A DNA stretch of 64,000 nt from Phycisphaerae bacterium (lineage in GTDB: Bacteria; Planctomycetota; Phycisphaerae; UBA1845), in the NCBI GenBank assembly GCA_028289375.1, contig JANQQK010000046.1, positions 1 through 64,000 of the forward strand. The letters are read 5' to 3'. Shown piece after piece: positions 1 through 64,000 of this stretch. The translations under genes and the position numbers were made by a program. The notes beneath the pieces are model-generated. The model was given only the letters and a program-made list of their open reading frames with translations, was not told where the DNA came from and searched no databases. Position 1 is the stretch's first letter; every line of letters begins with the position of its first letter.

Positions 1-995
1 GTGGCCGCCACCACGCGCACGTCGGCCTGTATCGTCGCGTTGCCCCCGACGCGCTCGAACTCGCGCTCCTGCAGGACCCGCAACAGTTTCACCTGCGTCG
101 CCAGCGGAATCTCACCGACCTCGTCCAGGAAAACCGTCCCGCCCTCAGCCGACTCGAACTTGCCGATGTGCTGCCCTGTCGCGCCTGTAAACGCCCCCTT
201 CTCATGACCAAAAAGCTCGCTCTCCAGCAATGTCTCACTCAACGCCGCGCAGTGGATGGCCACGAACGGATGATTCGCACGCTTGGATTGATTGTGCACA
301 AACTTGGCGAACAGTTCCTTACCCGTCCCCGTCTCGCCGAGCAGCAGGACGGTCGCATCGCTGGCCGCCACCCGCGTGCAGAGGTTGGCCACCTTCGTCA
401 GCGTGGCGGAGTCGCCAATGATCTGATCCTTGCGCAGCACTTCGGCGCACAGATTCTCATGTCGCTCGCGCAACTTCTGATGATCCCGCGCATTCCGCGC
501 CCCAACCGCTGCAAGGTTGGCGAACACCTCCAGCAAACTCAGGTCGTTCTGATCGAACCGCCCGGCCACCGGGTTCAGCAATTCGACAACCCCAATGACC
601 TCCGCCGCCACGATCATCGGCGCCGCGATCATCGATTGCGTCTTCACGTCCGTCACCTTGTCGATGCCGCCATAAAAGTCAGCGTCCGACTGCACATCCT
701 GCACAATCTCCGGACGGCCCCGCTCGATCACGCGCCCGGCGATGCCGCGCGTCGCGTCAAACTCGGTGCCCAGAATGTCGGCACTGCCGTCGCCGGTGGC
801 CGCCACGAATCGCAGCTTGTTCCGCGGTTTATCGAGAAGGATGACGCTGCTCGCCTCGGCCCGCATTACCCGGGCAGCCGAAGTGGCGATGTTGTCGAGC
901 ACGGTCTGAAAGTCGAGGGAACTGTTGATCACCGCTGACGCTTCCGCCAGCAGTCGCAGGGTTTCCGCAGAAAAGGATTCCGAAATCGCCGTCAC
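1..995 (-). CDS. Sigma-54-dependent transcriptional activator with GAF domain (3' end cut by window edge)
   Basis: The reverse-strand frame reads a GAF-type sensor domain (about residues 10-165, including [12 protein letters not shown] and [20 protein letters not shown]) followed by a sigma-54 AAA+ domain. Walker A is GETGTGKE near residue 219. The sigma-54 contact loop GAFTGA lies near residue 268 and is followed by [13 protein letters not shown]. The frame runs off position 1 inside the ATPase domain, so the C-terminal helix-turn-helix is not visible. There is no receiver domain, so it resembles FhlA/NorR-type activators that sense a small molecule through GAF rather than a phosphorylation partner. 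I chose the GTG at 993-995 because GAGG lies six bases upstream; an in-frame stop lies a little further upstream. Its target promoter is unknown. The family assignment is firm and the ligand is not predictable. Confidence 0.9.
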
Positions 996-1086
996 CGTCC
1001 GCCTCGATTCGTGACACCGATCAATCGCCGGCCGTCATAAAGACCATACGGCCAACGCATATGAAACTGACAGTATTCTCAGCCTG

Positions 1087-1680
1087 TCAGGGCAAAATCT
1101 CCACCACATCCCCCACGCGAAGCACCGAAAAAAGCTCCTCCGCGTCTGCATCGGTCATGCCGACGCACCCGGCCGTCACCGGCTCGACAGTCGCGCCACC
1201 ATGAATACCGATCCCGCCGCCCAGCGCCGATGTCCAACTCGGACACTCCCCATGCTCGATCGCCCGTCGCATCGCGTTGGCCTGCCCGACACTGATCAAC
1301 CCGTCAGCCAACCCGCGCTCGATGGCAGCCGGATCGGGATAGTCCAGCCCGAGAAACCGATGATGCGGGCTGTCGGACTTCTTGGAACAGACGCGAAACA
1401 TCCCTTCCGGGGTGCGACCGTCGCCGGTGCGGACTTTCTGCCCAACCGGCTCTGAACCTAAAGTGACGCTGTATGTCCGGACGAGCGTATCCCCGTCGAA
1501 CAAGTGCAATTCGCCGGCCGACTTCACGACCACGACGCTCGGATCGCCAATATGAAGCGAAACTGGATAATTGTCCCCGACGGCACTCGGTGCCACCGCG
1601 ATCCAGCCGGCCACGATCAGCAGCACAGCCGCGCCGACGGCGGGTCCGAGAAAAGCGCGTTGTTTCAGAATTCTGGCCAC
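1087..1680 (-). CDS. L,D-transpeptidase (YkuD) family protein
   Basis: A 197-residue protein with an N-terminal hydrophobic anchor (about residues 13-30, AVGAAVLLIVAGWIAVAP), so the domain lies outside the cytoplasmic membrane. The YkuD catalytic region is at the C terminus: His160 in GIHGG, then Cys172 in TAGCVGMTDADAEELF, the expected nucleophile. The classical SHGCVR signature is altered to TAGCVG, so the motif His and Arg are missing; related variants with TxGC are common in this superfamily. The protein probably cross-links peptidoglycan or attaches proteins to it. The start is a GTG without a convincing Shine-Dalgarno sequence. It lies alone between divergent neighbours. Confidence 0.85.
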   Translation of the reverse strand: MARILKQRAFLGPAVGAAVLLIVAGWIAVAPSAVGDNYPVSLHIGDPSVVVVKSAGELHLFDGDTLVRTYSVTLGSEPVGQKVRTGDGRTPEGMFRVCSKKSDSPHHRFLGLDYPDPAAIERGLADGLISVGQANAMRRAIEHGECPSWTSALGGGIGIHGGATVEPVTAGCVGMTDADAEELFSVLRVGDVVEILP

Positions 1681-1816
1681 AGTCGTGCTAACATCTTGTG
1701 AATAAGTGCGTTGCCGTCATCACGGATCGGCCCATCCGTGATGCACCGAACCACGAACCCGCTGCACGGCGGATCGAACTTCCCGCGGCGCGGAGCGTAA
1801 AGATACTATCGAAACC

Positions 1817-2443
1817 ATGCAGACGCCAACCGACGAACAACTTCTCAGCGATCACCTGACCGGTCGCACCGATGCGTTCGAACTTCTCGTTCGACGACAC
1901 ACCGATGAATTACATCGGTTCGTGCTCCGCTTTACGAACAGTTCGGCTGCGGCGGACGACGTGGTTCAGGAGGCATTTCTGCAGGCGTACCTGTCGGCGG
2001 ACCGGTTTGATCCCGGCCGGCGGTTCCGTCCGTGGCTGTTTACGATCGCGGCGAACAAGGCGCGGGATTGGCTTCGCAGTCGCGGTCGCAAGTCGGAGGT
2101 CCCGCTGGACGCCAAGGTCGATTCGGACGGCGACGTCGGCAAGACGTTTGCCGATCTGATGACCGGTGCGGAGGTGGAAGCTGGCGCAGTCGAACTGCAG
2201 GCCGGCGAGCAGCGACGTGTGGTTCGGCGGATCGTCGAATCGCTGCCCGACATGTTCCGCGAGGTGCTGGTGCTCGCCTACTACCACCGATTCGCCTACC
2301 GGGAGATCGCCGAAGTGGTCGGGGTTCCCGTCGGGACGGTGAAGAGTCGTTTGCATGCGGCCATTGGTCGCTTTGCGACGGCGTATCAGGAAGCTGTCGG
2401 TGTTGAAGATGGGGATGAGGCGGAAGTGGGACGATGGTCGTGA
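1817..2443 (+). CDS. ECF-type RNA polymerase sigma factor
   Basis: A 208-residue sigma-70 family protein. Region 2 covers roughly residues 20-95, with the core-binding and -10 recognition helix DDVVQEAFLQAYLSADRF and the motif FRPWLFTIAANKARDWLR. Region 4 is near residues 135-190 and contains the helix-turn-helix REIAEVVGVPVGTVKSRLHA. Region 3 is absent, as expected for extracytoplasmic-function sigma factors. The next gene starts 28 bases downstream on the same strand and has an anti-sigma-like N terminus, so the two are likely co-transcribed as a regulator pair. The linker between regions 2 and 4 is somewhat long and acidic. No autoregulatory promoter could be identified by eye. Confidence 0.93.
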   Translation: MQTPTDEQLLSDHLTGRTDAFELLVRRHTDELHRFVLRFTNSSAAADDVVQEAFLQAYLSADRFDPGRRFRPWLFTIAANKARDWLRSRGRKSEVPLDAKVDSDGDVGKTFADLMTGAEVEAGAVELQAGEQRRVVRRIVESLPDMFREVLVLAYYHRFAYREIAEVVGVPVGTVKSRLHAAIGRFATAYQEAVGVEDGDEAEVGRWS

Positions 2444-2471
2444 GTCAGACGGGGGTTGAAACAGACGCATC

Positions 2472-3479
2472 ATGAGCGACAAGCAACGACAATTCGATAT
2501 GGATGAGTGGCTGCTGGACAGTCAGCTTGGTCAACTGACCGATGCTCAGCATCGCGAAGTGATGGAAGCCTTGCGGAAGAATCCGTCATTGGCGGAGCGC
2601 GATCACCGGTTGCAGCGTCTGCTGCAGCCATTGGATGCCTTCACGACAACGCCGCCGCCGAATTATCTCGTGGACAAGGTGCTCGATCGGATCGCCGCGC
2701 AGAATGAGGATCTGCCGGTTGTGCCCGAGTCGGCGTTGATGTCGGGTGACGATTATGGCGATGGTCGGCGATCGGTGTTCTCTTTCAGGGAGATGCTGGC
2801 GTTGGCGGCGATGCTGACGTTTGTGATGCTGATTCTTGTTCCGGGCTTGGCCAATGTGCGGGCCAAGTCGCGGCAGATTGCCTGTGCGGACAACCTGCAC
2901 CGCATCGGTCAGGGCGTTTTGGCGTACGCGGCCGACAATACCAACGCCCTTCCGGCGGTGGCGTCGGCGGCGCGCGAGGGGACGTGGCTTCGTGATGCGA
3001 AGACGACCAAGCCCTACGCTCCGAACAGTCGGGGTCGCTACCTGCTTCTGCGTCTTCGGTACGTGAATCAGTGCGATTCGTTCGTGTGCCCATCGCATGG
3101 TGATGCCAAACCGTTGGCGGTGCCCAACGCACATGCGTTTTCGGATTTCCCGGACCCGGCCAACTGCAGCTACGACTCCCAGAACATGGCAGGGCCGTCG
3201 GTGCGACTGACGTCGAGCAGTGATCTGCCATACATGGCTGATGCGAATCCGCTGTTTGAAGGCGGCAAGTTCCATGCGATCGACCCGCTGCGGAGCAACT
3301 CGCGCAACCACAACGGCGGCGTCGGGCAGAATGTGCTGTTCCTGGATGGTCACGCACGATGGACGCAGGACCCCAATTGCGGCGTCCGCGGCGACAACAT
3401 CTGGCAGGCGGGTTCGCTGCGTCACTACCGCGGCACCGAAAAGCCAACATGCCCCGAGGATGCGTTCCTCGTGCCGTAG
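2472..3479 (+). CDS. Transmembrane anti-sigma-like protein fused to a pseudopilin-like H-Xn-DG domain
   Basis: A 335-residue protein directly behind the ECF sigma gene. Residues 1-95 are predicted cytoplasmic and resemble the N termini of anti-sigma factors (MDEWLLDSQLGQLTDAQHRE, then LVDKVLDRIA), but without a zinc HCxxC motif. A transmembrane helix follows near residues 107-127. The segment after it (GLANVRAKSRQIACADNLHR, then GQGVLAYAADN) closely matches the part of planctomycete pseudopilins after the methylation site. The C terminus has the matching NVLFLDGHARW motif, with His280 and Asp292-Gly293 separated by 11 rather than the usual 9 residues. There is no prepilin leader. I infer a membrane sensor that holds the sigma factor, but the fusion could instead have only a structural role. 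Confidence 0.72.
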   Translation: MSDKQRQFDMDEWLLDSQLGQLTDAQHREVMEALRKNPSLAERDHRLQRLLQPLDAFTTTPPPNYLVDKVLDRIAAQNEDLPVVPESALMSGDDYGDGRRSVFSFREMLALAAMLTFVMLILVPGLANVRAKSRQIACADNLHRIGQGVLAYAADNTNALPAVASAAREGTWLRDAKTTKPYAPNSRGRYLLLRLRYVNQCDSFVCPSHGDAKPLAVPNAHAFSDFPDPANCSYDSQNMAGPSVRLTSSSDLPYMADANPLFEGGKFHAIDPLRSNSRNHNGGVGQNVLFLDGHARWTQDPNCGVRGDNIWQAGSLRHYRGTEKPTCPEDAFLVP

Positions 3480-3544
3480 TCAGAAAACGACGACAATCAC
3501 TACCTCAATTGAATTTCGCCGTTCCCATCGGCGAGGCGCACCCA

Positions 3545-4351
3545 CTATTCGTCGGAACGGAGAAGATCGAGAACGGTCCTCGTCTGGTTCTGCGCGATGA
3601 GCAGGGTTTGCAGGCCGGCAGCGTTGCGGATTTCCGTGCGGGCGAGGTTGCTGGTCTCGATGGCGAAGTCGGCGTCTTCAATGCGCGACCGCGTGGCCAT
3701 CAGGTTCTCCAACTGGACCTGTGTGCTGCGCAGTTCGGGAGCGAGGGTATTTTTCTGAAAGGCGCCGATGCTGCCGCGGACGGAAGCGACGTCGACGACG
3801 GCCTGCTCGATGGCGGCTTGGCCTGCGGCGAGATCGCCATTGGTTAAGTTGTTTGTCCCGCCGGACGCGATTGACGATGCAGCCGCGGCCGAGTCGGACA
3901 GTTGCTGTTGCAGTGCGGCGGTGTCGGCATCGGGTAGTCCGACGGTATCGATGGATGCGACCGCTTCGCCGGTGATGCGCTGGATGCTGCCGCTGATCGC
4001 ATCGATCTGCTGCTGATTGGCGGCGCGTTCGGCATCGGTCAGTCCGGCATCGTTCGCGCTTGCGACGATCAGGCCGTTCAACTCGCTGTACAGACCCGAT
4101 AACTCACCCACCTGCGCATCGGCAATGTTGGCGTTGGCTTGTCTTCGTTCGATACCGCGGGACTGAGCTTCGAGGGCTTTGATCTCAGCCGACAGACGTT
4201 CGGCGGAGATAAGGTCGGCTGGCCCGTCCTTGCCGCTGTTGATGCGTTTGCCGGTGGACAGTCTCTTGAGCACGTTGGCCTGCTCTTCCTGGTTGCGGTT
4301 GAGTTGGAACATCGCGCGTAGGGTGGTTGCGTTGTTGCGTACGGAGATCAT
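3545..4351 (-). CDS. Flagellin-like protein, minimal (no variable domain)
   Basis: A 268-residue protein with both conserved flagellin ends. The N-terminal helical region (D0/D1, about residues 1-140) includes RLSTGKRINSGKDGPADLI and the family-typical Gln/Asn-rich helices. The C-terminal region (about 183-268) includes RSRIEDADFAIETSNLART and ends NQTRTVLDLL, close to the flagellin C terminus. The surface-exposed D2/D3 domains are absent, making it near the lower size limit of the family. No flagellar basal body, chaperone or export gene is nearby, so it stands alone. It could be a flagellar filament subunit, a hook-associated FlgL-like protein or a repurposed secreted helix protein; the two conserved ends favour flagellin. 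No clear ribosome binding site precedes the ATG. Confidence 0.85.
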   Translation of the reverse strand: MISVRNNATTLRAMFQLNRNQEEQANVLKRLSTGKRINSGKDGPADLISAERLSAEIKALEAQSRGIERRQANANIADAQVGELSGLYSELNGLIVASANDAGLTDAERAANQQQIDAISGSIQRITGEAVASIDTVGLPDADTAALQQQLSDSAAAASSIASGGTNNLTNGDLAAGQAAIEQAVVDVASVRGSIGAFQKNTLAPELRSTQVQLENLMATRSRIEDADFAIETSNLARTEIRNAAGLQTLLIAQNQTRTVLDLLRSDE

Positions 4352-4429
4352 GCCAGAAGCTTGAGATATAACTTCCGGCCTGCCAAATGGTGTGGCACGT
4401 TTTGCAGTCGCAACCGAAGCGGTGGTCGA

Positions 4430-5578
4430 TTATCGGCGCGGTCGACGTCCTGTGGCGATAACACCCAATGCCAGAATCAAGGCAGTGGCGGGCTCCGGCA
4501 CGCGGACAGCCCACCCTTCATTGCCGCCCGCGGGATTGATGCCATTGCCGACGATGATCGAGCCGTCATCGGAGATGCCGGTCGCTTCGATGAGTTGCCA
4601 ACCGGTGATGTCCAGCCCGAGCTGACCCGTGACGAGTTGCTCGATGGTGATCATGCCGGTTTCTTCGGTCCAGATGGTGGCGGTGACGCCATTCTCGCCG
4701 GAGCCTTGTCCGACGATCATCGAGCCATCGGCAGAAACGCCGTTGGCCCGCGATTCGAACGCGCCGCCGTCAAGGTCGCCGATGCCGACCATGCCGGTCG
4801 AATCGGTCCAGCGAAACGCTTCGCCGCCGTCGCCAGACAAGCTCTGGCCAACAATGACCGTGCCATCGGGGTTTGTCGCGCGGGCACTGCTGCGAAACTC
4901 ACCGCCGGGCAGATCACCGAGCGCCTGCATCCCCCCGCCGGGCGTCCAGCGAAACGCTTCCGGACATGCGAAGCACACGGCGTCCTGAGAGTCTGACTCG
5001 CCAACCACCACATTGCCATCGGTCGATACGTCGAATGCGAGACTGTATCCATCGCCACCGGGGAGGAATCCAAGCGGCTCGAACCCGCCCTGCTGCGACC
5101 AGCGATAGGCTTCCAGACCTCCGTTGGAACTGCCCTGTCCCACGATTGTCGTTCCATCGGCTGACACGGCGCGGGCGAGACTGTTGTCACCACCGCCGGG
5201 GATGTCGCCGATGACGGTGAACGTGTTGGGCGCGTTCCATGCGAAAGACTGACTGCCGGACACACCGATGGCATCGCCGGTGATGACGCTGCCGCCGTTG
5301 GACACGCCGTATGCGATCGACTGCTGGCTGGGACCAACGCCAATGCCGACGATGCCGCCGTTGAACGTCCAGTGGAACGCTTCCCCGCCGCCGGGTACCG
5401 GCGAATTGCTGAATCCCACGGCTGTCGTTCCGTCGCGCGACAGGCCGTTGATCACACTTCCGGTGGCGCCGGGTCCCAGCGTACCGACGCCGGTGAACAT
5501 CGGATCGCCAGCGAGCGTTGCGGATGTGCAGACTGCGATGACGATTGTGAAACAGATAACGCGCCGAGATGCGCACAT
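4430..5578 (-). CDS. Secreted HAF-repeat protein with PEP-CTERM sorting tail
   Basis: A 382-residue exported protein. It has a signal peptide (about residues 1-22, RRVICFTIVIAVCTSATLAG) and then six or more tandem repeats of about 45 residues. Each contains variants of SADGTTIVGQGS, EAFRWT and LGDLPGG, the pattern of the HAF extracellular repeat family, probably a beta-propeller. The C terminus is a PEP-CTERM tail: VPEPATALILALGVIATG followed by a basic cluster. This predicts exosortase-dependent sorting to the cell surface. I chose the ATG at 5578 because GAGGAGG lies just upstream; the longer open frame has no such site and would bury the signal peptide. The substrate or role is unknown. 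Confidence 0.85.
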   Translation of the reverse strand: MCASRRVICFTIVIAVCTSATLAGDPMFTGVGTLGPGATGSVINGLSRDGTTAVGFSNSPVPGGGEAFHWTFNGGIVGIGVGPSQQSIAYGVSNGGSVITGDAIGVSGSQSFAWNAPNTFTVIGDIPGGGDNSLARAVSADGTTIVGQGSSNGGLEAYRWSQQGGFEPLGFLPGGDGYSLAFDVSTDGNVVVGESDSQDAVCFACPEAFRWTPGGGMQALGDLPGGEFRSSARATNPDGTVIVGQSLSGDGGEAFRWTDSTGMVGIGDLDGGAFESRANGVSADGSMIVGQGSGENGVTATIWTEETGMITIEQLVTGQLGLDITGWQLIEATGISDDGSIIVGNGINPAGGNEGWAVRVPEPATALILALGVIATGRRPRR

Positions 5579-5950
5579 GGCTTCCTCCTCACCAATTCCT
5601 CCGCCATATCCTAGTCCGTTCGCCAGAGGGGAGGCCAGCACGATCGCAAAGTGAAAACGACATCGCGATGCAGCGATTACGCAGTTATTACAGGCGGATC
5701 GTAATGCCTGTGTCGATTGCGATGGCTGTGGAATATCGGACGTCCGTTGCCGGTTTTGATGGTGAAACGTGACTTGATGCGTTCACCGGAATCAGTCATT
5801 CACATGGTATTCCCAATTGGATCGTGCAGATGGGTTCGCTACCATTGAACGATTCGCAGAAGGCTTGTTGGAATCGGGTCGCAGCCTGTTTGCGGAGCGT
5901 TGGTGGTCGCGCGTACATAGTGGTATTAGCCCCAAAAAGTTGAGGTTGCG
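5579..5950. other. Intergenic region between divergent secreted-protein genes
   Basis: This 372-base stretch separates two divergently transcribed genes for exported proteins, so promoters for both should lie here. I see no convincing -35/-10 pair, no riboswitch and no RNA gene. A short imperfect inverted repeat (GTGAAACG...CGTTCAC) lies near 5762-5787, but its loop is long and it has no T tract. Confidence 0.5.
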
Positions 5951-8900
5951 ATGCTGTATTCAACCCTCCGGTTGTCGGTGGTCTGTCTTTTTCTGGTTCC
6001 CAGCGTGGTACTGGCTGCGGAGCCTCGTCCGGGTGATGTGGTCAAGGGTGAGATTCTCGACCCCGCCGACTACGGCGAAGGTGTGATTGAATCGATGGCG
6101 GAGGTCGAAGCCCGCGCGGCTGCGGCAACGCCCACGTCTCCGCCAAAGAAGGACACATCCGGCGAATGGCGCATTCCGACGCCACGCACGACGTCGTATC
6201 CGAAATCGGGCATCCACCATGTGGTGAACACCTGGGGTGACACGCGGATGGCGATTGGATTCGGCGAAGTGGTCGATCTGCAGGGCGCGTACTTCGGCGG
6301 CATGCACAGCCGCAAGATCCAGACGAGTGGCATTCGGGCGATCGGGTATCGCGACGGGGTCGAGGTTGGCCGAACGCCATGGTTTCGTCAGATCGATCGT
6401 GAGGCGGTGTGGTTCAACATGGACCTCGATGCTGTCGATCGGGTCGTGATCGAGTCGATTCCGGTCATGGAGACCGGTGGCTTTTACGCGATGGACGATC
6501 TGACGTTCACGACCGGTGACGGTGTTGAGAAGGTCATCGACTTCGAGGACACGCGTTACAAGCAAATACTGACCTCCGATGGTCCGGGGTATGGTGGGTT
6601 GATCTGGGAGCGTGGCAACGGCAAGTTTGAAGTGCCCGATGTGATTCCAGCTCCAGCGCCTGTTGATCTTGACGATGATCTCTTGCAACCCGTTCCGCCT
6701 GCGGCTGGCGTACCCACGGCTGCCGGTGACAACGAGGGCACATTGCCTGATCTGGAATTGAGTTTTCGCGGGATCATTCGCGGCGACAATGGACAGTTCA
6801 GTATTCCACCAGACCCGCACGGTTCGATTGGCCCGGATCACTACGTCACGGTGCTGAATCGTGTGTTCGCGGTCTATTCCAAGGAGACCGGGGCGCGACT
6901 CTTGTCGCAAAGTCTCAATCAGTTCCTGCCGGGCTCTGCGGGCGATCCACGCGTCTTGTTTGACCAGTTCAGCCAAAGATGGATCGTGATCGTGACAGAC
7001 TTCAGCACGCGGCTGTTTCTCGCCGTGTCGCGCACGGATGATCCGCTGGGCAGTTGGTTCAAAACGAATTTCGTCGCGTCGCAGGGCGTGGATGCGGGCC
7101 GATTCCCGGATTATCCGACATTCGGTGTCGATTCTAACGGCATCTATGCGGCGGCGGCCATGTTCGGCGCGACGATGGACTCGACAATTTTCGTGATCGA
7201 CAAGGCCCCCCTGATTGCAGACAACCCATCGCTCGGCACGGTGACGGCTTTCCGAGGCTTGCCGGACGGTATCATTCAGCCCGTTCATACGTATGGCACG
7301 CCGCCGGGTCAGTACTTTGTGTCCAGGCGTAACGGAACGAGCCTGCGCGTACGGCGAGTCGATCCACCGATGACGAACCCTTCGTTGCTGTCCATCGGGA
7401 ACCTGCCGGTTGCATCGAATTCGGCACCGTCTGATGCTCCCGCGTTGGGCAGCAACACACCACTGGATACCGTCGGTACACGCATGATGAACGCTGTCTA
7501 TCGAAACGGCTCGATCTGGGCGTGTCACACAATCAATGCTGGTGGCCGATCGGCCGCACGCTGGTATCAATTCAGCGTCAGTCCGTTGTTCGTGGAGCAG
7601 TTCGGGACGGTGGCGAGTCCGACGATGTGGTATTTCTTCCCGTCGATCATGATCAACGCCGCAGGCGACGCGGTGATGGCATTCAGCGCGTCGAATCCGG
7701 ACATGTTTGCGGCGGCCTTTTACACCGGTCGATCCAATTCGGATCCACCGGGCGTGATGGCTGAACCGCAATTGCTTCGTGCCGGTGACGCCCCATACAA
7801 CCTGCTCGACAACTTCGGCCGCAATCGCTGGGGCGACTACAGCTACACGTCCCTCGATCCGGTCGATCAGGACACGATCTGGACGATTCAGGAGTTCACA
7901 GAAGCCAACAATACCTGGGGCACATGGATCGCTTCATTCACATTCGGCGACTGCAATGGCAACGACATCCCGGACGTCTGCGAACTGGATTGCGGGCCGG
8001 CGGGAGGAGAGTGTGACATTCCGGGATGCGGAACGCTCGGTGATTGCAACAGCAACCTTCGGCCTGACGTGTGCGACGTGATTGACGGCGTTTCGTTTGA
8101 TTTCAATTCCGACGGTCGTCCTGACGAGTGCGTGAACCCACTCGATATCGATGGCGACGACGATATTGATCTGGTGGAATTTGGTGCGTTCGCCGAATGT
8201 GCCGCGCCTGCGTCGCCCAATGAATCGGGCGAGTCTTGTGATGTGTTCGATCTGAACGAAGATGATTCCTTCGATCTGATCGACTTCGGGTTGTTCCAAC
8301 TCGCACACACCGGCGAGTGCAGCGTTTCGTTCTCGGTTGATCCGATGGATGTCGGGGTCTGCCCGGGCGAAGACGCCATGCTGACCGCTCTGGCCAGTGG
8401 TCCGGACCTGACCTATCAGTGGGTGCGTGACGGTGTGCCGATTGTGGGTGCCATTTCCGAGTCGCTGACGATTCCATTCGATGAACTTGGCGATAACACC
8501 GAGTACTCCGTCTACGCCTACAACCGTTGCACAGTGCAATTGTCCGAACCGGCGAACGTCACGACGCTCGTGCCGCCGACCATCTTCAATGATCCGGTCG
8601 ATGCGTCGGGATGCCTGGGTGAGAACGTCCTGTTCGACGTTCAGCCGCTCGGTCAACCGCCGTTTGAGTATCAGTGGTCGCTCGACGGCGAACCAATCGA
8701 GGGTGCAACCTCACAGGTGTTGCAGATCAATGGCATCGAGGTCGAAGACGGTGGTGTTTACACGGCGACGATCACCGATGCTAGTGGTTGCAGCGTTGTG
8801 TCGCAGCCAGCGCTACTGGCCATACTCAATCCGCTGGCGATCATTTCGCAGCCCGTTGGTGCGGACGTATGTGTTGGCGATTCGGTCACGCTGTTCATCT

Positions 8901-9094
8901 CGGCGACCGGTGTCGAATCGTTTCAGTGGCTTAAGAACGGCGAGGAGATTCCGGGCGCGACCGACTTCTTCTTCGTGATCGGTGCCGCGACACTGGACGA
9001 CGCTGGTGATTACAGCGTTCGGCTGGCCGATGGCTGCGACGGCACGTTTGAGTCAGAGACCGCACTCGTGACCGTCAGTGCCTGCGATCCATAA
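5951..9094 (+). CDS. Very large secreted protein with dockerin/EF-hand-like and Ig-like domains
   Basis: A 1047-residue exported protein with a signal peptide (about residues 1-23, LSVVCLFLVPSVVLAAE). The N-terminal two thirds is a globular region without a motif I recognise. At about residues 658-735 come Cys-rich calcium-binding-like motifs, CNGNDIPDVCELDCG and CNSNLRPDVCDVIDG, then DIDGDDDIDLVEFGAF and DLNEDDSFDLIDFGLF, which resemble dockerin or EF-hand loops. The C-terminal third contains three Ig-like domains, each with a core W and a late D-x-G-x-Y motif, for example WSLDGEPIEGATSQVLQI and VEDGGVYTATITDASGC. This layout is common in planctomycete surface proteins. The start has GAGG five to six bases upstream. 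An intrinsic terminator follows at 9127-9152. A substrate-binding or adhesion role is only inferred. Confidence 0.85.
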   Translation: MLYSTLRLSVVCLFLVPSVVLAAEPRPGDVVKGEILDPADYGEGVIESMAEVEARAAAATPTSPPKKDTSGEWRIPTPRTTSYPKSGIHHVVNTWGDTRMAIGFGEVVDLQGAYFGGMHSRKIQTSGIRAIGYRDGVEVGRTPWFRQIDREAVWFNMDLDAVDRVVIESIPVMETGGFYAMDDLTFTTGDGVEKVIDFEDTRYKQILTSDGPGYGGLIWERGNGKFEVPDVIPAPAPVDLDDDLLQPVPPAAGVPTAAGDNEGTLPDLELSFRGIIRGDNGQFSIPPDPHGSIGPDHYVTVLNRVFAVYSKETGARLLSQSLNQFLPGSAGDPRVLFDQFSQRWIVIVTDFSTRLFLAVSRTDDPLGSWFKTNFVASQGVDAGRFPDYPTFGVDSNGIYAAAAMFGATMDSTIFVIDKAPLIADNPSLGTVTAFRGLPDGIIQPVHTYGTPPGQYFVSRRNGTSLRVRRVDPPMTNPSLLSIGNLPVASNSAPSDAPALGSNTPLDTVGTRMMNAVYRNGSIWACHTINAGGRSAARWYQFSVSPLFVEQFGTVASPTMWYFFPSIMINAAGDAVMAFSASNPDMFAAAFYTGRSNSDPPGVMAEPQLLRAGDAPYNLLDNFGRNRWGDYSYTSLDPVDQDTIWTIQEFTEANNTWGTWIASFTFGDCNGNDIPDVCELDCGPAGGECDIPGCGTLGDCNSNLRPDVCDVIDGVSFDFNSDGRPDECVNPLDIDGDDDIDLVEFGAFAECAAPASPNESGESCDVFDLNEDDSFDLIDFGLFQLAHTGECSVSFSVDPMDVGVCPGEDAMLTALASGPDLTYQWVRDGVPIVGAISESLTIPFDELGDNTEYSVYAYNRCTVQLSEPANVTTLVPPTIFNDPVDASGCLGENVLFDVQPLGQPPFEYQWSLDGEPIEGATSQVLQINGIEVEDGGVYTATITDASGCSVVSQPALLAILNPLAIISQPVGADVCVGDSVTLFISATGVESFQWLKNGEEIPGATDFFFVIGAATLDDAGDYSVRLADGCDGTFESETALVTVSACDP

Positions 9095-9126
9095 TAGACT
9101 TCGCACAGGTAAACGAAATTCATGAC

Positions 9127-9152
9127 GAGCCGGCGTTGTCCGGCTCTTTTTT
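9127..9152 (+). terminator. Intrinsic terminator after the large secreted protein
   Basis: A perfect seven-base-pair stem, GAGCCGG with CCGGCTC, encloses a six-base loop and is followed by six T residues. It lies 33 bases past the stop of the plus-strand gene. The opposite strand has no T tract, so it acts only on plus-strand transcripts. Confidence 0.88.
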
Positions 9153-9166
9153 CTGAGATGAATCCC

Positions 9167-11023
9167 TCAGCTCTTGGCGCCGGCTTGGACGATGTGGAGC
9201 GCCTTGAGCACGTCTTTTTCCTCGACGACGCCGACAATGTGCAAACTGTCATCATGCTCGGTGACGGGAAGCATGCTGACGTTGGCTTCGGCAAAAACCG
9301 GCAACACAGCTTCAAGCGAAGCATCGACCGGCACGACGCGGGCATTTCCGTCGGTCAGGTCGACGGCGGTTACGAGATCGCGCAATGTCGGGTCATAGAT
9401 CAGATCGCGCAATTCCGACATGTGGATCATGCCGGCGAACTGACCTGACTCGTGGACGACGGGAAAGTGACCGTAGTTCGATTTCTCGACAAAGTGCAAG
9501 ACTTCGTCGAAGCGTGCGGAGGCCTGGATGAGTTGGATGTTGCCGCGCATGACGTGTTCCACGGTCAACGACTCGGGGGCGACGGTCTCGTGCGACCCCC
9601 AGGGAATCAAGAGTCTGGCGATCGAACGGATCGTGTTGGCGAAGACTGACGGCGGGGCATCGGAAACGCGACCGGTGCGGAGGAGTGTGATGGCTTTGAC
9701 TTCGCCGAACGCGACGACGCGACTCTTGAGCAGCAGCGGGCCGGCCAACTCGAAAATGACGATGCTGCCAAGCACGACAGTGCCGCATAGTTTTGATAAC
9801 GGACTGTTCCAGTGCTGATCAAGAAAAGCAACCAGTCCGATGGCGACGGCGGCTTGGCAGAGCATGGCTGACCCCAGCGCTTCGGTACGATCATCGCTGT
9901 CGCCCGAGAGTCGCGCCCCCATCTTGACGCCGCCCAGTTTTCCGAGTGTTCGACAGACAAGGTACACACCACCAAGCAGCCCCATGTGCAACAAATCCGT
10001 AATGTGCAATTTGAATCCCGCCAACACGAAAAAGCCCGCGTAGATCGGCGTGCCAACGGTGTTGATGGTCGTCTTGAGTTTGTCGGAGTCGACGGCGACG
10101 TTGGCGAAGATGGCCCCAAGCACGAGCGTGGTCAGCAGGAAGCTGTAGGAAACACCGACGTGCTCCATCAGCCACGCCTCTCCCGCGCCAAGCACCAACA
10201 CCATCGCGAAGAACACGAGAAGCGATTCGGCCAATGGCAACTTGCCGTGGGCGATGACAAGAACGGCTCCGCCGAGAACACCCAGCACGAAACTGCCGGC
10301 AGTCAGCGCGAGGAACACGATGCCGGGCCGAGCCGCAATGCTCTCGGACGTATCAATCACACCGACGGCAGTCAGTAGCATAAACAGCGAGAAGAACGTG
10401 ACGATGCAGAGGATGTTGTTGAACCCCACCATCGCGAGGATGCGTTCGGACATGGGGCCTTTCGATTCGTATTCCTGCAGGATGAAGAGCGTGGCTGCGG
10501 GTGCGGTTTCGATGGCGGCGGCGGCAAGCAAGGCACCGAGGACCATACACTCGACGAATGTGTACGAGCCGCCCGTGGTCATGAAGGCTGCGACACTGCA
10601 TCCGATCGCAACAGCAGCGAAGGTGGTTGCCGCCTCCGCCACGGACACCGGTGCGACCGTTCTTCCCAGTGTCTGTAGCTTACGCTTCTCGAAGACGCTG
10701 CCGACCTTGAAAAGGATCATGCCGAGTGCAAGGTCGCGAATGGCTGCAAGTGGGATGGCTGAGTGGTCGAGCGCGGCGCTGATCTGTTCCTCGCTGGACT
10801 CGAGCGCGTAGTGGAGACAGGCGCGGAGTGCGATACCGCTCAGCAGGAATCCGACCACGCGCGGCACGTGTACCCAGCGGGCGGCGAACCCGCCGGCGAT
10901 GCCCGCGATGAGCATCAGGCCGAAAAGCAACCCCGGTCCCGGTACAACGGCAACGAACATGACGACAATCCGTGGCGATTCCGCGGCGGCGTCGGAGGCG
11001 ACCGCCAGCCACCATCGCCCCAC
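9167..11023 (-). CDS. CPA2-type cation/proton antiporter with C-terminal CBS pair
   Basis: A 618-residue membrane protein. About residues 25-430 form 11-13 hydrophobic segments of the Na+/H+ exchanger fold (for example GLMLIAGIAGGFAARWVHVP and AFMTTGGSYTFVECMVLGAL). They include the polar break typical of KefB/RosB-like monovalent cation antiporters. The C-terminal cytoplasmic part (about 485-612) contains two CBS domains, seen in VEHVMRGNIQLIQA, FPVVHESGQFAGMIHMSELR and LPVTEHDDSLHIVGVVEEKD. CBS pairs usually bind adenine nucleotides, so ion transport may respond to energy state or ionic strength. The start is ambiguous: the frame begins at 11023, but Met22 at 10960 sits directly before the first membrane segment. 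Ion specificity cannot be read from the sequence. Confidence 0.88.
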   Translation of the reverse strand: MGRWWLAVASDAAAESPRIVVMFVAVVPGPGLLFGLMLIAGIAGGFAARWVHVPRVVGFLLSGIALRACLHYALESSEEQISAALDHSAIPLAAIRDLALGMILFKVGSVFEKRKLQTLGRTVAPVSVAEAATTFAAVAIGCSVAAFMTTGGSYTFVECMVLGALLAAAAIETAPAATLFILQEYESKGPMSERILAMVGFNNILCIVTFFSLFMLLTAVGVIDTSESIAARPGIVFLALTAGSFVLGVLGGAVLVIAHGKLPLAESLLVFFAMVLVLGAGEAWLMEHVGVSYSFLLTTLVLGAIFANVAVDSDKLKTTINTVGTPIYAGFFVLAGFKLHITDLLHMGLLGGVYLVCRTLGKLGGVKMGARLSGDSDDRTEALGSAMLCQAAVAIGLVAFLDQHWNSPLSKLCGTVVLGSIVIFELAGPLLLKSRVVAFGEVKAITLLRTGRVSDAPPSVFANTIRSIARLLIPWGSHETVAPESLTVEHVMRGNIQLIQASARFDEVLHFVEKSNYGHFPVVHESGQFAGMIHMSELRDLIYDPTLRDLVTAVDLTDGNARVVPVDASLEAVLPVFAEANVSMLPVTEHDDSLHIVGVVEEKDVLKALHIVQAGAKS

Positions 11024-11149
11024 GGGTCGAGAACATCTTAGGCCAATTGTCAGCGGATGTAATCGGTTGTGTCAGAAAGTGCGGCGAGGGTTGTGGGGAC
11101 ACGTGGGCGTACGTATTCTGCACATGGCGCGGAAATTTGGAGAAATCCC

Positions 11150-11218
11150 ATGAACCTGTTCGAGCTGATTTTCGACCTGATCATTCAGATCATCGAGCTG
11201 ATTTTGTTCTTTGATTGA
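11150..11218 (+). CDS. Possible 22-residue hydrophobic acidic microprotein
   Basis: A short frame, ATG to TGA, encodes a 22-residue peptide beginning MNLFELIFDLIIQ and ending FFD. It is preceded by GGAG at an ideal seven-base spacing. It is almost entirely Leu, Ile and Phe, with acidic residues at positions 5, 9, 16 and 22 and no basic side chain, which would put the charges on one face of a helix. It lies between the divergent antiporter and glycosyltransferase genes. Small hydrophobic peptides of this kind can be membrane regulators or toxin-like, but the frame is short enough to arise by chance. I see no antisense RNA or partner gene. Confidence 0.3.
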   Translation: MNLFELIFDLIIQIIELILFFD

Positions 11219-11318
11219 TCGGCCTGACCCGACCATTGCTGCGATTGGCGGTGGTCGTCGGCGTGCGGTACATTGTCCGCTTGTGCATGGCAAGTGGTGA
11301 TGGAACCGGAGCGCCGCG

Positions 11319-12884
11319 GTGCTGATGGCTGACCAACCTGCCCCATTGACCGCCACGCAGGTCAAACACCCGGTGCGGATTCTGATCGGCGCGGCGGTGG
11401 TGTTCTGCCTGCTGATGCCGATTCTGCTGGCGTTCAGCTCGCCGGCGTACATCGTCAAGCACGTCTCCGATGATGCCTATTACTATTTCAACGTCGCGCG
11501 GAACATCGCCCTCGGCAACGGGCTGTCGGCTGACGGTGTCACGACGACAACGGGGTTTCATCCGCTTTACTGCTTTCTCTTGGCTGGACTGCACTGGCTG
11601 ACGTCGCCATCGACTGACGGGTTTGTACAGCAGGCGATCTTGCTGAATGGGTTGTGCTTCGCAGCCACAGGGTTCGTGCTGTGGTGGGCGGCGAAGATGT
11701 GGTGGGGGCCTGTGGCGGGCATCACGGCGGGACTGCTCTGGTGGACCAATCCGCACGGCGTGCTGATCGAGGCAGCCGGTCTGGAGGGCATGGTCTACGC
11801 ATTGATGCTTGCGACGAGTTTCGCCGTGTTGATGTGGATATTGCATGATCAACCGACGCGATTCGGAATTGGATCGATGGCTGTGCTCGGTGTCGCGTTG
11901 GGCCTGACGCTCCTCTCCCGAACAGATTCCATCGTACTGCTGCCGCTGGTCGGACTGGTTGTGTTGACGTCGCAACGCGGTGGATCCTGGACGGTGCGGA
12001 TCGCTGGCGTCGCCGTGATGGGCGGCGTGGCCATCGGCATGTTGAGCATCTGGTGGTGGATCGCCGCGCGCGAAACGGGTGGATCACTGCAGGGCAGTGC
12101 CGTGATCAAGCAGATGTGGCGGAACGGCATGCGGGCTGACGCAGGACTCTGGGGGGACCTGTGGTTCACGGTTCAAACATGGGCGAAATACGTGGCCAAG
12201 TGTTTCGTGAAGGTGCCCGCGTTGAAGTGGACGCTGAGCGGGGTGCCGGCGTTGTATGTGGCTGTCCGAGTTGGGCGTGGTCGCGCGGGCTGGTCGCTGC
12301 TTCATGTGCTGTGGATTCTGCCGGTCGGACTTGGCGTGGCCTATGCGTATTTCATCGATAAGCCGCGGACGTGGTATTATGTGCCGGCACTCGTGGGTCT
12401 GACGATTCTGGCGGCTGGTGCATTTTCCGCCATTTGGACCGGGCTGGCGACAAACCGGTTGGCGGACCTCGCGCGACGGACGATGCCGTTGCTGATTCTG
12501 CTCGTTGTCTTGGAATCCGGGGCCATCTTCGCGCGAAACCTCACGCGGCCAAGGTCGCGCGAGCAGTCGGCGGCTGTGGCTGCCGCTCGGGGACTTGAGC
12601 GCGAGCTGCCAAAAGGCACGCGACTTGGTTGCTGGCATAGCGGCATCGTGCAGTATTACACGCCGTCGCTCACGATCATCAACCTCGATGGGCTGGCCAA
12701 CAACGAAATCGCCGCAGTGCTGCGTGACGACAAAACCATGAACGAATACTGGGACGAACGCGAGATCGCCTACATCCTCGGCCAACCAAGGCAGAAGATG
12801 GGCGGGTACGCCGACACGTGGGGCAACAAGAAACTCGAATTCTACGCCAACGGCGTGCAGAAAATCGTCAGCATCGACGAGTAG
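11319..12884 (+). CDS. GT-C type polytopic membrane glycosyltransferase
   Basis: A protein of about 520 residues with roughly ten hydrophobic segments. After the first membrane helix comes VSDDAYYYFNVARNIALGNG, followed by GVTTTTGFHPLY. These match the acidic catalytic loop (DD) and the conserved GFHPLY segment of lipid-phosphosugar-dependent GT-C glycosyltransferases. The C-terminal soluble portion (about 420-520) contains LGCWHSGIVQYYTPSLTIINLDG, typical of periplasmic domains in this group. It probably moves a sugar from a polyprenyl-phosphate donor to a surface glycan or protein. The start is GTG at 11319 or, equally possible, ATG at 11325. The SGNH hydrolase gene follows 15 bases downstream on the same strand, so the two probably act in one glycan-modification pathway. 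Confidence 0.82.
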   Translation: MLMADQPAPLTATQVKHPVRILIGAAVVFCLLMPILLAFSSPAYIVKHVSDDAYYYFNVARNIALGNGLSADGVTTTTGFHPLYCFLLAGLHWLTSPSTDGFVQQAILLNGLCFAATGFVLWWAAKMWWGPVAGITAGLLWWTNPHGVLIEAAGLEGMVYALMLATSFAVLMWILHDQPTRFGIGSMAVLGVALGLTLLSRTDSIVLLPLVGLVVLTSQRGGSWTVRIAGVAVMGGVAIGMLSIWWWIAARETGGSLQGSAVIKQMWRNGMRADAGLWGDLWFTVQTWAKYVAKCFVKVPALKWTLSGVPALYVAVRVGRGRAGWSLLHVLWILPVGLGVAYAYFIDKPRTWYYVPALVGLTILAAGAFSAIWTGLATNRLADLARRTMPLLILLVVLESGAIFARNLTRPRSREQSAAVAAARGLERELPKGTRLGCWHSGIVQYYTPSLTIINLDGLANNEIAAVLRDDKTMNEYWDEREIAYILGQPRQKMGGYADTWGNKKLEFYANGVQKIVSIDE

Positions 12885-12899
12885 CGAAACACGATCATC

Positions 12900-14354
12900 A
12901 TGAACGTTCGACAAAAGCTCTTTCTTACCGCCGTCGTCATCGCCAACGGGCTGCTGATCGGATTTTCCAGCAACATCAGCGATCTGGTCGCCCACGATCG
13001 ACCGGTCATCCTCGGGCGATACTCGCGGACGCACTTCGGCTGGATCGTCGGCGTGCTGATCATCTCCATCATCGGGCTGTATGTTGATCAGGCGCGGACG
13101 CCGCAGGTGTACCGCAAGCGCTGGTTCCGCGTGATTGCGTCGATGATCGTGCTCACGCCAACGCTCCTGCTGGCCGACTTCGCCCTCCGGCAGGTCGTGA
13201 CGCCGATGTACATCTACGACGACCTCGCCTTTCATCGGCCGCCCGATCGGTCGTGGACCTACGAATTCCACGATCTGCCCGCATCCGGCTGGGCAACGCA
13301 TGCGCCAGAAGGGTATTCACCGATTTCCTGCACGCTCGATTCCGACGCCCGCGGGTATCGCAATTCTGCGCCGAAAGCGTCGTACGACATCGTGACGCTT
13401 GGCGATTCCTTCACGGAAGGGTCGAACGTATCGAACGACGAGGTCTGGACCACGCTCTTCGCCGAGCGGACCGACAAAAGTCTCTACAACCTCGGCATGA
13501 CCGGGTATGGGCCTGTGCATTATCTGGCGTCGCTTGAACAGCATGGCCTGTCGCTGGCGACCGAACACGTGATCTGCATGATTTACGAAGGCAACGACTT
13601 TCGCACGGCTGAGCGCGAACTGGGACCGGAGAATCCGTCGCTGTGGGAACGCGTCTCTGTCTACGCCGATCGCTCGCCCATCCGCCTCATGCTCGATCGA
13701 CTGATTCAGGGCACGTTGGCCAGCACACAGGTCGAGCCTGATCCGAAACTCGTTGAGATGTTCTCGTGGCTGCCGTTGATGGTGCCGGAGGGACCGCAGT
13801 CCAACCCTTACGCATTCGGGCCCAAGGCGTTGTTCGAGCACAGTCAGTCGGCGGACTTGTTCGAGATGGATCCGACCTGGGCGCGTGCTTGCGGCTACCT
13901 TGATCGCATCAAGTCAGTCTGTGATGACACGAATCTGAAACTGACGATCGCGTTTGCGCCGACCAAGGCGCACGTCGTGTTGCCGCTGGTGCGGGGTCGA
14001 TTGCCCATTGAGAAGCTGCAGGAGATTGCCGGCCTGCGAACGGAGTGGGTGCCGGCGGCTGACGTGTTTGAAAAGCAGTTGTTCGACAACCTCGACGCCC
14101 GCGAGTCGGTCGTGCGAGCATGGTGCGCATCCAACGACGTGCCGTTCATCTCGACCACGACCGTCCTGCGAGACGCTGTCGCCAATGGAACCCATGCCTA
14201 CTTCACCTACGACCATCACTGGACACCCGAAGGCCATCGCGTCGTCGCGGATCATGTCGCAGTCAACTTCGTGGCCGAAGAAGAGACATCGTCTGCCTCA
14301 GATACGGGCGAGATGGACGCACACGACGCGGCAGCCATCACAGGTCAGCAGTAA
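12900..14354 (+). CDS. Membrane-anchored SGNH/GDSL hydrolase
   Basis: A 484-residue protein with three or so N-terminal membrane helices (about residues 5-100) and then an SGNH hydrolase domain. Catalytic blocks are visible: GDSFTEG with Ser170, a Gly in LGMTGYG, GND at 231-233, and YDHHWTPEGH with Asp438 and His440 completing the triad as D-x-H. This arrangement is found in esterases and O-acetyltransferases or deacetylases acting on polysaccharides. It directly follows the GT-C glycosyltransferase gene, with 15 bases between them, which suggests that it edits acyl groups on a surface glycan made with that enzyme. The substrate is inferred only from context. Confidence 0.82.
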   Translation: MNVRQKLFLTAVVIANGLLIGFSSNISDLVAHDRPVILGRYSRTHFGWIVGVLIISIIGLYVDQARTPQVYRKRWFRVIASMIVLTPTLLLADFALRQVVTPMYIYDDLAFHRPPDRSWTYEFHDLPASGWATHAPEGYSPISCTLDSDARGYRNSAPKASYDIVTLGDSFTEGSNVSNDEVWTTLFAERTDKSLYNLGMTGYGPVHYLASLEQHGLSLATEHVICMIYEGNDFRTAERELGPENPSLWERVSVYADRSPIRLMLDRLIQGTLASTQVEPDPKLVEMFSWLPLMVPEGPQSNPYAFGPKALFEHSQSADLFEMDPTWARACGYLDRIKSVCDDTNLKLTIAFAPTKAHVVLPLVRGRLPIEKLQEIAGLRTEWVPAADVFEKQLFDNLDARESVVRAWCASNDVPFISTTTVLRDAVANGTHAYFTYDHHWTPEGHRVVADHVAVNFVAEEETSSASDTGEMDAHDAAAITGQQ

Positions 14355-14367
14355 GTCAATACGTTCT

Positions 14368-15687
14368 CTATGATTGATCAGCCGCGATGCGGTAGACGCG
14401 ACCGTCATCTGCCAGCACATACAACTCGCCTGCGGCATCCTGTTCAAGAGACAGCACGTTGAAGTCCGGCCTGCCATTGGCGGTGTTGGTGATGGGGAGG
14501 TCATCGACGGTCCATCCCTCCGAGCCTTCATCTTCGCCCACGTAAAGTCGCCCGCCGGAACCATCAGCAAAGTCGGCGAACACATACTGACCGACCATGG
14601 ATGGAACGTCGCTTCCGCGATAGACGTAGCCACCGATCACGGATGAGCCGGTCGGACCGGTCGACGCGTCGTGCGGGTAGGCAATGATCGGGTCGACCAA
14701 TGGCTGCCCCATGGCGTCGACGTTCGGGCAGTTCGCAGACGGGTTGAAACAGGCGTTGCCTTCCTTGATGAACCAGCCGAGATTGTCGCCGGCGGACACG
14801 ATGCTGACCTCTTCGAACGCCCCCTGGCCAACGTCGCCGACATAGAGTTCGCCGGTATCGCGGTCGAACGAGAATCGCCACGGGTTCCGCAACCCAAGTG
14901 CGAAGATTTCATCCCGCGTTTCGATCGCATCGACGAATGGGTTGTTGTCTGGAATGGCGTAGGGTGCGTCGCCGTCAACGTCGATGCGAAGGATCGTTCC
15001 GAGCAGCGTGGAGCGATCCTGCCCGTTGCCAAGGTCGGGATCGTGACCGAGTCCACGGTCGCCCCCACCGCCGCCGTCACCGAGACCGATGTAGAGCATA
15101 CCGTCAGGGCCGAAGACGAGGTGCCCGCCGTTGTGGTTGGATTGTGGTTGCGGGATTTCGAGAATCACGCGCTCGGAATCGGCGTCGGCCACAGTCATGT
15201 TATCCGACGAAACCGTGAATTCGGAGATGCGTGACTGGTGGTTGAACCCGGAGGCGTCGCCCGAGTCGAGGGGTGCAGAGTAGTAGACAAAGATCCGTCC
15301 GTTGGCGGCAAAGTCGGGGTGGAGGGCCAAACCAAGCAAGCCTCGCTCGTCGTAGAACGGGTTCAGGCTGACCATCCGATCGGCCACGGACAGGAACGGT
15401 CGTTCCAGATTCACGCCGTTGTCATCGAGCACGAATACCGAGCCGGTCTGATCGGCGAGCAGCATACGGCCTGTCTCGTCGGGGAACGGGGCAAGGGCGA
15501 TGGGTGCGTTCAGTCCGCTGGCGACCGTAACCAACGTCACAGCAGGTACTTGCGAGTCAGAAGGGTCGCCCGTGCTTCCCGGCGGCGGATCCGTGACCAC
15601 CGGCGGACAGCCAACCGACATCAGCGCCAGGAGGCTCGCGAACACCACCATACTACATAACGTCATTTTTTTCAGCATCTTACGCAA
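14368..15687 (-). CDS. Glucose/sorbosone dehydrogenase-like PQQ beta-propeller lipoprotein
   Basis: A lipoprotein of about 439 residues. The signal sequence ends in a lipobox, ALMSVGC, placing it on the periplasmic side of a membrane. The mature part matches the soluble glucose/sorbosone dehydrogenase propeller family: GLNAPIALAPFPDE near the start, then NPFYDERGLLGLALHPDF, NHNGGHLVFGPDGMLYIGLG, IFALGLRNPWRFSFD and VGGYVYRG-like blades. The conserved His and Arg of the PQQ site (NHNGG and GLRNPWR) are present, so it may oxidise sugars with PQQ. The start is uncertain: TTG at 15687 has GGAGG five bases upstream, whereas ATG at 15678 does not. Confidence 0.85.
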   Translation of the reverse strand: MRKMLKKMTLCSMVVFASLLALMSVGCPPVVTDPPPGSTGDPSDSQVPAVTLVTVASGLNAPIALAPFPDETGRMLLADQTGSVFVLDDNGVNLERPFLSVADRMVSLNPFYDERGLLGLALHPDFAANGRIFVYYSAPLDSGDASGFNHQSRISEFTVSSDNMTVADADSERVILEIPQPQSNHNGGHLVFGPDGMLYIGLGDGGGGGDRGLGHDPDLGNGQDRSTLLGTILRIDVDGDAPYAIPDNNPFVDAIETRDEIFALGLRNPWRFSFDRDTGELYVGDVGQGAFEEVSIVSAGDNLGWFIKEGNACFNPSANCPNVDAMGQPLVDPIIAYPHDASTGPTGSSVIGGYVYRGSDVPSMVGQYVFADFADGSGGRLYVGEDEGSEGWTVDDLPITNTANGRPDFNVLSLEQDAAGELYVLADDGRVYRIAADQS

Positions 15688-15878
15688 CGACGCCTCCGTG
15701 AACGTGTTGTTTTGCTCGACCTCAACATCGTAGGCGCCCACCAGGATTCCGCATACCCGCTCGTCACCGTACGTTTTGCACGATTTTTATCGCCAGAAAC
15801 GCAAGATTCGTGCGAATGCGCGACATCGGTGATAGTGTCGCACGTGAGTAGGGACGACGGGACAGTGGAACAGGACGG

Positions 15879-16451
15879 ATGATCCGAGAGTCGGAGCCGC
15901 TAAGTCCGGCAGAATTCGCCGCCGAATACACATCATCCGTCCGCGCATTGTGGGGCGTGGCGGTGGGTGTGGTCGGTGACGCCAGCTTGGCGGAGGACAT
16001 CGTCCAGGAGGCGGCTGTTCTCGCGTTGGGCAAGCTGGACCAGTTCGAGCGCGGTACGCGGTTCGTGGCTTGGATGGGGCAGATGGTGCGCTTTGTCGCG
16101 TTGAACCGGGGTCGCAAAGAGCACAAGCGCCGTCCTGCAGACGTGGACTCGCACACCGTTGAACAGATGGCATCGGACGATGCGTGGCGGGCATCCGTCG
16201 CGGCCACCGGCACGGGCATTGATCTGGACGCGGCGATGTACGAGGCGTTGGGGGAGGTGAACGAGGTGGCGCGGGCGTGCTTGCTCCTGCGTACGCTGGA
16301 GGGTTGCGATTATGCCACGATCGCCGACCTGCTGGGGATTCCTGAAGGCACGGCGATGAGCCACGTCCATCGCACTCGGCAATTTCTACGCGGCCGTCTG
16401 GGCGAACGTGGTGAAACGGGATCGGAGGCGCACGGATTGCGTGATCGGTGA
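15879..16451 (+). CDS. ECF-type RNA polymerase sigma factor (second copy)
   Basis: A 190-residue sigma-70 family protein. Region 2 includes AEDIVQEAAVLALGKLDQFE and the DNA-melting segment FVAWMGQMVRFVALNRGRK. Region 4 carries the helix-turn-helix YATIADLLGIPEGTAMSHVH and an ensuing basic helix. Region 3 is absent. Its stop overlaps the ATG of the next gene by one base, so the sigma factor and its membrane anti-sigma partner are translationally coupled. The pair sits just upstream of the two exported TldD-like genes, which makes those the best guess for a nearby target. It is only weakly similar to the sigma factor at 1817. Confidence 0.92.
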   Translation: MIRESEPLSPAEFAAEYTSSVRALWGVAVGVVGDASLAEDIVQEAAVLALGKLDQFERGTRFVAWMGQMVRFVALNRGRKEHKRRPADVDSHTVEQMASDDAWRASVAATGTGIDLDAAMYEALGEVNEVARACLLLRTLEGCDYATIADLLGIPEGTAMSHVHRTRQFLRGRLGERGETGSEAHGLRDR

Positions 16452-17221
16452 TGGGTGCAGATGAGATGATGGACAAGCTGGACGCCTATCTTGATGGTCA
16501 GTTGAACCCGGCTGAGCGCGAAGCGTTCGAGCGGGAACTGGCAGACCATCCTGCCGTTCTGGCGGAGGTCGAGAAGCAACGTTCGGTGGATGCTTCGATC
16601 AGCCGGCTTTTCCCCATGCCCGATGCGGCGGCGATGGCGTCCCGACTTCCGACAACGGATCACAGCGGCGAAGCACCCGACGTGGTGCCGATTTCCGATG
16701 CTGCGGAGTTGTCCGGTGAAACAGGGAAGCCATCCCCACGTCGACAATGGTTCATGCTCGCCGCCCTGATTGCCATCTGCGGTTTGGCGGGGTGGCGATT
16801 TATGGTGAACTCGGAGGGCGATGCTCAGCCTGATTACTCGACGATGGCGTCGGCGTACCAGACGGAGGTGTCACGCGGGTTCAAGCCGTTGTGGGTGTGC
16901 GAGGATGATGCCGAGTTTGCCCGAACGTTTAAAGACCGGCTTGGTCAGTCGCTCCTGATGAAACCGTTGCCGCAGGGCGTGCGGGCGATTGGTCTGTCGT
17001 ATGCCGAGATCATTTCGGGCAAGACGACCTTTCTCTTGGCAAACGTGGATGGCGACGAGGTTATCGTGTTCATCGACAACGCATCTCATGGTCCGCAGAG
17101 CCTACCCTCGGGCAGCCGACTGCATCTCCATGCCCGTCAGGTCGGCTCCCTGATGCTCTACGAAGTGTCGCGGCTGGATCGGGCGTGGCTGCTTGATGCG
17201 TTTTACGTTCCCTCTGAGTAG
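16451..17221 (+). CDS. Membrane anti-sigma factor
   Basis: A 256-residue protein starting at an ATG that overlaps the sigma-factor stop by one base (a GTG three bases earlier is also in frame). The N-terminal cytoplasmic domain (about residues 1-95) has the helical pattern of anti-sigma factors, MDKLDAYLDGQLNPAERE then FERELADHPAVLAEVEKQ, but no zinc HCxxC. A single transmembrane helix (about 100-117, MLAALIAICGLAGWRFM) leads to a periplasmic domain of about 130 residues with no family I recognise. That domain holds short beta-like segments such as GKTTFLLANVDGDEVIVFID. It presumably sequesters the adjacent sigma factor and senses an envelope signal. Confidence 0.82.
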   Translation: MGADEMMDKLDAYLDGQLNPAEREAFERELADHPAVLAEVEKQRSVDASISRLFPMPDAAAMASRLPTTDHSGEAPDVVPISDAAELSGETGKPSPRRQWFMLAALIAICGLAGWRFMVNSEGDAQPDYSTMASAYQTEVSRGFKPLWVCEDDAEFARTFKDRLGQSLLMKPLPQGVRAIGLSYAEIISGKTTFLLANVDGDEVIVFIDNASHGPQSLPSGSRLHLHARQVGSLMLYEVSRLDRAWLLDAFYVPSE

Positions 17222-17406
17222 TCGCACGTTTCCTCCACACGACTGACAATTTCACACAACAAGTGACCGCCGCGTGAGATGGCCACTGGAATGTTTCTGT
17301 TTCCACGCGCAGGTCGGCGGGTACAATGCCCCAGTCGGCAGCGGCGCATATCCGCTGTCGTTCTTTGCTGGAAATCCTGCCAATTGATTTGAAACGAGGT
17401 GCGGTG

Positions 17407-19116
17407 ATGTTGAGACGACCGAGAGCGTCGTGGTTGATGGCGTTGACGGTATGTGCGATGTGCGCGCCGGCGGTGCCGGCTGGCGAGGAGCATCGTCTGC
17501 TGGCGATCATGGAAAGCGAACTGAAGCTCTCCATGGAGAAGCTCGAAGCGCCTGACGGCACGAAGCCCTACTTCCTCCAGTACAACGTGACGGATGAGAA
17601 GTCGGTGACGATTGGTGCGACACTCGGTGCACTGACCTTCGACGACGCGTCACACAACCGCTACCTGGACATCGATCTGCGCTGCGGCGACTACACGCTG
17701 GACAGCACGCACCAGATTCGCGATCAGGGTTTTGGCGGGCGCATGGGCATGTTCCGCGGGCGGACGTCGCTGCCCTTGGAAGGCGATGCGCTGGCAACGC
17801 GACATGCGTTGTGGCTGAAGACGGATGAGCAGTTCAAGCAGGCATCCAAGCGACTCGCACAGGTACAAGCCAATGTGAAGGTCAAGGTCGAGGAAGAAGA
17901 TCAGTCGGACGATTTCACACGCGAGGATCCGGAGGTCTACATCGGGAAGTTCATCGAGCAGAAGATCGATCAGAAGGCCTGGTCAAAGCGCGTGAAGAAG
18001 TGGTCCGAGGCGTTTCGCAATCACCCTGATGTCTACAACTCAAGTGTGACGCTGACTGGGCGTGTGAACAACCGGTTGGCGGTCAATTCCGAGACCAGCA
18101 AGTTGCAGTTCGGTCGCGGCTGGTGGCGGATCGGCATTCAAGCATCGACAATCGCCGACGACGGGATGGAACTGTTCCAGTATTCGTCGTTTGATGCACA
18201 CACGCCTGAAGGACTGCCGGGTGACGCCACGGTCGAGGCGGCGGTCAAGCAGGTCATCGCCGAGTTGGAGGCACTTCGGGTCGCCCCATTGGTGGAACCC
18301 TACACGGGACCAGCCATTTTCATGAATCGTGCAAGCGGCGTGTTTTTCCATGAGATCTTCGGGCACCGGATTGAAGGACATCGCCAAAAGGACGTCGAGG
18401 AGGGTCAAACGTTCGCGAAAAAGATCGGCAAGGAAGTGCTGCCGGACTTTCTCAGCGTCACGGATGATCCGACCAAAGCCAAGTTCGGAAACATCGAGTT
18501 GAACGGGCATTACCTGTTTGACGAGGAGTGTGTTTCGGGGCAGCCGGTCCATCTCGTTGAGAGTGGGATTCTCAAGACATTCTTGCTGTCGCGGTCGCCA
18601 ACGCGCGGTTTTACAAAGTCGAATGGCCATGGTCGTGCGCAACCGGGGCTGCCGGTGGTGGCGCGGCAGGGCAACCTGATGGTCGAGTCGGCCAAGCAGG
18701 TGTCGTTTCCGAAGCTTCGTGAGATGCTCAAGGATGAGTGCAGAAAGCAAAACAAGGAGTATGGCCTGCTCTTCAAGGATATTTCCGGCGGTTTCACGAC
18801 AACGCGTCGGTTCGGCCCGCAGGCGTTCAAGGTGTTGCCGATCATCGTTTACAAAGTGTACGCCGATGGTCGTGAGGATGAGTTGGTGCGCGGCGTCGAC
18901 GTGGTGGGCACGCCGCTGACCTGCTTCTCGAAGATCCTCGCCACCGCCGACGATCACGATGTCTTCAACGGCATCTGCGGGGCGGAGTCGGGCAGTGTGC
19001 CGGTGTCGGCAATTTCACCGAGCATCCTTGTTGAGCAGATTGAAATCGAGAAGAAGCAGAAGGCGCAGGATCGCCCACCGATTCTCGCACCGCCGATAGC
19101 TGCGAACTCCAAGTAA
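17407..19116 (+). CDS. Exported TldD-like metallopeptidase with complete zinc site
   Basis: A 569-residue protein of the TldD/PmbA (peptidase U62) family. The zinc motif HEIFGHRIEGH starts at His315, giving HExxxH with His315, Glu316 and His320. The distal Cys ligand is Cys524 in GICGAESGSVPVS, matching the Cys that completes the TldD site. TldD proteins in proteobacteria are cytoplasmic, whereas this one begins with a hydrophobic signal sequence (ASWLMALTVCAMCAPAVPAG), implying export. The ATG at 17407 has AGG about seven bases upstream and precedes the signal peptide; the frame extends further upstream without support. The paralogue lacking the zinc site starts 66 bases downstream. TldD/TldE complexes cleave unfolded or modified peptides, but the substrate here is unknown. 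Confidence 0.87.
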   Translation: MLRRPRASWLMALTVCAMCAPAVPAGEEHRLLAIMESELKLSMEKLEAPDGTKPYFLQYNVTDEKSVTIGATLGALTFDDASHNRYLDIDLRCGDYTLDSTHQIRDQGFGGRMGMFRGRTSLPLEGDALATRHALWLKTDEQFKQASKRLAQVQANVKVKVEEEDQSDDFTREDPEVYIGKFIEQKIDQKAWSKRVKKWSEAFRNHPDVYNSSVTLTGRVNNRLAVNSETSKLQFGRGWWRIGIQASTIADDGMELFQYSSFDAHTPEGLPGDATVEAAVKQVIAELEALRVAPLVEPYTGPAIFMNRASGVFFHEIFGHRIEGHRQKDVEEGQTFAKKIGKEVLPDFLSVTDDPTKAKFGNIELNGHYLFDEECVSGQPVHLVESGILKTFLLSRSPTRGFTKSNGHGRAQPGLPVVARQGNLMVESAKQVSFPKLREMLKDECRKQNKEYGLLFKDISGGFTTTRRFGPQAFKVLPIIVYKVYADGREDELVRGVDVVGTPLTCFSKILATADDHDVFNGICGAESGSVPVSAISPSILVEQIEIEKKQKAQDRPPILAPPIAANSK

Positions 19117-19182
19117 GTTGACAACGAGCAAGAGACCATGAGTAGATCAAGAGAAGCAAGAAACGAAACAGGAAGGTCCATC

Positions 19183-20889
19183 ATGGATTGCATGAAATAT
19201 GCGTGTCTGTCGCTGATGTTGGCGGGTTCGGCTGTGGAGTCGTTGGCTGCGTCGGATGATTTGGCGGCGGAAATGAAAAAGGATGTCGTGCTTCGGGCGA
19301 TGGTCGATGAGTTGGGACGCAGCGGTTCGAAGCTCGAACTGGAAGACCTCGAACGTCCGTATTTCATCGAGTATGCCCTGAACGACAGCTACAGCGCTTC
19401 GGTGTCGGCTGATCTGGGAGCTGTGGCAAGTGAGAACGAACGTCATGGCCGACAGCTGCGCGTCGATGTGCGTGTGGGATCGTACGAACTGGACAACACG
19501 AATTTCGCGGATCGGTTTGGCGGATTTGGACGCTTTGGCGGATTTGCACCAATTCCAGTGGAGAATGACTACACCGCCATTCGTCAGGCCATCTGGTGGA
19601 TGACGGATCGCGACTACAAGGACGTGGTCGAGTCTTTCGAGCGCAAGAAGGCGTTCATGGAAACGGTCGTCATCGAAGACAAGCCCAACGACTTTCTGCA
19701 GGTCGAGCCGACCGTCTACTTCGAGGACCACGTGTCGGAAGGACCGGACGTGTCGAAGCTGCGCTCGCTGGCGGTCACGCTGTCGGGCGTTTTCCGCAAG
19801 CATGGGGGCATTAAGAACTCGAACGTGAGTGTCTCGATGGTGACGGGGAACAAGTACCTCGTAAACTCCGAGGGCACACGGATGCGGCAGTCGGGCGCAC
19901 GGGTCACGGTATCGGTGACGGCGTCGGTGCAGGCGGAGGACGGAATGGAGTTGTCCGATTCGATCACGATTCACCGGCGGTCACTCGCGGACCTTCCGAA
20001 GCTGGCAGAATTGCGCGGCAAGTGCGACGAATTGGCCGCACGCATGGTGAAGCTCAGCAAGGCGCCGCTGTTGGATTCCTACACCGGTCCGGTTCTGTTT
20101 GAACCATCCGCGGCAGCGAGCATTTTCTACGGCAACTTTGCGCGGCGCTTCTCGGGCGGGCAGCGACCGGTCGGCAGCCGAAGCGATCCGAACGACTTCG
20201 AGAACAAAATCGGCAAGCGTATTCTGCCGAAGTATCTGAACGTCGTGGACGACCCGACGGCTGCAACGATGCACGATCAGCAGTTGATGGGGCACTATGA
20301 TTACGACGATCAGGGCGTGAAGGCGTCACGGGTTGAATTGGTCAAGGGTGGCCGGCTGAAGAGTCTGCTGATATCGCGCAATCCATCGAAGACATTCAAG
20401 AAATCGACCGGGCATGGGCGAGGTTCGTTCGGGCCACGGGCGTCTGTGGGTTGCCTGGTGGTGTCTGCTGATGAAACGATGAGCGAGGAGGAACTTCGCG
20501 AGGAACTCTGGGAGGCGGCGTCTGATGAGGGACTTGAGTTCGCCCTGCGGATTGCGTCGCTGGGAAGTGCTCAGGAATCCGGTGGCGGTATGTTCGGACG
20601 GTTCCGCGGTCGCGGTGCGACGGTGCCACTGGAGATGTACAAGGTGTACGAGGATGGCCGCGAGGAGTTGGTTCGCGGAGCGGAAATCGCGCGCATCGAC
20701 CTGAAGGCCTTCAAACGCATGCTCGGTGTCGGCGACAAGCCACACGTCATGAATCGCAGCACAAGCGGTGGCACGACGGTCGTCGCACCAGCGATGCTGT
20801 TCGAGGAACTCGATCTCGCGAAGATCGATCGCGATTTCGATCGACCACCGATTCTTAATAATCCGGTCGCGCGCTCCGCTGTGGATTAG
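19183..20889 (+). CDS. Exported TldD-like protein lacking the zinc site
   Basis: A 568-residue paralogue of the upstream gene with the same length and order of conserved blocks, including YFIEYALNDSYSASVSADLG, YTGPVLFEPSAAAS, KSTGHGRGSFGP and YKVYEDGREELVRGAE. At the position of HEIFGHRIEGH it reads IFYGNFARRFSGG, and the C-terminal Cys block is replaced by NRSTSGGTTVVAP. No metal ligand remains, so it cannot be a peptidase of this type by itself. In known TldD/TldE pairs one subunit is also metal-free, which suggests a heterodimer. A signal peptide (CLSLMLAGSAVESLAA) follows the ATG at 19183, whose ribosome binding site AGGAAGG lies six bases upstream. Export of both partners is the unusual point. 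Confidence 0.84.
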   Translation: MDCMKYACLSLMLAGSAVESLAASDDLAAEMKKDVVLRAMVDELGRSGSKLELEDLERPYFIEYALNDSYSASVSADLGAVASENERHGRQLRVDVRVGSYELDNTNFADRFGGFGRFGGFAPIPVENDYTAIRQAIWWMTDRDYKDVVESFERKKAFMETVVIEDKPNDFLQVEPTVYFEDHVSEGPDVSKLRSLAVTLSGVFRKHGGIKNSNVSVSMVTGNKYLVNSEGTRMRQSGARVTVSVTASVQAEDGMELSDSITIHRRSLADLPKLAELRGKCDELAARMVKLSKAPLLDSYTGPVLFEPSAAASIFYGNFARRFSGGQRPVGSRSDPNDFENKIGKRILPKYLNVVDDPTAATMHDQQLMGHYDYDDQGVKASRVELVKGGRLKSLLISRNPSKTFKKSTGHGRGSFGPRASVGCLVVSADETMSEEELREELWEAASDEGLEFALRIASLGSAQESGGGMFGRFRGRGATVPLEMYKVYEDGREELVRGAEIARIDLKAFKRMLGVGDKPHVMNRSTSGGTTVVAPAMLFEELDLAKIDRDFDRPPILNNPVARSAVD

Positions 20890-21145
20890 GCGTGTTGATT
20901 GGTGCGACCTTAGGGAGAGGATGATTTCGTTTGGTTTGATTTTGCAGGAGAAATTGATTTTTTGACTCTGATGCCATGACATGCATCGTGACGTAATCTG
21001 CCTGATTGAAGGGAGTTATGACCATTGGGCGCCTGAAGGTCGGCGCGGCCGGAGGCGATATTGGGGTTGACCAGCGTCAAAAACAATTGGTAATTTACCG
21101 AAATATTGGTTGCGTTTCCGCTCTCACTTCTCAGGAGTCAAGAAA

Positions 21146-21895
21146 ATGGCCACGGCACGTCAAATCGGATCGCGAGGGCAACGAATGTTCAGAGCATTGG
21201 AATCGGTGCTCATCTTCGGATTGGTGGCTTGCTGTGTATGTGCTCAAAGCCAGCCAAACGACGCGACTGAAAATGTTGGTAACGGGTTGCCGGAAAAGAT
21301 CACACTTGAGTTCTTATGGGACCATCCGATCATTCACAGTGCGAATGGCCATGTCGAGCGTTTGGCTGATGGTACATGGCAGATTGTGCTTGAGGATATG
21401 GAGAGTCCATTGGAATTTGTCCCCGTGCGCGGCAAGTCGGACTTTCCGGAACGCGCCATGGTTGAGGGTAGAGTTGATATTGGTGTTCATGGAAACCTGA
21501 TGGTTCTGGGTGTAAATACGGAAGCCGGTGTGTCACATCAGGCTGCGATCGAGTTGACCGAGGATGAAGCCGTAAAGATCAGCGACGGCAATCGGCGTCG
21601 CCTTCTGAATCCGCCAACGACCCGTGAATCGCTGAAGAAACTGGAGGAGATCCGGAAGCGTCTTCTGATCATGTCGCAACAGGCCACGCTGTTGCCACAA
21701 TTCGGAATGCTTGGGGAGATCACAGCGGCACAAAGCTCTCTCCAGGCATGTCCGGGTGGTTCCTGTATTTGTTTTCTCGTGTGCCGGGCCTGTTGTCCTG
21801 CTGGAACCCTGCCGTCGTGTACCTGCATTTTCCTGGAACAGTATTCATGTCAATGCACTACAGTGGAAACCACGAATCGTGCACCCGATGAGTAG
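21146..21895 (+). CDS. Secreted protein of unknown function with cysteine-rich tail
   Basis: A 249-residue protein not recognised as any family. It has a signal sequence (ALESVLIFGLVACCVCAQ), then a soluble region of about 155 residues, then a compact tail near the end with about ten cysteines. The tail contains the stretches ACPGGSCICFLVC, ACCPAGTLPSCTC and YSCQC. It ends with a short charged segment. Cys spacing of this kind suggests disulphide cross-links outside the cell or a processed small peptide. The start at 21146 has GGAG about eight bases upstream. The gene is followed by a strong terminator and preceded by a 256-base gap, so it is likely a single transcription unit. Confidence 0.75.
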   Translation: MATARQIGSRGQRMFRALESVLIFGLVACCVCAQSQPNDATENVGNGLPEKITLEFLWDHPIIHSANGHVERLADGTWQIVLEDMESPLEFVPVRGKSDFPERAMVEGRVDIGVHGNLMVLGVNTEAGVSHQAAIELTEDEAVKISDGNRRRLLNPPTTRESLKKLEEIRKRLLIMSQQATLLPQFGMLGEITAAQSSLQACPGGSCICFLVCRACCPAGTLPSCTCIFLEQYSCQCTTVETTNRAPDE

Positions 21896-21967
21896 TCAGT
21901 AGAACATCCGGACGGGAGAATTTCCCGCTTCTCGCAAAGACGCACATTGCGAAGTCCTGTAATGATG

Positions 21968-22012
21968 AAAAAGCAACCCGCGGTGGATCGATCCACTGCG
22001 GGTTGCTTTTTT
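21968..22012. terminator. Strong intrinsic terminator, possibly bidirectional
   Basis: A long inverted repeat pairs AAAAAGCAACCCGC with GCGGGTTGCTTTTT around an inner stem, GTGGAT with ATCCAC. T tracts lie on the plus-strand 3' side and, as the A run, on the opposite strand. It sits between the convergent genes ending at 21895 and 22073 and can serve both. Confidence 0.92.
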
Positions 22013-22072
22013 CCTTGTGCCTGTTGGCTGATCTACTGTCAATGCCGCGTCATTTCAACGGAATGAAACCCC

Positions 22073-24070
22073 TTATCGTCCGCCGAGTTTGACATCAATG
22101 ATGACGTCGCTGTCTCCACGACGCACCGTCACCTTGACGACGTCGCCGGGTTTGTTGTTTCGCAGGGCGGCCATGTAATCCTGGATGTTGGCGATTTTGG
22201 CGTCGCCGATGCGTGTGATGACGTCGCCGGTCTGCATGCCGGCCTTTTCGGCAGGTCCGCCGCTGCTCACGCCGTCGATGGCCATGCCGACGTTGTTGTC
22301 GGCGTAACCGGGCATGATGCCCATGACGACCCCGGAACGCCGACCGGAGACCTGTGCCCGCGCTTTGACTTCATTGTACGTGACGCGGTCGTCACGCTCG
22401 CTGATGTCGTAGGCGATGGCTGCGACGACGTCTGTGACTCGGGCGCCGCCTTCGGCGTTGACCTTGTCGACGTCGTCGTTTGGACGGTGGTAGTCGCCGT
22501 GCAGGCCGGTGAAGACATGCACGGACGGAATCTTCTTTTCGTAGAACGGCGAATGATCGCTCGGACCGCTCGCGCTCTCACTGCCGCGCAGGACCATACC
22601 GGCGTCGCTGACGTGTCGGGCGATCATCGTCTCGAACTCCTCCGCAGCTTTGGTCCCGAAAACCTGCAGGGTTTGGCCGTCCTCGTCGAACCGGCCGATC
22701 ATGTCCATGTTGATCATGGCCACCGTGTCTTCCAGCGGGACGGTCGGATTTTCGACGTAGTGCTTGCTGCCAAGCAGTCCTACTTCTTCGGCGGTAAAGG
22801 CGATGAGCATGACGCTGCGCTTAAGCGGGCGGCGGGCGGCGAGGATGCGTCCTGACTCGATGATGCCCGCAGTGCCCGATGCGTTGTCGTCGGCGCCGTT
22901 GTGAATGCGTGGGGTGTTGTCGCTGCGGTCACTGCGGAGCATCATCGACGTCGGGGCCTTGCCGAGATGGTCGTAGTGTCCACCGATGACGACGAATTCG
23001 TGCGACAACGGCCCATCGCCAGGAATGATGCCGATGACGTTGCGTTCGCGCGTGTAAGACTTCTGCACGCCGCTGTCACCGGACATGCGGATGCCGGCGA
23101 GCACGCGCGAGACATTCTGCCCTTCGTCGGCAGCAGCCTGGAGGGAGGCTTGTGCGTCGGAACCACCAGCCGCGAGCAATGCAGAGGCCATCTCCTGCGT
23201 GATGTGGAAGGACGGGATGCCGAAATCGGATCGCTGAGCACGGAAGCGCATCAGTCGATCCTCGACGTTGTCGTCGTGACGGTTCACGATCAGGACGGCG
23301 GCGGCCCCTTTTTCCTTGGCGGTGTACACCTTGTTCCGGAACGTGGCCTTCCGCGTTGTCTGCCCCGGACCACCCCACGACGGCGGTTCGCGACGAAGCA
23401 TCAACACGACCTTGTCGGTGACATCGATGCCCGCGTAGTCGTCATGATTCTCCTCAGGGTTCACGATGCCATAGCCAACAAACGCGACCTCGCCATCGAA
23501 CGAATCGCCGCCGGAGAAACCGAACGGGATGTAATCGGTACCGCGCGCGATGGGCATGCTGATGCCATCGACCGCGAAGTTGTGCTCATCGGTCAGCTTG
23601 CCGCCCAGGGCGACGTCAAACTCCTGGAAGTAGGTACCGTTGTCACCACCCGGTTGAGCACCGATGAGGGCGTATTGACCGGCGATGTAGGCGGCAGCCT
23701 GATCGATGCCGCGTGACCCAATGCCGCGACCACCCAGGTTGTCGTCAGCGAGGACAGCCACGTGCGCGAGAAAATCATCGGGGTGCACCTTGAGGGCAGC
23801 GGCGGACCGCTCCTTGGCACCGGGCGATGGAATGGAGACAGCCTCGACGACCGCAGTCGGGGTCGAATCGGCGGCTGGCTTCGTTTCGACAGGAGTGACG
23901 GCAGCCGCCGGTTCCGCAGACGCCATCTCCGGTGCCGCAGGTTGCGGACCAGTATGGTGCTGCATGGTCGTGATGGGCTTTGATTCCGGTGCCTCGCAAC
24001 CGGCGAGGGTGAATACAACCGACAGCATGGCAGTCGTGCTGAGGATTCGTCGCATGGAAGTTTCGTGCAC
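22073..24070 (-). CDS. M28-family aminopeptidase lipoprotein with C-terminal PDZ domain
   Basis: A 665-residue protein. A short signal ends in the lipobox TLAGC (Cys25), followed by a Pro/Ala-rich linker. A PA-like insert domain lies near residues 150-300. The M28 catalytic residues follow: GGHYDHLG, NGADDNASGTAG, AFTAEEVGLLGS, MINMDMIGR and LHGDYHRPNDD, giving the two-zinc set of His, Asp, Glu, Asp and His. The last 90 residues form a PDZ domain (SSGGPAEKAGMQTGDVITRI). PDZ-containing M28 peptidases trim or import peptides outside the cytoplasm. The GTG at 24070 has GGAG nine bases upstream; a later ATG lacks a site. Confidence 0.92.
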   Translation of the reverse strand: MHETSMRRILSTTAMLSVVFTLAGCEAPESKPITTMQHHTGPQPAAPEMASAEPAAAVTPVETKPAADSTPTAVVEAVSIPSPGAKERSAAALKVHPDDFLAHVAVLADDNLGGRGIGSRGIDQAAAYIAGQYALIGAQPGGDNGTYFQEFDVALGGKLTDEHNFAVDGISMPIARGTDYIPFGFSGGDSFDGEVAFVGYGIVNPEENHDDYAGIDVTDKVVLMLRREPPSWGGPGQTTRKATFRNKVYTAKEKGAAAVLIVNRHDDNVEDRLMRFRAQRSDFGIPSFHITQEMASALLAAGGSDAQASLQAAADEGQNVSRVLAGIRMSGDSGVQKSYTRERNVIGIIPGDGPLSHEFVVIGGHYDHLGKAPTSMMLRSDRSDNTPRIHNGADDNASGTAGIIESGRILAARRPLKRSVMLIAFTAEEVGLLGSKHYVENPTVPLEDTVAMINMDMIGRFDEDGQTLQVFGTKAAEEFETMIARHVSDAGMVLRGSESASGPSDHSPFYEKKIPSVHVFTGLHGDYHRPNDDVDKVNAEGGARVTDVVAAIAYDISERDDRVTYNEVKARAQVSGRRSGVVMGIMPGYADNNVGMAIDGVSSGGPAEKAGMQTGDVITRIGDAKIANIQDYMAALRNNKPGDVVKVTVRRGDSDVIIDVKLGGR

Positions 24071-24192
24071 GGTGTGTTACTCCTGTTATTCCGGGGGAAA
24101 TCCTGGCTCGATGCGATGATAGCGAGTGGCGGGTGGCTGGCCAAGGCAGGCAGGTCTGACATCGTCTGCAAGTGGGCGTAGAATCGGACGAT

Positions 24193-26685
24193 ATGGAAGA
24201 TCAGCGTCCACACAGCGTGCCCACCGCCGCGATTTGTATGATTCTGTTGGTGATCGGCGTCGTCGCGGGTTGGCCATCAATTCATGGCGGTTTTCTCAGC
24301 GGTGACGACTATCACCTCATCCGCGATCACGTGCTGGTCAATCACCCTTCGCTCGAACACGCCGTCAAGCTATTCACCATCGTTCACCGCGACTTGTACC
24401 AACCCATCCCGCTGCTGAGCTTTCAGATCGACTTCGCGATCATCAGACAACTGGGTTTGCAGCCCGTGACGGATGGTCCGCAGGCCGGCGCGTGGGTGTT
24501 TCATCTGACCAACATTCTGCTGCACGCGATCAACGGCCTGTGCGTGTTCTTCGTGGTCGCGCGCTTGAGTCGAGACCGCACCGTCGGCTTCGTCGCTGCC
24601 TTGCTGTTCGCGTGTCATCCGTTGGCGAGCGAGCCGATCGGGTGGCTCAATGGGCGGATGATGATGCTGAGCACATTGTTCACGCTGCTTTCGCTGGTGG
24701 CGTTTGATCGGTTCGGCGAGAAGACGACGTGGTGGCGCGCAGCGTTGACGGTTCTGTGCGTCGTGGCGGCGCACATGAGCAAGGTGAGTTTGGCAATTCC
24801 TTTCCTGCTGCTGGTGTTTCCGCTGATGCGTCGGCAGATGCCCGGCCGGGGATGGTGGATGTTGTGGGCGGTCGTGTTTGCTGTGACGGTTGGATTCGGC
24901 GGGTACAACGTCTACACGAGTGAGGAGATGTTCGATCGCGCCGAGGGCGAGATGGCTGGCCCGCCGGTGGTGAATGTCATTCTTGCGCTCGGGCAGTATT
25001 TCCGTCACTTCGTCGCTCCGATTGGATTGTCATCATGGTATCCGCCGCCGAACAACGTCGGATTCGGTCATCCCGACTTCGTGGCAGCATTGGTCACCGT
25101 GCTGCTTGTCGGTGTCATTGCGTTGGCGTGCGTGCGACGAACGTGGGTCCCGATCCTCGCGCTGATCTGGTTCATGGCCGCCGTCGGTCCGACGCTGCCA
25201 TTCTTTCCGGCGCGGCGGGCGCTTGCCGCGGATCGCTACGTCTACCTGCCGAACGTCGGACTCTGCTGGTTGGCTGGTTGTGCGATCGTCTGGATCGTCG
25301 GTCGTTGGAAACCGTCGGCCACAGCCGCTAAGCGATACGCCGTCGCGGTTGGCGTTGTTGCAGCAGGCTGTCTGATGCCGGGATTGTGGAACGCCCTTGG
25401 CTTCTATCGCGACAACATCGCCGCCTCCGACCGCATCGCGACCTGCTTTCCCGATGAACCGGGCGTGTATGACGCGTCGGCGTGGGCACGGTATCGGGAG
25501 GGGCAATACGCCGAAGCCATCGAGGTTGCCCAACGTGAATTGGACCAGCATTACGATGTGATGGCCCACAAGGTATTCATGGTCGTGGGCATGTCGCAAT
25601 ATCGACTCGGGCGGATCGACGACGCCATCGACACGCTGCGTGCAGCCGTCGCGCACAAGCCGGACTACGGCAAGTGTTATTCGCGACTCGCGCAGGTCCT
25701 GGCGGCGGCTGGGCAGACCGAAGAGGCGATTGTTCAGTATGAACGGGCCGCCGAGATCATGCCCTTTTACAATCCCGGCCTGCTGCCACTGGCTCGGCTG
25801 TATCGCGAGACGGGAAGGCTGGCCGACGCGCGGTCGACGTATGAACAGGTACTGAGAAACAACCCCTATGACGTTCATGCACACCTTGCCATGGCAGAGC
25901 TGGACCTCGCGGATGACCGCAACGCCAAGGCTGCCGATCGATTGAAAGAGCTCTTGGGCTGGATGCCCGAGAACAGCGTCGCCCGGACGAATCTCGCGGT
26001 GGCCTTCGATCGACTGGGCGACACCGCTGCAGCAAGGAACGCTTATGAGCGGGCAATCGTCGACGCCCCAAACAACATGACCGCCTACGTGAACTTGGCC
26101 AGCTTGCATCAACGCACAGGCGACCTGCAATCGGCGCAGCGGGTGTACGATATTGGCCTGCAAAAATTCATGAACGACCTGACGTTCCAGATTCTGTATC
26201 ACGACTTCGCGATCGCAGCCGGATACCCCGAACGTTCGTTGGCCGCTTTGAATCGGGTCATTACTTCGGACAGCGGTTGGGCGGCGTGGCGAATCTACAT
26301 CCAAGCCCAAGTGTGCGTGGCCAACCGAGCATCGCCATGTGCGTGCACGTTTCCCACCGACATCGGTTCGTTCGTGAGCCTGCTTGACTTGGGACGACTG
26401 CTCTGTGCCTTGCATCAGGACGACACTACGACCGTAGTCACGCTGACCAATCGCATCGTCGCGACGGATACTCACGACCCGCCCGACACATTCGATCGCC
26501 TGCTTGGCGATATGGAACGTCTGTCGCTGGCATCCCCGGACAATCCGTGGCCACTCTACATCACCACACAAGTGCTGCGTCGTCAGAATCGTACAGAACT
26601 GGCAGACTTGATGATGGCAGAATTCGATCGACTCTGCAGAGGCGAAGCGTGTTCCTCTCGCCGTGCCGAACTAGGGATTGACTGA
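24193..26685 (+). CDS. TMTC-like GT-C membrane protein with C-terminal TPR repeats
   Basis: A protein of about 830 residues. The N-terminal half has about ten membrane segments. A first periplasmic loop carries GDDYHLIRDHVLVNHPS and HRDLYQPIPLLSFQIDF, matching the acidic catalytic loop of GT-C mannosyltransferases such as the TMTC family. The C-terminal 430 residues contain about seven tetratricopeptide repeats, for example GDTAAARNAYERAIVDAPNN and GRIDDAIDTLRAAVAHKPDY. The likely role is a polyprenol-dependent O-glycosyltransferase for exported proteins, with TPRs contacting the acceptor. The start is uncertain between GTG 24172 and ATG 24193. Its end overlaps the convergent gene by 15 bases. 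Confidence 0.8.
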   Translation: MEDQRPHSVPTAAICMILLVIGVVAGWPSIHGGFLSGDDYHLIRDHVLVNHPSLEHAVKLFTIVHRDLYQPIPLLSFQIDFAIIRQLGLQPVTDGPQAGAWVFHLTNILLHAINGLCVFFVVARLSRDRTVGFVAALLFACHPLASEPIGWLNGRMMMLSTLFTLLSLVAFDRFGEKTTWWRAALTVLCVVAAHMSKVSLAIPFLLLVFPLMRRQMPGRGWWMLWAVVFAVTVGFGGYNVYTSEEMFDRAEGEMAGPPVVNVILALGQYFRHFVAPIGLSSWYPPPNNVGFGHPDFVAALVTVLLVGVIALACVRRTWVPILALIWFMAAVGPTLPFFPARRALAADRYVYLPNVGLCWLAGCAIVWIVGRWKPSATAAKRYAVAVGVVAAGCLMPGLWNALGFYRDNIAASDRIATCFPDEPGVYDASAWARYREGQYAEAIEVAQRELDQHYDVMAHKVFMVVGMSQYRLGRIDDAIDTLRAAVAHKPDYGKCYSRLAQVLAAAGQTEEAIVQYERAAEIMPFYNPGLLPLARLYRETGRLADARSTYEQVLRNNPYDVHAHLAMAELDLADDRNAKAADRLKELLGWMPENSVARTNLAVAFDRLGDTAAARNAYERAIVDAPNNMTAYVNLASLHQRTGDLQSAQRVYDIGLQKFMNDLTFQILYHDFAIAAGYPERSLAALNRVITSDSGWAAWRIYIQAQVCVANRASPCACTFPTDIGSFVSLLDLGRLLCALHQDDTTTVVTLTNRIVATDTHDPPDTFDRLLGDMERLSLASPDNPWPLYITTQVLRRQNRTELADLMMAEFDRLCRGEACSSRRAELGID

Positions 26686-26976
26686 TTCTGCCGGTGGCGG
26701 TTCCGGTGTTGCGGTGAATCGGCCACGCTGTGTGATGAACAGCGTTACGGCTGCGATCAGGAAGGTCAGAATCGCAATCGTCACGCGCCAGCGCTGCAGG
26801 CGGACCTGCTTTTCAGCTGCAGCGGCGGACCGTTCGGCCGGTGTTGGCCCCTCCGACATCGGTCCGGCCGTCGCGTGGGTCGTTGCGTGTTCTGCTTTGG
26901 CTTTCTTCTTCTCAGCCTTGGACGCTGCCTTGGCTGCCTTTTTGACGCTTTTGCAATCGTCGGCGTGATCGGTCAT
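26671..26976 (-). CDS. Small hypothetical protein with charged N terminus and one membrane helix
   Basis: A 101-residue protein with no family I recognise. The N-terminal 60 residues are rich in Lys, Ala and Glu (KAAKAASKAEKKKAKAEHA), likely helical or disordered. A single membrane helix lies near residues 68-86 (VTIAILTFLIAAVTLFITQ), and a Pro-rich tail follows. With the charged part at the N terminus, it is probably a tail-anchored inner-membrane protein. Its 3' end overlaps the convergent TPR gene by 15 bases. The composition is plausible for a real protein, although low complexity weakens the case. Confidence 0.6.
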   Translation of the reverse strand: MTDHADDCKSVKKAAKAASKAEKKKAKAEHATTHATAGPMSEGPTPAERSAAAAEKQVRLQRWRVTIAILTFLIAAVTLFITQRGRFTATPEPPPAESVNP

Positions 26977-27008
26977 GGGTAGGCCGTCGAAAGAACGCGG
27001 AGTGTAGA

Positions 27009-27464
27009 CTACACGGCGTCGCTGAGCACCTTTTCGAAGATGACGAGATTGGTCGCGCTGCGTGCGTCCCAGCGCATGCCAACGATGTCGTAGCTATGGG
27101 CGAGCGCCAAGCGCAATGCGGGCTTGGATTGGTTGTTGCACTCCAGCCGCATCATCTCGTAACCCTGCTCAGTCGCCCACGCCTGCTCGGCGTCGAACAA
27201 CTGACGGGCCACGCCGAGTTGTCGCGCGTCGGGCATGACGCCACAAAGCCAACTGTAGAACGTCGTCGCACGCAGTCCATATCCGCAAAGGAAACCGACC
27301 GGCCGACCTTCCAACTGCGCCACCAGGCAGAGCGAATCGCGATGCGACGTCAGCCGACCCTGGAAGTAGTCCGACTCGACAGGCGGAACGAAGATTTGAT
27401 TGTAGAGATCACAAACAAGCCCGAACTCACCAGGCCCGACGCGAACAATTTCGGCGCTTGCCAT
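27009..27464 (-). CDS. GNAT-family N-acetyltransferase
   Basis: A 151-residue protein of the GNAT fold. The acetyl-CoA loop appears as GVMPDARQLGVARQLFDAEQ, a variant of R/QxxGxG/A. It is preceded by the strand SLCLVAQLEGRPVGFLCGYG and followed by EQGYEMMRLECNNQSKPALR. The substrate is not predictable. I chose the ATG at 27464 because GGAGAAG lies six bases upstream; the longer open frame would overlap the upstream peptidase gene and has no ribosome binding site. It is the last gene of a four-gene minus-strand run, metK-recJ-M28-GNAT, with short gaps. Confidence 0.85.
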   Translation of the reverse strand: MASAEIVRVGPGEFGLVCDLYNQIFVPPVESDYFQGRLTSHRDSLCLVAQLEGRPVGFLCGYGLRATTFYSWLCGVMPDARQLGVARQLFDAEQAWATEQGYEMMRLECNNQSKPALRLALAHSYDIVGMRWDARSATNLVIFEKVLSDAV

Positions 27465-27492
27465 CTTGCTTCTCCAGCGTGATCCCCTCACG

Positions 27493-28854
27493 TCATTGTT
27501 TGGCAGGCAACGGATAAACAGCCCGACTGCGATGGCCGGCCTCGTCCACCGCGGACACCCCAAAGATAAAGTTATCCTTGGAAAGTGGCAACGTGACCTC
27601 GGCAACCTTGCCCACACGCTTGGCATTCTGCCATTGCGATGCGGTCGTTTCACGCCACAAAATATCGTAGCCAGCCAGGTCGGATTCGGTGTTCGCGTCC
27701 CACCGCAGCGTGGTGTCGGTCGTCAGCTTGGCCGTGATCATGCGGACATTCGTTGGCGGCGCGGGAGCACGTGCGAGCGTTGCGAGGGCGGCGGCGTTGA
27801 CGCGGGCGACGTTGGCGACGTGCGCAAAGTCGATGAATTCTGGCAGATCACCGTATTGCACGCCGTCTTCGACACGCACATTCTGATGCTGATGGCGGTA
27901 GTCCTCGTTCATTTCCGTGAAGCGGACGGCTGGATAGCCCTGCAACGCGTAGGCTTTGTGATCGCCGCCGCGCAGAAAGCGGTCGAGTCGGTTGATGAGG
28001 ACAACATCGAAACCGCAGACGTAACGGTCGCACGCACGGTCGATGGCGCGGGCGAGTTGGCGTGCATCCGAGTCATGCTCGTTGCCGACGCGCTGGCGGA
28101 TGATGGCCTGTTCGGGCGTTTCGGTAAGCGGGACGTTCTCCGAGAACACGCGGACGTGACGACGATCACGCACGCCGTCAGCCGACAGTGAACTGCCGAT
28201 GGTGTCGTTGGACAGCACGCCTTCGATGTTGTCACCGCGTTGTCGGGACTTGGATGCCTGAAACTTCGAACCCAGCAGTCCCTGCTCCTCGCCGGCGACC
28301 GCCATGAAGACGATCGTCGCATCAAACTTGTGCTTCGACATCACGCGGGCCAACTCCAGAACGGCTGCGACACCGCTGGCATCGTCGTTTGCACCGGGCG
28401 CATCGCTGGTGTAGTCGGACGGATCGGAGCAGATGGAATCGTAGTGACCACTGACGATGTAAATGCGGCCCGCGCTTTCCGGCGTCGCTCCCGGAAGCGT
28501 GGCCATCACGTTGAGAATGTCGATCGACTTGACGATGCGTCGGCCGTCCGGTTCCTGGTGGTAACCATCAAGCTCAACGGTCAGCCGATTGCCATTCGCA
28601 GCGGAAATGCGTTTGAACTCATCGCGAATCCAGCGGCGGGCCGCCCCGATGCCGCGTGTCGGGCTTTCGGTTTCGCTCATCGTGTTGCGCGTGCCGAAAC
28701 CGACCAGCGTGCGGACGTGTGATTCGATTCGGGCCGGATCGATGTCGCGAACCATGGTTTGAATGTCAGGATCGAGACGGTCACGACCACCGGTTGCACA
28801 ACCGGAGATGACCAACACACACATCACGACGCCGCAAGAGGCGAGGCGTTTCAT
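27493..28854 (-). CDS. M28-family peptidase lipoprotein with C-terminal FN3-like domain
   Basis: A 453-residue lipoprotein; the signal ends at the lipobox VISGC (Cys19). The M28 domain spans about residues 50-345 with the metal set SGHYDS, APGANDDASG, AVAGEEQGLLGS, GVLSNDTIG and NEDYRHQHQN. Unlike the other M28 gene at 22073 it has no PA insert or PDZ. It ends instead in a fibronectin type III-like domain (about 362-453, APAPPTNVRMI and DLAGYDILWRE). It probably releases N-terminal residues from peptides at the cell surface. It starts 12 bases after recJ and is followed by the GNAT gene after 28 bases. Confidence 0.9.
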   Translation of the reverse strand: MKRLASCGVVMCVLVISGCATGGRDRLDPDIQTMVRDIDPARIESHVRTLVGFGTRNTMSETESPTRGIGAARRWIRDEFKRISAANGNRLTVELDGYHQEPDGRRIVKSIDILNVMATLPGATPESAGRIYIVSGHYDSICSDPSDYTSDAPGANDDASGVAAVLELARVMSKHKFDATIVFMAVAGEEQGLLGSKFQASKSRQRGDNIEGVLSNDTIGSSLSADGVRDRRHVRVFSENVPLTETPEQAIIRQRVGNEHDSDARQLARAIDRACDRYVCGFDVVLINRLDRFLRGGDHKAYALQGYPAVRFTEMNEDYRHQHQNVRVEDGVQYGDLPEFIDFAHVANVARVNAAALATLARAPAPPTNVRMITAKLTTDTTLRWDANTESDLAGYDILWRETTASQWQNAKRVGKVAEVTLPLSKDNFIFGVSAVDEAGHRSRAVYPLPAKQ

Positions 28855-28866
28855 GTCGCTTGTCCT

Positions 28867-30594
28867 TTAGCTTTCGGGGAACTGAAAATCGACCACCTGC
28901 ATCTCGACGGTGCGCCGACCATTGAAGTCGTTGATCATCGGCTCGAAGGCGACGCGACACCGGCGGTGCTCGCGAAGATCGTCGATCAGTTTGCCCTTGC
29001 CAAACGCGATGGCTTTGAGAATCGACTTGCCGTCGGAAAAGGTGGCCTGCAGATGCGTGCCCGATTGGCCGACGACGCGCGGTTCGTTCGCGAGCTGCAC
29101 CCAATCGGTCGAAAATCTCGGCGACGGATTGCCGGTTCCGAACGGTCCGAGGCCGAGCAACGCCTGCGTCGACACCATGTCGAGATCGCTCAACGCCACC
29201 TCCGCGTCCAATGACAACCGCCCACGCAGATCGCGATGCGTCAGCGTGTTGTTGGCGTGTTCGATGAACTGCTCGGTGAAGGCGGCGATGCGGTCCATTT
29301 CGATTCTTAATCCCGCGGCCTGTGCGTGGCCACCAAACTGCGCCAGGTGCGTCTCACATCGGGCGAGTGCGTCGGTGATGTGGAAGTTCGGCACGCTTCT
29401 GGCCGACCCCTGCCCGACGCCGTTGTCCAGCGAGATGATGACCGTTGGGCGACTGAACGCGTCGACCAAGCGTGAGGCCACGATGCCAATGACCCCCGCG
29501 TGCCAGCCTTCGCGGGCAAGCACGATGCCGCGCGACGCGTCCTTGGTCATGCCCGCCGCCTCGGCCATCTCTTTTGCCTGCGTGGTGATCTTGCGTTCGG
29601 TCGATTGCCGCGTCTTGTTCTGATCGTGCAGGTACAGGGCAATCTCACGTGCACGATCGGCCGTCGCACGGGTCAGCAGTTCCACGCCCAATCGAGCATG
29701 GCCCATGCGTCCGACGGCGTTGAGTCTCGGAGCGAGTTTGAAACCCACGTCGTAGCTGCTGAGTTTGCTGCCGGTCAGGCCGGTGGATTCGATGAGCGCC
29801 TGCAATCCAACGAACGGCGTGTGCGGAATCAACGCCAACCCATGACGGGCGATGATGCGGTTCTCGCCCACAAGAGGAACAACATCGGCGATCGTTCCCA
29901 ACGCCGCCAACGCCAGTGCATCGCGGAGAAACGTGCGGTACGTGTCGTTCACCTTCTCCGACTGACACAACGCCTGTGCAATCGCCCACGCCAGCTTGAA
30001 CGCAACGCCCGCACCGCACAAATCGGGATTCGGGTACGCGCCATCCAGACCGGGATGCACGATCATGGTTTCGGCGGGCAACGCCTCACCGGCTTGATGA
30101 TGATCGGTAATGATCAGTTCCGCGCCCGCCTCGCGGACCACGCGGGCCGCCTCAACCGCCGTCACGCCGCAATCCACCGAGACGATCAGATTGGCACCGT
30201 CGGCCACGATCGACCGGACCGCGTCGACGTTGATCCCATACCCCTCTTCCAATCGATGCGGGATGTAGAAACCGACGTCCGCCCCCGCCAACGTCAGCAC
30301 ATGCCACAGGATCGACACCGCCGTCATGCCGTCGACGTCATAGTCCCCGTAGATGACGATCCGTTCACGGTCGCGACATGCCTTGGCGATGCGATCGGCT
30401 GCCGCGTTGCAACCGGGCAGCATTTCGGGGGGATGAAGATCAACGAGTTGGGGTGCGAGGAATCCGGCGTGGTCATCGGAGAGACCGACGCCGCGATTGT
30501 ACATCACCTGCGCGACCAGCGGCGAGACCCGCCAGCGCATCGCAGCCTCATCGCGCTGCGACCATGCCGGCTTGACGATCCACTCCTTTTCCAC
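28867..30594 (-). CDS. recJ: Single-stranded-DNA-specific exonuclease RecJ
   Basis: A 575-residue protein with the DHH-DHHA1 architecture of RecJ, a 5'-to-3' single-strand exonuclease in recombinational and mismatch repair. Conserved motifs are visible: VIYGDYDVDGMTAVSILWH (motif I), ISVD-type VSVDCGVTAVEAA, ITDHHQAGEALP (motif III with DHH) and PNPDLCGAGVAFKLAWA. The DHHA1 glycine signature GGHAQAAGLRIE and a C-terminal OB-like part follow. Length is normal. The GTG at 30594 is preferred, with a GGAG about ten bases upstream; the open frame extends into metK, which is not plausible. It lies 46 bases after metK in a minus-strand run. Confidence 0.95.
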   Translation of the reverse strand: MEKEWIVKPAWSQRDEAAMRWRVSPLVAQVMYNRGVGLSDDHAGFLAPQLVDLHPPEMLPGCNAAADRIAKACRDRERIVIYGDYDVDGMTAVSILWHVLTLAGADVGFYIPHRLEEGYGINVDAVRSIVADGANLIVSVDCGVTAVEAARVVREAGAELIITDHHQAGEALPAETMIVHPGLDGAYPNPDLCGAGVAFKLAWAIAQALCQSEKVNDTYRTFLRDALALAALGTIADVVPLVGENRIIARHGLALIPHTPFVGLQALIESTGLTGSKLSSYDVGFKLAPRLNAVGRMGHARLGVELLTRATADRAREIALYLHDQNKTRQSTERKITTQAKEMAEAAGMTKDASRGIVLAREGWHAGVIGIVASRLVDAFSRPTVIISLDNGVGQGSARSVPNFHITDALARCETHLAQFGGHAQAAGLRIEMDRIAAFTEQFIEHANNTLTHRDLRGRLSLDAEVALSDLDMVSTQALLGLGPFGTGNPSPRFSTDWVQLANEPRVVGQSGTHLQATFSDGKSILKAIAFGKGKLIDDLREHRRCRVAFEPMINDFNGRRTVEMQVVDFQFPES

Positions 30595-30640
30595 CGTCCG
30601 CGCACTCCCGCGCCCAGGTTGTCCGTTTCGTGAAAGCCCG

Positions 30641-31819
30641 TCAGACGTTGGCGGCTGCACCCTTTGCCAACGGTGCCAGCACATCGACCTTGTCGGTCTT
30701 TTCCCAGGTGAATCCGTCGCCGGTCCGGCCAAAGTGACCATGGCGGGCGGTTTCCTGATAGATCGGTCGCCGCAGATTCAGATGCTCGATGATCCCGCGT
30801 GGCGTCAACGGGAAATGCTCACGCACCGCATCCGCGATCGCCTGCTCATCGGCACGACCCGTGCCCTCCGTGCTTACCAGCACGCTTGTCGGCTCTGCCA
30901 CACCAATCGCGTAGGACAGCTGCACTTCGCAAACGTCGGCCAACTCGGCAGCCACGATGTTCTTGGCGATGTACCGCGCCATGTAGGCAGCCGACCGGTC
31001 CACCTTCGTTGGATCCTTGCCCGAAAACGCCCCACCGCCATGCCGACCCCGACCACCGTAGGTATCCACGATGATCTTGCGACCCGTCAGACCAACGTCA
31101 CCATGCGGCCCGCCGATCTCAAAACGACCGGTCGGATTCACGTGCACGACGATGTCGTCATGCCACAACTCGCCGAGCACGGGCTTGAGTATGTGCTTGA
31201 TGACTTCGTGCTTGAGTTGATCCTGCCGATCGTTCCACGACTTGTCGTGCTGCGTCGAGAGCACGAGGGTATCAACACGGACCGGTTGCAGCCCCTCATA
31301 CTCCACCGTCACCTGCGATTTCGCATCAGGACGCAACCCCGGAATGATCTCATCGTGCCGAACAAGAGCGTGTCGCTCCACAAGGCGATGGGCCAGGTGA
31401 ATCGGCAGCGGCATCAACTCGGGCGTCTCGTTGCAGGCAAAACCGAACATCATGCCCTGATCGCCGGCCCCCTCCTTGTCGACACCCATCGCGATGTCGG
31501 CTGACTGCCGCTTGATCGACGTCAGCACCGAGCAGGACTCGTAATCAAACGCCATGTCACCCGACGTGTAGCCAATCCGGTGAATCGTGTCGCGCACGAC
31601 GTCGGAAATCTCGACATACGCCTGTGTCGTGACCTCCCCCGCCACGACGGCCATGCCAGTCGACACCATCGTTTCGCAGGCAACACGCGACATCGGATCC
31701 TGCTCCAGCATGGCGTCCAGAACGGCGTCGGAAATCTGGTCAGCCACCTTGTCGGGATGCCCCATGGAGACCGATTCGGACGTAAACAGGCAACGGCGGT
31801 TGTTCTCTTTGCTAAACAC
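30641..31819 (-). CDS. metK: S-adenosylmethionine synthetase
   Basis: A 392-residue enzyme making S-adenosylmethionine from methionine and ATP, acting as a cytoplasmic tetramer. Signatures are intact: [20 protein letters not shown] at the N terminus, the [12 protein letters not shown] hexapeptide region, [20 protein letters not shown], and the phosphate loop [19 protein letters not shown]. It starts with a GTG at 31819 preceded by AGGAAGGA six bases away, an ideal site. I looked for a SAM or SAH riboswitch in the roughly 140-base leader and saw no recognisable consensus. It heads the metK-recJ-M28-GNAT gene run. Confidence 0.97.
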
Positions 31820-31964
31820 GAACTGTCCTTCCTCGTGAATTGGCCCTCGGATTGTTGACCAAGCATGCTAAGGGGATTCGCACGGTCCGACAAGCGCGTC
31901 CCACCCGCCCGCACGTGTCAACAGAGGCATTTCACAGTACACTTCAGTCGCGAGGCAGGCTGTC

Positions 31965-32459
31965 GTGTCAGCCCCGCGCGAGCCACTCATGCACACTGAG
32001 CAGAACGACACCACCGATCAAACCGCCAAGGCGCACTTCCGCGACTTCCTCAAGCATCGCGGCATCCGCCTCACCGCGCCACGAGAACACATCGTCGAAA
32101 CGGTGCTCGCCATCGAAGGCCACTTCGAAGCCGAACAACTGCTCTTCCAACTTCGCCAAAAAGGTCACCGCGTCGCCAAGGCGACCATCTACCGCACACT
32201 GCCCCTGCTCGTCGAATGCGGCATCCTCAAGGAAGTCCGTTTCGACGTGAAACAGGCCCACTACAAACGGTCCTTCGGCGAGCAAACGCATGACCAACTC
32301 GTCTGCGCCGATTGCGGCCGCATCGTCGAATTCCCCAACGACGACGTCATCGCCCTGCGCAATCGCATCGCCGATGACCACCGCTTCCGCCCCATCTCAC
32401 ACCGGTTTTCCGTCTCGGGTATCTGCTGGGAATGCGTCGAAGCCCGCGATGTCCGATAA
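31965..32459 (+). CDS. Fur-family metal-responsive repressor
   Basis: A 164-residue Fur-family regulator. The winged helix covers about residues 20-95 (GIRLTAPREHIVETVLAIEG then GHRVAKATIYRTLPLLVECG). The dimerisation and metal domain carries THDQLVCADCGRIVEF and the Cys pair ICWEC near the end, so a structural zinc is likely bound by two CxxC pairs. The usual HHDH metal cluster is changed to a single THDQ, so the regulated metal (iron, zinc or peroxide sensing) cannot be assigned. The start is GTG 31965, with a GAGGC about nine bases upstream, or ATG 31989, which gives the family-typical N-terminal length. It is divergent from metK. Confidence 0.92.
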   Translation: MSAPREPLMHTEQNDTTDQTAKAHFRDFLKHRGIRLTAPREHIVETVLAIEGHFEAEQLLFQLRQKGHRVAKATIYRTLPLLVECGILKEVRFDVKQAHYKRSFGEQTHDQLVCADCGRIVEFPNDDVIALRNRIADDHRFRPISHRFSVSGICWECVEARDVR

Positions 32460-32476
32460 CCACCCCGACCGCGCAT

Positions 32477-32516
32477 AAAAAACCGGCAAGGCACTCCCCA
32501 CCTGGCGCCTCACCGG
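32477..32516 (-). terminator. Candidate minus-strand terminator between fur and the microprotein
   Basis: Read on the minus strand, CCGGTGAGGC pairs imperfectly (two mismatches) with GCCTTGCCGG, followed directly by six T residues. No T tract follows in the plus direction. It therefore marks the end of a minus-strand transcript arriving from about 32550, where a short frame with a ribosome binding site lies. Confidence 0.6.
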
Positions 32517-32554
32517 AACGATGACAGTGCAGTATCAGTCCGCGTCAGCCTCCG

Positions 32555-32641
32555 TTAACACAACGCCGCGTACGACATCAGTGCCAGAAAACCGATCCGA
32601 ATCTTCGGACCCAGAAACCGATTCAACCTGTCTCGCCACAT
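32555..32641 (-). CDS. Possible 28-residue basic-hydrophobic microprotein
   Basis: A short minus-strand frame encodes a 28-residue peptide starting MWRDRLNRFLGPKIRIGF and ending in a Cys (an upstream in-frame ATG at 32656 would make it 33). The inner ATG at 32641 is preceded by GGGGGAAG with a five-base gap, a good ribosome binding site. A hairpin with six T residues follows about 40 bases beyond the stop on the same strand. The peptide has a basic amphipathic N-terminal half and a hydrophobic C-terminal half. The coincidence of site, frame and terminator supports it, but the length is within chance and I know no family for it. Confidence 0.4.
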   Translation of the reverse strand: MWRDRLNRFLGPKIRIGFLALMSYAALC

Positions 32642-32950
32642 ATCTTCTTCCCCCATCCTGATGCGTGCTTCTCTGCCCCTCTTCTCGCACCCCACGTGCC
32701 ATCAACCTGCACCCGACCACCGGTGAGGCCTTGCCCATAATACCCATGCCGATCGCGCGAGACGACCCAAAAATGAAAATGGGCATGTCATGCCGATCGT
32801 GACACCTGTAGCGATCGCTGCCCCAAAACCACACCTGTGTCCCCAAAGCTCCCCACCTTTGGCGATTCCGGGCGATTCTGGTACAACGCACCCCCGCGAG
32901 CCGGGATATTCTCGGACGCACAAGACACCTTGATCAGCAGGAACAGGCCA
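32642..32950. other. Intergenic region upstream of glyS
   Basis: About 310 bases without a supported gene. The motif CATGCCGATCG occurs twice (near 32745 and 32788), the second copy close behind GGGCATGT, which may be an operator-like repeat. I see no T-box or other leader element and no clear -35/-10 pair. The promoters of glyS (plus) and of the candidate microprotein (minus) must lie here. Confidence 0.4.
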
Positions 32951-34510
32951 ATGGCAACCGACAGCAAAGCCGTCATGGAGAAAATCGTCGCCCTCTGCAA
33001 GCGACGCGGGTTCATCTTTCAGTCCAGCGAGATCTACGGCGGCATCGGCGGATTCTGGGATTATGGCCCCCTCGGCACCGAACTGAAACGCAACATCAAG
33101 GACGCATGGTGGCACGACATGGTCCGCAACCCGCCCGTCGGTCCTGGCGGCAAGGAGTTCCAGATGGTCGGCGTCGACTGCTCGATCATCATGAACCCGA
33201 AGGTCTGGGAAGCCAGCGGCCACGTGGGCGGTTTCAGTGATCCGATGGTCGACTGCAAGGAATCAAAGCACAGGTATCGAGCAGACCAGTTGTCTGTTCT
33301 GCATCCTGCGCACGTCGACCACCAAGTCGGCGACGACTCACCTTGGAATCGGCTATTTGCGTTCGTTCAAGACGACGAACAATCCTACGCTGCATCGAAG
33401 AAGAAAGCCGAAAAGTACGCGAAGAAACTGCGGGTGCAACTCCCCGATCCTATCCCGACCTTTGCACTTCTCGACGTGCTTGAAAACACTGAACAACTCG
33501 CGTTGATTGTTGGTCCCGATGTCGCCGCGCCGGGAACCCTCACGGAACCGCGTGAGTTCAATTTGATGTTCCAGACTTATGTAGGAGCATTGCAGGAAGC
33601 TTCGAACATCGCCTACCTCCGTCCCGAAACCGCCCAGGGCATCTTTGCGAATTTCAAGAACGTGATGGACTCGTCGCGCGTCAAGATCCCCTTCGGCATC
33701 GCACAGGTCGGCAAGTCGTTCCGCAACGAGATCAACCCGCGCAACTACACCTTCCGCTCACGCGAATTCGAGCAGATGGAGATCGAGTTCTTCTGCCATC
33801 CGAATGAATCGAAGGAGTGGTACCAGTTCTGGCGTGACCTGCGCATCAAGTGGTACGAATCACTTCACATCAAGAGCGACAAGCTTCGGCCACGCGAGCA
33901 GGAGGGCGACGAGTTGGCCCATTACAGCGATGCCTGCACCGACATCGAGTACCTCTTCCCATTCTCCGACGAGCCGCAGGAACTAGAGGGCGTCGCCCAT
34001 CGCGGTTGCTATGATCTGTCGCAGCACGGCAAGCATGCCAAGGGCAAGGAAGATGCCTTCGCTGTCATCGACGACGCGAGCAAGGAAAAATACGTCCCGC
34101 ACGTCATCGAACCATCCGCAGGCGCGGACCGCTTCACATTGGCCGCCATCTGCGAAGCCTACACCGTCGACGAGTCGCGACCAAGCCCGGAATTCATGAA
34201 GTTCCACCCGCGTCTCGCACCGATCAAGGCCGCCGTCTTCCCATTGGTGGCCAAGGACGGCATGCCGGAGATCGCCGAACCGATCTTCCGCGAGATCAAA
34301 AAGCACTACCCCGCGCAGTTCGACGCCAAACAATCGATCGGCAAACGCTACGCCCGCATGGACGAAGCCGGCACGCCCTACTGCTTCACGGTCGATGGCC
34401 AGACTAAGGAAGACAACACCGTCACCGTCCGCGACCGCGACACCGGCGAACAGACCCGCATCAGCAAGGAATCCGTCGGCAATTTCCTGCGGGAGAAACT
34501 GTCTCTTTGA
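32951..34510 (+). CDS. glyS: Glycyl-tRNA synthetase, single-chain (GlyS/GRS1 type)
   Basis: A 519-residue class II aminoacyl-tRNA synthetase of the dimeric single-subunit type, charging tRNA-Gly. Visible features are IYGGIGGFWDYGPLGTELKR (motif 1 region), CKESKHRYRAD after VDCSIIMNPKVWEASGHVGG, LRPETAQGIFANFKNV, motif 2 FRNEINPRNYTFRSREFEQM and motif 3 VIEPSAGADRFTLAAICEAY. The C-terminal anticodon-binding domain ends in QTKEDNTVTVRDRDTGEQ. The bacterial GlyQ/GlyS alpha-beta type is not used. The ATG at 32951 has AGGAACAGG before it; the open frame starts earlier but lacks homology there. Confidence 0.95.
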   Translation: MATDSKAVMEKIVALCKRRGFIFQSSEIYGGIGGFWDYGPLGTELKRNIKDAWWHDMVRNPPVGPGGKEFQMVGVDCSIIMNPKVWEASGHVGGFSDPMVDCKESKHRYRADQLSVLHPAHVDHQVGDDSPWNRLFAFVQDDEQSYAASKKKAEKYAKKLRVQLPDPIPTFALLDVLENTEQLALIVGPDVAAPGTLTEPREFNLMFQTYVGALQEASNIAYLRPETAQGIFANFKNVMDSSRVKIPFGIAQVGKSFRNEINPRNYTFRSREFEQMEIEFFCHPNESKEWYQFWRDLRIKWYESLHIKSDKLRPREQEGDELAHYSDACTDIEYLFPFSDEPQELEGVAHRGCYDLSQHGKHAKGKEDAFAVIDDASKEKYVPHVIEPSAGADRFTLAAICEAYTVDESRPSPEFMKFHPRLAPIKAAVFPLVAKDGMPEIAEPIFREIKKHYPAQFDAKQSIGKRYARMDEAGTPYCFTVDGQTKEDNTVTVRDRDTGEQTRISKESVGNFLREKLSL

Positions 34511-34608
34511 CACCCACGGGTTATCCGTAGCCATTTTGACATCCAAGCCGTAAGAGTTTGCAATGAGCGTCCATCACGTTCTGCGCTGCGAGGGCTGATT
34601 GACGATTC

Positions 34609-35937
34609 ATGTGGAATTATCTGCATATATTCTTCCGGTCGCCGACAACGATGCTCATCGTGATTGGATTGGCTCTGTACATCATCGGCGTCATTCCACG
34701 ACGACGCGGCGACGTCCCATTCTGCCGCAAGTGCAAATACAACCTCACGGGTTCCACAAGCCAACATTGCCCCGAATGCGGCCGCCAGATCAATGCGAAG
34801 TCCGTGGTCTTCGGTGAACGCTACACGCGAAGAGGCCTGACTTACGCGTCTCTGCTGTTCTATCTTCCCGCCTATGTGCAGTTTCTGGCCATGGTGCCCT
34901 CTCTCAGCTATTACCAGTTGCTGAGCACCGAGTGGCTGATCGATGCCGCTCAGTCCGACGATGCAACCATCCATCGCCCTGCTTGGAATGAACTTCAGCG
35001 ACGAATTACCGCCCAAGACTTGACTGGCGAGGAATTTCAGGAATTGATCGACGTCAGCCTCGCCGCGCACGCGAAGTTTGCACCGGATGCCGATTTACCC
35101 CAGCAGACGTTCGAATACATCAAACTCCTCGGGACGGCCTACTCGGGAAACCACCTGACAGACGAACAAATCGATGCGCTCTGTGACAACATGGTGTACA
35201 TGGAACTGAATGTTCGCCCGACCGTACTCGCTGGAGAAAGTGTGCCGGCCGAGCTGAAGCTGCAGTACTATTCGCTACCAGCACCATGGTGGATCCGTAT
35301 TGAGAGGGTCAACATCGTCAGCGGCGGACAGATGCGATCAGACTACTCGCGCTACGCGCCTCACCGCATCCCGCTGTCTCGCTTCGGTTCATTCACCCAC
35401 CAGCTCGATTTCGATCAATATGCAATTGGGCAACATCAACTGAGTGTCAATGCGACGGTTGCAGTCTACGTTGGACAAAGTGGCAACAAGGCGAAGAGCA
35501 AACTCAAACGAGAATACGACTTCCAAATGAGGGCAGACTATGAGGTTGTTGAGTCGCTGCCACCAAACCAATTCATCGTCAGCCGCGAGAAGGAAACCGG
35601 CGATGATCTGCGCGACGCGATTTGGTTGTCGGACTTTCGCTTGCGCAATGGGCAAGTCCACGGGACGATCAACTATGAAAACCTCCCCGTGGACGTCGCA
35701 TTTGATGTCTACTCACGTGTAATTGGGGACACAACACAAGTAGAAAGTCTGCTGATTCGGAGGCAACGCTGGAAATCACGATATCGCGTGCGCTGGCCGC
35801 ACAATGGCCCCACCTTCGATACTCTCGACTTGATGCTCCGCAGCGACGTCACACGCGCCCGCCAGACCGTGGACATTTTTGAAACATGGGAGGGTGATAT
35901 CGTCTTTGAGGACGTTCCCGTCGTCGTCGAAGATTGA
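34609..35937 (+). CDS. Membrane protein with planctomycete YNLTG zinc ribbon
   Basis: A 442-residue protein of no known family. A short N-terminal membrane segment (TMLIVIGLALYIIGVIP) is followed by the zinc ribbon CRKCKYNLTGSTSQHCPECG, with four Cys as two CxxC pairs about 15 residues apart. A second hydrophobic segment, YASLLFYLPAYVQFLAMVPS, follows. The remaining 330 residues are soluble with beta-like composition and no recognised motif. The ribbon is one of three in this window. The start is ATG 34609; the ribosome binding site is weak (GAGGG about 18 bases upstream). Confidence 0.72.
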   Translation: MWNYLHIFFRSPTTMLIVIGLALYIIGVIPRRRGDVPFCRKCKYNLTGSTSQHCPECGRQINAKSVVFGERYTRRGLTYASLLFYLPAYVQFLAMVPSLSYYQLLSTEWLIDAAQSDDATIHRPAWNELQRRITAQDLTGEEFQELIDVSLAAHAKFAPDADLPQQTFEYIKLLGTAYSGNHLTDEQIDALCDNMVYMELNVRPTVLAGESVPAELKLQYYSLPAPWWIRIERVNIVSGGQMRSDYSRYAPHRIPLSRFGSFTHQLDFDQYAIGQHQLSVNATVAVYVGQSGNKAKSKLKREYDFQMRADYEVVESLPPNQFIVSREKETGDDLRDAIWLSDFRLRNGQVHGTINYENLPVDVAFDVYSRVIGDTTQVESLLIRRQRWKSRYRVRWPHNGPTFDTLDLMLRSDVTRARQTVDIFETWEGDIVFEDVPVVVED

Positions 35938-36061
35938 TCACCTTCAGATGTGTATCGCGTTGACTCCCGATGCCCGGTCACGCTCATCTTATCGCGACAG
36001 CGAACCCGACACACTGGGCTACGCCGCGTTCCAACGTGCCTTCAGGCCTTGATCGTCGTCA

Positions 36062-36925
36062 CTACCGACCGACAAACTGCGCCACATACGCCCCGCTGTC
36101 AGCCAACAACTCAACCGGCAAAACGTTCGATGACAACGCCACGTCGCCGCGCACCGAATCCCCGACAAACTCCACCCGGACCAGCGCACTGACCACATCG
36201 AATGCCGATTCGCGGAACTCGGCTGTCTTGAATCTGCCCGGCGACCGCGTCAATTCCACAGGCCCCACCAGCACCAACTCGTTGTCTGTCAGGAACACAT
36301 CCAGCAGCACACCACCCACATCCTGCGTGCTCAACGTCAACGCCCCCGGCGACGACAACGTCCCGCCCGGCACCGCGAGCGTCCGCATCAACACCGACAC
36401 GCCAGCATCGCCCACTTCCTCAATCTCCAACTCACCATCCAACGCAAACGGAACCAAACCCTCGTCGGCCAACACCTGCCCGAACAGCCGAATCGGAAAC
36501 AACCCCGTCGGTGGCAGCCGAACCGCAACCCGATCACCATCTGCCGGCACCTCCGGATCGCCCATCTCCACCCGAAGCCCCAACTCGACGGCGGTCTCAA
36601 ACTCGCCATCACCTGCCACCAGCTCAAACGCGTAGAAGCCTTCCTCGGTCGGCTCGAACTCCGCCTGCAACAGGCCACCGATCCGCCGATCCGTCCGCCG
36701 CAGCGCGAACGGCCCGTTGATTTGCTCCAGCTCAATCTCCAACTCGTCGGAATTCGGGTCAACGATCGTCGCCTTGATGTACAGCAGACCGTCGGACGTC
36801 TCCTCGATGTCGGCAGCCAGAATCAACGGCGCCCGATTCGTCCCCGGCACCGGCGGCACAACAAAACCACAACCCGCACAGACCATCAGCGCGGCCAACG
36901 CGCACAGACTTGCAACTCGCAACAT
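36062..36925 (-). CDS. Putative lipoprotein of unknown function
   Basis: A 287-residue exported protein. The signal ends in the lipobox MVCAGC, so it is probably lipid-anchored. The mature part contains NRAPLILAADIEETSDGLLY and VDPNSDELEIELEQINGP, a cadherin-like beta-sandwich pattern repeated once with weaker similarity. The rest is acidic with no recognised family. The ATG at 36925 has AAGGAAG six bases upstream, whereas the longer frame has no site. It is the only gene between the terminator-like hairpin at 37.1 kb and the convergent gene at 34.6 kb. Confidence 0.72.
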   Translation of the reverse strand: MLRVASLCALAALMVCAGCGFVVPPVPGTNRAPLILAADIEETSDGLLYIKATIVDPNSDELEIELEQINGPFALRRTDRRIGGLLQAEFEPTEEGFYAFELVAGDGEFETAVELGLRVEMGDPEVPADGDRVAVRLPPTGLFPIRLFGQVLADEGLVPFALDGELEIEEVGDAGVSVLMRTLAVPGGTLSSPGALTLSTQDVGGVLLDVFLTDNELVLVGPVELTRSPGRFKTAEFRESAFDVVSALVRVEFVGDSVRGDVALSSNVLPVELLADSGAYVAQFVGR

Positions 36926-37090
36926 GATTGGCTTCCTTCCCCCGATCCTCCGTCCCATTCTAGCGAGACGGACAGACCGATAGAAGCCACTTTCACATCA
37001 GCAGGGTTATCAGACGCGGAACGCCAACACAGCAGGACGCCGTGTTATCGGATCAAGGCAAATGGATGGATCCGCATGCGAACGATGGCG

Positions 37091-37138
37091 TAAAAAAGGG
37101 CTTGGCCACGACGCTGCCTGATGAACGTCGTGGCCTTT
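37091..37138 (-). terminator. Candidate terminator after xerC/D
   Basis: A perfect ten-base-pair stem, GGCCACGACG with CGTCGTGGCC, has a 12-base loop. On the minus strand it is followed after six bases by six T residues, so it fits termination of the recombinase transcript. The T tract is slightly displaced from the stem, which weakens it. Confidence 0.6.
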
Positions 37139-37173
37139 CGCCATGTCCTCTTTTGACTTATCGCAAGCCGCGG

Positions 37174-38184
37174 TTATCCCCGCGGGTGGGCGTCGTCGTA
37201 GGCTTTCTTCATGCGCTCGGTCGTCACATGCGTGTAGATCTGCGTCGTCGAAAGTGACTGGTGACCCAGCAGTTCCTGCACACTTCGCAGGTCCGCACCC
37301 TTGTCGAGCATGTGCGTCGCAAAGCTGTGTCGCAGCGTGTGCGGGGAGATCGACGGATCGAGACCGGCCATCTGCAGATACTTGTCCAGCTTGCGGCGGA
37401 CACTACGCGTGCTCAATCGCTGACCGTGCTTGTTGACGAACAGCGCGACAGCATCAAACGTTGCATTGCGCGGGTCGGCTTTCCGCATCTCGACATAGCG
37501 CTGAATCGCACCAAGTGCCGTCGGGCCGATCGGCGTGTTGCGTTGTTTCTTGCCTTTACCGCGAACGCAGACGACCTGGTTTTCAAAGTCGACATCGTCG
37601 CAGTTCAGGTCCACCAACTCGCTGACGCGAATACCGGTCGAGTACATCACCTCGAGCATCGCACGATCGCGAGCACCAAGGAGCGTGTTGTCGTCCGGCG
37701 TGTTCAATAGGCGGTTCACATCTTCGACCTCGAGGAACTTCGGCAGGCGTTTTTCCTGCTTCGGCATTCGAATCGAGGTGAGCGGATTGCTCTCGAGATA
37801 CTTGCGACGCACGCAGAACTTGTAGAAGCTGCGAAGCGTTGCCAGCTTGCGAGCGGTCGTCGACTTCGAGTAGTTCTGCTGGTTGAGGAACGCGAGGAAT
37901 GACTTCACCTCGTCGCTCGTCACAGCTAGCAACCGCTGTCGAAGATCAACCTTGGACGCGACGGCGGTCGCGGTCGGCTGCTCGTTGAACGTCTGTCCCG
38001 TGGAAAACCCCAGAGAAGGCGTCGGTGCTGCTGACGGCTGACTCGCACCACCGCCGATTTCGCCAACCAGGTATGCACAGAACTGTGCAAGGTCAGCGCC
38101 ATAACACTTGGCGGTGTGCGGCGAGAAGTGCCGCTCATAGTTGAGGTAATTCAGGAACTCGGTGACCAGGGCATTTTGACTCAT
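37174..38184 (-). CDS. Tyrosine recombinase XerC/XerD
   Basis: A 336-residue site-specific recombinase of the Xer family, probably resolving chromosome dimers. The N-terminal SAM-like core-binding domain (about residues 1-130, with EFLNYLNYERHFSPHTAKCY) precedes the catalytic domain. The catalytic set is visible: Arg in TGIRVSELVDL, HxxR in SPHTLRHSFATHML, His in LLGHQSLSTTQ and the Tyr nucleophile in IYTHVTTERM. A low-complexity linker of about 35 residues in the N-terminal domain is longer than in XerC of proteobacteria. The ATG at 38184 is preferred. No att site or phage gene adjoins it. XerC and XerD cannot be told apart here. Confidence 0.93.
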   Translation of the reverse strand: MSQNALVTEFLNYLNYERHFSPHTAKCYGADLAQFCAYLVGEIGGGASQPSAAPTPSLGFSTGQTFNEQPTATAVASKVDLRQRLLAVTSDEVKSFLAFLNQQNYSKSTTARKLATLRSFYKFCVRRKYLESNPLTSIRMPKQEKRLPKFLEVEDVNRLLNTPDDNTLLGARDRAMLEVMYSTGIRVSELVDLNCDDVDFENQVVCVRGKGKKQRNTPIGPTALGAIQRYVEMRKADPRNATFDAVALFVNKHGQRLSTRSVRRKLDKYLQMAGLDPSISPHTLRHSFATHMLDKGADLRSVQELLGHQSLSTTQIYTHVTTERMKKAYDDAHPRG

Positions 38185-38321
38185 ATTCACATCACCGTGC
38201 TTTGGCGACTCCCCGCACGACACTAATCCCGCCATAGAATCGACTATCCGACAGAGCATCTTGGGCCATTGATGCTTTTTCTGTCACTTGATTCCATGGC
38301 ACCCAACAACTGGTCGGCGCC

Positions 38322-38528
38322 CTACGTGGCAACCTCGTCGAGTTCCTTCTCCAATCGTCGACCCATTTGGTAACTCAACACTGCCGCATCAAACCAGTCA
38401 AAAGCACTCGACCGATCCGATGCCATCGTTGCAAAAGCATCGATGACCTGGGCTTCATTCCCTGACGAATAGCGGAACACAAACCGCTCATCGCCTTTCA
38501 CCAGTGACAGTTGTCTCGTTTCCCTCAT
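38322..38528 (-). CDS. Small hypothetical protein, translationally coupled to the upstream lipoprotein
   Basis: A 68-residue protein with no known domain, mostly helical and acidic at the end (RRLEKELDEVAT). Its ATG overlaps the stop of the upstream gene by four bases (ATGA), indicating coupled translation and probably a shared function. It contains no membrane segment, Cys or recognised motif. The pair resembles the tight gene pairs seen for small accessory subunits, but I cannot assign a role. Confidence 0.62.
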   Translation of the reverse strand: MRETRQLSLVKGDERFVFRYSSGNEAQVIDAFATMASDRSSAFDWFDAAVLSYQMGRRLEKELDEVAT

Positions 38529-39241
38529 TGCTCTACTCCAGACCTATCGGCCGAAGAAGCCTCCCCCTGTGGTTCTAAACCAATTAACCCGCGAATCGTC
38601 GCGTGACAGCAGAACCGGAGGAAGTGCTGCTGGCTGGCGGTGTACTTCCGCCAGTCAAAGGCGCCCGCGTGGGCGGATCGCACGGAAGCGAATCGCTTAA
38701 CTTCCGAGCACACCCACTCATGCGATGCGTTGAAAACCTGTTGTGTCTGCGCGATCGGGGCGAGCGGGTTGGTGAAGGTCGTTCCTCCTGGAGACGCTCG
38801 CCTTGATTCCGCGACTGGGTCATAGCTGGCCGTCTGAAAACCTGTTCGGCCATAAATCTGCGCCGTGATCCCAACAATCGGTTCATAAGCGTCGTACTCC
38901 GTAATCGCGAACACCAACACGGCGTCCGCACCCAACACGTTCCCAATCTGCAGGGCGTGACCGGCTGACTCAATTTGAGGCAGCCCCTGGTCCACCAACG
39001 CCGCGAGAACACGATTGACCGGAATCACTGCCACGTCCTCAACGTAGCTCAATTCGCTGGCCATCAGATCCGCAGCACGAATCGGGTCCACATCAGCCGA
39101 GCCACTCTGATTCAATGCAGGAGCCACCGCGATCGTGATCGGGCCCCACGAGTGGTTGATCAGGCGTACCGGCTCGATGGCCCGCTTCTCGCAGCCACCA
39201 GCCAACGCCACCACCATCAGAACAAGACTCAGCCGGATCAT
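38525..39241 (-). CDS. Putative lipoprotein with CsgG/FlgO-like fold
   Basis: A 238-residue lipoprotein; signal MIRLSLVLMVVALAGGC with the lipobox at Cys17. The mature N-terminal half reads ITIAVAPALNQSGSADVDPI, then ADLMASELSYVEDVAVIPVN and GADAVLVFAITEYDAYEPIV. This is the alpha/beta pattern of CsgG, FlgO and related outer-membrane-associated lipoproteins. The C-terminal half is less conserved (SHEWVCSEVKRFASVRSA). It overlaps the next gene by four bases. An outer-membrane or periplasmic assembly role is plausible, but the family match rests on pattern only. Confidence 0.7.
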   Translation of the reverse strand: MIRLSLVLMVVALAGGCEKRAIEPVRLINHSWGPITIAVAPALNQSGSADVDPIRAADLMASELSYVEDVAVIPVNRVLAALVDQGLPQIESAGHALQIGNVLGADAVLVFAITEYDAYEPIVGITAQIYGRTGFQTASYDPVAESRRASPGGTTFTNPLAPIAQTQQVFNASHEWVCSEVKRFASVRSAHAGAFDWRKYTASQQHFLRFCCHATIRGLIGLEPQGEASSADRSGVEQ

Positions 39242-39363
39242 CCGTGATCCTCTTCGGAGTCAGCAGCGGGGCTCCGCCCGCCGTCCGCAAACTCCGTCCT
39301 TCAATTCATCGTCCAATCACCCAGCCGCCTTAACGAGTCACCCGTAGACGACCGCGTGCATTC

Positions 39364-40554
39364 CTACTGTCCATTTGCCGGCTGATCCGACACCGTCCGC
39401 GTCTCACGCTGGGTCCGCATCTGATGCCGAACCACGCCGTCCATCGGTGGTTGCGACGCCGGAGACGTCCCCGGCAGCACACTCCAGATGTTCTCGTGCC
39501 CGCTTCGCGAACTCGTGAAGAACACCCGACCGTCCGCAGACCACGCCGGACCGAAATTCTGCGTCAATCCGTCCGTCAGCCGCACCCGGTTGGCACCGTC
39601 GGCATCGACGACCCAGATGTCCGCACGTTCGAACATCGTGCCGAACTCCGAATCCGTGTCCGGGACACTCGAGACCGCGGTGTACGCGATCTGCGTTCCA
39701 TCTTGATTCCATGTCGGCAGAATGGCTGCAAAGTCCGCACTGGCCACGACTTCCGTCGGATAACGAGGCTCGTTGCCCACCAGCTCAACCGTCCATACGC
39801 CAAACCAGCGGCTGCCACGCTGACGGGCACGCTGATACAGAATCAGATTCGGGTCTGCCGGCGACCACTCGGGGAACACGCCCTCGCCGATGTAGGTCGG
39901 CGACACGCGGTTCTCCACAAGCGTCGAACGATCCGCGTCGGTCACCCAAAGCTGCCACTGACCGGTCATCGCAGGCCTGGCGCAATAGACCAGCCGCTTC
40001 CCGTCGGGCGACCAGCTCGGGTGCATCTCATCCATTGGCGAATTGGTGACCTGGATCGGCTTTTGACCGCCAAGTCCGATAATCCAGATATCCCAGTTAC
40101 CGGTCCGGTTGCTGGCGAACGCGACATGCTGGCCATCCGGGCTTAGATGCGGATGCAGGTCGGCGGCTGGGTCCAGCGTCAGTTGCGTGACCGCAGTGCC
40201 GCTGACGCTCTTGATGTAAACATCGGGGTTCATGCTGTGCCGCGTTGACGCAAACACGAACCGCTCGCCCGTCTGATCCAGACGAATGTCGAAATCCGCA
40301 CCTTCACGCGTGTACGTGTGTTGCAGCATCGAACCCATCGCGCGGCCCTGATAGCTGCTCTCTCCGCGACGCGGCAAGCCGCCAAACAGGGTAAGCTGGG
40401 CGTCACGACGCACCGTCAACGCCGGCTTGGGCGATTGACGCACGACCATCACGGCCGACGAATTTTGCGCGCTCTGCTGGGAACAGCCCGTCACCACGAC
40501 AGCCACTGTCATCAAGCCCACTATTGTCAGTTTCGCGCGTAGTTCTCGTTTCAT
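39364..40554 (-). CDS. TolB-like PD40 beta-propeller lipoprotein
   Basis: A 396-residue protein with the lipobox VVVTGC near residue 23. The mature part has at least five repeats of the PD40/WD40-like pattern, for example DLHPHLSPDGQHVAFASNRT, DEMHPSWSPDGKRLVY and NFGPAWSADGRVFFTSSRSG. These form a beta-propeller like that of TolB. No TolA, Pal or TolQR gene is near, so a true Tol role is not supported. The start at ATG 40554 lacks a good ribosome binding site but precedes the signal. Confidence 0.85.
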   Translation of the reverse strand: MKRELRAKLTIVGLMTVAVVVTGCSQQSAQNSSAVMVVRQSPKPALTVRRDAQLTLFGGLPRRGESSYQGRAMGSMLQHTYTREGADFDIRLDQTGERFVFASTRHSMNPDVYIKSVSGTAVTQLTLDPAADLHPHLSPDGQHVAFASNRTGNWDIWIIGLGGQKPIQVTNSPMDEMHPSWSPDGKRLVYCARPAMTGQWQLWVTDADRSTLVENRVSPTYIGEGVFPEWSPADPNLILYQRARQRGSRWFGVWTVELVGNEPRYPTEVVASADFAAILPTWNQDGTQIAYTAVSSVPDTDSEFGTMFERADIWVVDADGANRVRLTDGLTQNFGPAWSADGRVFFTSSRSGHENIWSVLPGTSPASQPPMDGVVRHQMRTQRETRTVSDQPANGQ

Positions 40555-40855
40555 GATTGATCGCCGGACAATGTCGAACCGAAGCCGCCGGCGTGGATGA
40601 ACGTACGTCGACGCCGGCTGGCGAGTAGACCCAAGTCTCATCGGCAAGCGCCGTTGGCCGGTGAAGTTAGAGCACCGTGGGGGTCTGGAGACTGTCCGAT
40701 AATCTCCCCACTGTCATCGACCGAACGCCTGTCGCGACTTCATCCAAATAGCCCAGACGCCCCGGAATTCGTAAACGTCCACTTCGCACCGCCGTTGACC
40801 GGTCGCAGTCACGTTGCCTACGATGGCGATCAGCCCGTCTGATAAGGAGCAACCG
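40555..40855. other. Intergenic region between divergent genes
   Basis: About 300 bases between the PD40 lipoprotein (minus) and the cytochrome gene (plus). I see no RNA gene, repeat or clear promoter pair. The only strong signal is AAGGAG directly before the cytochrome start. Confidence 0.4.
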
Positions 40856-41605
40856 ATGGCTCGTATCCCGCTGTTTCTGTTCGCTGCCGTCACCACCCTG
40901 CTCGTCTGCGAATCACACGCCAAGCCAATCCACTTCGAGGATCTCAAGTTCGAGTTGATCCGCCAGAATGTCCGCTGCTCCGATTGTCACTCCGATGCGG
41001 AAGACAAGCCGTTCACCAGGTATGGCCAAGTCATCGCGGACGAGGGTGCGACGCAGTCGATTCAGGATCGCGTGCGGGAGGTCGAGCGATCGTTGAGCCT
41101 GACCGCATCGGACGAGGAAAAGGCTGACGCCAAGAACCGCATCGACGTGGATGGCGATGGGGTGGCGAACTGGATCGAAATCCTGGCTGGGACGGATGTG
41201 TCGACGGCTGGGGATCGCACCGAGCAGCATGAGCGGATCGAGCGTGTGATCGGTTGCACGCTGTGTCATGAGTCGGTAGCGGCCTTTCCGCGACCGGGTG
41301 TCGAGCGTGCCCCGCACAATGCGTTCGGCGATGCGTTGGAGAATCCCGATCCGCGACGGGCGAAGCGACGCAGCGGCAATTCAAGCGACACCGAAGACGA
41401 AGACATCCTAGAGCGTCTCAAACGATCCCGCCGCACCGACAGCGACAAGGACCGCATCAAGGACTGGGACGAGGTGATGCTGTTTTATCACCCGGCTGAC
41501 AAGGACGACACGCCGTCCCGCGACCTGGTCAAGCAGTTCAAGCAGCATCTCAAGGATCGCAAGAAGAACGGCGGCGGCTTTGAGCCGGCGCATGCGGACG
41601 AATAG
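40856..41605 (+). CDS. Periplasmic diheme c-type cytochrome with a calcium-loop-like motif
   Basis: A 249-residue protein with a signal peptide (cleavage likely near residue 22, after SHA) and two heme c motifs, CSDCH at residues 41-45 and CTLCH at 134-138. Between them is DVDGDGVANWIEIL, a dockerin or EF-hand-like loop (D-x-D-x-D-G). The C-terminal third is highly charged (RRAKRRSGNSSDTEDEDILE). A strong ribosome binding site, AAGGAG, lies six bases before the ATG. Axial Met ligands are not identifiable. The electron-transfer partner is unknown and no cytochrome biogenesis gene is near. Confidence 0.8.
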   Translation: MARIPLFLFAAVTTLLVCESHAKPIHFEDLKFELIRQNVRCSDCHSDAEDKPFTRYGQVIADEGATQSIQDRVREVERSLSLTASDEEKADAKNRIDVDGDGVANWIEILAGTDVSTAGDRTEQHERIERVIGCTLCHESVAAFPRPGVERAPHNAFGDALENPDPRRAKRRSGNSSDTEDEDILERLKRSRRTDSDKDRIKDWDEVMLFYHPADKDDTPSRDLVKQFKQHLKDRKKNGGGFEPAHADE

Positions 41606-41647
41606 GCTCCCCCAGTGCCAAAGCTCGATGGATGACTGAAATTCGAC

Positions 41648-41717
41648 GTAGGGTGGGCACCGCCCACCAAGGGACAAAAACCCAGCAAATCCAAATGGTG
41701 GGCGGTGCCCACCCTAC
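41648..41717. repeat. Palindromic dispersed repeat, complete two-arm copy
   Basis: GTAGGGTGGGCACCGCCCACC at the left is inverted at the right as GGTGGGCGGTGCCCACCCTAC, with an A-rich middle, AAGGGACAAAAACCC. Each arm is itself a small palindrome. Two single-arm copies occur near 42.3 and 42.9 kb. This is the layout of a REP/REPIN-like element. It sits between two genes and does not enter a coding frame. Confidence 0.85.
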
Positions 41718-41787
41718 AGACTGCTACCATGTTTGTTGGTGATACGATGGACAGCGCTTTCGGGAGTGATGAGTCAAAGCCATTCGA

Positions 41788-42291
41788 ATGCGTGACCTTG
41801 CTCGCGACAATCCGAAACTGATCAAACTCGTCGGCGGCCAGTGGTGGCTGGTGCGAATCTGGCTGCTGGCGTTCTTCTTGTTGATTCTCCGCAATCACCC
41901 TTCCGTTGTCGCGAACATTGCATTTTTTCAGTTCGTTGCCATTGGTGAGGTCTTCGTCCGATTGACGATGGTGTATGTCTGCCTTCGCGTGATGCGACTG
42001 AACGGCTCGGACTGGTTCGTCATTGTTCTCATCACGCCGTTCCTTCTGCCGCCTGGTTTCAATCTGGCCGTCGTCTACCTCGTCGATTACGCGGCCTTGC
42101 GAACGCTGCGGCGCGCCGGCTTGGAGATCGGGTTTCTGGGGATGCGGGCAAGCGATGCACGCAAGGCGCTCCTCGCGAACGACTGTATCAACTGTGGTTA
42201 CAACCTGACGGGGAATGTGTCAGGCGTCTGTCCGGAGTGTGGCGAGAACGTCATCCCTCCGATAGCAATTCCGCCCCGGCGACAGCACTGA
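41788..42291 (+). CDS. Small polytopic membrane protein with YNLTG zinc ribbon
   Basis: A 167-residue protein with three or four hydrophobic segments (VRIWLLAFFLLILR, FFQFVAIGEVFVRLTMVYVC, FVIVLITPFLLPPGFNLAVV). The C-terminal zinc ribbon is CINCGYNLTGNVSGVCPECG, with four Cys in two CxxC pairs. The ribbon is nearly identical to that of the small gene at 63.3 kb. The function is unknown. No clear ribosome binding site precedes the ATG at 41788, so the start is uncertain by a few codons. Confidence 0.75.
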   Translation: MRDLARDNPKLIKLVGGQWWLVRIWLLAFFLLILRNHPSVVANIAFFQFVAIGEVFVRLTMVYVCLRVMRLNGSDWFVIVLITPFLLPPGFNLAVVYLVDYAALRTLRRAGLEIGFLGMRASDARKALLANDCINCGYNLTGNVSGVCPECGENVIPPIAIPPRRQH

Positions 42292-42305
42292 CAAATCACA
42301 GCCGT

Positions 42306-42334
42306 GGCGTGGGCAACGCCCACCAAGGGACAAG
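42306..42334. repeat. Palindromic dispersed repeat, single arm
   Basis: GGCGTGGGCAACGCCCACC followed by AAGGGACAAGATC is a partial copy of the element at 41648. The inner palindrome GTGGGC...GCCCAC and the AAGGGACAA tail are retained. It lies between the ends of two convergent genes. Confidence 0.8.
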
Positions 42335-42352
42335 ATCCGCTCGATTTCGAAG

Positions 42353-42838
42353 CTATTCAATCTCTTGGCAGCCAGTGCATTGCAGTTGGCCAATAGAAAC
42401 AACCTCCAATTCGAAGGTACCGCCCCCGATGCGCGAACCCTCGAAAACTTGACCCGTGACTTCTTCAGTTGCAACACCGGAATTAATTACGAAACTGTAT
42501 ACTTCATTTGTCACATTGTCTTCAACCAAACTGCAAGCGCTGGATGCCCGATAAAACTCTAAACACAGCGCCTGGGGGCTTTGGGATACTTCTGACATGG
42601 ACACCGTGCACTCTTCGCGCATCTGTTCGTCGGTCGCATCGGAATCCAGAAACCCATCAACACAGCTCATCCGCAGCACTTGAATTGAGGCGGAATCCAG
42701 CATCTCAGCAGTTTCCGCATCCGCAAGCCTGACTTCAAGCAGCTGATGCGCGGGTGTTATAAAAACACAACCCCGCAGCAGTAGGATAGAGACAACCAAG
42801 ACACAAAGCAGTGGTAATCGACGGCACAATGCGTTCAT
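42353..42838 (-). CDS. Putative secreted protein of unknown function
   Basis: A 161-residue protein with an N-terminal signal (RRLPLLCVLVVSILLLRGC), possibly a lipoprotein through that Cys. The rest has five further cysteines, an acidic composition and the segments LLEVRLADAETAEMLDSASI and SFVINSGVATEEVTGQVF, without a recognised domain. The tail QCTGCQEIE carries a CxxC. It lies after prfA on the same strand with a 110-base gap containing a palindromic repeat, so it is probably transcribed separately. Confidence 0.65.
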   Translation of the reverse strand: MNALCRRLPLLCVLVVSILLLRGCVFITPAHQLLEVRLADAETAEMLDSASIQVLRMSCVDGFLDSDATDEQMREECTVSMSEVSQSPQALCLEFYRASSACSLVEDNVTNEVYSFVINSGVATEEVTGQVFEGSRIGGGTFELEVVSIGQLQCTGCQEIE

Positions 42839-42923
42839 TCTTGGTCCTCCCTCGGATCAAAAATACTGACGACACAACTTTAGCATCTCGGCCTACGAAA
42901 GGATAAGAACCGCGTGCTTTCGA

Positions 42924-42948
42924 CATGGTGGGCAGTGCCCACCCTACG
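42924..42948. repeat. Palindromic dispersed repeat, single arm near prfA end
   Basis: CATGGTGGGCAGTGCCCACCCTACG is the right arm of the element at 41648 with one inner change. It ends just before the prfA stop codon region at 42949. Three copies within 1.3 kb suggest local spread. Confidence 0.8.
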
Positions 42949-44043
42949 TCATAGATTCTGCAAGCGTTGTTCTTTGTCGAAGGTCTGTAAGGCGGCGACA
43001 AGGTCGGCCATATCGCCCTGCATGAGCTTGTCGAGGCTGTAGAGGTCCATGCCGATGCGGTGGTCCGTGCAGCGATTCTGGGGGAAGTTGTACGTGCGGA
43101 TACGTTGCGAGCGGTCGCCGCTGCCGATCAGCGATTTGCGGGCGGCGGCGCGTTCCGTGTCGGCTGCGGAGCGGAAATGGTCGTACAGCCTAACGGTCAT
43201 GATGCGACGGGCTTTGGCACGGTTCTTGTGCTGCGACTTCTCATCGCGCATCGACACGGTGATGCCGGTTTCCTTGTGCACGAGACGAATGGCTGACGAT
43301 ACCTTGTTGACATTCTGCCCGCCCGGACCGCCGGCCCGCGAGACGAATTCCTCGGTGTCCAGATCCCAGTTGATCTGAATATCGATCTCCTCGGGTTCGG
43401 GCAGGACCGCCACCGTCGCAGCCGAGGTGTGCACGCGTCCCTGCGATTCGGTCTCGGGCACGCGCTGCACACGATGACCGCCCGATTCGTAGCCCAGATG
43501 CGTGTAGACGCCGTCGCCCTTGATCGTCATGGTCAGTTCCTTGAACCCGCCCATGTCGGACGTGGACTGGTCCATGACCTCGACCTTGAATCCCTGCTTC
43601 TCGCAGTATCGCAGGTACATCTCGTAGAGATCGCGACAGAACAGGGCGGCTTCGTCGCCACCGGTGCCCGCTCGGATTTCGACGATGACCGATGAGATGG
43701 CAGCGTCGTCGGAGGTGACGACCTTTTCCTTGAGGTTCTCAAGATTGTCCGTGTACCTCTGCCGCAGTTCATCAATTTCCGCCTCAGCCAGTTCCTTCAT
43801 CTCCGGATCCTGGTCCGGCTCGTTGAGGATGGACTCAGCTTCTTCAAGCTCCTGCTTGATGTTCTTCGTTTCCAGGTAGGGGTCGACGAGGCGGCGCAGC
43901 TTGCCCGCTTCCTTCGCAAGGGCGACACTCTTGGTCGGGTCGGACGCGACGGCTGGGTCGATCATCTCGGTGTTGATCTGATCGTAGCGGTCGGCCAATT
44001 CCTGCATCTTGGCCAACAGACGATCATCGACAGTGTCACTCAT
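42949..44043 (-). CDS. prfA: Peptide chain release factor 1
   Basis: A 364-residue class I release factor for UAA and UAG stops. The catalytic GGQ is in RAGGPGGQNVNKVSSAIRLV and is the methylated Gln site in other bacteria. The codon-recognition tripeptide region reads RVPETESQGRVHTSAATVAV, of the PxT type of RF1 rather than the SPF of RF2. The N-terminal domain (about 1-105) is a helical coiled coil, and length is normal. It follows rpmE with a 112-base gap, a conserved gene order in many bacteria. The start is ATG 44043. Confidence 0.96.
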   Translation of the reverse strand: MSDTVDDRLLAKMQELADRYDQINTEMIDPAVASDPTKSVALAKEAGKLRRLVDPYLETKNIKQELEEAESILNEPDQDPEMKELAEAEIDELRQRYTDNLENLKEKVVTSDDAAISSVIVEIRAGTGGDEAALFCRDLYEMYLRYCEKQGFKVEVMDQSTSDMGGFKELTMTIKGDGVYTHLGYESGGHRVQRVPETESQGRVHTSAATVAVLPEPEEIDIQINWDLDTEEFVSRAGGPGGQNVNKVSSAIRLVHKETGITVSMRDEKSQHKNRAKARRIMTVRLYDHFRSAADTERAAARKSLIGSGDRSQRIRTYNFPQNRCTDHRIGMDLYSLDKLMQGDMADLVAALQTFDKEQRLQNL

Positions 44044-44155
44044 GTTGCTACTCCGACGTTAGGCTTGTCGCGACTCCTGCATCCGGCGCATTGAAAAACC
44101 ACGCCGTCTCGCCCCCATGGGTACACGAAACGCCGTGGCATCGTTGACTGCTGAG

Positions 44156-44443
44156 CTACTTGCGCTTGCTGCCGGCTTTCTTCTTGTCGGACTTGGAGAA
44201 GTAGTTGCCGCCGAACTTGTTCTGGAAGCGCTGCACGCGACCCATCGTGTCGACGAACTTCTGCTGTCCGGTGAAGAATGGGTGCGACGCACTGGAGATG
44301 TCGAGCTTGACGACCGGGTATTCCTTGCCCTCATACTCGATCGTCTCCTTCGTCTTGACGGTCGAGCGGGTGAGCAGCTTGAACTTGGCACCAACGTCGT
44401 AGAAGACGACGTCGCGGTACTCCGGGTGGATGTCTTTCTTCAT
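44156..44443 (-). CDS. rpmE: 50S ribosomal protein L31, type B (zinc-free)
   Basis: A 95-residue protein. It begins [20 protein letters not shown] and contains [20 protein letters not shown], both typical of L31 type B. No CxxC zinc motif is present, so it is the zinc-independent form. The C terminus has an extra basic tail, [13 protein letters not shown] chose the ATG at 44443, since the upstream extension lacks homology. It lies directly upstream of prfA. I see no second, zinc-binding L31 in the window. Confidence 0.95.
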
Positions 44444-44553
44444 GGTGTCCGATCCTCGCGTCGCTGGATTCTGTGAATCGAGAAGTGTACCCAAGCCGTG
44501 GCGCAATGCAAGGGCAGCGGGACGGCCACCGCAAATCTATTCATGACAAGTGG

Positions 44554-45735
44554 TTACGCGTCGCCGTCGGCGGCCACCTCGACGGCGAGGATGGTGATGT
44601 CATCCTCGGGCGTGAGCGATCCGTGCTCGTTTTCCAGTTTGTCGACCACGCTCGCGGTCAGGTCGGACACCGGACGATCCGCGGCGGCGGCGAGAACATC
44701 GATGTGGCCGGTGAGCGGTTTATTGTGATCGGTATTGAGACTTTCGAAGGCGGCTTCCATCCCGTCGGTGTAGAGGATGATCTTGTCGCCGGGATGGAGT
44801 TGCACCGTGGCGGTGTCGATCTCGACACCTTCGAAAAGCCCGAGCAGACCACCGCCCGATTCCAGTTCAACCGTCCGGCCATTGGTGTAATGCAGGGGGT
44901 ATGGATGTCCGCCGCGGGCGTAGCGCATTTCGAGCGTCTTCGTGTTGACCAGGCAGTAGGCGGCCGTGACGAACTGGCAATTGGGCAGACAGTGCTCCGC
45001 CAATGCGTTGTTGAGATGTTGCAGGGCTTCGTGCGGTTCGAGCAGCGTGAAATCGTCGCCCTCGATCAGCTTGGTGTTGAGCGCTCGTCGGATGAACATC
45101 GTGAGCAGACCGGCGGCCATGCCGTGCCCGACGGCGTCTGCGATGTAGAAGCCGATATGGTCTTCGTCGACGCGCTGAATATCGAATACATCTCCGGATA
45201 CCCAGGTCGCTGGTCGGTAGACGTGGCTGAACTTGAGCGGTCCCATGCGTTCGATGTCGCGTGGCAGGAAGTCTTTCTGCAGCCGCGAGGCGAGGCGCAT
45301 TTCGTCGTCAACCTCGCGGAAGTGATTGGTCAGCCGATCACCGAGTTTCTGCATGTGTGCGAGTTCATGCTCCACGAGCTTGATGTGGCTGCGAAAACGT
45401 GTGAGCAGGGCCAATTGTCGCGTGATCTCGCCCGGGGTGATGTCGGCGGAGAAGGAGCCAATCAGCGGACAGGTGCCCGTGGCGCGGTCGTCGACCATCT
45501 CACCGAGCACAAGCGTGGCGATGCGGTTGCTGTCGGCGTAACGGATGAACTTGCGAAACGCTGGCGTATCGGACGACTGGTTCTCGACGACGAGTGCGTC
45601 GAACTCCGCAGCCTGCACGAGCGACTGGGCGGACTCGATATCGGACGCGTAGTCGACCGTCCACTCGCTGCCGTCGGGTGATGTTCCAACCTGTGCGGGA
45701 AGCCCTTCGCGGGTTCCGACCATAAGCACATGCAT
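44554..45735 (-). CDS. SpoIIE-type PP2C phosphatase with degenerate receiver domain
   Basis: A 393-residue protein. Residues 1-115 resemble a response-regulator receiver, but the phosphoacceptor Asp is replaced by Glu51 (DALVVENQSSD) and the N-terminal acidic pair is absent. The C-terminal SpoIIE domain (about 150-390) has SGDVFDI, GFYIADAVGHGMAAGLLTMF, AYCLVNTKTLEMRYARGGHP, IILYTDGMEAAF and PEDDITILAVEV, giving the metal-binding Asp set. Such proteins dephosphorylate anti-sigma antagonists in partner-switching networks. No anti-sigma antagonist (STAS) gene is near. The start is the ATG at 45735. Confidence 0.92.
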   Translation of the reverse strand: MHVLMVGTREGLPAQVGTSPDGSEWTVDYASDIESAQSLVQAAEFDALVVENQSSDTPAFRKFIRYADSNRIATLVLGEMVDDRATGTCPLIGSFSADITPGEITRQLALLTRFRSHIKLVEHELAHMQKLGDRLTNHFREVDDEMRLASRLQKDFLPRDIERMGPLKFSHVYRPATWVSGDVFDIQRVDEDHIGFYIADAVGHGMAAGLLTMFIRRALNTKLIEGDDFTLLEPHEALQHLNNALAEHCLPNCQFVTAAYCLVNTKTLEMRYARGGHPYPLHYTNGRTVELESGGGLLGLFEGVEIDTATVQLHPGDKIILYTDGMEAAFESLNTDHNKPLTGHIDVLAAAADRPVSDLTASVVDKLENEHGSLTPEDDITILAVEVAADGDA

Positions 45736-45820
45736 GAGTTGACCGCTCCAGAAAGTCGCCGACAGGCCGATAATGCGAGACCCCGCCCGATCGGTCCGGC
45801 GACACTGGTGCGTCGGAATG

Positions 45821-46858
45821 TTACTGGGCGCGCTTTAGGATGGCTTCTGGGATTTGGACGAACTGACCTGCGGTGATGCCTTCACGCGTGAGGACGCCTT
45901 CCCGCAATTCGAGCGCATAGCGGTATAACCCGCTCGGACGTACGGTCGTTTCGTCGAGCGCGGTCATGGTGAACGTGTCGACGATCATGCCGTCGACATT
46001 GACGAAGGCGATGTCAAGGTTGATGTACGTGTTGCGCATAAAGAACCCGCCAAGCTGGTCGGACGTGAACACAAACCACATGCCCCGCTCAAAGCCATCG
46101 TCAAACGGCTGCATCTCGTCGATGCCGACGAACATCAGACCCTTGGCGCGTTCGGTGGCGTCGTCGGCGATCCAGGCGCGAACGGGCAGCTCGGTTCCGT
46201 CGAAATCGTCGAGGCTTGCACCGCCCACGCGCAGTTCGACGGTTTCCATGCGCTCGATCGGGTTGCGATCAGCCGCACCGGGCAGTTGCAGGATGTCGGC
46301 GCTGGTGGCGGCTCCGCTCAGTAAGGTGTCACCCGTCAGCTCCCACCGGCAGTCAATTTCCACGTTGAGCGAACCCTCCACCGCGCCGGCGGACGAGCCT
46401 GTCGAGTTGAGCGTGTAGGTGATGCCCCCGAATCCGTTCGGAACGTAGGCATCCGTCTTGGGACCGAAGACGCGGAGGGATTGGCCTTCGCCAAGGTCGA
46501 AGTTGATAAAACCTGTCGAGCTGACGACGACGCCGTCCACGTCGGTGACCACGCGCGTGGCTGTCCAGCGCGCATCGATGCCGGCCGTGCTGAGCGTGGT
46601 GACGTCACCGGGCAGTATTTCGCGCGATCCGAGAATCGGTACGCCGGTCTCGCCGATGGCGACCGTGGTCGGGGCGTCGGCGGATTCGCTTGCGGTTTGA
46701 TCATCCAGGTCGAGCGTGAACGTGCAGGAACCGTCGCCGGTGTAGGAACCGCGAACCAGCGGCGACGGTGCGATGCGCGTGACCATCGGTGGTTCGAACT
46801 CACAGCCGACCAACATCACCGCCAACGCGACTGCAGCAAACGAAACCATCCGTTGCAT
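45821..46858 (-). CDS. Lipoprotein with unique N-terminal domain fused to DUF192
   Basis: A 345-residue lipoprotein with the lipobox VMLVGC near residue 19. About residues 30-225 form a domain that I do not recognise, beta-rich and including GDGSCTFTLDLDDQTASESA and DAYVPNGFGGITYTLNST. The last 120 residues are DUF192, with ERAKGLMFVGIDEMQPFDDG, GMWFVFTSDQLGGFFMRNTY and INLDIAFVNVDGMIVDTFTM. Its ATG overlaps the stop of the upstream DUF192 gene by one base (TAATG), so they are translationally coupled. DUF192 proteins are small periplasmic or surface proteins of unknown function. Confidence 0.85.
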   Translation of the reverse strand: MQRMVSFAAVALAVMLVGCEFEPPMVTRIAPSPLVRGSYTGDGSCTFTLDLDDQTASESADAPTTVAIGETGVPILGSREILPGDVTTLSTAGIDARWTATRVVTDVDGVVVSSTGFINFDLGEGQSLRVFGPKTDAYVPNGFGGITYTLNSTGSSAGAVEGSLNVEIDCRWELTGDTLLSGAATSADILQLPGAADRNPIERMETVELRVGGASLDDFDGTELPVRAWIADDATERAKGLMFVGIDEMQPFDDGFERGMWFVFTSDQLGGFFMRNTYINLDIAFVNVDGMIVDTFTMTALDETTVRPSGLYRYALELREGVLTREGITAGQFVQIPEAILKRAQ

Positions 46859-47376
46859 TACTTGATGTCCTTCTTGGCGTCCTCGGGGATTTTGACGATG
46901 TCGCCGCGCTTGACGCCATACTTCTTGAAGATGCCCGACTTGACCTCGAGCACATAGCGGTAGGCGGTGTGGGGTGCGTGATTACGCTCGTCCAGCGCCG
47001 CCATCGTGAACGCGTCGACGATCTTGCCATCCTTGTCGATGAACGCGATGTCCAGATCAATCACCGTGTTTCGCATCCAGAAGCCATGTCTCTGGTTCTT
47101 GCGAAACAGAAACACCATGCCCCGTTCGACGCCCTTGGAGACGGGTTCCATCTGGTCCTTGGTCACGAACATCAACCCGCGTGCACGCTCCTCGTTCGTG
47201 TTGGCGATCCACGCCTGCACTTTCAGATCGCCGACCTGCACGGTTGTCGTCCCGAGCTTGTCGAGCACATTCGGTTCGTTCGGAGCGCACCCCGCCATCA
47301 GCCAGGACAACATCATCAACCACCCTGTCATTAGAATCCGCATCCTTCCGCTACCATGTCCTCGACGTCCCCGCAT
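46858..47376 (-). CDS. DUF192 lipoprotein
   Basis: A protein of about 172 residues whose signal ends in a lipobox, LMAGC. The DUF192 domain fills the rest: EERARGLMFVTKDQMEPVSK, GMVFLFRKNQRHGFWMRNTV and IDLDIAFIDKDGKIVDAFTM. It ends with a basic helix (FKKYGVKRGDIVKIPEDAKK). The start could be the ATG at 47376 overlapping the gatB stop (TGATG), which favours coupling, or the ATG at 47340; neither has a strong ribosome binding site. The neighbouring DUF192-fusion gene suggests duplication of the module. Confidence 0.85.
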   Translation of the reverse strand: MRGRRGHGSGRMRILMTGWLMMLSWLMAGCAPNEPNVLDKLGTTTVQVGDLKVQAWIANTNEERARGLMFVTKDQMEPVSKGVERGMVFLFRKNQRHGFWMRNTVIDLDIAFIDKDGKIVDAFTMAALDERNHAPHTAYRYVLEVKSGIFKKYGVKRGDIVKIPEDAKKDIK

Positions 47377-48860
47377 CACTTGGCCATCTCATCCAGTCGC
47401 GTTTGAATCAACTCACCAACAAGCTTCGGATCGGCCTTCCCGCCTGAAATCCGCATTACCTGGCCACGCAGGAAACCGGCCGCTTTCGCCGCCTTCTTGG
47501 GATTGCCGACTGCGTCTTTCACCGCCTGCTCATTATCGGCAAACGCCTGATCCACCCAGGCTTCGGTCTGACCCTTGTCCTGCACGACGATCAGGCCCAA
47601 CTGCTCTGCCAGCGCCTTCGGATCGTCATCGGTCTCAAGCATCTTCGCAGCCAGTTTGTTGGCGGCGGTTGCACTGACTGTTCCCTCGTCGACGAGCTTC
47701 GCCAGACCAGCCACGCGCTCGGCGGTCAGTCCCAACTTACCCACTGATACCTCGCGATCGTTCGCGAGTTTCGCCCAGACGTTGAGAAAATGTTTGCCGA
47801 GCGTTTCGGCCGATCCGCCATCTGCAATCGCGCCGTCAAACAGATCAGCCGTCGCGCGGTCGACCACGATCGCAGCGGCATCCTGGTCCGACAGACGATA
47901 CGCATCGACAAGTCGCTGACGCCGGTCCTGCGGAAGTTCTGGCATCGAGGCGCGGACACCGTCGAGGAAGTCCGGCGTGAATGTGACGGGCACGAGATCG
48001 GGGTCGGGGAAATAGCGATAATCGTGGGCGGCTTCCTTACCACGCTGGAAAACCGTCGTTCCGCGATCATCGTCCCAGCCACGATTCTCGTTCGGCCGCT
48101 CTTTGAACAGGTATCCCGGGTCAGCCAGCCAGTCCTGAACCTGCCGGCGGTATTCGTATTCGATGGCTGATCGCACCGACCGGAAGCTGTTGAGGTTCTT
48201 CACTTCCGAGATGGGCGTGCGGTATTCCCTGCCATCGTGGTGGATGGAAACGTTGATGTTCGGCTCGAAGCGCATTTGGCCCATCTGCATGTTGCCGTGC
48301 GACACGCCGAGATAGGTGACCAGCTTCTGCAGTTCCGTGCAGAAGGCGAACGCGTCGCCGGCGTCGTGGATGTCCGGCTCGGTCACGATCTCCAGCAGCG
48401 GCGTGCCCGCGCGGTTCAAGTCCACCAGACTGCAACCCGGCACATCGTGCAGATTCTTGCCTGCGTCTTCCTCCAGATGCGCACGAATGATCCCGACGCT
48501 GCGCTCTTCACCATCGACGTTGAACCGGAACCGCCCATCGTGCGACAGCGGCAGATCGTATTGACTGATCTGGTAGTTCTTCGGCAGGTCGGGATAGTAG
48601 TAGCTCTTCCGATCCCACTTGGTATAGGTCGAAATGTCGCATTCGAGCGCCATCCCCGTCAGCACCGACATTTCCACGGCCCGACGATTCATCACGGGCA
48701 ACGAACCGGGCAGCCCCAGACACGTGGGGCAATTCCGCGTGTTCGGATCGGCTCCGAACGTCAACTCGCAGGGACAGAACATCTTCGTCCGCGTCGCAAG
48801 CTGCACGTGGATCTCAAACCCAACGATCAGCGTCGTTTGAATGTCCGCGTCGGTGACCAT
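47376..48860 (-). CDS. gatB: Aspartyl/glutamyl-tRNA amidotransferase subunit B
   Basis: A 494-residue GatB, which phosphorylates Asp- or Glu-tRNA and supplies the tRNA-bound part of the GatCAB amidotransferase. It has IVGFEIHVQLATRTKMFC at the start with the zinc Cys set CPCELTFGADPNTRNCPTC, then SYYYPDLPKNYQISQYD, the RTPISEVKNLNSFRSV region and the YqeY-like helical tail (GNPKKAAKAAGFLRGQVMRI). GatA and GatC are not in this window. The stop overlaps the start of the downstream DUF192 gene. The start is ATG 48860. Confidence 0.96.
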   Translation of the reverse strand: MVTDADIQTTLIVGFEIHVQLATRTKMFCPCELTFGADPNTRNCPTCLGLPGSLPVMNRRAVEMSVLTGMALECDISTYTKWDRKSYYYPDLPKNYQISQYDLPLSHDGRFRFNVDGEERSVGIIRAHLEEDAGKNLHDVPGCSLVDLNRAGTPLLEIVTEPDIHDAGDAFAFCTELQKLVTYLGVSHGNMQMGQMRFEPNINVSIHHDGREYRTPISEVKNLNSFRSVRSAIEYEYRRQVQDWLADPGYLFKERPNENRGWDDDRGTTVFQRGKEAAHDYRYFPDPDLVPVTFTPDFLDGVRASMPELPQDRRQRLVDAYRLSDQDAAAIVVDRATADLFDGAIADGGSAETLGKHFLNVWAKLANDREVSVGKLGLTAERVAGLAKLVDEGTVSATAANKLAAKMLETDDDPKALAEQLGLIVVQDKGQTEAWVDQAFADNEQAVKDAVGNPKKAAKAAGFLRGQVMRISGGKADPKLVGELIQTRLDEMAK

Positions 48861-48929
48861 GACGTACCCGCTATGACCCGATTTCGACTGCAGAAGTCGC
48901 TATCTGACAGATGGTTCAGTCTAGCGGAA

Positions 48930-49685
48930 TCAGAGGCGACTGGCGATCGCCATCGCAAGGGGGCTGACGAGCAGCGGGACGACCTTCTCACTGGCCAGTT
49001 CGTCGGCATGGTCGAAGAGTCGCTCGACGGTGGCGACCAGCGCCTTGTCGGTGTCGACGTTCCAGTATTTTCGCATGGTCAGGAAGACGCTGAGCGCCTG
49101 CCGCTCATATTCTCCCATGCGCACTTCGAACGTCGTCGTCCGCGACTTGGTCTCGACATAGGCTTGCAGGTCGCATTCCTCGTTGATGGCGATGCCGAAG
49201 TAAGGCTGGGCGTCGATGGCGTGGCGGGAATCGTCACCGAGCACGATTTGCCCCAACGGGTGGTCCGACCAGAGCGTCTCTGCGACGAGTTGATCATGGT
49301 TGCCGCGGTACTCCAGATCGAACCCGTAGATCAGCTCGAGATGGTCGTAGTCCAACTCGCTGAACGTCAGGTGATAGGGCGCCTGTTCGAGAATCAGGTG
49401 AGCCAGTCGACGCACATCATCGATATCGGGCGGTCCGAAAAACCCGAGCCGCAGACTTCCCGGCTCCAATCGCAACCATCGCCGCGACGCGCTGACTCCA
49501 GGATCCTCCTCGAGAATCAGACAGCCATCCTCTCGGCGGCGAAACTTGTTCATGGTGGGGATTTCGCGGCGGATGCGGTCGAAAAAATGCAGCACGGTTT
49601 CGCGCTCGAGGGGCATGTCGAGCTTGAGGAACAGCCGACAACTCACGAAGAAATCATCGCACACCGCATTGAAATCGACACTCAT
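48930..49685 (-). CDS. Conserved hypothetical protein
   Basis: A 251-residue soluble protein with no signal and no motif I can name. It contains LDYDHLELIYGFDLEYRGNH and EVRMGEYERQALSVFLTMRK. The alternation of acidic loops and beta-like strands suggests a globular cytoplasmic protein. I chose the ATG at 49685 because GAGG lies five bases upstream; the frame extends further upstream without support. It starts divergently from the gene at 49874 and is followed by gatB after about 70 bases on the same strand, but the operon link is uncertain. Confidence 0.7.
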   Translation of the reverse strand: MSVDFNAVCDDFFVSCRLFLKLDMPLERETVLHFFDRIRREIPTMNKFRRREDGCLILEEDPGVSASRRWLRLEPGSLRLGFFGPPDIDDVRRLAHLILEQAPYHLTFSELDYDHLELIYGFDLEYRGNHDQLVAETLWSDHPLGQIVLGDDSRHAIDAQPYFGIAINEECDLQAYVETKSRTTTFEVRMGEYERQALSVFLTMRKYWNVDTDKALVATVERLFDHADELASEKVVPLLVSPLAMAIASRL

Positions 49686-49873
49686 GACGTCCTCGCCTTC
49701 AGGCCCGAAATGCCGCGACGTCCACACAAAGACCGCTGCCGGTGATTATTATCTACCATTCAGACGGTGGCAACAACGACTTTTTCCGCCATCCGGACAC
49801 ATTCCGCATTGGTCGCCAAACCCTCACAGGCCGATAGAATATCACGCAACAGCACCGACATCAGGAGGCACGC

Positions 49874-50617
49874 ATGGACACCCTCGTCTCACCACAAACC
49901 ACCGATCGCATCGTCCGCACGCTGCTGCGTGCGTTGCTCTTTGCCGGGTTTGCAGGCTTCTTCGCCTACGATGGCTTCATCGGTTACCCGCAGGACAACC
50001 TCGAAAAGGCCGCAGAGAAACTCGATCCGATTCCCGATGAACTGCCGCCAATGTCAGACACGCTGACTGTCGCCCAGTGTGACGAGATCACCAAGGACGC
50101 AAAGGAGAATCGGCGTACGCGGTCGAACATCGTTGAAAAGATTGGTGAGCCCGGTTGGACGTCGCCACGCGGCGATGAAATGGTCTACTTCGCCAAGTCG
50201 GGCACGTTCACCATCAATCTGCGTGGCGACCTCGTCATCGGCGCGAGCTACAAGAAAGGCGTGCACGATGCCAACTCGCTTGTCACCCAGAAGGTCATCG
50301 CCATTGTGTTGACGCCGATCGCCCTGTGGCAACTCATCGAATTCCTGCTCGCCCTGACCGGACGAACCGTCATCACCGATCGCGAGTTGAAACTTCGAGG
50401 CCGCAAACCGATCCCGCTCTCTGATATCAGCCACATCGATGTCGCGCTGTGGGACAAGAAGGGCATTGTGGAACTAACCTACACCGACAATGGCCAGGAT
50501 CAGAAGGTCAAGATCGACGACTACCGCATCCGAGATTTCCGCCCGCTCATGGACAAGATCTGTTCCGGCGCAAATCTCGAAAACACCCTGCCGCCGCCGA
50601 AGGACAAATCCTCCTAA
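49874..50617 (+). CDS. Hypothetical membrane protein
   Basis: A 247-residue protein with an N-terminal membrane helix (TLLRALLFAGFAGFFAYDGF) and a second near residues 140-160 (VIAIVLTPIALWQLIEFLLAL). Between them is a soluble domain (EKIGEPGWTSPRGDEMVYFA, FTINLRGDLVIGASYKKG). A further soluble domain follows the second helix (RELKLRGRKPIPLSDISHID), resembling a PH-like or bPH fold. A strong site, AGGAGG, is five bases before the ATG. The function is unknown. Confidence 0.75.
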   Translation: MDTLVSPQTTDRIVRTLLRALLFAGFAGFFAYDGFIGYPQDNLEKAAEKLDPIPDELPPMSDTLTVAQCDEITKDAKENRRTRSNIVEKIGEPGWTSPRGDEMVYFAKSGTFTINLRGDLVIGASYKKGVHDANSLVTQKVIAIVLTPIALWQLIEFLLALTGRTVITDRELKLRGRKPIPLSDISHIDVALWDKKGIVELTYTDNGQDQKVKIDDYRIRDFRPLMDKICSGANLENTLPPPKDKSS

Positions 50618-50665
50618 AGACCCGCTTCGAGTCTCACGTGGCGCCGCGACATGAACTCCTGACAA

Positions 50666-51208
50666 TCACGCATGATCCAGGGTCTGGAAAATCCGGTCGA
50701 CGATGTCACTGCTTGAGCCGTCGTCCGTCGATATGACCAGATCCGCCCACTTGCGATAGATTGGTTCGCGCTGGGCGAGCACGTGGCGGACCTCGTCGAC
50801 GCCAATCAACGACGTCAACGCAGGCCTCGCGCCGCGGCTTGAGGCGTCGGCGGATATGCGCTCGTACAGCACCTCAGCGGGAGCGGTCAGCCAGACGATC
50901 GTGCCGAGACGCCGCAGGACGTGCATGTTCGCGTCGGCCAACACCGCCCCACCACCGACGCTGATGACCGCAGGCCGCTTGCCTTCGAGATCGGCAATCG
51001 CTTCAGATTCAAGCTCGCGAAATCCCGCTTCACCATGTTGCTCGAAGATCTCGGCGATGGATTGCCCGACGTCGCGCACGACGAGCGCATCGGTGTCGAC
51101 AAACGGCATCTTCAAACGCTCTGCCAACTGCTTGCCGACGGTCGTCTTGCCCGAACCGCGGTAACCGATCAGCACCACACCTGCCCCACGATTTTCACCG
51201 GACATCAA
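50666..51208 (-). CDS. aroK: Shikimate kinase
   Basis: A 180-residue enzyme phosphorylating shikimate at the 3-hydroxyl with ATP. The P-loop is GYRGSGKTT near residues 15-23, and the shikimate-binding Asp is in DTDALVVRDVG. The acidic and Arg motifs GFRELESEA and the conserved VGGGAVL are present, and the lid is near SSRGARPALTS. The start overlaps the aroDE stop by four bases (ATGA), so translation is coupled. It is the last gene of the four-gene minus-strand run. Confidence 0.95.
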   Translation of the reverse strand: MMSGENRGAGVVLIGYRGSGKTTVGKQLAERLKMPFVDTDALVVRDVGQSIAEIFEQHGEAGFRELESEAIADLEGKRPAVISVGGGAVLADANMHVLRRLGTIVWLTAPAEVLYERISADASSRGARPALTSLIGVDEVRHVLAQREPIYRKWADLVISTDDGSSSDIVDRIFQTLDHA

Positions 51209-52758
51209 GCGTCACCTTCGGTCAGCAGCCCGGCGACGGTGGTGGCCATTCGTTCGACATCGCACGGCAACTGCGTCCAGAACTCGTACTGCATCGCAGC
51301 CTGCCCGATGAACATGGCTGCCCCGTCGACCGTGACGCAACCGGTGGCGGCTGCATCCCGCAGCAGCTTTGTCTGGCGCGGTCGGTAAACGGTATCGAAA
51401 ACGATCGTGTCGGATCGCAACGACTCGATCGGCATCGGCGTGGCGTCGACATCGGGCCACATGCCGACGCTCGTGCAGTTGATCAGCACCTTGCCTTCCG
51501 CCCCGGTGCGTTCATCCCAGGGGTTGGCCTGACACTCGAAATCACCGGAAAGTCGTTGCGCCCGTTCCGCGTTGCGGTTGTAGATCGTGACCTTCGCCCC
51601 GCATTCCACCAGCCCAGCCACCACCGCCCGTGCGACCCCACCCGCACCAAGAACGTCAATCGGCAGTCCCTCCAGCGCATCATCGTCGGCTTGCATGACC
51701 GACAGCAGGGCATCGACGGCTGCGGGTGCGTCGGTGTTGCAACCCCAGATCTCACCGTCTTCGATGCGAATCGTGTTGACCGCGCCCATCACGTCGGCAG
51801 GTGGATCAACACGATCTCCCAGGTATCGCCACGCATGCTCCTTGTGCGGCAAGGTCACGCTGAACCCACGGGCATCAAGCCACTCATATTCGAGACAGCG
51901 ATCCAGAAATGCGGCGAAGCAGTCGTAGGTTGGCTCAACCAACAATGGCAGATAGACGCCGGGCACGTTGTCGGCTGCGAAAAGTTCATTGAACAGATAT
52001 GGGCTTAGCGAGTGGGCAACCGGGTGGCCGATGACGCCGAAGAGCTGCGTGCCCGGGCTGATCGTATTCCAGCGGTACAGCGATTTCATGGTATCCAGCG
52101 TCGGTTGGCCCGGCGCGGTCGCACTGGAATCGTCAAACGAACAGAACGTTCCGAATGCGTCGAACTTTTTGGCGAGGACGCGCGATAGCAGACCCGTTTC
52201 GCCCATGCACAGTGCGATGGTGTCTTTCGATGCGCTTCGCAGGATGTCGAAGGCGTCGAGGTTGCAGAGGACGTCGGCTGCCTGCCAGCAAAGTTTGGTG
52301 ACCATCGACTGCGGAACGGCGCTCATCTCGGCAGCGCGGGCGGCTGGTTCTTCGGGACGGGTGACAAAGTCGTGATCGGAGAGGATCAACGATGGCGGAT
52401 GGGCGGCGCCTCCGGAATCGGTGACGGGTTGACCGAGCATGCCTCGAGAGGCCGCCGATGATTGCCACTCCCTGTATTCAAAGTCGACGAATCCCTCACC
52501 GGGACGACCGGCCCGCAGCAACGTCTCGGCACGCCGATCCGGCGGGTCGTTCGCATGTCCCCCCTCGTCGACCGATCGGCAGGTCACGATCCACTTGCCG
52601 GTGGGGAGGGCATCGGCAATGCCTGCGGTGGTCTGATTCGGACGTAGCGTGTCCAGACGCAGTTCAACAGCGTCGGCGCCGCGCTCCAGCGCGTCGGCTG
52701 CTCGCCGCAGCATCTCCTCGGTGGTGTCAGCCGAAATCGAGGCAATAAGAAGGGTCAC
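51205..52758 (-). CDS. aroDE: Fused 3-dehydroquinate dehydratase (type I) and shikimate dehydrogenase
   Basis: A protein of about 517 residues that combines AroD and AroE, converting 3-dehydroquinate to shikimate in one chain. The AroD part (about 1-220) has TLLIASISADTTEEM, LILSDHDF and the Schiff-base Lys in MVTKLCWQAADV. The AroE part (about 235-517) has FGVIGHPVAHSLSPYLFNEL, FSVTLPHKEHAW, the nucleotide-binding GAGGVARAVVAGL and NCTSVGMWPD. It ends with DTVYRPRQTKLL and GQAAMQYEFW. The GTG at 52758 is favoured since AGGTGG lies eight bases upstream; an earlier in-frame GTG at 52770 directly follows the previous stop. Fusions of this order are known in plants and some bacteria. Confidence 0.95.
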   Translation of the reverse strand: MTLLIASISADTTEEMLRRAADALERGADAVELRLDTLRPNQTTAGIADALPTGKWIVTCRSVDEGGHANDPPDRRAETLLRAGRPGEGFVDFEYREWQSSAASRGMLGQPVTDSGGAAHPPSLILSDHDFVTRPEEPAARAAEMSAVPQSMVTKLCWQAADVLCNLDAFDILRSASKDTIALCMGETGLLSRVLAKKFDAFGTFCSFDDSSATAPGQPTLDTMKSLYRWNTISPGTQLFGVIGHPVAHSLSPYLFNELFAADNVPGVYLPLLVEPTYDCFAAFLDRCLEYEWLDARGFSVTLPHKEHAWRYLGDRVDPPADVMGAVNTIRIEDGEIWGCNTDAPAAVDALLSVMQADDDALEGLPIDVLGAGGVARAVVAGLVECGAKVTIYNRNAERAQRLSGDFECQANPWDERTGAEGKVLINCTSVGMWPDVDATPMPIESLRSDTIVFDTVYRPRQTKLLRDAAATGCVTVDGAAMFIGQAAMQYEFWTQLPCDVERMATTVAGLLTEGDA

Positions 52759-52770
52759 GCAGTTGCCCAC

Positions 52771-54399
52771 CTAATTCGAGGTAAACGGACTGACATCAAC
52801 GGACACGAACACGGTGGACTCAGCCCCGACGGCGTCGCGGGCCTGAATGCGGATCGTGGCGCCACCCGACCCGGAGACGGCGCTCAGCGTCCGCATCGCC
52901 GTGGCAAACGTCGTTCCGGTATTGAACGTGTTGACGCATGTACAGTTGGTCAATGCGCCAATCGTGCCGCAACCCGAGACATTGTTGAGATCGACCACCA
53001 ACCCGTCAGCCGTGCTTTCGATCGCGTAGCAGATCGTGTAGGGCAACGTACCGCCAGAGACGGTGGCGGTGACGGTTGTCGAGCCATCGTCGGAATTGAT
53101 GACCGGCGAGCCGGTGTTGGCGCTCAATGACAACGTTTGCGGCGATGCGACGATCAGCGGGATCGTTGTCGAAGCCGTCGCGTTCACACTGTCGGTCACA
53201 GTGACAAAGACCGTGTCGCCGCCCGTTTCGTCCGCGGCGGCGGTGTAGGTGCCGGTGCAGATTTCGCCGGCGACAATGCCGGTGCAACTGGCAACCGCCG
53301 GATCGCTCGACCCCTGATCCGATATCGAGACCATTCCACCACGGGTATTCGGATCGATCGAGTAAGTGATGGTATAAGGCTGGGTACCGCCCTGTGCCGC
53401 CACCTGCAGATTGGTCGATTCCCCGGGGGCGACCTGCAGATTGTCAGCCGACGCCTGCGTGATGCTCAGCGTGGCGTTGGACCCGACGTTGACCGACAGC
53501 GATTCGGTGACACGGCTGCCGCCTTCGTCGGTGACTTCGATCGAGATGAGGACGATCCCCGTGGCGATGGGTGCACCGTACGTTCCTTCTGCCACGGTGA
53601 CACCGTCGTCATCGGTAAGACAGGCTGCGGCGAAGTCGAGCATGACGGGGACGCTGGTCAGGGCGGCGTCGTTCACGCTCCACACGACGTTGTAAGGATC
53701 ACCCGAATTGGGCGGCGATTGCAGTCCCGTCCCGGTGCAGGTTTGCGGTGGCTGACCGGTGAATGGCCGACCGCCCGTGATGCGTGCGACGAGTGTCGTC
53801 TGGCCGCCGGGGTTGACCTGAATACCCTGGGGCGCGGTCAGCGACACGGTCAACGGTTCATCGGGGCGGATGATACGGATGGTGATGGCTTCGGTGACCG
53901 TCTCGCCGATGTCATCGCCCTCTGCACAGCCATCAACGCCGGCAGCCGTCGTGACGTCGACCTCGATGATCAGCTCGGTGCCGGCAGCACCCGGATCGGA
54001 CAAAATCCGGTCGATCGACAGTTCGCTGCGGTTCATGACCGAGCTGCTGCTGGGCGTGTCGAAGTCCAGCAGATCGCCCGCCGCATTCTCGCCCGCAGAC
54101 GTGCAAGTCGGATCATCACTGGCGACACAGACGCGCCAGTTGAACGTGGCGCACACCGACGACTCAGCCGTCACGACCGCCGTCGATTCGTTGGCGTCCC
54201 CACGAATGAGCAAACTGCGATTGGCGAACAGGAGAACCTGCAACGTGGAGGTTCCGCCGTTGTCGCCGTTGCCGTTGTCCGGCGCATCCGGCGGGGTGAT
54301 CCCCCCATTGGGCGGCACACACGTGGCAGCACTCAGCGCCGCCACCGCCAACATCCAGAGCAATCCCGATCTGGTCGATCCATTCATCTGCTTCGTCAT
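52771..54399 (-). CDS. Secreted repeat protein, cadherin-like domains
   Basis: A 542-residue exported protein. The signal sequence LLWMLAVAALSAATC may carry a lipobox at Cys27. A Gly/Asn/Pro-rich linker follows, then about four beta-sandwich repeats with variants of GGTQPYTITYSIDPN and VSGGTLPYTICYAIES. These resemble cadherin-like or SprB-type surface repeats. Cys residues are numerous. It lies eight bases after the PEP/pyruvate-binding gene and abuts aroDE directly, so it is part of the same run despite a quite different role. The function is unknown. Confidence 0.78.
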   Translation of the reverse strand: MTKQMNGSTRSGLLWMLAVAALSAATCVPPNGGITPPDAPDNGNGDNGGTSTLQVLLFANRSLLIRGDANESTAVVTAESSVCATFNWRVCVASDDPTCTSAGENAAGDLLDFDTPSSSSVMNRSELSIDRILSDPGAAGTELIIEVDVTTAAGVDGCAEGDDIGETVTEAITIRIIRPDEPLTVSLTAPQGIQVNPGGQTTLVARITGGRPFTGQPPQTCTGTGLQSPPNSGDPYNVVWSVNDAALTSVPVMLDFAAACLTDDDGVTVAEGTYGAPIATGIVLISIEVTDEGGSRVTESLSVNVGSNATLSITQASADNLQVAPGESTNLQVAAQGGTQPYTITYSIDPNTRGGMVSISDQGSSDPAVASCTGIVAGEICTGTYTAAADETGGDTVFVTVTDSVNATASTTIPLIVASPQTLSLSANTGSPVINSDDGSTTVTATVSGGTLPYTICYAIESTADGLVVDLNNVSGCGTIGALTNCTCVNTFNTGTTFATAMRTLSAVSGSGGATIRIQARDAVGAESTVFVSVDVSPFTSN

Positions 54400-54406
54400 G
54401 ATTCGA

Positions 54407-56716
54407 TCACTTCAGATAAGCCAACGCTCGATCCGACTCGCCATCCATTGCGATCTCGAGCAACTTCCCGCCGGTAAAGGCGGGCACATGAATAACACGA
54501 ACCTCACCAGCGAAGTCAGCATCGCGTGGTGAGACGGATTCAATCACGTTGGGCGATTGATTAAAGAATTCTTCGTTGAATCGGTATTCGGGTTTGTCAG
54601 GATAGAGAGGCAGGTAGGCGATGTCATCCTCGACCAGATCCTGGAAGAAGTGCGTGCCAAAGGAGACCTCGGGCACGTAGCCATCCCGCTCGCGGGCAAT
54701 CTCGATGAGCATGCGGGCGTTGCTGATGTCCGCGTAGCTGACGCGCACGCCAAGGCGGATGTCGGTCGTGCCCCACCGGCCGGGGCCTGCAAGGATGAAT
54801 CGCTTGCCCGCCAGCGCGGTGTTGATGCGCCCGACGACGCGCGCGATGGCCAGCCGTCGTTCATTGCTGTCGATCTCGTTGAACACGCGCGAATTGATGT
54901 AGACCACGTATTCGATGCGTGACACCAGCGCGGTGCGCACGAACTTCTTGGCCGTGAACACGATGCGGTCCTGTGGAATACCCTCCGGAATGTCGACATG
55001 TCCGATGTCAGCAGCCTGATGCTGCCCGCGACATTGCAACATGTAGAATTTTTCACCATCGCAGCAAAATTCGACATCGACCGGTCGACCGAAGGCTGCC
55101 TCAAGCCGGCGAAGCATTTCCTGGATGCGCTCCGCCAATGGCGTCTCCTTGAGCATCTTGTCGAACGTGATGCAGAGGGAGCCTGGTGGGTCGGTGATGA
55201 ATTTGCTCGCCGGCGAATAGAGGTCGCCTTCTCGATGGATGGACACGAGTTTATCGAGCATCGGAATGCTGCTGGCAGACTTGAGCAACTCGGGCAACGT
55301 GATCGAATCGAACGTATTGTTCTCGAGGTTGATGACGTCGATGGTACGCTGCGAATGGGCGCGAATCTCGTTCGGCGAATTCTCCGGACGAAGCGTGGGC
55401 GCACCCAGAGCGACCATGCGCGGATAGTCCCCGCCGACGCGATCGACCGCACGCGTTCCCAGCCCCATGACCATGCGGGCGAACCCATCCTCGCGCTTGA
55501 TGCGTGGTGACCAGCGATACTCATTTCGGCTGAATACGACGCCCGCGAAGATCGGCATGAAATACTTGCCAAACCGGTGCCCGCAAACGCGCTGAATCAG
55601 GATGGCCATCTCCTCAACGTAGTCGATGAGGTTGTGCTTGCGGCGGTAGAGAATCGGATCAGGGCCGAGCGTGCTGGCGTAGACCTCGCCGATCGCACCG
55701 AGCAATGCCCTCAGACGCAGCTCCAGGGGCCCCTGGTTGGGCACAAAGATGCTGTCGTACTTGCCGCTGAATGCCGAACTCATGCGGTCCTCAAGCAGAC
55801 TCGATGACCGCACGATAAGCGGATCGCCGTCAATCGTTTCCAGCAGCGACCGAAGCTGATGCACGATTTCGACCGGGAATGCCGAGTTGCGGAAGACGCC
55901 CTTGATCAGCGGATACTCGTTGGCGATCTCCTCGATGTCTTTGTACTTCTGGTTGTGGTAGTGCGACAAGCCATTGAGATCGAGGAACTGATCAATCACG
56001 TCGCTGCGGAGGTAGTAGGACTCGGGGATGGTAATGGGCAGGTCCGCCCCCGCGTTCAAACCCGATTCGTGGATGATGCGGTGCGCGAGGATCATCCCGC
56101 CCGCTTTGCCGCCAATGCGGCCCATGCTGGAATCGCTGCCGATGATGCGTTTGGTCAGTTCGTCGTAGTCACGGACGCGCAGGTGCTGCTTGGCCACGCC
56201 GATGAATTCGAGATCGTCGCTGATGAAGTGGCGGGCGAGCGCCGCACGCACGCCGTACATCTCCGATGGGTCCACCCGTGCTTCACCGAGCGGCAGTGAA
56301 GTAAACCGTCTCAGTCGTTCAACGAGCAGCCGAAACGAGACCGACGGCAGGTTGGCGACGTCGGCCAGACTCTGTGCCTCTTCGCGCTTGAGCACGAGAT
56401 TCACCAGGTCGTTCACCTCGGCCACGCTCAGGTGTTCGCACGCATAGTCACGTATCAGATCGTTGGCGATCCGCAGGTGGCTGTCGTCCATCCGTTGCTC
56501 AGCCGGCGCATTCGGGTTGTTTGTCACGTTCTGGTGCGCGATGCCTGCCTTTTCGCGAGATTCACGATTGATCTGGTCGATGGAGACGATGCCGCGCGTG
56601 TGCAGTGCGATCAGGAGTTGTCGGTAGATCCGCTCCTCGAGGAGCGGATGCTGCTTGATCCGGTCAACAATGCACTTGTCGACCGATTCGCGCGGATTGG
56701 GGGCGGCGTCGTTCAT
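54407..56716 (-). CDS. PEP/pyruvate-binding domain protein lacking PEP synthase catalytic modules
   Basis: A 769-residue protein. An N-terminal helical domain (about 1-185) is followed by a PPDK_N-type domain: GGKAGGMILAHRIIHESGL, then DPLIVRSSSLLEDRMSSAFS and SFEM-like VEEMAILIQRVCGHRFGKYF. Further motifs GAPTLRPENSPNEIRAHSQR and VEFCCDGEKFYMLQCRGQHQ end the ATP-grasp-like fold. The swivelling His domain and the PEP/pyruvate TIM barrel of PEP synthase are absent, so it probably acts in ATP-dependent phosphotransfer to an unknown partner. It heads the run with aroDE and aroK and diverges from the polyferredoxin gene. Confidence 0.82.
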   Translation of the reverse strand: MNDAAPNPRESVDKCIVDRIKQHPLLEERIYRQLLIALHTRGIVSIDQINRESREKAGIAHQNVTNNPNAPAEQRMDDSHLRIANDLIRDYACEHLSVAEVNDLVNLVLKREEAQSLADVANLPSVSFRLLVERLRRFTSLPLGEARVDPSEMYGVRAALARHFISDDLEFIGVAKQHLRVRDYDELTKRIIGSDSSMGRIGGKAGGMILAHRIIHESGLNAGADLPITIPESYYLRSDVIDQFLDLNGLSHYHNQKYKDIEEIANEYPLIKGVFRNSAFPVEIVHQLRSLLETIDGDPLIVRSSSLLEDRMSSAFSGKYDSIFVPNQGPLELRLRALLGAIGEVYASTLGPDPILYRRKHNLIDYVEEMAILIQRVCGHRFGKYFMPIFAGVVFSRNEYRWSPRIKREDGFARMVMGLGTRAVDRVGGDYPRMVALGAPTLRPENSPNEIRAHSQRTIDVINLENNTFDSITLPELLKSASSIPMLDKLVSIHREGDLYSPASKFITDPPGSLCITFDKMLKETPLAERIQEMLRRLEAAFGRPVDVEFCCDGEKFYMLQCRGQHQAADIGHVDIPEGIPQDRIVFTAKKFVRTALVSRIEYVVYINSRVFNEIDSNERRLAIARVVGRINTALAGKRFILAGPGRWGTTDIRLGVRVSYADISNARMLIEIARERDGYVPEVSFGTHFFQDLVEDDIAYLPLYPDKPEYRFNEEFFNQSPNVIESVSPRDADFAGEVRVIHVPAFTGGKLLEIAMDGESDRALAYLK

Positions 56717-56850
56717 CGGCCCTGTCGCTTGAACAAATCAGCCGCTGCCACGTACGCCGATTGGTGATAGAATCCCGAAACCATGCTTGCATTGTATGTC
56801 CCAATCCATCGAACGAAAACTGCCCGCCCGATCAGCGCGGAGTGTGACAC

Positions 56851-58881
56851 GTGACACAGGAGCAGGCAACGACTTCGGCGCGTAGCTGCGATGGCCTGCA
56901 AAAACCAGGCAGCGTGCCGTTACCGGTCATCGGCGGCAGTGGTGGCACATCGAAAAAAATGCGCCAATCGAAGGCTGGCAGGTGGCGGGCGATCTCCCTG
57001 ATCGTCGTGCATCTGCTCATCATCGCCCATGTCATGCACTACCTTTACGCCGGCAGGACCGTTTCGCCGATCGAGCCGTCCGAGACGATGTACGCCCTCG
57101 AGAAGGGCGAAGTCAACGCTGGCGCGATCTTCTTCCTGCTCGCTCTGCTCTCGACCGTTGTCTTTGGTCGGTTCCTCTGCGGATGGGCCTGTCATCTCGT
57201 GGCCTATCAGGACTTCTGCGGCTGGCTGATGAAAAAGGTCGGCATTCGCCCTCAGCCATTCCGATCGCGACTGATGTTGTGGATTCCGTTCGGCGTGGCG
57301 GTGTACATGTTCATCTGGCCGACATTTGCGCGACTGGTTTTTCCACGCCTCGTTGAGCAGTTCCCCCAACTCCTGGAAATGTTCCCGGTTTTCCTGCAAC
57401 CGTTTTCCCAGATCGCCCCGAAACTGCCGGAATTCTCCAACAGCCTGATGACCAGCGAATTCTGGGAAACCTTCCCCGGTCCCGTCTTCGCCGTGCTCAC
57501 GATCGTCGTCTGCGGCTTGGCTGCCGTCTACTTTCTCGGTGCGAAAGGGTTCTGCTCCTACTCCTGTCCCTACGGCGGATTCTTCGCACCGCTGGACAAG
57601 CTGGCCGTCGGCAAAATCATGGTCACCGATGCCTGCGAGCACTGCGGACACTGCACCGCCAATTGCACGTCCAACGTTCGCGTGCACGAAGAAGTCAAGC
57701 ACTACGGGATGGTCGTTGACCCAGGATGCATGAAGTGCATGGATTGCGTCAGCGTTTGCCCGAACGACGCGCTCTACTTCGGATTCAAAGCGGGAACCAA
57801 GAACAAGCTGCCCAGGACCGAGCGTCCCAGGAAGCAGTACGATCTCTCGCTCGGTGGAGAGGTTGTCTTTCTGACGATCTTCCTACTCGCGATGGCGTCT
57901 TTCCGTGGCATTTACGATGGGCCGCCATTTCTCATGTCGCTGACGCTTGGTGCGATCACGGCCTTTTTGTGCTTCCGGTTCTGGGCGTTGATCCGCAAGC
58001 CAACGGTACGGATTCAGAACATCAAGCTGAAGACCGCCGGCGCGATCGGCCCGAGCGGGTTCGCGTTCGCCGGACTGGCGTTGTGCTGGCTGGTATTCAC
58101 CGCTCATTGCGGCTTCATTCAATACCACCGCTACATGGGCCAGCATTACCGCAACGAACATGTGCGCACATCACTTCAGCCAAGCCCGGACCAGCACAAG
58201 CTGGTCGAGAAGAGCCACAACCATTTCAAAGTCGTTGAAGACTGGGGCTTGTTTGACTGGGTGCAGGTCAAGGTGGGATTGGCCACCTATCACTACTTCC
58301 ACAAAGACGATGCCAAAGCCGAAGCAATACTCGAAGATGCCAAGAAACTCGCACCTGAGGACGCCGGGATTCTCGACAATCTCGTCGAGTTGAAATTCAA
58401 CCAGCGCAAATTCGATGAAGCCATCGCCACGGTCGAGGAACTGATGAAGGTCCGTGAACCGATCGCTCGAGACCATTTCCGCATCGCCGAGATCCACAGC
58501 GCCAAGGCTCAGTCCTTTGTCACACCAGGTCAGCAGCCAAGCGTCGAGGTTCAACAGAGGCTGCACGATGAATGGAACAAAATGATCCAGGCCTACGAGC
58601 AGGGCCTCACACTCGATCCCGACAACGCGGCAGCCAACTTTGTCCTTGGCGCCAAGCTTGGTCGCATGGGCCGCTTCCAGGACGCCGTCCGCCATCTCGA
58701 GCGGGCTGTAAGATTTCAGCCGGAAGACGTAGAGGCGCACATCGAATTGGCCATTGCGTACTATGGCGCCGGCAGGGTCGAAGACGCCATCAGCACGATC
58801 ATGAAAGCCGACGAACTCGCCCCCAACAATCCGCAGATTCTAGCCTATCTGCGCACCTTCCAGCAGCAAGGACCACGGTAG
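56851..58881 (+). CDS. NapH-like membrane polyferredoxin fused to TPR repeats
   Basis: A 676-residue protein. About residues 45-235 and 340-430 hold six or so membrane helices. The NapH-like motif FLCGWACHLVAYQDF and a second, FCSYSCPYGGFF, are in cytoplasmic-side loops. Two 4Fe-4S clusters follow, CEHCGHCTANC and CMKCMDCVSVCPNDALYFG. The C-terminal 220 residues are TPR repeats (DDAKAEAILEDAKKLAPEDA, NAAANFVLGAKLGRMGRFQD). It probably moves electrons across the membrane to or from a quinone, with the TPRs binding a partner. The start is a GTG with GGAG eight bases upstream. The TPR tail is absent from NapH itself. Confidence 0.87.
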   Translation: MTQEQATTSARSCDGLQKPGSVPLPVIGGSGGTSKKMRQSKAGRWRAISLIVVHLLIIAHVMHYLYAGRTVSPIEPSETMYALEKGEVNAGAIFFLLALLSTVVFGRFLCGWACHLVAYQDFCGWLMKKVGIRPQPFRSRLMLWIPFGVAVYMFIWPTFARLVFPRLVEQFPQLLEMFPVFLQPFSQIAPKLPEFSNSLMTSEFWETFPGPVFAVLTIVVCGLAAVYFLGAKGFCSYSCPYGGFFAPLDKLAVGKIMVTDACEHCGHCTANCTSNVRVHEEVKHYGMVVDPGCMKCMDCVSVCPNDALYFGFKAGTKNKLPRTERPRKQYDLSLGGEVVFLTIFLLAMASFRGIYDGPPFLMSLTLGAITAFLCFRFWALIRKPTVRIQNIKLKTAGAIGPSGFAFAGLALCWLVFTAHCGFIQYHRYMGQHYRNEHVRTSLQPSPDQHKLVEKSHNHFKVVEDWGLFDWVQVKVGLATYHYFHKDDAKAEAILEDAKKLAPEDAGILDNLVELKFNQRKFDEAIATVEELMKVREPIARDHFRIAEIHSAKAQSFVTPGQQPSVEVQQRLHDEWNKMIQAYEQGLTLDPDNAAANFVLGAKLGRMGRFQDAVRHLERAVRFQPEDVEAHIELAIAYYGAGRVEDAISTIMKADELAPNNPQILAYLRTFQQQGPR

Positions 58882-58962
58882 CTTGCCGATGATCTTCACA
58901 GTCGGTACCCTGAATATCCCGGGGTGGGACGATGCGTTGATCATCAGACAGGAAGCCATGCC

Positions 58963-59961
58963 ATGACCACCGAGCCATTGACGCGTCCCATCATCACCAT
59001 CGCCCAACACATCGCCGAAACGCAACGCAAGTTCCCGCAAGCCACCGGTGACCTTACGTGGATATTGTCCGGCATCACGCTGGCCACGCGAATCATCGAG
59101 TCCTACGTCCGTCGCGCGGGCATCGTGAACGTGCTCGGCGAATACGGCACGGAAAATGTCCACGGCGAGATCGTGCAGAAACTCGACCTCGTCGCCAATG
59201 AGACAATCCTTCGCGTGCTCGGGTATCGGGAGATCGTGGGCATCATGGTGTCCGAGGAGGACGACGATCCTACGATCGTGAAATCCCCCGGTGCCGGCGG
59301 GAAATACATCATCCTGTTCGATCCACTCGACGGATCGAGCAACATCGACGTCAACGTCACCATCGGAACGATCTTTTCCGTGCTGCGCTGCCGCGAGGAC
59401 ATTGACGAATCGGAAGGCGCGTTGCCGCACATCCTCCAACGCGGTTCCTATCAGGTCGCTGCGGGCTACGTGGTATACGGCAGCAGCACGGTGATGGCCT
59501 ACACCACCGGCGACGGCGTGCATCTGTTCACGCTCGATCCATCGATCGGCGCCTTCACGCTCCACACCGAGAATGTACGCATGCCCGCACAGGGCAAGAC
59601 CTACAGTGTCAACGAGGCCTACTACGACTCTTTCCCCGCGCCGGTGCAGAACTACCTGAGTTGGACCAAGCAGAACGGCTATGGCCAGCGGTACATCGGA
59701 TCGCTGGTGGCCGACTTCCACCGCACCCTGCTCAAGGGGGGCGTCTTCCTCTACCCGGCGACGGACAAGAACCCAAGCGGCAAACTGCGGTTGCTCTACG
59801 AAGCCAACCCGCTGGCGATGATCGCCGAGCAGGCCGGCGGTGCCGCGTGGGACTTCAACGAGCGCATCCTCGACAAACGCGCAGACGCCCTGCACGAAAG
59901 AACGCCGCTTGTCATCGGCAGCCGCGAAGAAGTGGATCGGGTGTTGTCGTTCCACAAGTAG
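58963..59961 (+). CDS. fbp: Fructose-1,6-bisphosphatase class I
   Basis: A 332-residue enzyme hydrolysing fructose 1,6-bisphosphate to fructose 6-phosphate in gluconeogenesis. It has the metal-binding DPLDGSSNIDVNVTIGTIFS, SEEDDDP, the substrate-binding RYIGSLVADFHRTLLKGGVF and LLYEANPLAMIAEQAGGAAW. The AMP-site residues cannot be judged by eye. The ATG at 58963 is preceded by GGAAG eight bases upstream; the frame extends 39 bases upstream without support. It follows the polyferredoxin-TPR gene by 81 bases. Confidence 0.96.
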   Translation: MTTEPLTRPIITIAQHIAETQRKFPQATGDLTWILSGITLATRIIESYVRRAGIVNVLGEYGTENVHGEIVQKLDLVANETILRVLGYREIVGIMVSEEDDDPTIVKSPGAGGKYIILFDPLDGSSNIDVNVTIGTIFSVLRCREDIDESEGALPHILQRGSYQVAAGYVVYGSSTVMAYTTGDGVHLFTLDPSIGAFTLHTENVRMPAQGKTYSVNEAYYDSFPAPVQNYLSWTKQNGYGQRYIGSLVADFHRTLLKGGVFLYPATDKNPSGKLRLLYEANPLAMIAEQAGGAAWDFNERILDKRADALHERTPLVIGSREEVDRVLSFHK

Positions 59962-60182
59962 TGATATTCCCCTAGTGCCTGCTTCTCCCTGTTCCCGTGT
60001 CGCTGAAAAATTGTTGCGATCAACGCACGCTGGGCACTTTTTGACCGCCAAGGGGCGATAACCTTGTCCATTCTGAATTGGATTTTGCTACTGTAACGGA
60101 CCGGGTTGGACTGCGGTGCTGACGCTGCGCCGCCATGGTCCCGTCCTGAACGGGTAACGGCGATTTCGAAAGGGTCATTTCT

Positions 60183-61958
60183 ATGGTGCGAAAGTCGAGT
60201 GGTTTGAGCGTGTGCGTCCTCGCATGTCTCGTGATCGGGGTCGGAATGGATCAGGCTTGGGCAGGCGGCGGTGGTGCCCTGAATTTCGTCGACAGCACCG
60301 GCGCTATGTCGTCGCTGTCTGAGCCGGCATCACCGAATGAGAAGGAAGTCGAGTTCGGCGATTACGACCGCGACGGCGATCTGGATGTCGTCATCGCCAA
60401 CGGTTTTTCCGATTTTCAAGTGCGTCGAAACAAGCTCTACCGCAACGACCTTGTCGAGACGGGATCGCTGCAGTTGGTCGAAGTGACCGGCACATCGGTC
60501 ATCCCCGCATTCTCATCTGCTGACATCGCACGCAACGCCTTCTTCCGAGACTACAACGGTGACGGCTTCCTCGACATCATCATCGTGAACGACAACAACA
60601 CCTCGGGCGACGCCGGTCGTACCAAGATCTACATTCAGGATTCGGCTGACAATACGTTCGATGAAGAAGGCGTGACGAGACTCGGCGCAGGCACCGGTGG
60701 CGCGGCATGCAGCGCTGTGTCTGCCGACTTCGACGGCGACAACGACATCGACCTCTACGTCGGCAATTACCCCGGCCCCAGCCAGGATACGATGTACTTC
60801 AACGACGGCAGCGGTTTCTTCTCCGAAGTCACCGGCAGCAACGTTCCCGGCGACGGTGACTACACGGTCGACTGTGCTACGGGCGACATGAACGGCGACG
60901 GCAAGATCGACCTGCTCATCGCAAACTGGACCAACAACTTCATTTACTACAACGACAATCAGAATGCAGGTTCGGGCGAGGGTGACTTCAGCTACACGAA
61001 CAGTGCTCAGGCCTTTGGCGGCGGCTCCAACGAGAACGCCATGGAAGCCGGCGACTTCGACGGCGACAACGACCTCGATTTTTACTGGTCGGAAGGGCCC
61101 GGTGGCGACACGATCTACGTCAACACCGGCAACGACGTCAGCAACCGCGCCGTCTTCACCACCTTTACCGCACTGCCCGCTTCGGTCCGATCCGAAACGT
61201 CCCGCAAAGCCACCGTCGCCGACTTCGACAACGACGGTCGCCTGGACATCTTCGTCATGAAGCAAAGCACCCGTCCCACGCTGCTGCGGAATTGCTCGGT
61301 CGGCGGGACCCTCGAATTCGTCGACTGGACACCGGCAGGATTCCCCAACGGCTCGACGCTTGCCGGTTGGCATGCCGGTGCGATGGATGTCGATTCCGAC
61401 GGCGACACCGACCTGGTCATCGGCACGCTCAGCAACGGCGACTTCCTCTTCTTGAACGACCCGACCCCGCCTTTGGAGGAGGACGTTCAAGGCTCAACGC
61501 TGCCCGAGATCTACAACGACGACCCGATTGCCATCAACGGCACCGTCGGCGTGTCGTCCTACACGCTCGAAGCTCTGGCACAGGGCACCGTTCCGCCGGC
61601 TGCAGCCAGCGCTGCCTCAGGCCCTTCCGCCGCCGGTTCAACAACCGATACATACACGCTGCCGGCCATTCCAAGCGGTGCCAACGTCTCGGTGATTCTG
61701 AGCTCAGCCGACGACTACACGCTTGAGGTTCGCAATCCCAGCGGATCGGTCGCCGCCGTCTCGGAGCGTGGTGGCGATGGCGTGGAGGAAGTCGTGTCAT
61801 TCGTGGCATCACAGTCCGGCGACTACACGATCAATGTCACCGCCAACGGCGTTCCGGTCGTGCCGACCGTTTCCGAATGGGGCATCGTCATCATGACCTT
61901 GCTCGTCTTGACCGCGGGCACGATCGTGTTCAACCGTCGCACGGTGGCCGTCGCCTAG
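60183..61958 (+). CDS. Secreted VCBS/FG-GAP protein with IPTL-CTERM-like tail
   Basis: A 591-residue exported protein. The signal peptide is near residues 8-28 (VCVLACLVIGVGMDQAWAGG). It then has about seven FG-GAP/VCBS-like repeats with calcium-loop Asp clusters, such as DYDRDGDLDVVIANGF, DYNGDGFLDIIIV, DFDGDNDIDLYVGNY, DMNGDGKIDLLIANW and DVDSDGDTDLVIGTL, likely a beta-propeller. A Ser/Ala linker leads to a tail, VPTVSEWGIVIMTLLVLT then a basic end. This is the IPTL-CTERM pattern for exosortase-type sorting. A terminator follows at 61992-62022. Confidence 0.87.
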   Translation: MVRKSSGLSVCVLACLVIGVGMDQAWAGGGGALNFVDSTGAMSSLSEPASPNEKEVEFGDYDRDGDLDVVIANGFSDFQVRRNKLYRNDLVETGSLQLVEVTGTSVIPAFSSADIARNAFFRDYNGDGFLDIIIVNDNNTSGDAGRTKIYIQDSADNTFDEEGVTRLGAGTGGAACSAVSADFDGDNDIDLYVGNYPGPSQDTMYFNDGSGFFSEVTGSNVPGDGDYTVDCATGDMNGDGKIDLLIANWTNNFIYYNDNQNAGSGEGDFSYTNSAQAFGGGSNENAMEAGDFDGDNDLDFYWSEGPGGDTIYVNTGNDVSNRAVFTTFTALPASVRSETSRKATVADFDNDGRLDIFVMKQSTRPTLLRNCSVGGTLEFVDWTPAGFPNGSTLAGWHAGAMDVDSDGDTDLVIGTLSNGDFLFLNDPTPPLEEDVQGSTLPEIYNDDPIAINGTVGVSSYTLEALAQGTVPPAAASAASGPSAAGSTTDTYTLPAIPSGANVSVILSSADDYTLEVRNPSGSVAAVSERGGDGVEEVVSFVASQSGDYTINVTANGVPVVPTVSEWGIVIMTLLVLTAGTIVFNRRTVAVA

Positions 61959-61991
61959 ACGAAAAAACCACAACTTCCAACGCAATCAACC

Positions 61992-62022
61992 AAGCCCGGA
62001 GCTACCTGCTTCGGGCTTTTTT
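61992..62022 (+). terminator. Intrinsic terminator after the VCBS protein
   Basis: AAGCCCG pairs with CGGGCTT around a loop of about 13 bases, followed by T residues (six in a row including the stem end). It lies about 35 bases past the stop and just before the next plus-strand gene, so that gene probably needs its own promoter or read-through. Confidence 0.82.
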
Positions 62023-62038
62023 CGTTAGGGTTTCAACC

Positions 62039-63193
62039 ATGAACCACCACCGATCCATGAAGAATCCCGGTTTGAACATCTCCCTTCTGGCCACCATGGC
62101 CATCGCCGCATTGCCCGCCCCGGCCGAAACGGAAGTGCCCGACGCCCCCGCCAGCCTGTCGACCGACGAGATGATCACCATCGCCGTCAACCAGCTCGTC
62201 TCGATTCAGGAGGACGGCGGGATGTGGCCTTACGAAGGCGTGTACCGCGTCGGCGGTGAAATACCAATTGGCTACCGCGTCGGTGGAACCGCCATCGCGG
62301 GCGAGGCGCTGCTCTTCGCAGCCAAGCCGAGCAACAAGTCCGCGCAGGGGGCGTTGGACAAGGGCATCGCCTTCATTCTGAAACATCTCGAAGACCCGCT
62401 CATGCAACCAAGTCGCGAAAACCGCTACGACGTTCGCGTTTGGGGGCACGCGTACGCACTGCAATTCTTCTGCCATCTGCTCGACCAGAAGCGTGCAGGC
62501 CAGCGACAGGCCGACGTCAGGAAATGGGTCGACAAACTCACGCAGGCCCTGATTGTCGAACAACTGGAGGACGGCGGCTGGAACTACGCCACACGACGAC
62601 GGCACGCCTCCTTTGTGACCGCCCCCGTCGTGCAGGCCCTTCTCTACGCCCGCACACAGGGCGCGGTAGTCCCACAGGACGTCTTCGAGCGAGCCGGCAA
62701 GGTCATGCAGGATAGCCGCGAGTCCAACGGCGCGTTTCATTACAGTGGTACGAAGTCAGCACGACGCCGCGACAAGTCACGCGCCAAGCTGCCCGGTTCG
62801 ATCGCGCGGTCGCCCATCTGCGAAGCGACACTGCTGCTGATCGGAGATGGCTCGACCGAACGGATCAAGCAGTCCATCGATGCCTTCCACGAGCACTGGG
62901 ACGAGTTGGAAAAACGCCGCAAACAGCATGGCACCCACGTACCGCCCTACGGCATCGCCCCATACTACTTCTACTTCGCCCATCGCTACGCAGCACAAGC
63001 CATCGAGCTGCTCCCTGAGAAGGATCGCAAGCAGGAGCGCGCACGGTTTCTCGAGAAACTGCTCCGCACGCGCGATGAAGACGGCACATGGAACGACCGC
63101 GTCTTCCCGCGATCGCGAAACTACGGAACAGCCATGTCCATCCTGGCGTTGCTTGGCGAGCGCACGCCGATGCCGCACCCGTTGGGCGGCTGA
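62039..63193 (+). CDS. Secreted prenyltransferase/squalene-cyclase-like toroid protein
   Basis: A protein of about 384 residues with a signal peptide (ISLLATMAIAALPAPAE). The mature part has alpha/alpha-toroid repeats of the terpene cyclase/prenyltransferase superfamily, seen in NQLVSIQEDGGMWPYEGVYR, LEDGGWNYATRRRHASFVTA and DEDGTWNDRVFPRSRNYGTA. The DxDD acid motif of squalene cyclases is not visible, so a cyclase function is not supported. A planctomycete-type secreted toroid binding or processing role is more likely. The start at 62039 has AGGG eight bases upstream; a Met six codons later is also possible. Confidence 0.8.
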   Translation: MNHHRSMKNPGLNISLLATMAIAALPAPAETEVPDAPASLSTDEMITIAVNQLVSIQEDGGMWPYEGVYRVGGEIPIGYRVGGTAIAGEALLFAAKPSNKSAQGALDKGIAFILKHLEDPLMQPSRENRYDVRVWGHAYALQFFCHLLDQKRAGQRQADVRKWVDKLTQALIVEQLEDGGWNYATRRRHASFVTAPVVQALLYARTQGAVVPQDVFERAGKVMQDSRESNGAFHYSGTKSARRRDKSRAKLPGSIARSPICEATLLLIGDGSTERIKQSIDAFHEHWDELEKRRKQHGTHVPPYGIAPYYFYFAHRYAAQAIELLPEKDRKQERARFLEKLLRTRDEDGTWNDRVFPRSRNYGTAMSILALLGERTPMPHPLGG

Positions 63194-63316
63194 CCCCGCA
63201 GCCGATTCCGTATCGGCCCAATACTCCATTCTTGCTGTTTCGCGCTGAATTCAATCGGCGTGGAGCGTCTCGAATCGGCGTCGCCGATGTGCCGCCCGAT
63301 CCCGTTGCTGGATCCA

Positions 63317-63553
63317 TTACGTCTGGTGCGCGCTGTCGACCGGTCGCGCACCAAACGCCGTCCCACACTCCGGACAGACGCCGGAGACGTTCCCCGTCAG
63401 GTTGTACCGGCACTCCGCGCACCGCTCCGCCCCATCCGCCGCAAGCCCCGCCCCCCGCCGAATGAAAAACACCAGCACCCCGAACGCCACCGCAATCGGC
63501 AACGTCATCACCAACAACAGCACCACAAACTGCATGTCCCCACGTATCGCCAC
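63317..63553 (-). CDS. Small membrane protein with YNLTG zinc ribbon
   Basis: A 78-residue protein. One membrane helix (residues 8-30, FVVLLLVMTLPIAVAFGVLV) precedes a zinc ribbon, CAECRYNLTGNVSGVCPECG, with two CxxC pairs. The ribbon is almost identical to that of the 167-residue gene at 41788, while the membrane part differs. The GTG at 63553 has GGAGGAG five bases upstream, which fixes the start. It is the smallest of three ribbon proteins in this window. The function is unknown. Confidence 0.83.
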   Translation of the reverse strand: MAIRGDMQFVVLLLVMTLPIAVAFGVLVFFIRRGAGLAADGAERCAECRYNLTGNVSGVCPECGTAFGARPVDSAHQT

Positions 63554-63651
63554 AACCGCTCCTCCGGCATGTCATCCCGTAGGCCATTCGTGAAAAGACC
63601 CAATTAACCCGGAGACACAAGGACCCCAATTGTTGCTCCTCGTGATCCACG

Positions 63652-64000
63652 TCATTGCTTCGACTTCTCTCGAATCATCGGTCGCCAAATAGTCTCATCA
63701 ACTTTCGTCTCATAGGACGCTTCAATAATCGAGACAAGAAACGCCTTCTCATCCATCTCAGCCTCCTTCATCAGTCGATGAAAACTCGGGTTCGCCCACG
63801 CCAGCATAGCTGTCAGATCGAAACGCCATTCTCCATCGATCTTATTTAGGACGAACTTGAGCGGCGTTTCTTCGCCGGACATAATCGCAACGCCATTGGC
63901 ACTATCGCCATACACGTTGATGTCACCGATCGCGAGCTTGCCGGCAGTCTCTCTGTCCAACCAATTCGATTTTACAGCGTGAGAAATGAGTGCCCTCGGC
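63652..64000 (-). CDS. Hypothetical protein, 5' end cut by window edge
   Basis: The minus-strand frame runs from the stop at 63652 to the window edge without a stop; a TTG at 63960 is only one of several possible inner starts, so the gene is 5'-truncated here. The visible 116 residues contain TPLKFVLNKIDGEWRFDLTA and IREKSKQ at the end. The first of these resembles the beta-strand close of NTF2-like or SnoaL-like domains, but that is weak. No signal or membrane segment is seen in the visible part. Confidence 0.65.
   Translation of the reverse strand, partial: PRALISHAVKSNWLDRETAGKLAIGDINVYGDSANGVAIMSGEETPLKFVLNKIDGEWRFDLTAMLAWANPSFHRLMKEAEMDEKAFLVSIIEASYETKVDETIWRPMIREKSKQ

Follow-up and report, generated by a model that had tools for sequence, protein, structure and literature searches.

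What would a peptidase of a family described as intracellular do outside the cytoplasm, and why would it be encoded beside a relative without a metal site? These questions are raised by two adjacent genes, here called D and E, in the window, the whole stretch of 64,000 nucleotides of Phycisphaerae DNA that was analysed (Table 1). TldD/TldE has been described as an intracellular protease which is present in about 60% of bacteria (PMC10885120). Our conclusion is that D and E are probably two halves of one exported metallopeptidase of the TldD/TldE type, with the clearing or recycling of periplasmic peptides as its most likely task. The formation of a heterodimer in vivo, the metal, the peptidase activity, the compartment and the substrate are what we infer for this pair from the comparisons described below.

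Table 1. Features of the D and E genes, in positions of the window
Feature	Position	Strand	Basis
Gene D, putative exported TldD-like zinc metallopeptidase subunit	17407..19116	+	ATG 17407; 569 aa plus stop; translation
D signal peptide (predicted), residues 1-25, MLRRPRASWLMALTVCAMCAPAVPA	17407..17481	+	sequence, rule-based scan of relatives, negative controls, hydrophobic core
D HEIFGH, predicted zinc ligands His315/His320 and catalytic Glu316	18349..18366	+	invariant in 49/49 D sequences
D Cys524, predicted third metal ligand, in GICGAESG	18976..18978	+	invariant 49/49; aligned region of TldD Cys454
Gene E, putative exported metal-free partner	19183..20889	+	568 aa plus stop; PF19289, PF19290; AlphaFold model
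Shine-Dalgarno-like AGGAAGG upstream of E	19170..19176	+	6 nt before ATG 19183
E signal peptide (predicted), residues 1-22, MDCMKYACLSLMLAGSAVESLA	19183..19248	+	sequence, relatives, hydrophobic core
E YGNFAR, residues 316-321, ligand-less counterpart of HEIFGH	20128..20145	+	alignment of E with D

The family PF19289 (PmbA_TldD_3rd) matched D with an E-value of 2.6e-27 and 95.8 bits and its neighbour with an E-value of 2.6e-20 and 73 bits (Pfam, cut-off 22 in both cases), and these two proteins are its only members in the genome. The central domain PF19290 was weakly matched in E (E-value 5e-05), and the nearest solved relative of D is E. coli TldD (5nj5_A, E-value 1.3e-11). Naming the proteins by Pfam or NCBIfam alone was rejected because the TldD equivalog models stayed below their cut-offs, with 43 bits for NF008006 (cut-off 513) and 70 bits for NF040952 (cut-off 635). 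PF01523, the N-terminal PmbA_TldD domain, found no match in D, in E or in the whole 5-Mb genome, yet the region concerned is still spanned by the match to the TldD fold. The alignment showed H315, E316, H320 and C524 in all 49 D sequences, and Cys524 fell in the region of E. coli TldD Cys454, which is a proven metal ligand (PMC5810440). When E was aligned directly with D, its Tyr316, Gly317 and Arg321 stood opposite His315, Glu316 and His320 and an equivalent of Cys524 was absent; none of 48 E sequences has a histidine at position 315 or a cysteine at position 524. The initial annotation had described adjacent paralogues of equal length with zinc ligands in the first only, which is what we see in the 569 residues of D and the 568 of E. 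The start of E was placed at ATG 19183, an earlier in-frame ATG at 19138 having no AGGAAGG-like site ahead of it.

This division of labour is the same as in E. coli TldD/E, a hollow heterodimer whose metal is bound by TldD only and whose shell is completed by TldE, and which draws unfolded peptides into its interior and cuts them without sequence preference (PMC5810440; review PMC10885120). For this reason, a chamber peptidase outside the cytoplasm is the best reading of the pair. Each chain would be exported by its own signal peptide, or both as one chain where the genes are fused, and D and E would assemble 1:1 outside the cytoplasm. D would hold the single zinc site, formed by His315, His320 and Cys524, with Glu316 as the general base, while E, its own site lost, would complete the hollow shell, which would make it stable and leave space for the substrate. 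If the 'pencil sharpener' model of TldD/E is a guide, only unfolded or short peptides would enter the chamber, to be cut irrespective of sequence, and its most likely role would be the clearance or recycling of periplasmic peptides.

Could the exported pair be an amide hydrolase of the TldD fold instead of a protease, acting on a small or non-peptide substrate of the envelope by deacylation or by opening an amide? The lincosamide N-deacetylases, which are heterodimeric, belong to the TldD/TldE superfamily, and a 2022 review by Vobruba is said, going by its title, to count N-deacetylases as well as peptidases among its members. The exported D proteins also have an invariant motif of their own, SNGHGR, whose histidine and arginine are almost fully kept in E and whose histidine is replaced in canonical TldD in the alignment; because the motif is particular to the exported clade, the substrate site may differ. 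We nevertheless regard an amide hydrolase as unlikely, since HExxxH and the cysteine are fully conserved, the fold matches the peptidase TldD, and no biosynthetic cluster is conserved nearby.

The pairing of D with E was followed in 80 related loci from Planctomycetota, Verrucomicrobiota, Acidobacteriota, Aminicenantes, Zixibacteria, Cloacimonadota, Eisenbacteria and a few others. E lies directly downstream of D on the same strand in 75 of them, the median distance between the two being about 5 nt, and in one more the two occupy a single open frame. As for the remaining four, the contig ends inside D in one (L084), E is found elsewhere in the genome in two (L082 and L083), and the last (L081, genome G529) has D only; no E was detected in this assembly, which is 89% complete and whose contig ends soon after D. 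A phylum search, the loci around its matches and a species-wide scan agree on the pairing. D is present in 57 of the 397 genomes of the window's class and is accompanied by E in 55, the two others being G529 and G630, where D lies at a contig edge; in Acidobacteriota, E was found in all 17 genomes with D. Since it recurs in dozens of genomes, the arrangement is not due to chance. In one locus (L075:5971-7665) a single in-frame TAG breaks D while the adjoining E is intact, which reflects either an error in sequencing or a recent pseudogene. The rate of evolution is higher in E than in D (dN/dS 0.04-0.34 versus 0.02-0.25), yet E is clearly under purifying selection. The initial annotation had proposed to look for the same pairing in other planctomycetes and had named a partner absent or drifting in relatives as evidence against its reading; we found the pairing far beyond the planctomycetes and the partner both retained and constrained. 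In several genomes (G192, G019, G508, G577, G582, G499, G502, G666 and G715) the exported pair or the D gene is present two or three times, and this multiplicity suggests different substrates or conditions.

Three clean D-E fusions occur in separate lineages, namely in Planctomycetota (L044), in the window's own order (L175) and in Acidobacteria (L102, whose own start lies beyond the contig edge). All three are in frame, with no internal stop and no second signal peptide, and we take them as the strongest genetic sign that D and E may act 1:1 in one compartment. An apparent fusion across two contigs of G109 (L042/L043) was left out of this count because the contig ends are chimeric. AlphaFold modelled the L102 fusion as one chain of 1132 residues with a pLDDT of 85.0 and a pTM of 0.84, from an alignment in which D and E rows were joined through a read-through TGA and to which E-only rows were added; when D-only and E-only rows were aligned jointly with the fusion, E was piled onto D, and this version was discarded. 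The pTM of 0.84 indicates that the two halves are confidently placed against each other; for the interface of pairs that are not fused, a value from a fused chain is indirect evidence. The D half of this fusion, on which the TldD fold of D was judged in place of the window's D, superimposed on E. coli TldD (5nj5_A) with Z 34.9 and an rmsd of 3.2 over 440 residues. The window's E was modelled with a pLDDT of 90.5 and a pTM of 0.88 and matched TldE and TldD structures with Z of about 23-25 over 403-437 residues, the N-terminal half included (Foldseek was also run). Identity to TldD in the structural alignments is low, at about 17-18%, and a viral fold library gave no match. The fusions and the confident fold of one of them also lend support to the closed chamber built from both genes which the initial annotation had in mind.

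It might be argued that D alone forms a homodimer with two zinc sites and that E is a separate regulator or decoy and not half of a shell. The closest leaderless relatives, which we call 'long' proteins, are encoded by single genes, have a full zinc site and may be homodimers; Sulfolobus TldD is reported to be active as a homodimer, as cited in PMC5810440, and G529 has D with no E detected. Against these observations stand the near-universal pairing, the three fusions and a model in which both halves are packed together with confidence, and we consider D acting without E improbable.

Is the probable D/E chamber then simply TldD/TldE provided with signal peptides? In a tree of 90 proteins, which has long branches and was built by a quick search method, exported D, exported E and the leaderless 'long' proteins form one clade to which neither canonical TldD nor canonical TldE belongs. 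This separation is fully supported by SH-aLRT, and the branch measures 1.93 changes per column. The 'long' clade (L014-L027, L036 and L049; for example L036:2203-3879), sister to the exported pair, consists of leaderless, single-gene proteins which keep the zinc site HEA(L/M/I)GH and the cysteine; a metal-free partner was not found for them, and they are possibly homodimeric peptidases. Forcing exported E together with TldE made the full-length tree worse by 137 log-likelihood units (p-AU 5e-56), and the tree of the C-terminal domain alone by 52 units (p 0.005), a less strong rejection. Moreover, Arg396, His408 and Arg410 of exported E are common to exported D and the 'long' proteins and are mostly missing in TldE. 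Since E groups with exported D and not with TldE, the split into an active and an inactive subunit most likely arose a second time, and the inactive subunit of the exported pair was most likely invented separately from TldE. In the simplest history that these sequences suggest, a zinc-bearing ancestor, probably a homodimer, would have been duplicated and one copy would have lost its site, apart from the origin of TldE. The long branch of the exported sequences, and the warning in the C-terminal-domain tree of long branches meeting, could be taken to mean that the tree was misled and that the two are orthologues of TldD and TldE which gained signal peptides. Given the cost of joining exported E with TldE, the three shared residues and the lack of any PF01523 match in the genome, we find such orthology very improbable. 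A TldD/PmbA tree had been proposed in the initial annotation, and it separates what stands in its TldDE-like extracytoplasmic reading from what does not: the architecture and the probable location are kept, but the metal-free partner falls with exported D, so that by descent the pair is not TldD/TldE moved outside.

The leaders of D and E, which are followed by GEE and ASDD, respectively, are clear by eye. We scanned the 80 related loci with a home-made rule, not SignalP, which looks for a start codon, an n-region, a hydrophobic core of 10-12 residues and small residues at -3 and -1, and by this rule 76 of 81 D frames and all 75 E frames have a signal peptide. Each of the five other D frames either starts at a contig end or close to one, is the latter half of a broken D gene, or comes after ambiguous sequence. 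Both D and E therefore look exported as far as this rule can tell, and the initial statement that both genes carry signal peptides is borne out for the pair and its relatives. Export by the Tat pathway was rejected, as RR-like leaders are few and follow no consensus. It is hardly credible that these leaders are mispredicted and that the pair works in the cytoplasm: the call does come from a permissive rule-based scan rather than SignalP, but a leader with a hydrophobic core and an AxA-like site is present in all 75 E proteins and in each D that is readable and not truncated, canonical TldD and TldE and the 'long' relatives have none under a comparable hydrophobicity check, and the fusions L044 and L175 retain the first signal peptide only.

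What would the exported chamber act on? No conserved neighbours besides D and E themselves were found in the compared loci, and none that points to a substrate. In about 15 loci, most of them acidobacterial, the next gene after the pair is LptF/LptG, and 9 loci, mostly planctomycete, share another gene family downstream of it; both were rejected as functional partners, as they look like local synteny. At L095:5002-7329 and in similar acidobacterial loci, a frame of 776 aa with two LptF/LptG permease stretches comes directly after the pair. In the window, an ECF sigma factor gene and then a probable anti-sigma gene (15879-17221, +) lie directly upstream of D, the latter with a relative only in L176, from the same genus, among the compared loci. 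Just downstream of the pair is an orphan gene (21110-21892, +) whose product has a Cys-rich tail (CPGGSCICFLVCRACCPAGTLPSCTCIFLEQYSCQC) and, in all likelihood, a signal peptide; the compared loci contained no relative of it and no family match was convincing. A peptidase that combines M28, PA and PDZ domains and probably has a leader of the lipoprotein type (22073-24070, -) points towards the pair and is a second likely envelope peptidase near it. The initial annotation had suggested that secreted or modified peptides might be trimmed; trimming of RiPPs was rejected because no peptide-modification gene recurs nearby. The sampled pair-bearing members of the window's family have no PF01523 genes, but such genes do occur in 34 of 54 genomes with the exported pair, so that a general replacement of cytoplasmic TldDE was rejected as well. 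A plasmid collection gave distant, canonical TldD-like matches only. The lack of conserved neighbours and of a recurrent modification gene, together with the many genomes that have both the pair and PF01523 proteins, favours general clearance over the maturation of a particular product, and with low confidence we suggest that short unfolded peptides are cleared or recycled in the periplasm. The broader picture, which we lean towards only slightly, is that of a second, independently evolved active/inactive chamber peptidase of the TldD fold, serving general peptide clearance outside the cytoplasm in many uncultured phyla (Planctomycetota, Verrucomicrobiota, Acidobacteriota, Aminicenantes, Zixibacteria, Cloacimonadota and Eisenbacteria) and sometimes made as one fused chain.

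Most likely, then, the pair combines a known fold and a probable known mechanism with a new compartment and an independently evolved inactive subunit. We found no paper on an exported TldD in the open-access literature, which is weak evidence of absence as it covers open-access papers only. With the exported version, the cell envelope would contain a closed peptidase that selects by size, a kind of chamber not expected there. The natural single-chain fusions are 1:1 constructs ready for use in studies of structure and activity. Its closest known counterpart is E. coli TldD/TldE (PmbA; MEROPS M103, PDB 5NJ5), which is like the exported pair in fold over nearly the full length, in PF19289 and in having one subunit with HExxxH and a remote cysteine and another which is metal-free. 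The E. coli proteins are cytoplasmic and of about 450-480 aa, whereas the mature chains of the pair, with their predicted export, have about 545 aa; the metal-free subunit of the pair is not an orthologue of TldE, its N-terminal domain is not matched by PF01523, and SNGHGR, invariant in exported D, is absent from E. coli TldD. The 'long' proteins, for which a published description was not found, share with the pair the length class, the full zinc site and cysteine, the clade and both His408 and Arg410, but they have no signal peptide and no metal-free partner was found, and they are likely homodimeric. By description, the TldD of Sulfolobus solfataricus is, like D, a zinc peptidase of the TldD type, and it is reportedly a homodimer without TldE (Hu et al. 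2012, as cited in PMC5810440). The lincosamide N-deacetylases, likewise by description, are relatives within the superfamily and differ as small-molecule deacetylases encoded in antibiotic clusters. If the inactive subunit did arise twice, the TldD/TldE and exported families together provide a test of why a half-dead heterodimer has repeatedly been favoured over a homodimer.
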